Below, one piece after another: positions 1-37,718 of a DNA stretch of 37,718 nucleotides (within the stretch, counting starts at the first letter, position 1; every line of letters begins with the position of its first letter). The stretch lies in assembly GCA_947463125.1 (NCBI GenBank), contig CANHQZ010000017.1, positions 1 to 37,718 of the forward strand, written 5' to 3'. Under the pieces are notes generated by a model. The model saw only the letters and a program-made list of their open reading frames with translations, did not search any database and was not told the origin of the DNA. This DNA is from Flavobacteriales bacterium. GTDB taxonomy: Bacteria; Bacteroidota; Bacteroidia; NS11-12g; UBA955. The translations under genes and the position numbers were made by a program.

Positions 1-377
1 AAATCGCGTTCAATGGCAAATTCTATCTGCCGTTTCAACGCCAGCACCTGTCGGTCCAGCGTGGTTTTGTCCCAGTATAAATCCAAACCGATTTCACCCA
101 CGGCAATGTATTTTCTTTTGTCAAACCATGCCAGCAACCGGTCCAACTCCTCCTGCCAGTCTTCCTCTACATCGCAGGGATGCAAGCCCATCATGGGAAT
201 GCAATAGCCGGGATAGGTATCTGCCAGATGGTGCAAACGATCCACCGTTTCTTCATCCACATTCGGCATCAAAATCTGCTGCACGCCCTGTCTTTTCGCC
301 GACTGAATCACTTCATCCAAATCCGGATCAAAATGCTTCAAATACACATGACAATGCGTATCTATCAGGCTCACCAT
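1..377 (-). CDS. tatD: TatD family metal-dependent hydrolase (DNase), 5' part only
   Basis: The reading frame opens with ATG at 377 and stays open to the left edge, so only the first 125 residues are present. It begins MVSLIDTHCHVYLKHF, whose DTHCHVY is the metal-binding HxH strand of the TatD amidohydrolase barrel. GLHPCDV follows near residue 68 and AVGEIGLDLYWDKT near residue 95; the last carries the catalytic-site Glu of the family. TatD proteins are cytoplasmic 3'-5' exonucleases or DNases acting on single-stranded or damaged DNA. The start codon lies inside the 3' end of the upstream hydratase gene (7-base overlap), so the two are probably co-transcribed and translationally coupled. The family call is secure; the substrate is not known. 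Confidence 0.93.
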   Translation of the reverse strand, partial: MVSLIDTHCHVYLKHFDPDLDEVIQSAKRQGVQQILMPNVDEETVDRLHHLADTYPGYCIPMMGLHPCDVEEDWQEELDRLLAWFDKRKYIAVGEIGLDLYWDKTTLDRQVLALKRQIEFAIERD

Positions 378-1144
378 TTGATTTTCTCCTTGTTCAGAAA
401 GGAATCTATGCCTTTGATACAATCGGCGCTGCCACGGGCCTCCGCATTGAGCGAGGCGGCATATTCCAGCGCTTCATCCATGGGCATTCCGGGTATTTTG
501 CGCAGTAACTGCTTGATATAGCTTACCGAGCCACCTGAAGTGGTCTCACAGAGCTGTTCGGCAAATGCCGAAACCTCCTGTGCAATGTGGTCATCGGAAA
601 CCACCTTGTTCACCAGCCCCAGCGCATGCGCTTCTTCAGCGGCAATCACTTTTCCTGTTAGCAGCAGTTCGCGCATGTGGTGACCTGCAATTCTATATTG
701 TAAATACACCGCCACCAGCGCCGGCACAAACCCGATCTTGCTTTCGGTATAGCCAAAGGTGGCTTCGGGTGTGGCATAGCAAAAATCGCAGAGTGTAGCA
801 AGACCGCAGCCGCCTGCCAGTGCCGGACCTTCAACCTGTGAAATAAACACCTTATTGCCGCGGTGAATCAAATCAAACAAATCACGAAGGCGGCGGGAAT
901 CCGCCAGGTTCTCCTCGCGGCTGAAATGCCTGATTTCCTGCAAATAGGCCAGATCGGCACCCGCACAAAAGGGCTTGTCTGCCGATTTCAGCACAATCAC
1001 TTTAACGGCATCATCATGCAGCAAATGCTGAATGGCAGCGGTAAGTTCGCCCACCAGCTGCGGACTCAGTGCATTGCGCTTTTCGGGGCGGTTGAGCACC
1101 ACATACCCCACGCGGTTTTTGATTTCGGTTATAACCAGTTCCAC
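371..1144 (-). CDS. Enoyl-CoA hydratase/isomerase family protein (crotonase fold)
   Basis: A 257-residue crotonase of normal family length. RPEKRNALS (19-27), CAGADL (60-65) and LAGGCG (109-114) form the CoA pocket and oxyanion hole, and the GLVNKVV segment follows further on. Of the two catalytic glutamates of mitochondrial enoyl-CoA hydratase, the second is kept (E134 in YTESKIG) but the first is Gly114, so simple 2-enoyl-CoA hydration is not assured. A methylglutaconyl-CoA hydratase-like or isomerase role is possible. It would act in the cytoplasm on acyl-CoA esters. The only available start is GTG at 1144; no ATG, GTG or TTG lies upstream in frame. A -7 box stands four bases before it. 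It overlaps tatD by 7 bases. Confidence 0.9.
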   Translation of the reverse strand: MELVITEIKNRVGYVVLNRPEKRNALSPQLVGELTAAIQHLLHDDAVKVIVLKSADKPFCAGADLAYLQEIRHFSREENLADSRRLRDLFDLIHRGNKVFISQVEGPALAGGCGLATLCDFCYATPEATFGYTESKIGFVPALVAVYLQYRIAGHHMRELLLTGKVIAAEEAHALGLVNKVVSDDHIAQEVSAFAEQLCETTSGGSVSYIKQLLRKIPGMPMDEALEYAASLNAEARGSADCIKGIDSFLNKEKIKW

Positions 1145-1148
1145 AGCA

Positions 1149-1156
1149 CAAAGGTA
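1149..1156 (-). promoter_or_regulatory. -7 promoter box of the crotonase gene
   Basis: On the minus strand the bases read TACCTTTG, an exact match to the Bacteroidota sigma-70 -7 consensus TAnnTTTG. Four bases separate it from the GTG start, so the transcript probably begins at or next to the start codon. No TTG is seen at the expected -33 distance. Confidence 0.5.
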
Positions 1157-1185
1157 ATTAACCCTGTTTGATTCCAGCGCAGGTC

Positions 1186-2421
1186 TTAATCATAGGGCAA
1201 AACCACAAATTCGTTTTTCAACAGTTTCACAGCTGTTGCTTCCAAAAAACGGCGGTAGGATTGACGCGACAGGTTTTTTGTCACCATCAACGACGAGGTA
1301 TCGGGCAACCACAAAAGATTTGCCAACGGCTTTCCGTTTTGATACAGACAACTGCTCCTGCTGCCGTGCTTCCAGGTCCGGTTTTCCGGTAAAGACACCA
1401 AACCTCCCGGTTCATAAAAGTGCCAGTGAACCTCCCTGATTCTATGGGCATTTTCATAATTGCGCATCAGCTGCCGCAAGGTATCCGCTCTGCCGTCGGT
1501 GATGGGTGGCGAAAGCACATCTATTCTTTGTCCGGTCTTAACTACAGAGGCCATTACTCCGCGGTTTTCAAATACAATAACCTCATTTGTCTTTTTTTCA
1601 AGCACCCAAAATGCTGTTCGTTTGCCAAAATACACCACCAGTGCCAGTCCCAGCCATAGGCTGTTGCGTGCCGTGAAACCCGTAAATAACGCATATCCAT
1701 AAACGAATACCAACACAAACACCAGTACCATATCCCAGGCATCAAAACCAAAACCCGTATAGGAAGCGCCGGGGATTTTGGCCATAAACCGTGTGGGCAC
1801 CATCAGCACGTCCAGGGCATAAGAAGTCAGCCAGGCCAAAAACACCCCTGCGTAAGGCACCCAGCTGAACATCACCACCGCAATGCCCATGAAAATCACC
1901 ACTGTACTCACAGGCACAATGAAAATATTGGCAGGAATGAATAACAGCGGAAAACTCTTAAATACAAACAGTGTTACCGGCAAGGTACCTAACGTGGCAG
2001 ATATGCTCACCAGGGCCAGCTGCCAGGCACCGCGCAGGATGCTGTTTTTTGGCTCATATTTTTCGTTTAGCAACGGATAAAAAAACAGAATGCCCAGCAC
2101 GGCCAGGTACGATAGCTGAAAACCCACGTCCAGCAAATCGTGGGGCGATATAAGCAGCTGAATATAAGCTGCGGCAAACAGCGAGTTGTAGGTATTGCCC
2201 CGGGCACCCAGAAATGTGCGTCCTGCTTCCATAATGCTGAACATCAGCGTGGCGCGTACCACCGAGGCCGATAAGCCCGTGAGCACCGCATATGCCCATA
2301 AAAAAACCAGCACGCTCACACCCTGCCAGAATTTGAGTCGTCCCGGGCGTAGCGAACCCGTAAACAAAAACAGCAGGGCCATATAAATCAATCCTACGTG
2401 CATGCCCGAAACCGCCAGCAC
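1186..2421 (-). CDS. comEC: ComEC/Rec2 competence protein, C-terminal part of a gene split by an in-frame stop
   Basis: This 411-residue frame holds the Competence (ComEC/Rec2) membrane domain. LAVSGMHVGLIY at its start is the hallmark of the family, followed by about eight hydrophobic segments and a soluble C-terminal tail. No metallo-beta-lactamase domain is seen. Intact ComEC forms the inner-membrane channel for single-stranded DNA during transformation. The upstream fragment (2458-3207) is in the same frame and is separated only by a TAA codon at 2458-2460 and 12 sense codons that continue the family sequence (DLKAFSITGTIH). Joined, the product would be about 673 residues, normal for Bacteroidota. 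Translation of this part alone would need to restart at GTG 2421 or ATG 2403. Confidence 0.88.
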   Translation of the reverse strand: MLAVSGMHVGLIYMALLFLFTGSLRPGRLKFWQGVSVLVFLWAYAVLTGLSASVVRATLMFSIMEAGRTFLGARGNTYNSLFAAAYIQLLISPHDLLDVGFQLSYLAVLGILFFYPLLNEKYEPKNSILRGAWQLALVSISATLGTLPVTLFVFKSFPLLFIPANIFIVPVSTVVIFMGIAVVMFSWVPYAGVFLAWLTSYALDVLMVPTRFMAKIPGASYTGFGFDAWDMVLVFVLVFVYGYALFTGFTARNSLWLGLALVVYFGKRTAFWVLEKKTNEVIVFENRGVMASVVKTGQRIDVLSPPITDGRADTLRQLMRNYENAHRIREVHWHFYEPGGLVSLPENRTWKHGSRSSCLYQNGKPLANLLWLPDTSSLMVTKNLSRQSYRRFLEATAVKLLKNEFVVLPYD

Positions 2422-2457
2422 ATGGATGGTTCCCGTGATGCTGAATGCCTTTAAATC

Positions 2458-3207
2458 TTACTCGGCAATATCGGCTTTGTAACCCAGCAGCAGTGACGAC
2501 ATCAGGGCGGCTTTTTCCGGGTTAAAACACTTAAACAAGATCTTGTTAATCGCCGTTACACCCGCATGGGCAGCCTTAATCAGCCAATTTGGCGTTGCCT
2601 CCACTTTTTCATAACTGCCGTGGGTGAGGTATGCCTGATGGGCAATTTGGCCGGGCCTCAGCACCTTTTTAAACGAAAATGCCTCCGGGAAAGCGGCATC
2701 CGGTATGGGGGTAAGCACATTGGGAATCAGGATTACATCACCGTATTGCAGCGAAGTTCCGGCAGGGTTGCTCTTTTGGGGCCAGTACAGTAATATGCTG
2801 CCGCTTGCAGCCTGCGAATTTCCGGCGCTGTCGGTGGCCTGCAGCACCTCCGCCATGGCCCGCTGTGAGGCCTGTCTTTGCTGCAAAGGCTCAGTAATTC
2901 TTACATGCAAATATCGGATATCTAGATTTTTTATGTTTCCGATATTTTCTGCCTGAAAAATATGCGTGCGGCTGAGGGTGAGCATATAGCCCAGCAGCAG
3001 GTTGAGAACCAACAGCAATGGCAGTCTCAGTTTAAGCCACCGTGTCTGCGGCTTTTTCAGAAGCAGCCATGCACCTGCTATGATTAGCAATAAAAACGCT
3101 ATAAATAAAGGAGTAAGTAAATGAATGTTGGGGTAAGCCAGGCCCAGCCCCACACCCAAACCCAGCGGCAGCAGCAACCTGAGAAAGGGAAATGCGCCGG
3201 GGTTCAT
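2458..3207 (-). CDS. comEC: ComEC N-terminal part (DUF4131 domain), ends at a premature TAA
   Basis: A 249-residue frame starting with ATG at 3207. It has two or three N-terminal membrane segments (about residues 7-25, 30-48 and 62-80), followed by the soluble DUF4131 region typical of the ComEC N terminus. It ends with SSLLLGYKADIAE and then TAA, exactly where intact homologues run on into the Competence domain. The stop looks like a single-base change (for example GAA to TAA), since the frame continues without a shift. The product would therefore lack the channel domain. It starts 13 bases after the upstream acidic-linker gene and is probably in its transcript. A sequencing or assembly error cannot be excluded. 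Confidence 0.87.
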   Translation of the reverse strand: MNPGAFPFLRLLLPLGLGVGLGLAYPNIHLLTPLFIAFLLLIIAGAWLLLKKPQTRWLKLRLPLLLVLNLLLGYMLTLSRTHIFQAENIGNIKNLDIRYLHVRITEPLQQRQASQRAMAEVLQATDSAGNSQAASGSILLYWPQKSNPAGTSLQYGDVILIPNVLTPIPDAAFPEAFSFKKVLRPGQIAHQAYLTHGSYEKVEATPNWLIKAAHAGVTAINKILFKCFNPEKAALMSSLLLGYKADIAE

Positions 3208-3220
3208 GGCTTACAAAAGA

Positions 3221-4039
3221 TTAACAGGAACGCTGCAACAGTCGCTTAAATTCCATGGCCGATTCCTGCCTGCGCTGCCAGTTTTTCTCGTTGTAATGTT
3301 TATCAAAAATCTCCATGGCATGGGCCGTATCGCGGCTGTAGCCCATTTCATCCAGAAACTCCATAAACAGCTCAGTGTTTCCTCCAAACAGCTGGTTGAT
3401 ATATTCAAAACGGCGGGTGAAGGAAATCTGAGAGGCAATTTGTTCAGAGGTTATACGGGGTGGCTTAAAATCATGCTGCTCCTGCAGTTCTTCTGAAGGC
3501 TCATGGGTATCAATCTGTCCGTCAAGCGGCAACTCTGTCTGAATGGGCTCTTCAACAGGTATCTCAATAACTTCGGGTTCCGGCGTTGAAACTGGCGGAG
3601 CCTCAACGGGCACTTCAGCTACCAACGGCTCAGTTTCAATCACTGACGGTGTTTCAACAACCACTTCGGGCTCAGCCACAGGCTCAGAAATAATTTCAGG
3701 TGGATCTATTTCAAACAAAGGCTCAACAGCAGCGGGAATTTCGATTTCTTCGGTCACAAACAGGGTTTCTTCCACCTTAATCTCTTCCACTGCCTCAACT
3801 ACAGGCTCAGGTTGAACTTCTTCAGCTATCGGTTCAAAAGTGGGTATCACTTCAGGCTGAGGATGCTCACCGGCCTGCGTTGCAAGATCTGTATTGAGGT
3901 ACAATTCGGCTGCCAGCGAACGAATTTTCAACAAATCTTCATGACGATAAAAGATTTTGTTTTCCGTTTGTCCGGGTTGGTTTAATATTGCCAGTTCATT
4001 GAGAATTAACCTGATTTTTTCTGAAACGTTGTTTTCCAT
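3221..4039 (-). CDS. Hypothetical protein with long acidic Glu/Pro/Val linker
   Basis: A 272-residue protein that I cannot assign to a named family. Residues 1-57 look folded and helical. Residues 58-190 are a low-complexity stretch made almost entirely of Glu, Pro, Val, Ile and Thr, with irregular repeats such as VAEPEVVVETP. Residues 195-272 are again folded and helical, with many aromatic and basic residues (FTRRFEYINQLFGG, ending LLQRSC). There is no signal peptide or membrane segment, so it is probably cytoplasmic, with two small domains tethered by an extended charged linker. It begins with ATG at 4039, is divergent from thymidine kinase (39-base gap) and leads into comEC. It may be a Bacteroidota-specific conserved protein; function unknown. 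Confidence 0.85.
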   Translation of the reverse strand: MENNVSEKIRLILNELAILNQPGQTENKIFYRHEDLLKIRSLAAELYLNTDLATQAGEHPQPEVIPTFEPIAEEVQPEPVVEAVEEIKVEETLFVTEEIEIPAAVEPLFEIDPPEIISEPVAEPEVVVETPSVIETEPLVAEVPVEAPPVSTPEPEVIEIPVEEPIQTELPLDGQIDTHEPSEELQEQHDFKPPRITSEQIASQISFTRRFEYINQLFGGNTELFMEFLDEMGYSRDTAHAMEIFDKHYNEKNWQRRQESAMEFKRLLQRSC

Positions 4040-4078
4040 ATCGAAGCGGCAGCAATTTACAACAAACCTCGCGATTGT

Positions 4079-4639
4079 ATGAGTGATTTTACGATTATCT
4101 ATGGCAGTATGTTTTCGGGCAAAACCACCCGATTGATAGAGGAGTACAACAACAGTCCCCTTCCCGACACGGAAAAAATTGCCATCAAACCCTTACTTGA
4201 CAATCGCTACGCAGCTCACCGCATCAGTAGTCACGGCGGTTTACAACTACCGGGTCACAGGGTTTCCAAGGCCGAAGAGATTTATCCCATTTGCAACGAC
4301 GGCATCAAAGAAGTTTACATCGATGAGATTCAGTTTCTTGGAAAAAGTATTCCCGATGTGGTGCTGGGAATTCTGATGCAGGGAATCAAGGTAGTGGCAT
4401 CCGGTCTTGACCGCGATTACCTGGGCAGGCCTTTTGGCGAAATGCCCCGACTGATACGCATGGCAAACCAAAAAATCCAGCTGCAGGCCAAATGCTTTGT
4501 GTGCGGAAAGGCCGCTCACTATACATACCGCACTTCCGGAGGCGAAGATTTGGTCCTTGTGGGCCATACCGACATGTATGAATCCCGCTGCAAAACCCAT
4601 TGGGAAGAGGGAATGAGACATCCGTTACCCGAAGGGTAA
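4079..4639 (+). CDS. tdk: Thymidine kinase (type II)
   Basis: A 186-residue cytosolic salvage enzyme phosphorylating thymidine to dTMP with ATP. The P-loop GSMFSGKTT occupies residues 9-17, and DEIQFL corresponds to the DEAQF motif carrying the catalytic Glu. LDRDYLGRPFG is the conserved strand and loop after it. A structural zinc site is formed by CFVC and the downstream CKTH in a lasso region ending YESRCKTHW, matching the C-x2-C ... C-x2-H/C pattern of the TK1 family. Length is normal. Start ATG at 4079, 39 bases from the divergent hypothetical gene. The 3' end overlaps the convergent membrane-protein gene by 15 bases. No clear promoter box was found. Confidence 0.95.
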   Translation: MSDFTIIYGSMFSGKTTRLIEEYNNSPLPDTEKIAIKPLLDNRYAAHRISSHGGLQLPGHRVSKAEEIYPICNDGIKEVYIDEIQFLGKSIPDVVLGILMQGIKVVASGLDRDYLGRPFGEMPRLIRMANQKIQLQAKCFVCGKAAHYTYRTSGGEDLVLVGHTDMYESRCKTHWEEGMRHPLPEG

Positions 4640-5395
4640 AAATGCCACGGGCAAGAGTGCATCCAGCCACCAGCGGTAGGTATTTAGCCTGAATTTTGTT
4701 TCATTTTTCAAAATCAGAAGGCAGGAAACTGCATAAACGGATAGTCCGACTCCACCCTGAACAGCAAAAAACAACCGGAAAACAACACCTGCAATCGCTG
4801 CACACAGCAATAGTATTTGTAAGCTGTATTTTTCGAAAACACCATTGAAAAGACTTGTGTTTCCCAACTCAGCATCCTTGTGTCTTTCCATGTAGGCAAA
4901 TGCGCATACATTGCAAAAACAAACCACAGAGGCAACCATACACTCCGTCATTTGCGCCGGAAAAATAATGGCAAAGCCCACACCCATGGCTATCAGTAGC
5001 GGTCTTACAAAAAGCAGCAACCGGGCACGGCTTAGTCGCACTAAAAAATATCCCCCTGAAATGAGAAGCGTCGGCCAAAACCGGTCTGTAAAGGCAATAC
5101 TTGTTTTTTCAATTCCATAAAACACAAGAACAGCCGCAAAAGACAGCATGGCCAGCAAGGCAAGCAGCAGGCAGGCAATCAGGTATAACTGCAGACCGGT
5201 TTTTCTGAACTTGAAGATATCCAGCGCATGATCCAGTGCATAATAGCCCAGGGTAGAGAGAAAAAGCAGTAGAACATTGGCATCAAAGCCATTATGCAAT
5301 CCGCAACACAAGGCAATTGCCCATGCTGTAACAAATACACCGATGAACTCGGTTAACGGATAGTAGTGCCGGAAATTAGTTTTTGAGTGCAACAA
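4625..5395 (-). CDS. Polytopic membrane protein, possibly UbiA-like prenyltransferase homologue
   Basis: A 256-residue protein with about seven or eight hydrophobic helices. Loops containing YYALDHALDI (near 51) and YMERHKDAELG (near 170) resemble, in position and acidic character, the two Asp-rich loops of UbiA prenyltransferases, but the canonical NDxxD motifs are not convincing. It could be a degenerate UbiA-superfamily member of the kind found widely in Bacteroidota; the function is undecided. The first available start is TTG at 5395, which overlaps the end of nfuA by 20 bases, so translation is probably coupled to nfuA. Its last 15 bases overlap the 3' end of tdk on the other strand. Confidence 0.7.
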   Translation of the reverse strand: MLHSKTNFRHYYPLTEFIGVFVTAWAIALCCGLHNGFDANVLLLFLSTLGYYALDHALDIFKFRKTGLQLYLIACLLLALLAMLSFAAVLVFYGIEKTSIAFTDRFWPTLLISGGYFLVRLSRARLLLFVRPLLIAMGVGFAIIFPAQMTECMVASVVCFCNVCAFAYMERHKDAELGNTSLFNGVFEKYSLQILLLCAAIAGVVFRLFFAVQGGVGLSVYAVSCLLILKNETKFRLNTYRWWLDALLPVAFLPFG

Positions 5396-5621
5396 TGGAG
5401 CCTAAGCCGGGAATAGCCCTGCGAAGGGTTTCTTCAATACCCGCAGTCATGGTCATTTCACTCATTTCGCAGGAACTGCAGGCACCTGTGAGCCGCAAGA
5501 CTACATCTCCCTCACCTTTTACTTCTACCAGTTCCACATTGCCTCCATCGGCCTGCAAATAAGGCCTGATGCTGTTGAGAGCCTCTTCGATGCGGTTATT
5601 CAGAATTTCGGATTCGGACAT
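5376..5621 (-). CDS. nfuA: NifU C-terminal domain Fe-S scaffold/carrier protein
   Basis: An 81-residue stand-alone Nfu domain. It starts MSESEILNNRIEEAL, has YLQADGGNVELVEV and the [4Fe-4S]-binding pair C48-x2-C51 in GACSSCEMSEMT. Nfu proteins carry clusters from the scaffold to apo-enzymes in the cytoplasm. It lies 20 bases after mrp, another Fe-S carrier ATPase, which supports a joint role. A -33/-7 promoter pair inside the end of mrp suggests it can also be transcribed separately. Full-length E. coli NfuA has an additional degenerate A-type domain that is absent here, as usual for this short form. Confidence 0.94.
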   Translation of the reverse strand: MSESEILNNRIEEALNSIRPYLQADGGNVELVEVKGEGDVVLRLTGACSSCEMSEMTMTAGIEETLRRAIPGLGSIVALKN

Positions 5622-5633
5622 GGTGTTGTCTTA

Positions 5634-5664
5634 CAAAAATACTAAACAGCTGTTGAATTTACAA
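5634..5664 (-). promoter_or_regulatory. Internal promoter for nfuA (-33 TTG, N20, -7 TATTTTTG)
   Basis: On the minus strand TTG (5664-5662) is followed after 20 bases by TATTTTTG (5641-5634), both elements of the Bacteroidota consensus at acceptable spacing. The -7 box begins just after the mrp stop codon and lies 12 bases before the nfuA ATG. The likely transcript start leaves a leader of about 7 bases. Confidence 0.5.
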
Positions 5665-6694
5665 TACTCACCCTGCGGGCAACCTCGGCCGCCAGTGCCA
5701 GATAAGGTTTAAACACTTCGGATTCTGCATTGATGCGACCTTCATCTGCCATAGCCATATAGCCCTGTATCAGCGGCAATTCGCCCAAAAAGTCGATACC
5801 GGTTTCCTCGGCCAGCCTTTTGCCCCCACCCTGACCAAATATGTAATACTTCTTATCGGGCATATCATCGGGTACGAAGTATGACATATTTTCCACCACA
5901 CCCAATATGGGCTTGGCAATGGAAGGCATTTTAAACATAGAAACAGCGCGTCTGGCATCGGCCATGGCCACTTCCTGAGGCGTAGTTACCAACACCAGCC
6001 CGGTAAGCGGAACCATTTGGCTTAGCGTAATCTGTACATCGCCGGTACCGGGTGGCAAATCAATAATGAGGTAGTCGAGTTCGCCCCATTCGGTATCATT
6101 CACAAACTGTCTGAAAGCGCTGCTGATCATGGGTCCGCGCCATACAATAGCCTGATCGGGGGCCGCCATAAAACCAATGCTCAGCAATTTGATGCCCTGC
6201 TTTTCAATGGGCACTATCCACTGCTTGCCATCGCGCTGAATCATGGGCGGCGCTTCTTTTACCCCAAACATGGTGGGAATAGAAGGACCGTAAATATCGG
6301 CATCCAGCAGACCTACCGAAGCGCCCGATTGCCTCAATGCCAGCGCCAGCGAAACGGCCACGGAACTCTTCCCTACCCCGCCTTTACCACTGCCCACGGC
6401 AATCACGTTTTTTACACCCGGCAATACCGCGTCTTCCGAGCGGGTACTGCTAACCTGGCTGGTAACATTGATCTCTACCGATATATTGGGATCCACCATC
6501 ATACGAATGGCGGTTTTGCACGCATTCACCATCATATCCTTCATCGGACAGGCAGGCGTGGTAAGCACAAGGTCAAAAGTGATTTTATCAGATATGTTCA
6601 ACTGCTGAATCATGCCCAGCGTTACCAGATCTTTTTTCAAATCCGGGTCATCGACATGACGCAGTGCAGCCAATACTTTTTCTTCGGTTATCAT
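5642..6694 (-). CDS. mrp: Mrp/NBP35-type Fe-S cluster carrier P-loop ATPase
   Basis: A 350-residue protein with an N-terminal MIP18/DUF59 domain (about 1-90) and a ParA-like ATPase domain. The deviant Walker A GKGGVGKSS lies near residue 105, the A' strand LLDADIYGPSIPTMFG near 133, and LIIDLPPGTGD is the Walker B region. Family members bind and deliver [4Fe-4S] clusters. The C-terminal CPxC pair found after VENMSYF in most bacterial Mrp proteins is absent: the sequence reads VENMSYFVPDDMPDKKY. From memory, Bacteroidota homologues share this. ATG at 6694 overlaps the stop of the preceding gene (ATGA), implying coupling. nfuA follows. Confidence 0.94.
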   Translation of the reverse strand: MITEEKVLAALRHVDDPDLKKDLVTLGMIQQLNISDKITFDLVLTTPACPMKDMMVNACKTAIRMMVDPNISVEINVTSQVSSTRSEDAVLPGVKNVIAVGSGKGGVGKSSVAVSLALALRQSGASVGLLDADIYGPSIPTMFGVKEAPPMIQRDGKQWIVPIEKQGIKLLSIGFMAAPDQAIVWRGPMISSAFRQFVNDTEWGELDYLIIDLPPGTGDVQITLSQMVPLTGLVLVTTPQEVAMADARRAVSMFKMPSIAKPILGVVENMSYFVPDDMPDKKYYIFGQGGGKRLAEETGIDFLGELPLIQGYMAMADEGRINAESEVFKPYLALAAEVARRVSIVNSTAV

Positions 6695-6993
6695 GATTTT
6701 TTTCTGAAAACACTAACCAATCTGCCAAAAAAACGTTTTTCAAATTCCCAAAAAAAACGAAACTGTCCAAACAAGGCGCCGTACATCAAAAGAACGACAT
6801 TGTATATGGGTAAAACCAACCAATAGTAACTGTAGGTAAACCATTTTTCATTGGCCCAGTCAAATTCTGCTTTCAGAAAACGCCTAAGAAACATAATGGT
6901 AGTGCCTGTGAGGGCAAAAACACATAAAATTATCCAAACTTTTCCCGCTGAATCCACATTCCAGCGCCGCTTCAGACTATCTATCCAAGACAC
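6691..6993 (-). CDS. Small membrane protein, DUF6787-like
   Basis: A 100-residue protein with two hydrophobic segments (about 18-37 and 56-76) and a basic, aromatic C terminus (GQFRFFWEFEKRFF). The overall pattern, with a KRRW-type start and the FGQF-FWEFEK end, matches what I recall of the Bacteroidota family DUF6787, function unknown. It probably sits in the inner membrane. The first possible start is GTG at 6993; a -7 box ends four bases before it. Its stop overlaps the mrp start (ATGA), so it is the first gene of a run to mrp, nfuA and the membrane protein. Confidence 0.8.
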   Translation of the reverse strand: MSWIDSLKRRWNVDSAGKVWIILCVFALTGTTIMFLRRFLKAEFDWANEKWFTYSYYWLVLPIYNVVLLMYGALFGQFRFFWEFEKRFFGRLVSVFRKKS

Positions 6994-6997
6994 GGTG

Positions 6998-7005
6998 CAA
7001 AGTTA
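6998..7005 (-). promoter_or_regulatory. -7 promoter box of the DUF6787-mrp-nfuA run
   Basis: The minus strand reads TAACTTTG, an exact match to TAnnTTTG, with four bases before the GTG start at 6993. It lies in the 33-base gap after the PorU2-like gene. No TTG at the -33 position was found. Confidence 0.5.
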
Positions 7006-7026
7006 ATCTTTATTTGCGGCTTGCGC

Positions 7027-10000
7027 TTAACGCATCAGGTAAATTACCCCTACCTGTTCCTTAAAAGATGCATCTCCTTTGGTAGCCCTCAATTTCAACT
7101 CTTCCCCACCATCTTTCACCGTCACTTTATAAAAATAGGTTCCGTTGGCCAGCCTGTCTCCAAACTGATCGGTTCCGTCCCAGGTCCAGTCAGTGATGTT
7201 GTTGCCGATGCGCAAATTGCCCAGCTCTTCCTTACTTACTTCCTTCACCACACGGCCTTCCACATTCATGATTTTCACACGAATCTCTTCGGGTATGCGA
7301 GTTCCGGTGAGGGTAAACACAAAACGCATTTTGCTGGTAAAAGGATTGGGATAGGGATAAAAACGGGTAACGGTTTGTTCACGCACCACATTGAAACTGA
7401 TTTCGTAATCATTGCTGCCTGCCTGGTTTCCGGAGAAGTCCCAGCTCTGCACTTTCAAAATGTAATTTCCGTCTGCCAAATCCTGCGGGCGGTATTCCAT
7501 GCGTGCGCGGTTTTGGCTGTTGGCAGCGGGCGTATAAACCAGTTCAGTGCCACTCACCTGCTCAAAGCTGCCTGAGCCCGGCTTTTTGATAAACAATACC
7601 ATTTTTTGTGAATCAGACTGCAGGAGATGCCTGTTTTCATCCTTACTGCTCACCAGAATAAATGGCGACGGGCTCACAATTTCTCCGTTCATAATGTGCT
7701 TGCCATCAAAGGTCACATCCAGCAGTGGGTTGATTACATCCTTCTGCACAAAGAAGTTCAGGATAGCCGCGTTGTTTGCCATATTAAGCTCCGGCTGCCT
7801 GAATCCGGGATTGATAGCCAGCTGCAGGGCATAAGGACCGCTGAGACCCAGGGTGGAAAGCTTGTTTCTGAATGTAAACAGCGAATCCGGTTTCAGCGCA
7901 GCATAGCGCAACTTGCCTGACTGTATTTCAACACGGGTAATTTTGTGGTAAATCTTGTACTCCAGGTCGAGGCTGTCTCTGAAAGCAACCGGGCTGATAT
8001 TTTTAAAGGGCAGGGCAATGTTAAATGTATCGCCCTCGTAAAGGGTATCGTTGTAGAATATATAGCCTGCCAATGGTGAAGGAAAAATACTTCCCTCAGG
8101 CACAGGAGCATGGGTAACACGCCAGTGAAGCAGGTTTGGAGCAGTATTGCCCGCCTGATCCGCAAACTGTCCTTTCAGGTATATGTATTTAAACTTGCTT
8201 GTATTGACAGATGTCAAATCCTGCTGCGATAAAGCCGCTTTCGATATCAGCATTTGTTCTGCGCCGCCGGTATCAACCCCATACACGTCTATTTCAACTA
8301 CATCTCCTTCGGTGGTTCCGTTTCTGGTGATTACCGGACGGGAATAGAGCGCACCCAACTGATCGGCGGGACCAATCCGCTCGCTTTTCATAGTGCCACT
8401 GTTGGCATCGCCTATCATATCAGCCTCAATACCTACATAGGGTACAAGAGATCCAAAGGTATGCTTTTCCTGAGCAGCTCCGACCTGACTGCCCTTTTTA
8501 CCCAGACAAACCCACATCGCATCGGGTGTGCGGTACTGTGCACTGTCGAATATATTGCTGCCTATTTTGTTCAAAGCCTGCAGTACTTCCGGCTTCCAGG
8601 TATGGGCAAAATTTTGCCTGCGGCTGAAAATGGTTACATAGTTGCTGTCGGGCAGCGAATTAATAAAGGCTATAAACTTATCCTGCTCAGATTCAATGTT
8701 CATCTGAAAAGCATAATATAGCTGCTCATTAAAGCTGTGACCAAACGTAGTCCATAGCGCACCCGGCCAGCAATCAGGCCATATTTTGGACGGATCAATA
8801 GGTTCACGCAATAGTTTTTTACCATTCCACGGAATGGCTACAAGACCTTCTTTACATACACCCCAGTTCATATCCTGGCTGCCAAAACCACCTTCTTTCA
8901 CCCCTTTGTTGGGATGAAACATATACTGACAGTCAATGTAAATTTTCTTGAGAACCTTTTTAAACCTGAGGCTTTTTGAAGCTGAATCCGCATAGATATC
9001 CGTCAGTTCATTGCGTGAAACAGGCTGCATATACTGCCAGTGGACATTCTGCATCCAGCCGTCAGTGTGTGATTTAATGTACGTGAATGATCCAATCTGC
9101 CAGCCCCCGCCCTCATTTACCGATGCACTGATGCGGGCTCTCCAGTAATATGCCTGCGTATCTTTCAGCAAGGGAAGTTTTACAGACCATCTAGCTAGAA
9201 TGGCACGGTTAAGCGGTTTGCCCTGTTTTTCAAGCGATATAAGCAACGGGCTATTGAAACGCGGCGTGGTATCAAGCTCGAAATAATAGTCTTCATTTTG
9301 CTTGAAAATATCACCTGCCTGTGCCACCAGATCAACGGTATCTCGGCCCCAGATGGCAAAATTCTTGGGTGAAACCAGATTCACTCCATTACCGGAGATA
9401 TAACGCTTAAGGGTTGCAGCATTATTCAGGTATGTATATTCGGCCGGGGTTTTTGAAGGATTTACATAAACACTGAAGAAATTCTCTCCCTTTACCTGAA
9501 CATCCTTGGATGCAACGCGGATATAAATGGTATCTTCAAAACCATGCTGCCTTGAACGCACAGCATAGTTGCGCTTGGTTACGCCATCCGGATAAATCCA
9601 CTGTAAATTCACGGAGAAACTGTCAGGAACTCCCTTACCGTAATTGCGCACCACCACACCCACATCAAAACTGTCCATCAGCGCAAATGCATTTTCCGGT
9701 TTAAGAAAAATGCCCTGGTTGTTGATGCTCAGATCGGGTAACTGCGGTGAATATACCGCCACAGCCGGATCGCCCTGAAGGAAGAGTTGTCGTGAGTGTA
9801 TTTTATTCAGTGATGAACCCGGATTTTGCCATTTTGACAGTGTTGTTTTTAAAACGCCACCAAGGGTTTTATTGGGTGTGGAGTCAAAATAGTTTTCATA
9901 AAAAATCCGCATTTGCGAGCTTAAGGTATACAACTCGCTTAATGCCACCTGACCCATGAATGCAATGGCGCCTTTCTTCTCTCCCCTGAACATTCGTTCA

Positions 10001-12108
10001 CCGAGCCCCTTTTGGGTTGTTGGCAGACAGGGATTACCAACTTGACAACCATTGAAATAACAAATCGGATATTTACCCTCATTCAGGTATTTCTCTGGCA
10101 CACCGATATCGATATCGGTTACCGAAAGACTTCCGTGCCCCAGAAATGAAATCAAACTGGTTCCGCTATTGATGCGGCTCACGATTTTATCTTTGAAATT
10201 GGGATCTACAATGCCCACGGCAGACTTGGAGAACTGGGTAACAACGCCGGCAAAAGGATCGCCTTCCGGCAATTCACGCAATCCATCAACAATATTCTTA
10301 ATGATGGTGGTTTCGTTTGCATTGGCACCACCACTGAGGTGCATAATCTGTTTTTGCCATTCCTGATAATTGTTTTCAGGGCGTATATAATCCTTTAGTT
10401 TATCCAGGTATGTCTGAATGTCTCTTGCGCTGTCTGCTGGTATACGGCCGGTTGCAATAGCAGGTTCCATGGTTTTTGCTGAACCCAAGCCTGAGGTAAA
10501 CATCCAGTCGCTGACAGGATGACCGATGGTAGGAACATGATTGAATTTCAGGAGCGGCCTTAACTGATTCAGCCCATTCCCCCGGTTGTATCCATTGTCA
10601 AAACCGCGCCCAATAAGCAACAGAAACTTTGGCTGTGATGTAGAACTGCTTTTGTCTATCAGAAATTTACAATAATTGCGAATGGCAAGGGGATGAGCGA
10701 GTCCATAGCTAAAATAATCATATAGATTCTGCACCAAGTTCAGCTTTACACTGTATCGGTTTTCCCGAAGTGCCTTGTAATCGTTTAACTCACCCTTGGG
10801 ACTTACCAGCGTGCGGCTGGAAACCATCAAAAACTCGCAATTACCGATATGGAAATTGTAATTGATTTGTGAAACTGTGTCCACGCGGAAAAACGGCAGC
10901 ATCTCCACGCGGCTTTCATCTATGAGCGCTACCCTTCCGCGCTGTGGCGCTGGGGGCACCAGCACGGTCATTTTCCGGGTTGCCAAATCTACCGAACCGG
11001 TATAGCGGTAACCGTTTATTTCATCGTAGAAAACCGGATTATTTTCCGAACTCTTACCATAATTGAACCAGGTTTCGGTGTGCGCAGCATATGCAGAATC
11101 TTCGAAATAAAAATACCTTGAAGAATCCCTGAAATTATTTTTACGCGGATAATGCAGAATGGTGTGAGAATGTCCGTACATACCGCTGCTGGAGCCATTG
11201 ACCAGCTGTGGATTAAAAATAAGCAGGGATTGATCCTGCCCCATATCGGAGGCATTCAACCGAAAGCGCTGGGTAACAGGCCTGATACCCAGAAAGACAG
11301 TATCGGAAAGCAGTTTTTTAACATTGCCGTCGGCGCTGATGCTGGCTGCAAAACGGTTATTGGGAGTGGTGCTGCCTGCCGGTGGAGGCGTGTGTGCTGT
11401 CAGGCCTGTTTCCAGCTCAGGCATAGGCCCTGCTGTGTAAAAATCAGGGTGACGCAACGTTACCGAATATGGAGTAGGCGCCCAAAAATAATCCCCAACA
11501 AAACCCTCACCGGGCATGTATTCACTGTAAAAAACAGCGTGGTTACCCAGGGCCATATACTCCCCTTCACAGTAATTCTGGTCAGGCGCAAACTCATACC
11601 GGCTGATGTGATAGTTGCGTGACGGCATGGCAGAAGATCCGGTAAAGGTGGTATATCGAAGATTTTTTCTACCGGGCCGCAACGTAAAAAAATACACATT
11701 GGTATCCGACATCATATTCTTCAACTGATGCCGCTGATGTTCCGGTTTGTCATACAGCCCCTGGTCTATTTCACCGCTGGCAGGGTGCCCCACAAATTCG
11801 ACGTAATCAAACGCATCAAAACGTTTGTTGGCATTCTGATCGTAAATATGAATGGGAATTTGTCTTCCCATGTTGTAAATGGCAAAGTCATCGGTGGATA
11901 TGGTATTCAGATACAGGCCGCGCGCGGTAAACCAAGGCTCAATGGAAAAATATCCAAGCCTGTAAACATTGTCTTTCCAGATTTTAATTTTACCGTGAAA
12001 CTGCGTCCAATCTAACCACTCATTGCCGTAGGTTTGCGAATAGGAATAGGATATGCACGAAAAGGTCATCAAAAGCCCCAGTGCTAATTTCTTTACCCTA
12101 CGAAACAT
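7027..12108 (-). CDS. PorU2-like C25 (gingipain-family) cysteine peptidase, type IX secretion-associated
   Basis: A 1693-residue exported protein. The ATG at 12108 is chosen because it gives a classical signal peptide (MFRRVKKLALGLLMTF, cleavage near the SQT at 24-25); the frame is open back to a TTG at 12135, which has no support. Beta-rich N-terminal region to about 430, then the C25 caspase-like domain (about 430-790) with LLLIGRG, catalytic His658 in FLGHGS and Cys688 in FNGCQ. Long beta-sandwich repeats follow. The last 90 residues (YPYPNPFTS, ending GVIYLMR) resemble a FlgD/CTD-type sorting domain. PorU is the type IX secretion sortase; this longer relative resembles RefSeq's PorU2 group, whose exact role is unproven. 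Its start lies 11 bases from the divergent methylase. Confidence 0.85.
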   Translation of the reverse strand: MFRRVKKLALGLLMTFSCISYSYSQTYGNEWLDWTQFHGKIKIWKDNVYRLGYFSIEPWFTARGLYLNTISTDDFAIYNMGRQIPIHIYDQNANKRFDAFDYVEFVGHPASGEIDQGLYDKPEHQRHQLKNMMSDTNVYFFTLRPGRKNLRYTTFTGSSAMPSRNYHISRYEFAPDQNYCEGEYMALGNHAVFYSEYMPGEGFVGDYFWAPTPYSVTLRHPDFYTAGPMPELETGLTAHTPPPAGSTTPNNRFAASISADGNVKKLLSDTVFLGIRPVTQRFRLNASDMGQDQSLLIFNPQLVNGSSSGMYGHSHTILHYPRKNNFRDSSRYFYFEDSAYAAHTETWFNYGKSSENNPVFYDEINGYRYTGSVDLATRKMTVLVPPAPQRGRVALIDESRVEMLPFFRVDTVSQINYNFHIGNCEFLMVSSRTLVSPKGELNDYKALRENRYSVKLNLVQNLYDYFSYGLAHPLAIRNYCKFLIDKSSSTSQPKFLLLIGRGFDNGYNRGNGLNQLRPLLKFNHVPTIGHPVSDWMFTSGLGSAKTMEPAIATGRIPADSARDIQTYLDKLKDYIRPENNYQEWQKQIMHLSGGANANETTIIKNIVDGLRELPEGDPFAGVVTQFSKSAVGIVDPNFKDKIVSRINSGTSLISFLGHGSLSVTDIDIGVPEKYLNEGKYPICYFNGCQVGNPCLPTTQKGLGERMFRGEKKGAIAFMGQVALSELYTLSSQMRIFYENYFDSTPNKTLGGVLKTTLSKWQNPGSSLNKIHSRQLFLQGDPAVAVYSPQLPDLSINNQGIFLKPENAFALMDSFDVGVVVRNYGKGVPDSFSVNLQWIYPDGVTKRNYAVRSRQHGFEDTIYIRVASKDVQVKGENFFSVYVNPSKTPAEYTYLNNAATLKRYISGNGVNLVSPKNFAIWGRDTVDLVAQAGDIFKQNEDYYFELDTTPRFNSPLLISLEKQGKPLNRAILARWSVKLPLLKDTQAYYWRARISASVNEGGGWQIGSFTYIKSHTDGWMQNVHWQYMQPVSRNELTDIYADSASKSLRFKKVLKKIYIDCQYMFHPNKGVKEGGFGSQDMNWGVCKEGLVAIPWNGKKLLREPIDPSKIWPDCWPGALWTTFGHSFNEQLYYAFQMNIESEQDKFIAFINSLPDSNYVTIFSRRQNFAHTWKPEVLQALNKIGSNIFDSAQYRTPDAMWVCLGKKGSQVGAAQEKHTFGSLVPYVGIEADMIGDANSGTMKSERIGPADQLGALYSRPVITRNGTTEGDVVEIDVYGVDTGGAEQMLISKAALSQQDLTSVNTSKFKYIYLKGQFADQAGNTAPNLLHWRVTHAPVPEGSIFPSPLAGYIFYNDTLYEGDTFNIALPFKNISPVAFRDSLDLEYKIYHKITRVEIQSGKLRYAALKPDSLFTFRNKLSTLGLSGPYALQLAINPGFRQPELNMANNAAILNFFVQKDVINPLLDVTFDGKHIMNGEIVSPSPFILVSSKDENRHLLQSDSQKMVLFIKKPGSGSFEQVSGTELVYTPAANSQNRARMEYRPQDLADGNYILKVQSWDFSGNQAGSNDYEISFNVVREQTVTRFYPYPNPFTSKMRFVFTLTGTRIPEEIRVKIMNVEGRVVKEVSKEELGNLRIGNNITDWTWDGTDQFGDRLANGTYFYKVTVKDGGEELKLRATKGDASFKEQVGVIYLMR

Positions 12109-12112
12109 ACAA

Positions 12113-12120
12113 CAAAAATA
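12113..12120 (-). promoter_or_regulatory. -7 promoter box of the PorU2-like gene
   Basis: Minus strand TATTTTTG matches TAnnTTTG exactly. Four bases separate it from ATG 12108. Its first base coincides with the A of the divergent gene's ATG. No TTG at the usual -33 spacing. Confidence 0.5.
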
Positions 12121-12851
12121 TGGAAAATAGTCCAAATAAAAGTCATGGCAAAGCCACTTTGGTCATGATGCCAATGCCACTGGGCAGTCTCTCTCAGGAG
12201 GCCATGAATTCTCATGAATTCAATACCCGAATCACCTCCATTAAATATTGGGTGGTGGAAAATGCACGCACGTTCAGAAGGTTTGTTTCATCGCTGCAGC
12301 TGGGCATCAACATAGACGCCCTGGACATATTCGAACTTCACAGAGATTTTGACAGAAATGCACTTACCGTTTTCCTCAATGGAAAAATCCATAAGGGAGA
12401 CATAGGTGTGGCCAGTGAGGCAGGGGTTCCCGGCATGGCTGACCCAGGGGCTGAAATAGCCGCGTGGGCACATCGGAACGAGGTGAAGGTAACCAGTATT
12501 TGCGGCCCTTCCAGCTTTATTCTTGCCCTTAGCGCAAGCGGACTCAACGGCCAGCAATTTACGTTTCACGGCTATGCTCCGGTAAAGGATGAAGAATTGC
12601 GCAGTTTTTTGGGAAAAATGGGAAAGGATTGCGAAAAAACAGGCTATACCCAAGCCCTGATTGAGGCGCCGTATCGTTCCGACCGGTTGATTGCTGCCAT
12701 GCTCAGCGTTTTATCCCCGTCATTAAAAATTTGCATTGCCTGCAGCCTGCACGAACCCGAGGGATTTATCCGAACCCGCACTGTGGCTGAATGGCAGGAA
12801 AATAAACCGGCACTAGGTAAAAATCCCTGTATATTCCTTGTCGGCAAATAG
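12120..12851 (+). CDS. RsmI-like SAM-dependent methyltransferase (tetrapyrrole methylase fold)
   Basis: A 243-residue protein from ATG 12120 of the TP_methylase family, related to RsmI, the 16S rRNA C1402 2'-O-methyltransferase. It shows the family order: TLVMMPMPLGS strand, GDIGVASEAGVPGMADPG (the SAM-loop equivalent of DAGTPGISDPG), ICGPSSFILALSASGL and FTFHGYAP. It lacks the extra C-terminal part of full RsmI (about 280 residues), so it is probably the shorter paralogue common in Bacteroidota; the substrate is uncertain. A GTG at 12081 would add 13 residues inside the divergent gene and is not preferred. No -7 box was found upstream. Confidence 0.86.
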   Translation: MENSPNKSHGKATLVMMPMPLGSLSQEAMNSHEFNTRITSIKYWVVENARTFRRFVSSLQLGINIDALDIFELHRDFDRNALTVFLNGKIHKGDIGVASEAGVPGMADPGAEIAAWAHRNEVKVTSICGPSSFILALSASGLNGQQFTFHGYAPVKDEELRSFLGKMGKDCEKTGYTQALIEAPYRSDRLIAAMLSVLSPSLKICIACSLHEPEGFIRTRTVAEWQENKPALGKNPCIFLVGK

Positions 12852-12859
12852 CATCGTAA

Positions 12860-12874
12860 AATGATGAAATCATT
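12860..12874. repeat. Inverted repeat AATGAT-GAA-ATCATT before the spt promoter
   Basis: A perfect 6-base palindrome with a 3-base centre, ending one base before the -7 box of the next gene and so lying in its core promoter. It is a candidate repressor operator. It could also be chance in AT-rich intergenic DNA. Confidence 0.35.
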
Positions 12875-12875
12875 G

Positions 12876-12883
12876 TACCTTTG
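12876..12883 (+). promoter_or_regulatory. -7 promoter box of the serine palmitoyltransferase gene
   Basis: TACCTTTG matches TAnnTTTG exactly, 23 bases before the ATG. No TTG is present at the expected -33 spacing; the inverted repeat occupies the spacer. Confidence 0.5.
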
Positions 12884-12906
12884 TTGCGAAAACCTTATAT
12901 CATTTC

Positions 12907-14160
12907 ATGGTAAACGATATCTTTAAAAAAGTGGTAAACCGCATGGGCCCGCTGGGCGAACATGCTGACGATGCGCACGGCTATTTCACCTTCCCAAAAC
13001 TCGAAGGACCGATTGGCCCCCGAATGATGTTCAATGGGAAAATGAAACTGAACTGGAGCCTGAATAATTACCTGGGACTGGCCAACCACCCTGAGGTAAT
13101 GAAAGCCGATGCGGATGCAGCAGCGCAGTTTGGCATGGCTTATCCAATGGGGGCCCGCATGATGAGCGGAAACAGCAACTACCACGAACAACTGGAAAGA
13201 GACCTGGCAGATTTTATCGGCAAACCCGATGTTATTCTGCTCAATTTTGGCTATCAGGGTGTGGTTTCGGCCATCGATGCCCTGGTAGACCGCCACGATA
13301 TTATTGTGTATGACGCAGAATCCCACGCCTGCATCATTGATGGTATGCGCCTGCACATTGGTAAGCGTTTCATGTACCAGCACAATAACATTGAAAGCCT
13401 CGAAAAACAGCTCACCCATGCTACCAAACTGGCCGAAAAGACCGGCGGCGGCATCATGGTAATCACCGAAGGCGTATTTGGCATGAGCGGTTCACAGGGT
13501 AAACTGAAAGAGGTTGTTGCCCTGAAAGAAAAATTCAATTTCCGTCTGTTTGTGGATGATGCACACGGTTTTGGCACCATGGGTAAAACCGGAGCCGGCA
13601 CCGGCGAAGAGCAAAACTGCATGGATGGCATCGATGTATACTTCAGCACATTTGCAAAAAGTATGGCAGGTATTGGAGCCTTCATCGGCTCTACGCCAGA
13701 AGTAATCAAGTATCTGCGTTACAACATGCGCAGTCAGATTTACGCCAAAGCACTGCCTATGCCCCTTACCATTGGCTCTATTAAGCGTTTGGAGCTGATC
13801 AGAACACGCCCCGAACTGAAGGATAATCTGTGGAAAATCGTGAATGCGCTGCAAAACGGACTTCGCGAAGCCGGCTTCAATATTGGGATCACTACAACAC
13901 CGGTAACACCTGTGCTGTTGAACGGCACCATCCCCGAGGCAACACACATGACTTTCGATCTGCGTGAGAATTTTGATATCTTCTGCAGTATTGTTGTTTA
14001 TCCCGTTGTACCTAAAGGGGTGATCATGCTTCGCCTGATTCCGACTGCGGTTCACACACTCGAAGACGTGGAAGAAACCATCAACGCCTTCAAAGCCATT
14101 AAGCATAAACTGGACAGCGGACAATACCGTCAGGAGAAACTGGCTACCGCAAAACCTTAA
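12907..14160 (+). CDS. spt: Serine palmitoyltransferase (alpha-oxoamine synthase family)
   Basis: A 417-residue PLP enzyme of the alpha-oxoamine synthase group (SPT, KBL, BioF). It condenses an amino acid with an acyl-CoA. PLP contacts are visible: His140 in DAESHACIIDG stacks on the cofactor, D217-D218-A-H220 in FVDDAHGFG binds the pyridine ring, and K251 in STFAKSMAG forms the Schiff base. The long N terminus and the LNWSLNNYLGLANHP and YPMGARMMSGN motifs fit Bacteroidota serine palmitoyltransferase, the first committed step of sphingolipid synthesis, rather than glycine C-acetyltransferase, though sequence alone cannot exclude another acyl-CoA substrate. It is probably cytoplasmic. It has its own promoter, and the helix-hairpin-helix gene follows after 9 bases. 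Confidence 0.88.
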   Translation: MVNDIFKKVVNRMGPLGEHADDAHGYFTFPKLEGPIGPRMMFNGKMKLNWSLNNYLGLANHPEVMKADADAAAQFGMAYPMGARMMSGNSNYHEQLERDLADFIGKPDVILLNFGYQGVVSAIDALVDRHDIIVYDAESHACIIDGMRLHIGKRFMYQHNNIESLEKQLTHATKLAEKTGGGIMVITEGVFGMSGSQGKLKEVVALKEKFNFRLFVDDAHGFGTMGKTGAGTGEEQNCMDGIDVYFSTFAKSMAGIGAFIGSTPEVIKYLRYNMRSQIYAKALPMPLTIGSIKRLELIRTRPELKDNLWKIVNALQNGLREAGFNIGITTTPVTPVLLNGTIPEATHMTFDLRENFDIFCSIVVYPVVPKGVIMLRLIPTAVHTLEDVEETINAFKAIKHKLDSGQYRQEKLATAKP

Positions 14161-14169
14161 TTTTACGCT

Positions 14170-15006
14170 ATGCGCAACCAAAGCCCTGGCCCGTGGGTGT
14201 CTCTGACCAGGAGCGAATATGCCGGGGCTTTTTTTATGCTTGTGCTTGCCGTACTGCTGGCTTTAATTCCGGCTGTGTTCAGCACTGGTAAACAGGACAA
14301 CGTTTTGTACGCTGCAGACAGCGCGCAGCGGGCAACCCTTTTGGCACGGCACCTTGCAGCCACAGATTCTTTTTTCAGAAAGAAAAAACCCAAATACATT
14401 CCGTGGCATCGGCTAAAGTCCGGCGATCTGGAAAACCTCGGACTTGCCGCTGAAGATGCTGACCGCATCTATCAAAAAATAAAAATGGGGTACCGGTATT
14501 CATCACTGTCTGAATTGAGCCGTGAAACTGGCTTAGATACTGCTGTGCTTAAAAATGCAGTTAGCACATTTTCCTTCGGAGAAAAGAAAACAGGTAAACA
14601 AAAGCCTGTTAACATAGAACTCAACAGCTGCGATACTACAGCCCTCATTGCACTACCGGGAATTGGTAGCAAAACAGCACTAAGAATCATCCGATTCCGA
14701 GACGCGCTGGGTGGATTTTACAACAAGGAACAACTGCTGGAAACGCGGTTTGCAGATACAGCTGCTCTCAGAAAACTGCTGCCGGAAATGCAAGTCAATA
14801 CCGGTTTATTAAAGAAAATCCCCATACAAACTGCCGGCATCGAAACCCTGAAAAAGCACCCGTATATCTCCGAAAAACAGGCAAAAGTGATGCTGGCATT
14901 TAGGCAGCAACATGGAAAACTAAACGAGAATCTGCTGAAAGAAATTAAAATTATCTCGCCTGCTGCACTTTCAAGGCTACTGCCCTATCTGAATTTTAAC
15001 GAATAA
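14170..15006 (+). CDS. ComEA-like helix-hairpin-helix protein with membrane anchor
   Basis: A 278-residue protein with one N-terminal membrane segment (about 19-39) and tandem helix-hairpin-helix regions. The clearest, near residues 147-190, starts VNIELNSCDTTALIALPGIG and continues RIIRFRDALGGFYNKEQL, the ComEA-type DNA-binding HhH. Weaker HhH-like repeats surround it (WHRLKSGDLENLGL near 77, and HPYISEKQAKVMLAFRQQHG near 235). ComEA-type proteins bind incoming DNA outside the inner membrane. Bacteroidota carry longer multi-HhH versions such as this one. It starts 9 bases after spt and is probably co-transcribed. Whether it acts in DNA uptake here is open, since comEC in this window is interrupted. 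Confidence 0.83.
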   Translation: MRNQSPGPWVSLTRSEYAGAFFMLVLAVLLALIPAVFSTGKQDNVLYAADSAQRATLLARHLAATDSFFRKKKPKYIPWHRLKSGDLENLGLAAEDADRIYQKIKMGYRYSSLSELSRETGLDTAVLKNAVSTFSFGEKKTGKQKPVNIELNSCDTTALIALPGIGSKTALRIIRFRDALGGFYNKEQLLETRFADTAALRKLLPEMQVNTGLLKKIPIQTAGIETLKKHPYISEKQAKVMLAFRQQHGKLNENLLKEIKIISPAALSRLLPYLNFNE

Positions 15007-15017
15007 TCTGCTTTCTT

Positions 15018-15039
15018 TACCCAAATGTGATTTTGGGTA
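15018..15039. repeat. Inverted repeat TACCCAAA-N6-TTTGGGTA
   Basis: A perfect 8-base inverted repeat with a 6-base loop (TGTGAT), between the HhH gene stop and the acyl-CoA dehydrogenase -7 box (24 bases downstream). No T-run follows, so it is a poor intrinsic terminator. Its position upstream of a promoter fits an operator for a dimeric regulator. Confidence 0.45.
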
Positions 15040-15062
15040 CATATACATGCAACATTGATACG

Positions 15063-15070
15063 TATTTTTG
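15063..15070 (+). promoter_or_regulatory. -7 promoter box of the acyl-CoA dehydrogenase gene
   Basis: TATTTTTG matches TAnnTTTG exactly and stands nine bases before ATG 15080, predicting a leader of only a few bases. No TTG at the -33 spacing. Confidence 0.48.
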
Positions 15071-15079
15071 CATAAAATT

Positions 15080-16222
15080 ATGAATTTTTCAGCAGACGAG
15101 AACGTGCAGATGATCAGGCAAACCGTAAAGGATTTTGCCGAAAAGAATATCAGACCCCATTTCATGAAATGGGACGAGAGTCAGGAGTTTCCTGTACATG
15201 TTTTCAAAGCCTTAGGTGAACTTGGCCTGATGGGGGTGCTGGTGCCCGAAGAATACGGCGGTTCCGGACTGGGGTATCACGAATACGTGGCTGCTATTGA
15301 GGAACTCGCAAAAGTTTGCGGCAGCGTAGGCCTAAGCATGGCAGCTCATAACAGCCTGTGCACTGGCCACATCATGATGTTTGGCAATGAAGAACAGAAA
15401 AAGCGCTGGTTGCCAAAACTGGCCACCGGCGAGTGGATTGGTGCCTGGGGCCTTACGGAGGCAAATACCGGCTCTGATGCACTGAGAATGCAGTGTGTAG
15501 CCAAAAAAGACGGCGATGAATGGGTATTGAACGGCACCAAAAACTGGATTACCCATGGTATTTCAGGTAATGTGGCCGTTGTGCTGGCACGTACCGGAGA
15601 TTTACTCGACAGCCACGGTATCACAGCGTTTGTAGTAGAACGTGGAACACCCGGATTCAGAGGCGGTAAAAAGGAAAATAAACTGGGTATGCGCGCCAGC
15701 GAAACCGCAGAGTTGATATTTGAAGATTGCCGCATTCCGGATGCCAACAGGCTGGGGAATGTAGGCGATGGTTTTATTCAGGCCATGAAAATTCTGGACG
15801 GCGGCAGAATATCCATTGCGGCATTGTCTTTAGGCATTGCCAAAGGCGCCTACGAAGCCAGCGTTAAATACAGCAAGGAACGCCAGCAGTTCGGACAGCC
15901 CATTGCCAATTTCCAGGCCATTGGCTTCAAACTGGCAGACATGGCTACCCGCATCGAGGCCGCAGAATTGCTTACCCACCAGGCTGCAAACCTTAAAAAC
16001 AAAGGCAAGAGTGTGAACAAGGAAAGTGCTATGGCCAAATATTACGCCAGTGAAGTGAGTGTGTACTGCAGCAATGAAGCTGTTCAGATTTTCGGCGGAT
16101 ACGGCTACACCAAAGATTTTCCCGTGGAGAAATTCTACCGCGACTGCAAACTATGCACCATCGGCGAAGGCACCAGCGAAATTCAGAAACTGGTTATCAG
16201 CAGGGCTGTTTTGAAAGCGTAA
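15080..16222 (+). CDS. Acyl-CoA dehydrogenase (short/medium-chain type)
   Basis: A 380-residue FAD enzyme oxidising acyl-CoA to trans-2-enoyl-CoA and passing electrons to ETF. GAWGLTEANTGSDA and WVLNGTKNWITHG are the FAD-contact motifs. LGMRASETAELIFEDCRIP is the middle-domain signature, and RQQFGQPIANFQA and QIFGGYGYTKDFPVEKFYRD belong to the C-terminal helical domain. The catalytic Glu lies in IGEGTSEIQ, the position used by short- and medium-chain enzymes (butyryl-CoA dehydrogenase type). ATG 15080 is chosen over TTG 15068, which lies within the -7 box. Length is normal. No terminator precedes rpsU, so read-through is possible. Confidence 0.94.
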   Translation: MNFSADENVQMIRQTVKDFAEKNIRPHFMKWDESQEFPVHVFKALGELGLMGVLVPEEYGGSGLGYHEYVAAIEELAKVCGSVGLSMAAHNSLCTGHIMMFGNEEQKKRWLPKLATGEWIGAWGLTEANTGSDALRMQCVAKKDGDEWVLNGTKNWITHGISGNVAVVLARTGDLLDSHGITAFVVERGTPGFRGGKKENKLGMRASETAELIFEDCRIPDANRLGNVGDGFIQAMKILDGGRISIAALSLGIAKGAYEASVKYSKERQQFGQPIANFQAIGFKLADMATRIEAAELLTHQAANLKNKGKSVNKESAMAKYYASEVSVYCSNEAVQIFGGYGYTKDFPVEKFYRDCKLCTIGEGTSEIQKLVISRAVLKA

Positions 16223-16227
16223 TTATT

Positions 16228-16257
16228 TTGAAAATTTAACAATTTTTTATATATTTG
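16228..16257 (+). promoter_or_regulatory. rpsU promoter (-33 TTG, N19, -7 TATATTTG)
   Basis: The best promoter in the window: TTG at 16228-16230, 19 bases, then TATATTTG at 16250-16257, all matching the Bacteroidota consensus. The predicted transcript start near 16262 leaves a leader of about 28 bases. Confidence 0.75.
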
Positions 16258-16275
16258 CACTCCCAAAAAGAAAGT

Positions 16276-16283
16276 AGGTAGGA
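16276..16283 (+). promoter_or_regulatory. Shine-Dalgarno-like site of rpsU (AGGTAGGA)
   Basis: Two AGG elements six bases before the ATG, in contrast to the neighbouring plus-strand genes, whose leaders have no purine-rich site. It may pair with the 16S rRNA anti-SD, relevant because bS21 helps hide that anti-SD in Bacteroidota. Confidence 0.4.
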
Positions 16284-16289
16284 AAAAAC

Positions 16290-16487
16290 ATGATACTTAT
16301 CAACGTAAAAGAAAGCGATTCGCTCGACAAGGCACTGAAGAAATTCAAGAAGAAATTCGAGAAAACCGGTGTGGTAAAAGAACTTCGTGCCCGTCAGTCT
16401 TTTGAAAAGCCGTGCATCACCAAGCGTATGCAGAAAATTCGTGCCGCATATCGCCAGAAGATGCAGCGTCAGGAAATGGAACCATAA
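16290..16487 (+). CDS. rpsU: 30S ribosomal protein bS21
   Basis: A 65-residue, strongly basic protein starting MILINVKESDSLDKAL, with the KKFKKKFEKTGVV and RARQSFEKP segments typical of bS21. It binds the 30S platform next to the 3' end of 16S rRNA. In Bacteroidota it is known, with bS18 and bS6, to help sequester the anti-Shine-Dalgarno sequence. It has a strong promoter and ends in a good intrinsic terminator 20 bases downstream, so it is probably mostly monocistronic. Confidence 0.98.
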   Translation: MILINVKESDSLDKALKKFKKKFEKTGVVKELRARQSFEKPCITKRMQKIRAAYRQKMQRQEMEP

Positions 16488-16507
16488 TAATCACATTTAG
16501 ATAACAT

Positions 16508-16534
16508 AAAAAAGCCGCCTTAGCGGCTTTTTTT
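16508..16534. terminator. Bidirectional intrinsic terminator (rpsU / glycosylasparaginase)
   Basis: Stem GCCGC-CTTA-GCGGC (16514-16527) flanked by an A-run on the left and a T-run on the right. The flanking A and T bases can extend the stem. It serves rpsU on the plus strand and the convergent gene on the minus strand, whose stop codon lies at its edge (16533-16535). Confidence 0.85.
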
Positions 16535-17507
16535 ATTTTTCAAGCAGATAACCTGCTTTGCGCACTTCGTTTTTACCTTCATGGGTAATAGCATATACAA
16601 AACCCGGCATGAGGCTGAATGCACCTACATTCCCTGCATTGTCCATCGCAAGCAGACATACCTGCTTGCCATGCGCTAATTCACCACGTCTTTTGTAATA
16701 ACGCCTGACAACAGCCTCACAAGCCGCCTGCGGACTTTTACCACTGCGCATAGCCTCCACCACGCTGTGCGAAGCCGCAATTCTGATCATTTCCTCGCCC
16801 AGGCCTGAACACGTGGCACCGCCTACTTCACCATCTACATACAAGCCTGCCCCAATGATAGGAGAATCTCCCACCCTTCCGTGCATCTTCCATGCCATGC
16901 CACTGGTGGTGCAAACTCCGGAGAGGCGATTTTGCTTGTCCAGCGCAAGCATGCCTATGGTGTCGTGGTTGAGTTCCCAATTCGGTTGCGGATTGTAGTC
17001 AGCCTTTTTCAACCATTCTTTCCATGCTGCCTCTACCTGCGGTATGAGTAAATTTTCAGTTTTAAAGCCCTGATCAAGAGCAAACCTAAGGGCCCCTTCA
17101 CCGCTGAGCATCACATGCGGTGTTTTTTCCATGACCCTTCTGGCTACAGCTGCCGGATGCACAATATGTTCCAGGCAAGCCACGGAACCACAATTCAACT
17201 GCTCGTCCATAATGCAGGCATCCAGGGTAACACGTCCGTCCCTGTCAGGAAAACCGCCAAGACCAACCGACGTTACCCGCGGATCTCTTTCAGGTACCGC
17301 CACACCTGCTTCTACAGCATCCAGCGCATACCCATTATTCTTTAAAATTTCCCAGGCAGCTGCATTGGCCTGCAGTCCGAAATCCCAGGTAGAAACGACA
17401 ACAGGGCCACTTTTCCGCTTCTTTTGTGAAGCGCCCGCACTTTTTCCTACGACACCCGCCAGTGAAACCAGCCCGGACAGCCTTAAAAACTCTTTCCTAG
17501 AAAGCAT
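16533..17507 (-). CDS. N4-(beta-N-acetylglucosaminyl)-L-asparaginase (Ntn hydrolase)
   Basis: A 324-residue glycosylasparaginase/isoaspartyl peptidase family member. The precursor cleaves itself before Thr183 in NHDTIGMLALD, creating the N-terminal nucleophile; HDTIG is the aspartylglucosaminidase form of the motif. WDFGLQANAAAWEIL, GGFPDRDG, RVGDSPIIGAGLYVD and GGATCSGLGEE are the conserved substrate and nucleophile-pocket segments. ATG 17507 is chosen over upstream starts because it gives a Tat-like signal (SRKEFLRLSG then a hydrophobic run, RK instead of RR), consistent with export; the characterised Elizabethkingia enzyme is also exported. It would remove GlcNAc-Asn from glycoproteins, or isoaspartyl dipeptides. 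Convergent with rpsU. Confidence 0.88.
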   Translation of the reverse strand: MLSRKEFLRLSGLVSLAGVVGKSAGASQKKRKSGPVVVSTWDFGLQANAAAWEILKNNGYALDAVEAGVAVPERDPRVTSVGLGGFPDRDGRVTLDACIMDEQLNCGSVACLEHIVHPAAVARRVMEKTPHVMLSGEGALRFALDQGFKTENLLIPQVEAAWKEWLKKADYNPQPNWELNHDTIGMLALDKQNRLSGVCTTSGMAWKMHGRVGDSPIIGAGLYVDGEVGGATCSGLGEEMIRIAASHSVVEAMRSGKSPQAACEAVVRRYYKRRGELAHGKQVCLLAMDNAGNVGAFSLMPGFVYAITHEGKNEVRKAGYLLEK

Positions 17508-17623
17508 GGCCGCGAATATAGAATGTAAACCACATGAGCAATAAGATAATGTATATCTATTTGTTAACAGCGGTTCATAAGTATTCGCAATATTTTCATT
17601 GTCTGCGCGTTTGCTTTGTAACC

Positions 17624-18484
17624 ATGCATAGTGCTGCAGCCGACTTTCTGGACTACCTGGCATTGAACCGGCGTATGTCTGTTCATACCGTTGCGGCCTA
17701 TGAAAATGATTTGCAGCAATTTGAAGCTTATTGCCAAAACGATGCACTCGATATCATCTCCGGGCTTAATTCGATAACTGTGCGTGGCTGGATGGCAGAT
17801 TTAATGGAAGCAGGATTGCAGGCGCGCTCTGTACACCGTAAAATATCAGTGCTGCGCTCCTTTAGCCGGTACCTGAGAAAGCAGGGCAAACTCAAAACAG
17901 ATCCATTGTCTAAAATCAGCCTGCCCAAAATGCCGAAGCGCATCGTGCAGGATATTCCCGCCCGGGATTTACAAAACATGTTTGCCCATTTCCCGTGGGA
18001 AGAGCATGAGAACGGACAACGTGATAAATTGTTGCTTCTGTTGTTTTACTCCACCGGCATGCGCCTGAGCGAACTGGCTGCCATACACTGCGGGGACGTT
18101 GATTTGAACCGAAAAACCGTGCAGGTTACCGGAAAACGCAATAAACAGCGGCTTATTCCGCTCCACGACGAAATACTGCAAGGGCTGGACTTATGGATGA
18201 AAGGGAAAAACGGATTGCTTTTCCCGCTGGAAAACGGCAAACCCATGTACCGCATGTATATCTATCGTCTGGTAAACCATTATCTTCGGCTTTTCAGCGA
18301 TGCCTTGAAGACCAGTCCGCACGTATTGCGCCACTCATTTGCCACCCACATGCTGAACAATGGAGCCCAGCTCATGGCAATCAAGGAAATATTGGGTCAT
18401 GCCAGCCTTGCTGCAACGCAGGTTTATACCAAAAACAGTTTCGAAAAACTGAAGAAAATTCACGCACTGCATCCAAGAAACTAA
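17624..18484 (+). CDS. xerC: Tyrosine recombinase XerC/XerD
   Basis: A 286-residue site-specific recombinase. The N-terminal SAM-like core-binding domain (about 1-95) is followed by the catalytic domain with a complete active set: R147 (STGMRLSEL), K171 (VTGKRNKQR), H233 and R236 (SPHVLRHSFATH), H259 (LGHAS) and the nucleophile Y268 (QVYTK). Length and motifs fit chromosomal Xer proteins that resolve chromosome dimers at dif, not an integrase of a mobile element. XerC and XerD are hard to tell apart here; xerC is a guess from the position next to rpsU and hpf. ATG 17624 is used because the 30 residues upstream do not fit the family. The 116-base gap to the divergent gene holds a near-consensus -7 box (TTGCTTTG, 17611-17618). 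Confidence 0.92.
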   Translation: MHSAAADFLDYLALNRRMSVHTVAAYENDLQQFEAYCQNDALDIISGLNSITVRGWMADLMEAGLQARSVHRKISVLRSFSRYLRKQGKLKTDPLSKISLPKMPKRIVQDIPARDLQNMFAHFPWEEHENGQRDKLLLLLFYSTGMRLSELAAIHCGDVDLNRKTVQVTGKRNKQRLIPLHDEILQGLDLWMKGKNGLLFPLENGKPMYRMYIYRLVNHYLRLFSDALKTSPHVLRHSFATHMLNNGAQLMAIKEILGHASLAATQVYTKNSFEKLKKIHALHPRN

Positions 18485-18518
18485 CATCAGTCGGATTTAT
18501 CGGCCTGTTTGTCTACTG

Positions 18519-18534
18519 TGTGACACAAATCACA
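18519..18534. promoter_or_regulatory. CRP/FNR-type operator TGTGA-N6-TCACA upstream of hpf
   Basis: Perfect match to the classical cAMP-receptor-protein half-sites TGTGA and TCACA separated by six bases (CACAAA), followed by a T-run as in strong CRP sites. It is centred at 18526.5, about 41.5 bases before the start predicted from the -7-like box at 18556-18563, the geometry of class II activation. Confidence 0.6.
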
Positions 18535-18555
18535 TTTTTTTTCGTTGTATGAATA

Positions 18556-18563
18556 TAATTTAG
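18556..18563 (+). promoter_or_regulatory. Candidate -7 box of hpf (TAATTTAG, one mismatch)
   Basis: One base differs from TAnnTTTG. No TTG stands at the -33 position; the CRP-like palindrome covers that region, as expected for an activator-dependent promoter. The predicted leader is about 39 bases. Confidence 0.4.
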
Positions 18564-18606
18564 TTGAAATGCCTTTATCGGCAAAAACCACAAAATTTCT
18601 AATCCT

Positions 18607-18906
18607 ATGAATATTCATTTTCAAACCATCGGAATGAAGGCTGAACCCCGGATTATGGATGTAATTTCCGGCAAACTGGAGAGACTAAACCGCATGTATC
18701 AGCGCATGCAGGAAGTAAAGGTTATTTTAAAAGAGGAGAAATCTGACACCAAACGTAACAAGACCCTGGAAATCAGGATTAAAGTTCCGGAAAAGGAACT
18801 TTTTGTGATGCAACAGGATCACTCTTTCGAAAACGCTATGGACAAAGCGGTAGATGCCTTAAAACAGCAGATTGCAAGGATTAAAGGAAAGCTACAGGAC
18901 CATTAA
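18607..18906 (+). CDS. hpf: Short ribosome hibernation promoting factor
   Basis: A 99-residue HPF/RaiA (ribosomal subunit interface) family protein starting MNIHFQTIGMKAEPRI, with a basic, helix-rich end (VDALKQQIARIKGKL). It binds the decoding centre of idle ribosomes and stabilises inactive 70S or 100S particles. The short form lacks the C-terminal dimerisation domain of long HPF. It follows xerC after 122 bases that hold a candidate CRP-type operator and promoter. Its stop codon overlaps the stop of the convergent RidA gene inside a TTAA. Confidence 0.93.
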   Translation: MNIHFQTIGMKAEPRIMDVISGKLERLNRMYQRMQEVKVILKEEKSDTKRNKTLEIRIKVPEKELFVMQQDHSFENAMDKAVDALKQQIARIKGKLQDH

Positions 18907-19319
18907 TCAATGGTAGCAAGCACCTTCAGCTCAATAGCGATTGGTGTAGGCAGGCAATTTATTTCAAGCGTAGTTCTGCAAGGCGGATTTTCAGCAAAGT
19001 ACTCTGCCCAGAGGCGGTTGTAGGTTTTGAAATCGTCTTTCATATTGGTGAGAAAAACGGTCACATCCACAATATTTTCCCATTTGCTTCCGGCATCTTC
19101 CAATATCCATCGCACATTCTGAAACACGCTTCTGCACTGGGTTTCAATATCATATGAAACGATATTGCCTTGCTCATCAAGTTCAACACCCGGAATCTTT
19201 TTGGTTCCTTTTTCTCGGGGACCGACACCGCTCAGATACAACATATTGCCCACGCGCCTTGCATGCGGGTACAAACCTACCGGCTCAGGAGCCTTTCCGG
19301 AATTGATTGCGTCACTCAT
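18903..19319 (-). CDS. RidA family protein, probable 2-aminomuconate deaminase
   Basis: A 138-residue member of the YjgF/YER057c/UK114 family, from ATG 19319; a TTG start at 19361 would add an unsupported leader. Compared with ordinary RidA it has features I associate with 2-aminomuconate deaminase of the kynurenine pathway: YPHARRVGNMLYLSGVGPR, a KGTKKIPGV insert, SYDIETQCRSVFQNVR, VTVFLTNMKDDFKTYN and CRTTLEIN. Those enzymes hydrolyse 2-aminomuconate to 4-oxalocrotonate and ammonia. A general enamine/imine deaminase role is the alternative. It has its own promoter, 51 bases after the saccharopine dehydrogenase-like gene. Stop codon overlaps that of hpf. Confidence 0.85.
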   Translation of the reverse strand: MSDAINSGKAPEPVGLYPHARRVGNMLYLSGVGPREKGTKKIPGVELDEQGNIVSYDIETQCRSVFQNVRWILEDAGSKWENIVDVTVFLTNMKDDFKTYNRLWAEYFAENPPCRTTLEINCLPTPIAIELKVLATID

Positions 19320-19336
19320 GATTTTATAACAAAGTG

Positions 19337-19369
19337 CAAAGTTACTATTGGCAGCAGACAATGCCCCAA
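19337..19369 (-). promoter_or_regulatory. Promoter of the RidA gene (TTG, N22, TAACTTTG)
   Basis: Minus strand TAACTTTG (19344-19337) matches TAnnTTTG exactly; TTG (19369-19367) lies 22 bases upstream, at the long end of the usual spacing. The predicted leader is about 13 bases. It lies between the saccharopine dehydrogenase-like gene and RidA and overlaps the end of the former. Confidence 0.5.
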
Positions 19370-19370
19370 T

Positions 19371-20708
19371 TCATTCATCACAAAATTCGGTGTGCTCCGT
19401 AAAGCAAACGCCCATCTGTTCGAGCCTGGGCAAGATCCCGTCATACCAGTATTTACTTACAGGAATTACAACTCCTTTTTCCTGGCAATTACCGGATAAC
19501 ACCTGCTCGACACCCAGGGCAAGCGGCAATCCTACGGTCTTGGCCATTGCCGTGTGTATTTCGTCCTCTCCGGACACACTCATGACAGAATGAAACACCT
19601 GCTTTTGTCCATTCTTCACAAATCCTATCCTGTGATACATCACCACCTCATCGCAATCTCCGGGTAATAGCTTCCATTTATCCAGGAGAACGGTTTCAAG
19701 TATTTCGGCTGCATTTTTTAGGTCTGTGCCAATGGTTTGTGTATTTTCCAGGTGCAGATAATCAAACCACACTTTCTGTGTATGATCAATGTAGTTATTT
19801 TCCAGCAACCAGTCTGACAATAGCTGCTCTTCTCTTTTCCCGGTTAAGGCACAGCATAGGTCATTTACGCTAGAAATAATATCAGGAAGCTGCGATTGCG
19901 CATCCGTAAACCCCAGAGAGACCAGCACCTGCCAGTTTTTGCAATAATGTTTGCGCCGCAATGTGCCACGCAGCAGCGTTGAAACTTCTGAAAGGCCGTA
20001 TACCTGCTCATAGGATAAACTATCGCGGTTGGCATAGGCATCAAATTCTCCCAGTCCGGGAATTGACAGGGTTTTTGCCTCGGCAAACAACCTATGCCAG
20101 GGTATGCTTCTCAACTGGTTATTTTGCCTGAAAAGGCTGTTTCCCCCTTGCCCTGCCAATACCACGTTGCGCGGATTCCAGCTAAACTTATATTTCCATG
20201 GATTGCCTTCACAGTATGCTTCGCTAACCAGGCCACCGCAATAACTTTCGAACGAGATTATTTCGCCGCCGTCATGCCTGATTTCATCCATTGCCTTCAT
20301 AGCACTGAGATGATCGATACCCGGATCGAGCCCGAGTTCATTGAGAAAGACAAGTCCGGCTGTACGCGCTTCCAAGTCCAGCGCCCGCATAGCATCACCC
20401 ACATAGGAGGCAGAAGCAAAGTGGGCCTTGTATTTAAGGCAAAGGGCAGCTACGGCCGGATGCATAAAAGGCGGAAGCAGTGAAACCACCATTTCATTGC
20501 CTGCAGTGAGATACTCCAGTGCAGCTGAATCTGAGGCATTCAGTATTTTTCGCTCCAGCGATAAATCAAAAGTGTGTTTATCCAATTCATCCCGGCTGGC
20601 ATCGCAAACCGTGAGCGTGCGGCCTGTTTTACCGCAAAAATCAGACAGTTGCTCCAGCAGAAAACGGGAACTCCTGCCGGCACCCAATACCAGAATACCT
20701 TTAGCCAC
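19371..20708 (-). CDS. Saccharopine dehydrogenase-like protein
   Basis: A 445-residue protein with an N-terminal NADP-binding Rossmann segment (GILVLGAGRSSRFLLEQL), then NELGLDPGIDHLSAM and FESYCGGL, the substrate-binding signatures of saccharopine reductase/LYS9-type enzymes. Family members interconvert saccharopine with aminoadipate semialdehyde and glutamate. In Bacteroidota they may work in lysine breakdown; the direction is not shown here. GTG at 20708 is preferred: it starts right at the Rossmann strand and overlaps the stop of the SpoU methyltransferase gene by 8 bases. A TTG at 20747 would give a 458-residue product with an extra tail. RidA follows after 51 bases. Confidence 0.88.
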   Translation of the reverse strand: MAKGILVLGAGRSSRFLLEQLSDFCGKTGRTLTVCDASRDELDKHTFDLSLERKILNASDSAALEYLTAGNEMVVSLLPPFMHPAVAALCLKYKAHFASASYVGDAMRALDLEARTAGLVFLNELGLDPGIDHLSAMKAMDEIRHDGGEIISFESYCGGLVSEAYCEGNPWKYKFSWNPRNVVLAGQGGNSLFRQNNQLRSIPWHRLFAEAKTLSIPGLGEFDAYANRDSLSYEQVYGLSEVSTLLRGTLRRKHYCKNWQVLVSLGFTDAQSQLPDIISSVNDLCCALTGKREEQLLSDWLLENNYIDHTQKVWFDYLHLENTQTIGTDLKNAAEILETVLLDKWKLLPGDCDEVVMYHRIGFVKNGQKQVFHSVMSVSGEDEIHTAMAKTVGLPLALGVEQVLSGNCQEKGVVIPVSKYWYDGILPRLEQMGVCFTEHTEFCDE

Positions 20709-21513
20709 GGCTTGCTCCTTTGCTGCTGCGCTGCCTTGCCATTTCAAACATCATCAGTGAGGCTGCCGCAGACACATTCAGGCTGTCAACCATACCAAAC
20801 ATGGGTATATTAACATTGGTTCCCGCCGTCTTCCAGAAATCACTTAAGCCGCTGCTTTCTGTTCCCACCACAACTGCAGCGGGTTTGGTTAAATCCTGCT
20901 GCCATATACTGACCGATTTTTCCATAAATGTGGTAAAGACCGCAATACTGTTTTTTTGTAAAAACGCCAGCGTCTCCTGCGGTGTCATAACCATTACAGG
21001 CACGCTGAATACACAGCCTACACTGCTGCGAATTACATTGGGATTGTAAATATCGACGGCCGGATCGCAAAGAATGACGGCTGTAGTTCCTGACGCATCG
21101 GCACTTCTAAGCAGGGCACCAAGGTTTCCAGGCTTCTCCACCGATTCTGCTATCAGATAGAAGGGATTTTCCTTATTTCCCGGAGATTTTACCTCCAGTT
21201 TTTTTGATTCCACCACAGCCACTGCATTTTTAACACCCGACCGATAGGCCAGTTTGTTCATCACTTCAGGGGAAACGGCATAAAACGCCGCTTCTGTTTT
21301 CATCGGATGAAACCATGCATGCAATTCATCGGTAGTAATATCATCCTCGCAAAAAAACACGGTTCTAAAACGATATCCTGCCTTCATGCACATCTTGAGT
21401 TCGTTGAGACCCTCGGCCACAAATAATCCTTTGGATTTGCGCTGACGGCTTTTTTCCAGCAGCTGCAGGGTTTCCTTCACTGTGGGATTTTGCAAACTGC
21501 TGATGTGTTTCAT
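20701..21513 (-). CDS. SpoU/TrmH family RNA 2'-O-methyltransferase
   Basis: A 270-residue SPOUT methyltransferase from ATG 21513. The N-terminal RNA-binding substrate domain (about 1-95: SLQNPTVKETLQLL, GLFVAEGLNEL) precedes the knotted SAM domain. Motif 1 is EKPGNLGALLRSADASG, with catalytic Arg and Asn; motif 2 is VVGTESSGLS; motif 3 is IPMFGMVDSLNVSAAAS. It methylates a ribose 2'-OH in rRNA or tRNA; which nucleotide cannot be told. It lies 12 bases after the dihydroorotase-like gene and overlaps the saccharopine dehydrogenase-like gene, so it is inside an operon. Confidence 0.92.
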   Translation of the reverse strand: MKHISSLQNPTVKETLQLLEKSRQRKSKGLFVAEGLNELKMCMKAGYRFRTVFFCEDDITTDELHAWFHPMKTEAAFYAVSPEVMNKLAYRSGVKNAVAVVESKKLEVKSPGNKENPFYLIAESVEKPGNLGALLRSADASGTTAVILCDPAVDIYNPNVIRSSVGCVFSVPVMVMTPQETLAFLQKNSIAVFTTFMEKSVSIWQQDLTKPAAVVVGTESSGLSDFWKTAGTNVNIPMFGMVDSLNVSAAASLMMFEMARQRSSKGASRG

Positions 21514-21525
21514 GAAAACAAACAA

Positions 21526-22809
21526 TCAGGCATTTTTAACCGCGGCAGGATTGGCGTGCCATACACCGGCCACAACGGTTCCGTTTACCATGCCTTTAAG
21601 GGTCTTGCCCAGGAGTGGCTGATTTACCCCTTTGCTGTCATTCATGGACTGCTCAAAAACCCACTCTGCAGTGGGGCTGAAAAGCGTTATATCGGCCGGC
21701 TGACCGGGATTTAGGCTAACTTTGGGCAATCCCATCAATTTGCGCGGACCTGATGAAAGAGCCGAAGCAATTAAATTCAGATCCGGTCTTCCTCCACCTG
21801 TCATGGCCTGCAATACAGTTTGAATGGAAGAAGCTCCCCAGCCGGCATATTCAAATTCCACCGCCTTGTTTTCTATATCCTGCGCATGGTGATTGCTCAT
21901 CACGGCATCGATGGTACCATCGGACAATCCCTGCCATAATGCGGTTCTGTCTTTCTCTGTACGGTAGGGAGGCAGCACTTTGTGATTTTCATTAAAAGAC
22001 TCCAGATGTTCATCCGTGTATAACAGATTCAATGCCGGAACAGCGGCCTTTACATCGATACCTGCAGATTTTGCCTTTCTCAGCACCTCTACCGATTCGG
22101 CACTGCTGATGCGGACGACGCGAACCGGAACTTTCAGCCATGAGGCAATTTGCAACATCTGTTCGAGTGCGGCACTTTCACTCACGGCAGGGATTCCTTT
22201 CAAGCCCAGCGAGGTGCTTTGAACCCCTTCATGCATTCTGCCACCCGGAGCCAGTTTTTTATCATAAGGAAAAAACAAAACCGGAACATTGAGACCAGTA
22301 GCGTACTCCATCAAACGTGAAATAAGACCCGAATCTGAAATTGGATTGTCGCCATCGCTGAATCCGGCAGCACCGGCCTTTGCCATATCATGAAGCTCGG
22401 CCATCTCCTGCCCTTTTGCCTGTTGTGTTATGTTACCCAATGGTAAAAAATGCACAGGCAGCCCTTCGCCTGCCTTTCGAAGGGCTGAGATAGCCGCAGC
22501 CTGATCAGGTAAAGGATGACTGCCTGCCAGAACTGCCATGTGGGTAAAACCTCCGCCGTGGGCTGCAGCAGCCAGGCTTTGCAGATCTTCTTTCCATTCT
22601 TCGCCGGGTTCTCCGCAATAAGAAAGTATATCTAACCAGCCGGTATTGGCCACCAGACCATTTGCGTTAATCTCCTTATCGGCAGTAATCTCCAGGTCAG
22701 AACCCATGGATTCGATAATTCCGTCTTTGATATAAATATCGGTCTGCCTGCCGTGGTAAGCAGAATCAGGATCTATGATCTGTGCTGATTTAATTAAAAT
22801 GGTTGTCAT
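21526..22809 (-). CDS. Dihydroorotase-like protein lacking metal-binding residues (pseudo-enzyme)
   Basis: A 427-residue amidohydrolase of the multidomain-type dihydroorotase family, with the usual N-terminal strands (IIDPDS), the GEPGEEWKEDLQS region and a complete C-terminal half. The metal and substrate motif DxHxHLREPG reads D60-ILSYC-G66-EPG: both histidines are replaced (Leu62, Tyr64) and the dihydroorotate-binding Arg is Gly66. The later DHAPH motif reads NHHAQD, losing the catalytic Asp. It is therefore probably inactive, like the PyrC'/PyrX subunits that assemble with aspartate transcarbamoylase, or has another role. Start ATG 22809 overlaps the end of the VWA gene by 4 bases (ATGA). 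An active dihydroorotase must lie elsewhere. Confidence 0.88.
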   Translation of the reverse strand: MTTILIKSAQIIDPDSAYHGRQTDIYIKDGIIESMGSDLEITADKEINANGLVANTGWLDILSYCGEPGEEWKEDLQSLAAAAHGGGFTHMAVLAGSHPLPDQAAAISALRKAGEGLPVHFLPLGNITQQAKGQEMAELHDMAKAGAAGFSDGDNPISDSGLISRLMEYATGLNVPVLFFPYDKKLAPGGRMHEGVQSTSLGLKGIPAVSESAALEQMLQIASWLKVPVRVVRISSAESVEVLRKAKSAGIDVKAAVPALNLLYTDEHLESFNENHKVLPPYRTEKDRTALWQGLSDGTIDAVMSNHHAQDIENKAVEFEYAGWGASSIQTVLQAMTGGGRPDLNLIASALSSGPRKLMGLPKVSLNPGQPADITLFSPTAEWVFEQSMNDSKGVNQPLLGKTLKGMVNGTVVAGVWHANPAAVKNA

Positions 22810-24842
22810 GCTGACTGCCTTATTTCTATTTTATTGAACCGTGAATCCCAAAATACCAAAACCAAAACTTCCAATGCGAAAAAAACAGCAGCAAGCCAAA
22901 TAAACAAGCGCCATTTTGCAGTGTCCGATATTTTGGCCTGAAACGCAGCAATGGCATTGTCGCCTTGCATCCATGAGATGTTATTGGAATCTGTCCAGTT
23001 TTTCATCACTTCCTCAGAAGCCATATTGGGGTTGCTTTCCATCCGGTTGTCATTTACCGACACGCCTGCCAGCAGTCTGTTGCTGCCATTTTCCAGCAAA
23101 CGGTAATTGCCGGCTTTTTCGGGCTGCACACCCATGTAGAGTCCGTTGCCGCTGCCGGTTGGGCTGATTTCTGCCACTCCTTCCCAGCCATCCGTTTTCA
23201 ATACAGGCGGCTTCTCGGTTAATTTCCTCAAATTTTCCAGCGGCAGCACTTTTCCTGAGTTGCAGATTCCATACAGTGCCGGAGGGGCCGCTCCACCAAT
23301 CATTGCCTGGGTGAGAAGCGGGAGAAACAAAGGACTTTTAACCAAATTACCGCCATCATCACTGAAGGGTGCCGTGAAGAAGTATAGATTTCCGGATCCA
23401 ACCTGAAATTTCAATAGCAAAGGGTCACCGTTTTCAAGGGTCAGAATGGATTCACCGGAACCGTTGCTGCCAGAAGTACTAAGGTAGTTTTTCACTTCCG
23501 GAACATTCATGTTTCGGGGCAACTTCTGAAAAACCCCTGCAAAAAATGGATGCGAAAAGCTTTTATCGGAAATGCGCGCGCTTTCTTTTACCCACTTTGT
23601 TTCCGGCAAACCAAACACTTTTTGCAATGCCTCGGTATTCCCATCAGCGTCGGCTGCCACAATCGCCGTGGCACCTGTAGTAGTAAGCCAGTCTTTCATG
23701 GTCTGCGCCTGGGTTTGAGACAAACTACCCGGACCTACCCATAAAAAAACATCACCGGAAGAGGAAGCCTGTCCGCTGAATGGCCCTGCACCAGGCTTTT
23801 TTTGCAAAAATGGCTGGGCTCCGATAACATTATCCAAAAAGCGGTTTGAACTGCTCACACCCACGTTTCGAGCCACATGGGAAGCTATATTTACATACAA
23901 AACGTTATCAAAAGTAGCACCGGGCTCCTCAATAACAAGCTTACCCGGATTAAATGACTTGTTTTCTGCTGTAAAATCTATGGCAGATACGGCTGAAGTT
24001 CCGGGTAAAACCGAGATGCGACCCGTGCCTGCCAGGCCTGTTTCAGTGTAAAATTTAACCGGGAAATCCACCATCGGCTCACGGGTATAATTGGCAATTC
24101 TGAATTGCAGGGTGTTTTTCTCACCGGGTATAAGATATGGCTTCTGCAGCCAGGCGGAATCAATGCTGATGTTCTCCCTTGCTCCGGCGGTGATTTTAAC
24201 ACACGTTACCGCCAAACCATTGATCTCAGGCAACTTCCGCGGCACATCCACAAATCCTGACTGAAAGTCTGATATAACGAATGCTGCATGGCTGTTACCC
24301 TCCTGTTTAAGGTCATCTGCGATATCCGAGAGCAAACTTGACAGTGTATTGGACCCTGACCGGATTTTCAGCGCATCGATATTGGAAACCGCTTCCTCGG
24401 CAGATACAAAACGTAAACTTGAACCACCGGACTGCAGTGATCGTATCTGAAAGGTTCCGTTAATCCCGTAAGACTTTACGATTTCGCGTGCGCGCTGTTT
24501 GGCTGTCTCCAGCAAAATCTGCCCATCCCTGCCATTATCCATACTGTAGGAATTATCAATAAAAATACTGACACGGGTTTTTCCTGTTCCCTGCAATGCA
24601 AGTTTATTGCATGTGGGTATGGCGAAAGCAAGCACCAAACACGCAAGAGCCAGCATACGGCAAATCAGCGTAATCAGGTGTTTTAGCCGGTTTTGGTTCT
24701 TGGTTTCAATTTCAACCTCTTTCAGCAGGCTTACCCGGGTAAATTGAACAACCCGGTGCTTTCTAAAGCGAAAAAGATGCACCAGCAGCGGAATAATCAG
24801 CAACAGGAGTGCTGATAAAAACACCGGGTACAAAAAGGACAT
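22806..24842 (-). CDS. BatA-domain/VWA-domain membrane protein
   Basis: A 678-residue protein. The N terminus is a BatA (aerotolerance regulator) domain with two membrane helices (about 5-24 and 58-78) and the typical LVHLFRFRKHRVVQFT loop. A von Willebrand A domain follows with MIDAS residues D96-x-S98-x-S100 (DNSYS), then a long beta-rich periplasmic region and a last membrane helix near 645-668. It resembles Bacteroidota proteins near the Bat operon and methanol-dehydrogenase-like MoxR systems, but no MoxR ATPase or other bat gene lies here. Its role is unknown; envelope or stress-related assembly is inference. It starts 9 bases after the thioesterase gene. Confidence 0.88.
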   Translation of the reverse strand: MSFLYPVFLSALLLLIIPLLVHLFRFRKHRVVQFTRVSLLKEVEIETKNQNRLKHLITLICRMLALACLVLAFAIPTCNKLALQGTGKTRVSIFIDNSYSMDNGRDGQILLETAKQRAREIVKSYGINGTFQIRSLQSGGSSLRFVSAEEAVSNIDALKIRSGSNTLSSLLSDIADDLKQEGNSHAAFVISDFQSGFVDVPRKLPEINGLAVTCVKITAGARENISIDSAWLQKPYLIPGEKNTLQFRIANYTREPMVDFPVKFYTETGLAGTGRISVLPGTSAVSAIDFTAENKSFNPGKLVIEEPGATFDNVLYVNIASHVARNVGVSSSNRFLDNVIGAQPFLQKKPGAGPFSGQASSSGDVFLWVGPGSLSQTQAQTMKDWLTTTGATAIVAADADGNTEALQKVFGLPETKWVKESARISDKSFSHPFFAGVFQKLPRNMNVPEVKNYLSTSGSNGSGESILTLENGDPLLLKFQVGSGNLYFFTAPFSDDGGNLVKSPLFLPLLTQAMIGGAAPPALYGICNSGKVLPLENLRKLTEKPPVLKTDGWEGVAEISPTGSGNGLYMGVQPEKAGNYRLLENGSNRLLAGVSVNDNRMESNPNMASEEVMKNWTDSNNISWMQGDNAIAAFQAKISDTAKWRLFIWLAAVFFALEVLVLVFWDSRFNKIEIRQSA

Positions 24843-24851
24843 ACCGCAAAG

Positions 24852-25286
24852 TTACGAATTTGAATCGTCGGGAAACGAATATCGTTGCACAATCCAGTCA
24901 GGAATGGGTTTAGGCCTGCCGCTTTTTAAATCTACCAATACATATTCTGCCCAGCCCTTGCAACTTATTTTACCATTAGGAACGGTAAGAATTTGAAAAT
25001 CAACTTTTATTGATGCCACTCCCGCTTCTACTATGCAGGTCTGCACATCCATATGGTCTCCCATTTTCAATGCGCGAAGAAACTGTAGTTGCGTAGCCGA
25101 AAGATACCATCCAAGATTATGATCCAGAAACTCCTGCATGGACATACGATAGCAACGTTCCATTTGCTCAAAGCGGGCGGCGAGCACAAAATCCATGTAG
25201 CGGCTGCTGTGTACATGCCCAAACATATCGATGTCATCCGGGCGAACCTGAAGGCGGGTGGTGTAAATTCCGGTATTGATGGGCAT
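24852..25286 (-). CDS. Acyl-CoA thioesterase, 4-hydroxybenzoyl-CoA thioesterase hot-dog family
   Basis: A 144-residue single hot-dog domain. RPDDIDMFGHVHSSRYMDF carries the family Asp and the D-x-FGHVHSSRY helix start found in 4HBT/YbgC enzymes, followed by LQFLRALKMGDHMDV. It hydrolyses acyl-CoA or acyl-ACP thioesters in the cytoplasm; chain length is unknown. The first ATG (25286) overlaps the stop of the kinase gene by one base (TGATG), a coupling arrangement. Confidence 0.88.
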   Translation of the reverse strand: MPINTGIYTTRLQVRPDDIDMFGHVHSSRYMDFVLAARFEQMERCYRMSMQEFLDHNLGWYLSATQLQFLRALKMGDHMDVQTCIVEAGVASIKVDFQILTVPNGKISCKGWAEYVLVDLKSGRPKPIPDWIVQRYSFPDDSNS

Positions 25287-25903
25287 CAGAAAAGCCCGTT
25301 TAAGGTGCTTTCCACCTGCTGGATTATCTGCGCTGCATGATCAGGATTATCGGAAAAATCCATGTCATCTACGTTAAAAACCAGCAATTTTCCTTTGTAT
25401 TCACTGATCCAGGCCTCGTAACGTTCATTCAGCCTTTTGAGATAATCAAGGCGAATAGCATCCTCATAGTCACGGCCTCTCATCTGTATCTGGTGTACCA
25501 GTTTAGGAATACCGGCCCTCAGATAAATCAAAAGATCAGGAGGCGTTATTTGCTGGCTGATATTTTGAAACAACGCATGGTAGTTTTCGTAATCGCGGGT
25601 ACTCATCAGGCCCATGGCGTGAAGATTTGGCGCAAATATGTGTGCATCTTCATATATGGTCCTGTCCTGAATAACGGTTTTTTTGCCCTTGCGAATATCC
25701 TGAATATGCTTCCAGCGGGTATTCAAAAAATAAACCTGCAGGTTAAAGCTCCAGCGCTGCATATCCTCATAAAAATCGGATATGTACGGATTGTCATCCA
25801 TATCCTCCAGTTGCATTTCCCAGTCATAGTGTTTGGCTAGTAAATGCGTCAGGGTTGTCTTTCCTGCTCCTATATTTCCCGCTATTGCGATGTGCATGGC
25901 CAT
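25286..25903 (-). CDS. Deoxynucleoside kinase
   Basis: A 205-residue deoxyadenosine/deoxyguanosine kinase family enzyme. The P-loop GNIGAGKTT is at residues 9-17 and the substrate-side motif DRTIYEDAHIF near 100. The arginine-containing MRGRDYE lid segment lies near 162. It phosphorylates purine (or several) deoxynucleosides in salvage. With tdk in the same window, both pyrimidine and purine deoxynucleoside salvage are covered. Two ATGs are possible (25903 and 25897); the first is kept because a -7-like box stands exactly four bases before it. It opens the seven-gene minus-strand row. Confidence 0.92.
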   Translation of the reverse strand: MAMHIAIAGNIGAGKTTLTHLLAKHYDWEMQLEDMDDNPYISDFYEDMQRWSFNLQVYFLNTRWKHIQDIRKGKKTVIQDRTIYEDAHIFAPNLHAMGLMSTRDYENYHALFQNISQQITPPDLLIYLRAGIPKLVHQIQMRGRDYEDAIRLDYLKRLNERYEAWISEYKGKLLVFNVDDMDFSDNPDHAAQIIQQVESTLNGLF

Positions 25904-25907
25904 AGTG

Positions 25908-25939
25908 CAATATTACAATGGCTGAAAAAAGGTGTGCAA
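25908..25939 (-). promoter_or_regulatory. Candidate promoter of the deoxynucleoside kinase operon
   Basis: Minus strand TTG (25939-25937), 21 bases, TAATATTG (25915-25908, one mismatch to TAnnTTTG), then four bases to ATG 25903. The transcript may start at the start codon. Confidence 0.4.
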
Positions 25940-25978
25940 GTGGTTTGCGAAATAAAGTTTTACACAAATCTGCTGCCC

Positions 25979-25986
25979 TACCTTTG
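25979..25986 (+). promoter_or_regulatory. -7 promoter box of the ABC exporter gene
   Basis: TACCTTTG, exact match to TAnnTTTG, 14 bases before the GTG start. No TTG at the -33 spacing. Confidence 0.5.
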
Positions 25987-26000
25987 CAGTTCATTACACC

Positions 26001-27761
26001 GTGAACAGTCCAAAAAAATTCAATCCTGTATTGCTGGGACGCATCATGAAACTGGCGCTACCCAGACGGACTGCGTTTTATGGTGCCATAGTGCTAACCT
26101 TAACCCAAAGCTGCCTTTCGGCCATTCAACCAAATTTTTACAGCCATGCCATAGATGAATACATTATGAAAGGCACCTCCGAGGGTTTGGGAATGTGGTG
26201 TCTGATTATTCTTTCCTTGCTAATTACCCAAACTTTACTCGGTTTTTTAAATAGCTACCTCTCAGAAAAAATTGGCCAGGATGTAATTCTTCGCATGCGA
26301 AATTACACCTACAAACACTTAATTAATCTACGACAAAGCTTCTTTGACAAGACGCCGGTCGGCACTTCTGTCACCCGAACCATCAGCGATATTGAAACGG
26401 TTACCGAGTTATTCTCCGCCGGCCTGATAACCATAGCCGGAGACGCTTTCCAGATTATTATCATACTGGTATGTATGTTTGCCATCAGCTGGAAACTGAC
26501 CCTTTTAACCCTCCTTGTTCTTCCCTTTTTGATGTGGGCTGCTAATTTTTTCCGAAAAGGCGTACGTGACAGTTTTCAGCAGGTAAGAAATGAGGTTTCG
26601 AGGCTCAATTCATTCCTTCAGGAACATATTACCGGAATGCACATCGTGCAGCTATTTAACCGTCAGGAAAAAGAATTCTCAAAATTTAACAGAATAAACG
26701 CAGCTCACAGAGATGCACATATCAGGGGCATTTTCTATTATGCTGTATTTTTCCCGATTGTAGAATTTCTGGTGGCCGTTACCCTAGCCATTATCCTGCT
26801 ATACGGCACAGGCGGCATTATGCAAAAAAGCCTGCAACCCGGCGAACTGACGGCTTTCATCATGTTTGTAAACCTGTTTTTCAGACCTGTACGCGCAATA
26901 GCAGACAGGTTCAACAACATACAAATGGGCATGGTTGCTGCAGAACGGATTTTTCAGTTACTCGATGATGCTGAAAACATAGAGGCTTCCGGCAATGTAG
27001 TTCCGCAAAAACTTAAAGGAGAAATTCGATTTGAAAACGTTTGGTTTGCGTATGAAGGCGAAAACTGGGTCATCCGCGATTTATCATTTACGGTAAAACC
27101 GGGCGAAACCTTTGCCATTGTTGGCCATACGGGAAGCGGTAAAACCACTGTTATCGGCCTGATATCTCGTTTTTACCGGCATCAGCGTGGGAAAATTTAC
27201 ATCGATGGGGTAGATATTGAATCATACGATTTACAAACGCTGAGAAAACGGATTGTTTCTGTCCTGCAGGACGTTTTTCTCTTCAGCGGCAGCATAGCCG
27301 ATAATATCCGGCTGAAAAATCAGGAAATCACCGACATCGAAATCACCGAGGCGGCGAGAATGATTGGCGCATATGATTTTATAGATCATTTGCCCGGCAG
27401 GTTTGATTTTAATGTGATGGAAAGAGGCATGTCGCTCAGTATGGGACAAAGACAACTGATCAGTTTCATTAGGGCACTGGCATGCAAGCCGGAAATCATT
27501 ATTCTGGATGAGGCCACAAGCAATATCGACAGTGAAACAGAGCAACTGATTCAAAAAGCCATTTTACAACTCCTAAACAACAGAACGGCTGTGGTAATTG
27601 CCCATAGACTGAGCACCATCAGACATGCCGACCGTATTTTATACATGAAAAACGGCGAGAAACTCGAGGAAGGCACACATTACGAACTTATGTTGAAAAA
27701 TGGTCTGTATGCCTCCATGTACAAAGCACAGCAGTTTTCAGGCGACAATATTATCGCATAA
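26001..27761 (+). CDS. ABC exporter half-transporter, MsbA/MdlB-like
   Basis: A 586-residue fused ABC exporter. The membrane domain has six helices (about 26-310), and the ATPase domain (about 335-586) shows Walker A GHTGSGKTT, the Q-loop (SVLQDVFLFSG), signature LSMGQRQ (Met in place of the second-position Gly of LSGGQ), Walker B IIILDEATS and H-loop IAHRLST. It works as a homo- or heterodimer in the inner membrane, exporting lipid or drug-like substrates; the substrate cannot be told. GTG at 26001 is chosen because the conserved FNPVLLGRIMKLALP segment starts before the next ATG (26046). The stop codon runs into the shared terminator. Confidence 0.93.
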   Translation: MNSPKKFNPVLLGRIMKLALPRRTAFYGAIVLTLTQSCLSAIQPNFYSHAIDEYIMKGTSEGLGMWCLIILSLLITQTLLGFLNSYLSEKIGQDVILRMRNYTYKHLINLRQSFFDKTPVGTSVTRTISDIETVTELFSAGLITIAGDAFQIIIILVCMFAISWKLTLLTLLVLPFLMWAANFFRKGVRDSFQQVRNEVSRLNSFLQEHITGMHIVQLFNRQEKEFSKFNRINAAHRDAHIRGIFYYAVFFPIVEFLVAVTLAIILLYGTGGIMQKSLQPGELTAFIMFVNLFFRPVRAIADRFNNIQMGMVAAERIFQLLDDAENIEASGNVVPQKLKGEIRFENVWFAYEGENWVIRDLSFTVKPGETFAIVGHTGSGKTTVIGLISRFYRHQRGKIYIDGVDIESYDLQTLRKRIVSVLQDVFLFSGSIADNIRLKNQEITDIEITEAARMIGAYDFIDHLPGRFDFNVMERGMSLSMGQRQLISFIRALACKPEIIILDEATSNIDSETEQLIQKAILQLLNNRTAVVIAHRLSTIRHADRILYMKNGEKLEEGTHYELMLKNGLYASMYKAQQFSGDNIIA

Positions 27762-27791
27762 AAAAAGCCGGTCAAAAGACCGGCTTTTTTT
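27760..27791. terminator. Bidirectional intrinsic terminator (ABC exporter / rpoC)
   Basis: Stem AGCCGGTC-AAAA-GACCGGCT (27766-27785) flanked by seven As and a T-run. It terminates the exporter gene on the plus strand and the rplA-to-rpoC transcript on the minus strand. Confidence 0.9.
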
Positions 27792-27808
27792 AATTATTTC
27801 TGGGAAAA

Positions 27809-30800
27809 TCAGGCTTCTTCCGCTTCTGCTTCCATTTTGGAAGCCATCAGACGGTCGTATTCCTCTTTGGAACCGGTAATCACGTTGTCCCAGTTACGCA
27901 TGCCGGTACCGGCAGGTATCAGGTGACCTACGATTACGTTTTCCTTGAGACCTCTCAGTTCGTCAACCTTACCGGAAATGGCAGCCTCGTTCAGCACCTT
28001 GGTTGTTTCCTGGAAGGATGCAGCACTCATGAAGCTCTGCGTACCCAATGATGCTTTGGTAATACCCATCAGTACAGGCTGGGCTGTGGCTGAGACAGCA
28101 TCGCGGAATTCCACCAGTTTTTTATCCTGACGGCGCAGTGCGCTGTTTTCCTGCCTCAAATCCTTCAGACTTACAATCTGACCGGGATGCATATGCTCGC
28201 TTTCGCCGGCATCGGTAACCACCTTTTTATCCCAAATCCAGTCGTTTTCAGACTGCAGGTTCCATCTGTCGGTGATTTCACCTTCAAGGAAACGGGTATC
28301 TCCAGGATCATTTACTTCCATCTTCTGCATCATCTGCCTAACGATAGTTTCGATGTGTTTGTCGTTGATTTTTACACCCTGCAGGCGATATACTTCCTGA
28401 ATACCGTTCAGCACGTAGCGCTGAACAGCACCGGGGCCTTCGATGCGCAGAATATCCTGGGGTGTAATGGCACCGTCACTGAGAGGCTGACCGGCACGTA
28501 CGAAGTCACCGTCGTGAACAAGGATGTGCTTACTCAACGCTACCTGGTAGTGCTTTTTCTCTCCGTCCTTGCTGGTCACGATAATCTCCTGGTTACCGCG
28601 CTTGCTCACACCGTATTCAACCACACCGTCGATTTCACTCACAACAGCAGGGTTTGAAGGGTTTCGGGCTTCAAACAATTCTGTTACGCGGGGAAGACCA
28701 CCGGTAATATCACGGGTACGGGTAGCGCTTCTGGGAATTTTCGCCAGAATATCGCCCGCTTTCACATTGGAACCATTTTTGGCAACAAGGATTGAGCCTA
28801 CGGGCATGTTGAAGTGCTTGTTAATATCCCCTTTGCCGTCCACTGCAATTACAGGAACAACGGTTCTATCTTTACTTTCAACAATTACCAGCTCGCTGAG
28901 ACCGGTTTGCTCATCCCCTTCTTCACGCATGTTCACACCTTCAACGATGTTTTCATACTTAACGGTTCCGTCAATATCAGAAATGATAAGGGTATTAAAT
29001 GGATCCCAAGTGCAGAGTTTGTCGCCTTTCTTTACAGTAACGCCTTCTTTCACCATCAGCTGCGCACCGTAGGGTACGTTGTAGCTGGTGATTACGTTAT
29101 TGTTGCGGGCATCCAGAATACGGATTTCTCCGCTTCTTCCCAATACGATATCTACTTTTTTCTTCTTGCCGGTTTCGTCATCCACCACTTCTTTGGATAC
29201 GGTACGCATGCTATCGAAGTTCACCATACCCTCATATTTGGTTTCAAGGGTATTTTCCGCAGCAATGTTCATCGCAGCACCACCGGTGTGGAACGTACGC
29301 AGGGTAAGCTGGGTTCCGGGTTCACCAATAGACTGTGCAGCAATAACGCCTACTGCTTCGCCAATCTGCACCATGCGGCCTGTGGCCAGGTTACGTCCGT
29401 AGCACTTGGCACAAACACCGGTGAGGGTTTCACAGGTAAGTACACTGCGGATTTCCACTTCCTCTATGCCGGCAGCATCAATAGCCGCAGCCATTTTTTC
29501 GGTAACTTCCTGGCCACCCAGTCCGAGTACTTCACCTGTTGCGGGGTCAATTACATCATCTACCAGACAACGACCGAGGATACGCTCATTCAAGCTTTCT
29601 GCAACCTCGTCATTGTTAATAATGGCAGACATAGCAATACCTCTGAGGGTACCGCAATCAGGTTCTGTAATTACCACGTCCTGTGCTACGTCGTGCAAAC
29701 GACGGGTCAGGTAACCTGCGTCAGCTGTTTTCAACGCCGTATCAGCAAGACCCTTACGGGCACCGTGCGTAGAAATAAAGTATTCCAATACGTTCAAACC
29801 CTCTTTAAAGTTTGAAATAATGGGGTTTTCAATGGTATCACCGGTTCCGCCGCCGCTGCTCTTCTGAGGCTTGGCCATAAGACCACGCATACCGCCGAGC
29901 TGACGAATCTGCTCGTTAGAACCACGGGCACCGGAATCCAGCATCATGTAAATCGGGTTAAAGCCCTGATCATCTGAACTGAGTTCTTTGATAAGGACAC
30001 GAGCCAGCTGATTGTTTACACGGGTCCAGAGGTCAATTACCTGGTTATATCTTTCGTTGTTGGTAATGAAGCCCATGTCAGCATTAGACTGGATTTCCTG
30101 TACCTCTTCGTAAGCTTTGTTAACCAGCTGATCTTTCTCATCTGGAATCTTCACATAGCTCATGTTAAAGCTAAGACCACCGCGGAATGCGTAGTGGAAT
30201 CCGAGTCCTTTAATCGCATCGAGGAAGTTGGCAGCTTTTGCTACGCCGGCCACACGAATCATGCCTGAAATGATATCGCGAAGATTCTTTTTCTTCAGCA
30301 GTTCATTGATGTAACCGTATTCCTCGGGAACAACCTGGTTGAAAAGGATACGACCCATGGATGTATCAATCACTTTCCATACCAGTTCATCATTTTCCTT
30401 TACACGCACACGGCATTTAACCTTGGCATGAAGATCCACTCTGCCTTCATTGTATGCAATGATTGCTTCTTCTGCAGCGTAGAAAGTCAAACCTTCACCC
30501 TTAACAGGATGCTGCTTGGTCCCTACGCGCTCTTTGGTAATGTAGTACAGACCCAAAATCATGTCCTGAGAAGGTACTGTAACCGGAGAACCGTTGGCAG
30601 GGTTAAGGATATTGTGCGAGGCAAGCATCAGCAACTGTGCTTCTGAAATAGCTGCGTTACCCAGAGGCACGTGAACCGCCATCTGGTCACCGTCAAAGTC
30701 AGCGTTAAAGCCGGTACAAACTAACGGGTGAAGCTGAATTGCCTTACCTTCAACCAGCTTAGGCTGGAATGCCTGTATACCCAGTCTGTGCAGTGTAGGA

Positions 30801-32116
30801 GCACGGTTCAACAGAACAGGATGTCCTTTGAGTATGTTTTCGAGAATATCCCAGATAACCGGATCTTTCTTCTCAACAATTTTTTTGGCAGTTTTTACTG
30901 TTTTTACAATACCCCTTTCAATCAGTTTACGGATAATAAACGGTTTGAAAAGTTCAGCTGCCATATTTTTGGGCAAGCCGCACTCGTTCAGTTTAAGGGT
31001 AGGACCTACCACGATTACGGAACGGCCGGAATAATCAACACGTTTACCCAACAGATTCTGACGGAAACGACCCTGTTTGCCTTTCAGCATATCGCTGAGT
31101 GACTTCAAAGGACGGTTACCTTCACTTTTAACGGCGCTGGCGCGGCGGGTGTTATCCAGCAGCGAATCTACCGCTTCCTGAAGCATACGCTTTTCGTTGC
31201 GAAGAATCACTTCAGGTGCTTTGATTTCAATAAGACGCTTAAGACGGTTATTACGGATAATTACGCGGCGATACAGATCGTTCAAATCTGAAGTCGCAAA
31301 TCTTCCACCTTCAAGCGGCACCAGTGGGCGCAGTTCGGGCGGAATTACGGGTAACATCTTCAGCACCATCCATTCAGGACGGTTTTCGCCTGTGCGCTGG
31401 GCACTGCGGAAACCTTCAATTACCTTCAGACGCTTCAGGGCTTCCTGCTTACGCTGCTGGCTGGTTTCTGTAGCTGCCTGATTTCTCAGGTCATAACTCA
31501 ACTTATCCAGGTTGATGCGGCTAAGCAGGTCATTGAGCGCTTCAGCACCCATACGGGCGATAAACTTGTTTGGATCGTTGTCATCCAGCATCTGATTTTC
31601 TTTAGGCAGAGAATCAATGATGTCAAGATATTCCTCTTCTGTCAGAAGATCCAGGTAGTTGCTGTTTGCAGCAGCACCGGGCTGAATAACCACATAGCGC
31701 TCGTAGTAAATAACCATGTCGAGCTTCTTGGTAGGAACGCCCAGCAAATAACCAATTTTATTGGGCAGAGAACGGAAGTACCAGATGTGTGCAACGGGAA
31801 CCACCAGATTGATGTGCCCCATACGCTCACGACGCACTTTTTTCTCTGTTACCTCAACACCGCAACGGTCACAAACGATGCCTTTGTAGCGAATGCGTTT
31901 GTATTTGCCGCAATGACATTCATAATCCTTGATAGGACCAAAAATGCGTTCGCAGAAAAGACCGCCCATTTCGGGCTTGTAGCTGCGATAGTTGATGGTT
32001 TCTGGCTTGACAACCTCCCCAAAACTGCGGCGTAGTATGTTTTCCGGTGAAGCCAGCGAGATTCTGATCTTGCTGAAATTGCTTCCGATTTTTTGAACTT
32101 TCTTTTGTGTTTGCAT
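27809..32116 (-). CDS. rpoC: DNA-directed RNA polymerase subunit beta'
   Basis: A 1435-residue beta' subunit. The N-terminal zinc ribbon (ECHCGKYKR and VCDRCGVEV) and the catalytic magnesium loop NADFDGDQM are present. [11 protein letters not shown] marks the trigger-loop region, and the second zinc site ends CAKCYG. Length is normal for Bacteroidota. It starts with ATG 32116, 21 bases after rpoB, and ends 18 bases before the shared terminator. Last gene of the rplA-rplJ-rplL-rpoB-rpoC row. Confidence 0.99.
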
Positions 32117-32137
32117 GTTACTGACTTTCGCTCAGAA

Positions 32138-35100
32138 TTATTCTATAAATGATACTTCCAGACCCAGACCTCTCAATTCGTGTACAAGTACATTGAATGA
32201 TTCGGGGGTTCCGATATTACTCAGGTTTTCACCTTTCACAATGGCTTCGTATGCCTTGGCTCTGCCGGTGATGTCATCAGACTTAACGGTCAGGATTTCG
32301 CGCAGGATGTTGGATGCACCGAATGCTTCCAGCGCCCACACTTCCATCTCACCAAAACGCTGTCCACCGAACTGCGCCTTACCACCCAGCGGCTGCTGTG
32401 TAATGAGGCTGTATGGTCCGATTGAACGTGCGTGCATCTTGTCATCTACCATGTGACCCAGTTTCAGCATGTAAATAATACCTACTGTGGTGGGCTGATC
32501 GAACTTTTGACCCGACAAACCATCATTCAGATATACCAGACCATTGATGGGAATACCGGCTTTATTGGTCCACTCTTCAATCTCTGCATTGCTGGCACCA
32601 TCGAAAATCGGGGTAGCGAATTTCACACCCAGTTCTTTTCCGGCCCAACCCAAAACAGTTTCATAAATCTGTCCAAGGTTCATACGCGAAGGTACGCCCA
32701 GCGGGTTCAGTACGATATCCACAGGCGTTCCGTCATCCAGGAATGGCATATCCTCTTCGCGAACGATTCTGGCTACGATACCTTTGTTACCGTGGCGTCC
32801 TGCCATTTTATCACCCACTTTCAGCTTACGCTTGGTGGCTACATAAACTTTGGCCATCTGCAAAATACCGGTAGGCAGTTCATCACCCACGCTGATGGAA
32901 TAGTGCTCGCGCTTGAAGTTGGTAACCTTGTCGTTGTATACATTGATATAATTTGTCAATGCACGAACGATAAGTTCATTCTTCTCCGCATCGGCTGTCC
33001 AGTTGTGGTAGTTAACATTGCTGTAATCAATGCTCATCAGATTTTTCTGGGTAAACTTGGTACCCTTGCTGATCAGTTCCTCGCTGTACATGTTGTAAAC
33101 TCCCTGGCTGGTTTTACCATTCACAATCTGGAACAACTTTTTAACCAGTTCTTCCTTGAACTCGGCCATTTCGCGCTTATGGTTGTCTTCCAGTTTCTGG
33201 AGTCTTCCCTTATCGCTGGCACGAATGGACTTATCCTTTTTGCTCTTGCTGAACAGTTTTTTCTCAATTACAACACCATCGGTACCGGGAGGCGCCTTCA
33301 GTGAAGCATCTTTCACGTCACCGGCTTTATCGCCGAAAATAGCACGAAGCAGCTTCTCTTCGGGTGAAGGTTCAGTTTCTCCTTTAGGTGTGATTTTACC
33401 GATAAGAATGTCGCCTTCTTTTACCTCAGCACCAATGCGAATCAGACCGTTCTCATCGAGATTACGGGTCATTTCATCACTCACATTGGGAATATCATTG
33501 GTCAGTTCTTCTTCACCGCGCTTGGTATCGCGAACTTCCAATTCAAACTCGGTAATGTAAACGGTGGTATACCAATCGTCTTTTACTACTTTTTCGGAAA
33601 TCACAATCGCATCCTCAAAGTTGTAACCTTGCCATGGCATGAACGCTACTTTAAGGTTGCGTCCCAAAGCAAGTTCACCGCCTTGTGTTGCGTAGCCTTC
33701 GCAAATTACCTGACCTTTGGTAACCTTATCACCCTTCTTCACGATGGGATGAAGATTGATACATGAATTCTGGTTTGTTCTGCGGAACTTGGTCAGCTGG
33801 TAAGTTTTGGTGTTTCCGGTAAAGCTCACCAGATCGTCGTCTGAGTTGTGCTCGTAACGGATTCTGATTTCGCGGGCATCCACATATTCAACTACACCAT
33901 TGCCTTCGGCGTTGATGAGTGAGCGGCTGTCGCGGGCTACCTTTTCTTCCAGGCCAGTTCCGACAATGGGGGCTTCAGGCTTTACCAGTGGCACAGCCTG
34001 ACGCTGCATGTTTGATCCCATCAGTGCACGGTTGGCATCGTCATGCTCAAGGAACGGAATCAGCGATGCGGCAATCGATACAATCTGGTTGGGAGCTACG
34101 TCCATGTAATCCAGTTTGGAGGGATCTACCAGCGGGAAGTCACCTTCCTTGCGGCTTTTTACCAGAGCGGTTTTAAAGTTACCCTTGGCATCAACCTCAG
34201 CATTTGCCTGGGCGATGGTTTTCCCATCTTCTTCTTCAGCGCTCAGGTAGGTAATACCTTCTTCAATCTTGCCATCAACCACCTTACGGTAAGGGGTTTC
34301 GATGAAGCCCATATTGTTGATTTTGGCGTGTACGCAAAGAGAGGATATCAAACCAATATTGGGACCTTCTGGCGTTTCAATGGTACACAGACGACCGTAG
34401 TGGGTGTAGTGTACGTCACGCACTTCGAAACCGGCTCTTTCGCGGCTCAAACCACCCGGACCCAGTGCTGACAGACGACGCTTGTGCGTAATTTCTGCCA
34501 GAGGATTGATCTGATCCAGGAACTGAGAAAGCTGGTTGGTTCCAAAGAATGAATTGATTACGCTGCTCAGGGTTCTGGCATTTACCAGATCCTGGGGGGT
34601 AAACACTTCATTGTCGCGGATATTCATTTTTTCACGGATGGTGCGGGCCATACGGGCCAGACCTACACCGAACTGTGCATAGAGCTGCTCACCAACGGTA
34701 CGAACGCGACGGTTGCTCAGGTGATCGATATCATCCAGGGCTTCCTGTCCGTTGTAAAGGTGTATCAGGAACTTGATAATGCTGATGATGTCATCTTTTG
34801 TAAGAACCTTCACATCCATCGGCGTGTTCATGTTCAGCTTCTGATTGATACGGTAGCGTCCCACATCACCCAGATCATAACGCTTATCAGAGAAGAACAG
34901 ACGCTCGATGATACCCCTTGCGGTTTCCTCATCGGGCGGATCTGCGTTTCTGAGCTGACGGTAAATAACCTCCAAAGCCTCTTTACCGTTATTTGATGTA
35001 TCTTTCTGAAGGGTATTGTAGATGATATCGAAATCGATGTTTCCGGTATTCTCGGTGTTCAGGATAACGGTTTTTACACCGGCATCCACAATAACATCTA

Positions 35101-35941
35101 TATGTTCATCCGCGAGGATGGTATCACGCTCAAGGATAACTTCGTTTCTTTCTATTGAAACAACCTCACCTGTATCTTCGTCAACGAAGTCTTCAATCCA
35201 GGTGCGGAGTACCCTGGCTGCAAGTTTGCGGCCAATAACCTTTTTAAGACCAGTTTTGCTAACCTTAACCTCTTCGCTCAGTCCAAAAATATCAAGGATA
35301 TCCTTGTCACTTTCGAAACCGATGGCGCGGAGAAGGGTTGTTACGGGGAATTTCTTTTTGCGATCGATGTATGCATACATCACGGCATTCACATCGGTAG
35401 CAAATTCAATCCAGGATCCTTTAAAAGGAATCACCCTGGCTGAATACAGCTTGGTTCCGTTGGAGTGAATACTCTGACCAAAGAACACACCGGGTGAACG
35501 GTGTAACTGGCTTACGATTACCCTTTCAGCACCATTAATAATAAAAGTGCCATTGGGTGTCATGTAGGGAATGGTTCCCAGGTAAACATCCTGAACGATG
35601 GTTTTAAAATCTTCGTGCTCAGGATCATTACAACTCAATTTCAGCTTTGCTTTCAGCGGTACGGCATAAGTAAGGCCGCGCTCAATGCATTCCTGAATAG
35701 TATATCTTGGCGGATCTACGAAATAGTCAAGGAATTCCAGAACAAAAATGTTTCTGGTGTCTGTAATGGGGAAGTTTTCACGGAACACCATGAAAAGGCC
35801 TTCGCCTTCGCGTTTATCGGCAGGAGTGTCGAGCTGGAAAAATTCCTGAAACGACTGCAGCTGCACATCGAGAAAATCGGGGTATTCAATGGCGTGTTTT
35901 ACTTTGCCAAAAGAAACCCTGCTGTTTTGTAGTGTGCTCAA
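32138..35941 (-). CDS. rpoB: DNA-directed RNA polymerase subunit beta
   Basis: A 1267-residue beta subunit. The rifampicin region reads [14 protein letters not shown] then [15 protein letters not shown], and [10 protein letters not shown] follows. KPGD-like catalytic segments and the C-terminal [19 protein letters not shown] are present. The only possible start is TTG at 35941: an in-frame stop lies five codons upstream and the conserved N terminus ([15 protein letters not shown]) begins ten codons in. Two sites near the rifampicin pocket differ from E. coli (Asn518 equivalent is Ile, Pro564 equivalent is Thr). The 100-base gap to rplL contains a strong hairpin. Confidence 0.99.
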
Positions 35942-35992
35942 TTTTTTTGTTTTTTAGGGTAATACAATGGATGTTTAACTCAATAAACGCCC

Positions 35993-36017
35993 AAAAGGCC
36001 CGCGGAAATCCGGGGCC
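35993..36017 (-). terminator. GC-rich hairpin followed by TTTT between rplL and rpoB (candidate attenuator)
   Basis: On the minus strand an 8-pair GC-rich stem with a one-base bulge and a 4-base loop is followed by four Ts and then GGG. It has the form of a weak intrinsic terminator. Known biology: rplL and rpoB are separated by a partial terminator in E. coli, lowering polymerase relative to ribosomal protein output. Confidence 0.55.
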
Positions 36018-36041
36018 GTTTGGGGTTGTGTTTGTTGGAAA

Positions 36042-36422
36042 TTACTTGACCTCAACTTCAGCGCCCGCTTCTTTAAGTTTAGCTGCAAGATCTTCGGCTT
36101 CGGCTTTCGAAACTTTTTCTTTAACAGCTTTGGGGGCGGCGTCTACGAGGTCTTTGGCTTCTTTCAAACCGAGTCCGGTCAAATCTTTTACGATTTTAAC
36201 CACATTCAGTTTGTTAGCGCCAGCGTTTTTGAGGATTACATCAAACTCGGTTTGTTCCTCAGCGGCGGCACCGGCACCACCACCCGCTGCGGGTGCGGCT
36301 ACGGCTACTGCAGCAGCTGCAGGCTCAATACCATGCTCTTCCTTCAGGATTTGAGCAAGTTCATTTACCTCTTTTACAGTGAGATTTACCAACTGATTCG
36401 CGAATTCTTTCAGATCTACCAT
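36042..36422 (-). CDS. rplL: 50S ribosomal protein bL12 (L7/L12)
   Basis: A 126-residue stalk protein: N-terminal dimerisation helices (1-35), Ala/Gly-rich hinge (about 36-55) and the C-terminal factor-binding domain with [32 protein letters not shown] and [14 protein letters not shown]. It recruits translational GTPases to the ribosome. ATG 36422, 36 bases after rplJ; AT-rich leader without Shine-Dalgarno. Confidence 0.99.
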
Positions 36423-36458
36423 TGTTTTATTGTTTTTTGAGTTTTTTAAATTAGTTAA

Positions 36459-36983
36459 TTATTCTTTTGAGTCGGCTACTGCCTTTACCAAACCGGCAAT
36501 TTTTTGACCGGCATTACCTTGCAGTGCGCTGATAACATTGCGTGCAGGTGATTGCAACAGGCCAATAACTTCACCGATAAGTTCATTTTTGGTTTTAAGC
36601 TTGATGATTTCTTCCAACGCTCCATCGCCAAGAAAAACACTATTATCTATCCAGGCACCTTTCAAAATGGGAAGATCGCCCTTGTCGCGGAAAGTTTTCA
36701 TGGCTGTGGCAGGCGCTTTCATTTGATCTGAAATCATCACGCAGGTTGAACCCGCCAGTGCATTCTTCAAATCACCAAAATCCTTACCGCTGTTGTCCAT
36801 GGCAATGTTAATCAAGGTGTTTTTAGCCATGCGCATACTAACACCGCTGTTAAATAACAAACGGCGGAAAGCATTGGTTGCATTGGCACTAAGACCGGTG
36901 GTGTCGGCCAGATAAACCACGTCATTATTCTTGAAGGTTTCCGTAAGTTCGGCAACCACGGCTTGTTTTTGTTCTTTGTTCAT
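36459..36983 (-). CDS. rplJ: 50S ribosomal protein uL10
   Basis: A 174-residue stalk base protein starting MNKEQKQAVVAELTETF; ADTTGLSA and MAKNTLINIAM are conserved rRNA-contact parts. The C-terminal helix binds bL12 dimers. It starts two bases after rplA, so no separate L10 leader exists here and it is co-transcribed with rplA. Confidence 0.98.
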   Translation of the reverse strand: MNKEQKQAVVAELTETFKNNDVVYLADTTGLSANATNAFRRLLFNSGVSMRMAKNTLINIAMDNSGKDFGDLKNALAGSTCVMISDQMKAPATAMKTFRDKGDLPILKGAWIDNSVFLGDGALEEIIKLKTKNELIGEVIGLLQSPARNVISALQGNAGQKIAGLVKAVADSKE

Positions 36984-36985
36984 AA

Positions 36986-37681
36986 TCAGATTCCTGGAAT
37001 GGATTTAACATCAATATTCACACCGGGACTCATGGTACTGCTCATGTAGATACTTTTGAAATAGGTACCCTTTGCGGCAGACGGCTTCAGTTTATTGAGA
37101 ACCTGAACCAGTTCCAGTGCATTTTCGCTCAATTTATCGGCGTCAAAAGAAACCTTACCCACCGAAGTGTGAATGATTCCTGTTTTGTCGACTTTAAAGT
37201 CAATTTTACCGGCCTTCACCTCGGTAACGGCTTTTCCCACTTCCGTGGTAACGGTTCCGCTCTTTGGGTTTGGCATCAGGTTTCTTGGACCCAGCACTTT
37301 ACCCAGACGGCCCAGTTTGGCCATTACACTTGGAAGTGCGATGATGATGTCAATATCGGTCCACCCACCGGCGATTTTTTCGATGTAGTCATCAAGACCT
37401 ACGTGGTCAGCACCGGCATCTTTGGCCTCTTGCTCTTTATCAGGAGTACAAAGAACCAGCACGCGAACGGTCTTACCCAAACCGTGTGGCAGGCTCGCTA
37501 CACCGCGTACCATTTGATTGGCCTGACGAGGATCCACACCGAGACGAACGTCGATATCTACAGACGCGTCGAACTTGGTGGTTGTAATCTTTTTTACGAT
37601 TTCGCAAGCTTCTTTCAGCGTGTATGACTTGGTGCTGTCATATTTGCTGAGCGCTTCTTTTCTTTTTTTACCAACTTTCAT
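36986..37681 (-). CDS. rplA: 50S ribosomal protein uL1
   Basis: A 231-residue protein of normal length, with the two-domain uL1 layout. [20 protein letters not shown] and [14 protein letters not shown] are in domain I, and [20 protein letters not shown] is the rRNA-binding signature. It forms the mobile L1 stalk at the E site. ATG 37681; the last 37 bases of the window lie upstream and show neither a promoter nor a recognisable end of rplK. Confidence 0.99.
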
Positions 37682-37718
37682 TTTCTTGCTTCTTTAAAAG
37701 GTTTAAAAGGGCGCCTCA

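Follow-up and report, generated by a model that had tools for sequence, protein, structure and literature searches.

A candidate class II CRP-type operator before hpf in a Flavobacteriales genome, probably built for a Crp/Fnr-family protein that has since decayed

The promoter of the ribosome hibernation gene hpf in this freshwater Flavobacteriales bacterium carries a conserved candidate CRP-type operator whose predicted position is that of a class II activator site. On balance, we regard this operator as probably built for a Crp/Fnr-family protein, here termed Crp2, and as recently orphaned or taken over in the genome under study. The window, that is, the whole 37,718-nucleotide stretch of DNA that was analyzed, belongs to an assembly of 2.34 Mb in 85 contigs (98.9% complete; G000), which was searched by pattern. 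The coordinates of the features discussed are collected in Table 1.

Table 1 Features of the hpf promoter region and related loci in G000
Feature	Position	Strand	Basis or remark
xerC-type tyrosine recombinase gene, upstream of operator	17624..18484	+	PF00589/PF02899
ATCAGTCGGATTT	18486..18498	+	invariant in five operator-bearing genomes; distance to operator fixed
Candidate CRP-type operator TGTGA-CACAAA-TCACA (TGTGACACAAATCACA)	18519..18534	+	sequence; predicted centre -41.5
Spacer, 21 nt, without -33 TTG	18535..18555	+	equal in length to lipocalin promoter spacer and class-wide peak
-7 box TAATTTAG	18556..18563	+	one base off TAnnTTTG
Predicted hpf transcript start	18568	+	inferred: box end + 5 nt
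hpf, short-type ribosome hibernation promoting factor, 99 aa	18607..18906	+	TIGR00741, 45.8 bits over cut-off; PF02482
Second exact operator	L004 1022-1064		21 nt before TAACTTAG of the lipocalin gene
crp2 remnant, 58 codons	L149 1501-1677		next to uvrB, then unrelated sequence

A sequence-only reading of this DNA had described a perfect TGTGA-N6-TCACA palindrome between xerC and hpf, followed by a -7 box one base away from TAnnTTTG; both are present as described, the palindrome without a single mismatch. The -7 box has been mapped at positions -12 to -5 in Flavobacterium psychrophilum (PMC9723704), and this box position places the predicted +1 at 18568 and the center of the palindrome at -41.5. 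No TTG occurs 17–23 nt upstream of the hpf -7 box. The earlier proposal of a -41.5 center and a missing -33 TTG agrees with this absence, with the mapped box position and with the 21-nt gap. The gene assignments of that reading are likewise upheld by the domain matches in Table 1; for the xerC-type recombinase, the best NCBIfam model is TIGR02224, at a score below its cut-off. Two other features of the xerC–hpf gap were considered and rejected. The sequence TGACANAAATCA, invariant at hpf, matches the genome at 86 places when one mismatch is allowed, compared with 32 for a control, and was discarded as the true motif. A reading frame that spans the gap (SVGFIRLF...) and seems conserved varies equally at first and third codon positions and least at the second, is interrupted by a stop in G003, and possesses an in-frame start codon only in G004. 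The distance from ATCAGTCGGATTT to the operator is unchanged even in G004, despite sequence inserted upstream of ATCAGTCGGATTT.

Perfect palindromes of this kind are about as frequent in the genome as base composition predicts. The window contains 13 sites with two or fewer mismatches against 16.9 expected, which is no excess over chance, with the hpf palindrome as the sole perfect match. Across G000 there are four perfect palindromes (at hpf, at a lipocalin gene, and two that are apparently coding), where base counting predicts approximately two and the reversed control yields one; with two expected, the palindrome by itself is weak evidence. The composite pattern of palindrome, N21 and TANNTT occurs without mismatch at two places against ~0.02 expected by base counting, and these two matches precede hpf and the lipocalin gene (PF08212). 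At the latter locus, a divergent gene has TACCTTTG at a distance of 17 nt from the lipocalin operator.

Conservation of the palindrome in close relatives, which the sequence-only reading had set as a test, was found in congeners. The hpf operator has no mismatch in G000 and G002, one in G003 and G004, and four in G005, where it is degenerate; the lipocalin operator is perfect in G000, G004 and G005 and has one mismatch in G002 and G003. Nine of these ten promoters thus lie within one mismatch of the pattern, and the operator-to-box distance is identical at all ten. The hpf -7 box of the congeners that share the operator reads TAAATTGT, TAAATTGA or TAACTTGA. Because synonymous sites of xerC are near saturation (pS 0.57–0.76, Jukes-Cantor dS above 1 for every genome pair), conservation of the operators at this divergence reflects selective constraint; the hpf rows of G001, G002, G004 and G005, truncated or read on the wrong strand, were left out of the synonymous-site comparison. 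Within the lipocalin operator, 0.84 and 1.00 of pairs agree at the two conserved half-sites, against 0.48 at the unconserved N6. At hpf the order is reversed, with 0.93 for the N6 and 0.78 for the half-sites; this is due to the degenerate site in G005 and counts as a weakness. Both operators are absent from G001 and G006, the two more distant congeners. Judged by eye, hpf possesses a TTG at -33 with a 19-nt spacer to TAAATTGC in G001 and in G013 and G017, the latter two from other genera, and a TTG with an 18-nt spacer to the box in G006. The comparison indicates that the -33 TTG element at hpf is one that the operator-bearing clade has lost.

The same spacing recurs far beyond the genus. We searched 395 Bacteroidia genomes for TGTGA-N6-TCACA followed by TAnnTTTG at 6–36 nt. 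The gap was exactly 21 nt in 31 of the 76 palindrome/box pairs (27 genomes) and 20–22 nt in 42, while the remaining gaps average ~1.2 pairs per spacing; with sites treated as independent, the 21-nt peak has P ~1e-32 against the off-peak background. This concentration suggests that a class II geometry, with a predicted center at -41.5, holds true across the class. Gap-21 palindromes read TGTGAY-N4-RTCACA, and their spacers lack a -33 signal. Judged by simple sequence signatures, approximately 24 of the 42 first genes behind sites at 20–22 nt are sulfur or thiol genes, among them MBL-fold persulfide-dioxygenase-like proteins, TauE exporters, YgaP-like membrane proteins, thioredoxin, thioredoxin reductase, ArsR regulators and a rhodanese. 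At four of the loci examined (L202, L229, L243, L201), crp genes encoding a REVISR helix and sensor-domain cysteines stand beside the sites. From sequence, a layout in which a Crp-type protein activates from -41.5 thus appears general in Bacteroidia and linked to sulfur and thiol genes. No hpf gene is among the 42 targets at spacings 20–22. Membership in a Crp2-type sulfur/thiol regulon is not supported: hpf and the lipocalin gene share site and spacing with it, but neither is a sulfur gene, and G000 yielded no intact Crp2. The class II geometry proposed for hpf from the box position finds strong support in its conservation in congeners, in the recurrence of the 21-nt gap at the lipocalin gene and in the class-wide 21-nt peak.

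Which protein the hpf operator serves was approached by aligning the Crp/Fnr proteins to E. coli CRP, whose reference residues are Arg82-Ser83 and Arg180-Glu181...Arg185. Crp2 carries Arg-Glu...Arg at the three helix positions, and a C-A-L-x3-C motif inside its sensor domain. Its gene is intact only in G003; near uvrB it has decayed in G002 and G004, and in G000 a 58-codon remnant is left, beyond which the contig extends for another 400 bp. Homologues beside sulfur genes were found in G005 (46%) and G001 (38%), and none in G006. The Crp2 lineage, intact or as a remnant in G000, G002, G003 and G004 and as the 46% homologue in G005, is thus found in the operator-bearing genomes. The G005 Crp homologue (L112) has the helix SSRVVISR, in which Val occupies the place of Glu181; the hpf operator of that genome is degenerate. 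In the Crp2 remnants, dN is 0.09–0.18 with dS saturated, which suggests that decay is recent; recent losses can in turn account for the persistence of intact operators. Two lines of evidence run counter to Crp2: i) G003, where Crp2 is intact, has a mismatch in each operator, and perfect operators occur where Crp2 has decayed, and ii) G001 possesses the 38% homologue and lacks the operators. It also speaks against Crp2 that, within the genus, no operator of its type was found next to crp genes.

In G000, the search for Crp/Fnr proteins yielded a single intact one, a receiver-cNMP-HTH fusion (C2:62034-63089; hereafter receiver-Crp), whose gene directly follows one for a histidine kinase. In the alignment it has Thr at the position of Arg180 and keeps Glu and Arg at 181 and 185. 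Neither receiver-Crp nor Crp2 has a counterpart of the cAMP-binding Arg82, and neither shows an N-terminal FNR-type Fe-S cysteine cluster. The protein sequences do not support cAMP sensing or Fe-S oxygen sensing. The suggestion that hpf answers to a Crp/Fnr regulator of starvation or oxygen is not supported, given the Thr at Arg180 and the lack of an Arg82 counterpart in the sole intact family member found. Nor was an intact homologue with a TGTGA-type recognition helix found in the genome, Crp2 being reduced to its remnant, an outcome that the sequence-only reading had named as refuting it; as regards a cAMP-CRP regulon, no intact Crp with the Arg180-Glu181...Arg185 helix was found in G000.

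A model for the hpf promoter can be proposed on these grounds. The promoter would be activator-dependent and of class II: a dimer of a Crp/Fnr-family protein would bind TGTGA-N6-TCACA centered at -41.5, adjoin RNA polymerase, substitute for the missing -33 element and enhance transcription of hpf from its -7 box. Crp2 is the protein for which this operator most likely arose in the operator-bearing clade; in other Bacteroidia, relatives of Crp2 adjoin sulfur-oxidation genes whose promoters are laid out in the same way. Crp2 would then have been lost recently in G000, leaving the operator either a fresh orphan or in use by the remaining receiver-Crp.

Several other readings were weighed. Receiver-Crp, once phosphorylated by the kinase of the adjacent upstream gene, might now regulate hpf through this operator in response to a two-component signal; its standing as the only intact family member found in G000, the neighboring kinase gene and the retained Glu and Arg at 181 and 185 all speak for this, but the Thr in place of Arg180 does not, and the protein is missing in G002 and G004, where both operators are retained, but present in G001 and G006, where both are lacking. 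We consider such a takeover rather unlikely, and as the ancestral binder receiver-Crp was rejected, its distribution being opposite to that of the operators. Quite unlikely, too, is that the palindromes are maintained by another DNA-binding protein, either not of the Crp/Fnr family or not captured in the assemblies. That G002 and G004, 98–99% complete, keep operators with no intact Crp/Fnr gene would be accounted for in this way, but both the site and its predicted placement at -41.5 are as expected for the Crp/Fnr class, the class-wide sites favor TGTGAY-N4-RTCACA, and the losses of Crp2 look recent enough for the operators to have been retained.

The palindrome could also be the stem of a weak intrinsic xerC terminator, a UGUGA/UCACA hairpin followed by U8. 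A T8 tract does follow the right arm in G000 and G003, and a small hairpin is present in the predicted fold; yet the fold has a z-score of only -0.47, the terminator scan makes no call, and the T-tract or the stem is broken in G002, G004 and G005. A terminator would also leave the lipocalin promoter and the fixed 21-nt distance unexplained, and we judge it very unlikely. Least credible of all is a chance palindrome within an AT-rich gap: perfect palindromes alone are as common as expected, but chance is contradicted by conservation at near-saturated synonymous divergence and by the two-promoter and class-wide spacing results. The class II operator built for Crp2 is the reading that we retain. 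More tentatively, it is conceivable that a widespread cysteine-pair Crp/Fnr lineage of Bacteroidia activates sulfur and thiol genes from TGTGA-N6-TCACA sites exactly 21 nt before the -7 box and that a single freshwater clade recruited hpf to it, the operator replacing the -33 element, and then lost the regulator several times.

A CRP-type site placed exactly 21 nt before the -7 box, with no -33 element, would amount to a sequence rule for activator-dependent promoters in Bacteroidia; we did not find this rule in the literature searched, where no paper was found joining Bacteroidetes, CRP and hibernation promoting factor, or joining the -7 box with CRP. Such a rule makes regulons predictable from genomes. 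The hpf promoter also offers a natural example of a hibernation gene that seems first to have acquired an activator site and later to have been left without the regulator, and the fate of the orphaned operator is directly testable.

In E. coli class II CRP promoters, TGTGA-N6-TCACA is centered at -41.5 and overlaps the place of the upstream promoter element. The hpf promoter is alike in operator sequence and in its predicted -41.5 center; it differs in having a Bacteroidota -7 box, and in that the family members here lack the cAMP-binding arginine. The Crp2 relatives of Bacteroidia, Crp/Fnr-like proteins encoded beside TauE, MBL-fold and rhodanese genes, are alike in the REVISR helix, the C-A-[LM]-x3-C motif and the class II sites at 21 nt before such genes; hpf and the lipocalin gene are not among the class-wide targets seen for their putative regulon. 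In box type and position the hpf promoter resembles Bacteroidota sigma-A promoters (TTTG near -33, TAnnTTTG at -7) and the SM5 class of F. psychrophilum, TAnnTTGY, which is assigned to an alternative sigma factor (PMC9723704); unlike in sigma-A promoters, the -33 element is absent in the operator clade, while G001, G006, G013 and G017 have the TTG. The hpf -7 box reads TAAATTGY, of the SM5 class, in relatives (L009, L010, L011, L014, L016, L023). Control of ribosome hibernation offers the closing parallel: cAMP-CRP of E. coli controls rmf and raiA (PMC8778775), and the two systems have in common a CRP-type input, putative in the present case, to a ribosome-hibernation gene, the targets being rmf and raiA and the signal cAMP in E. 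coli, and the target here being hpf.
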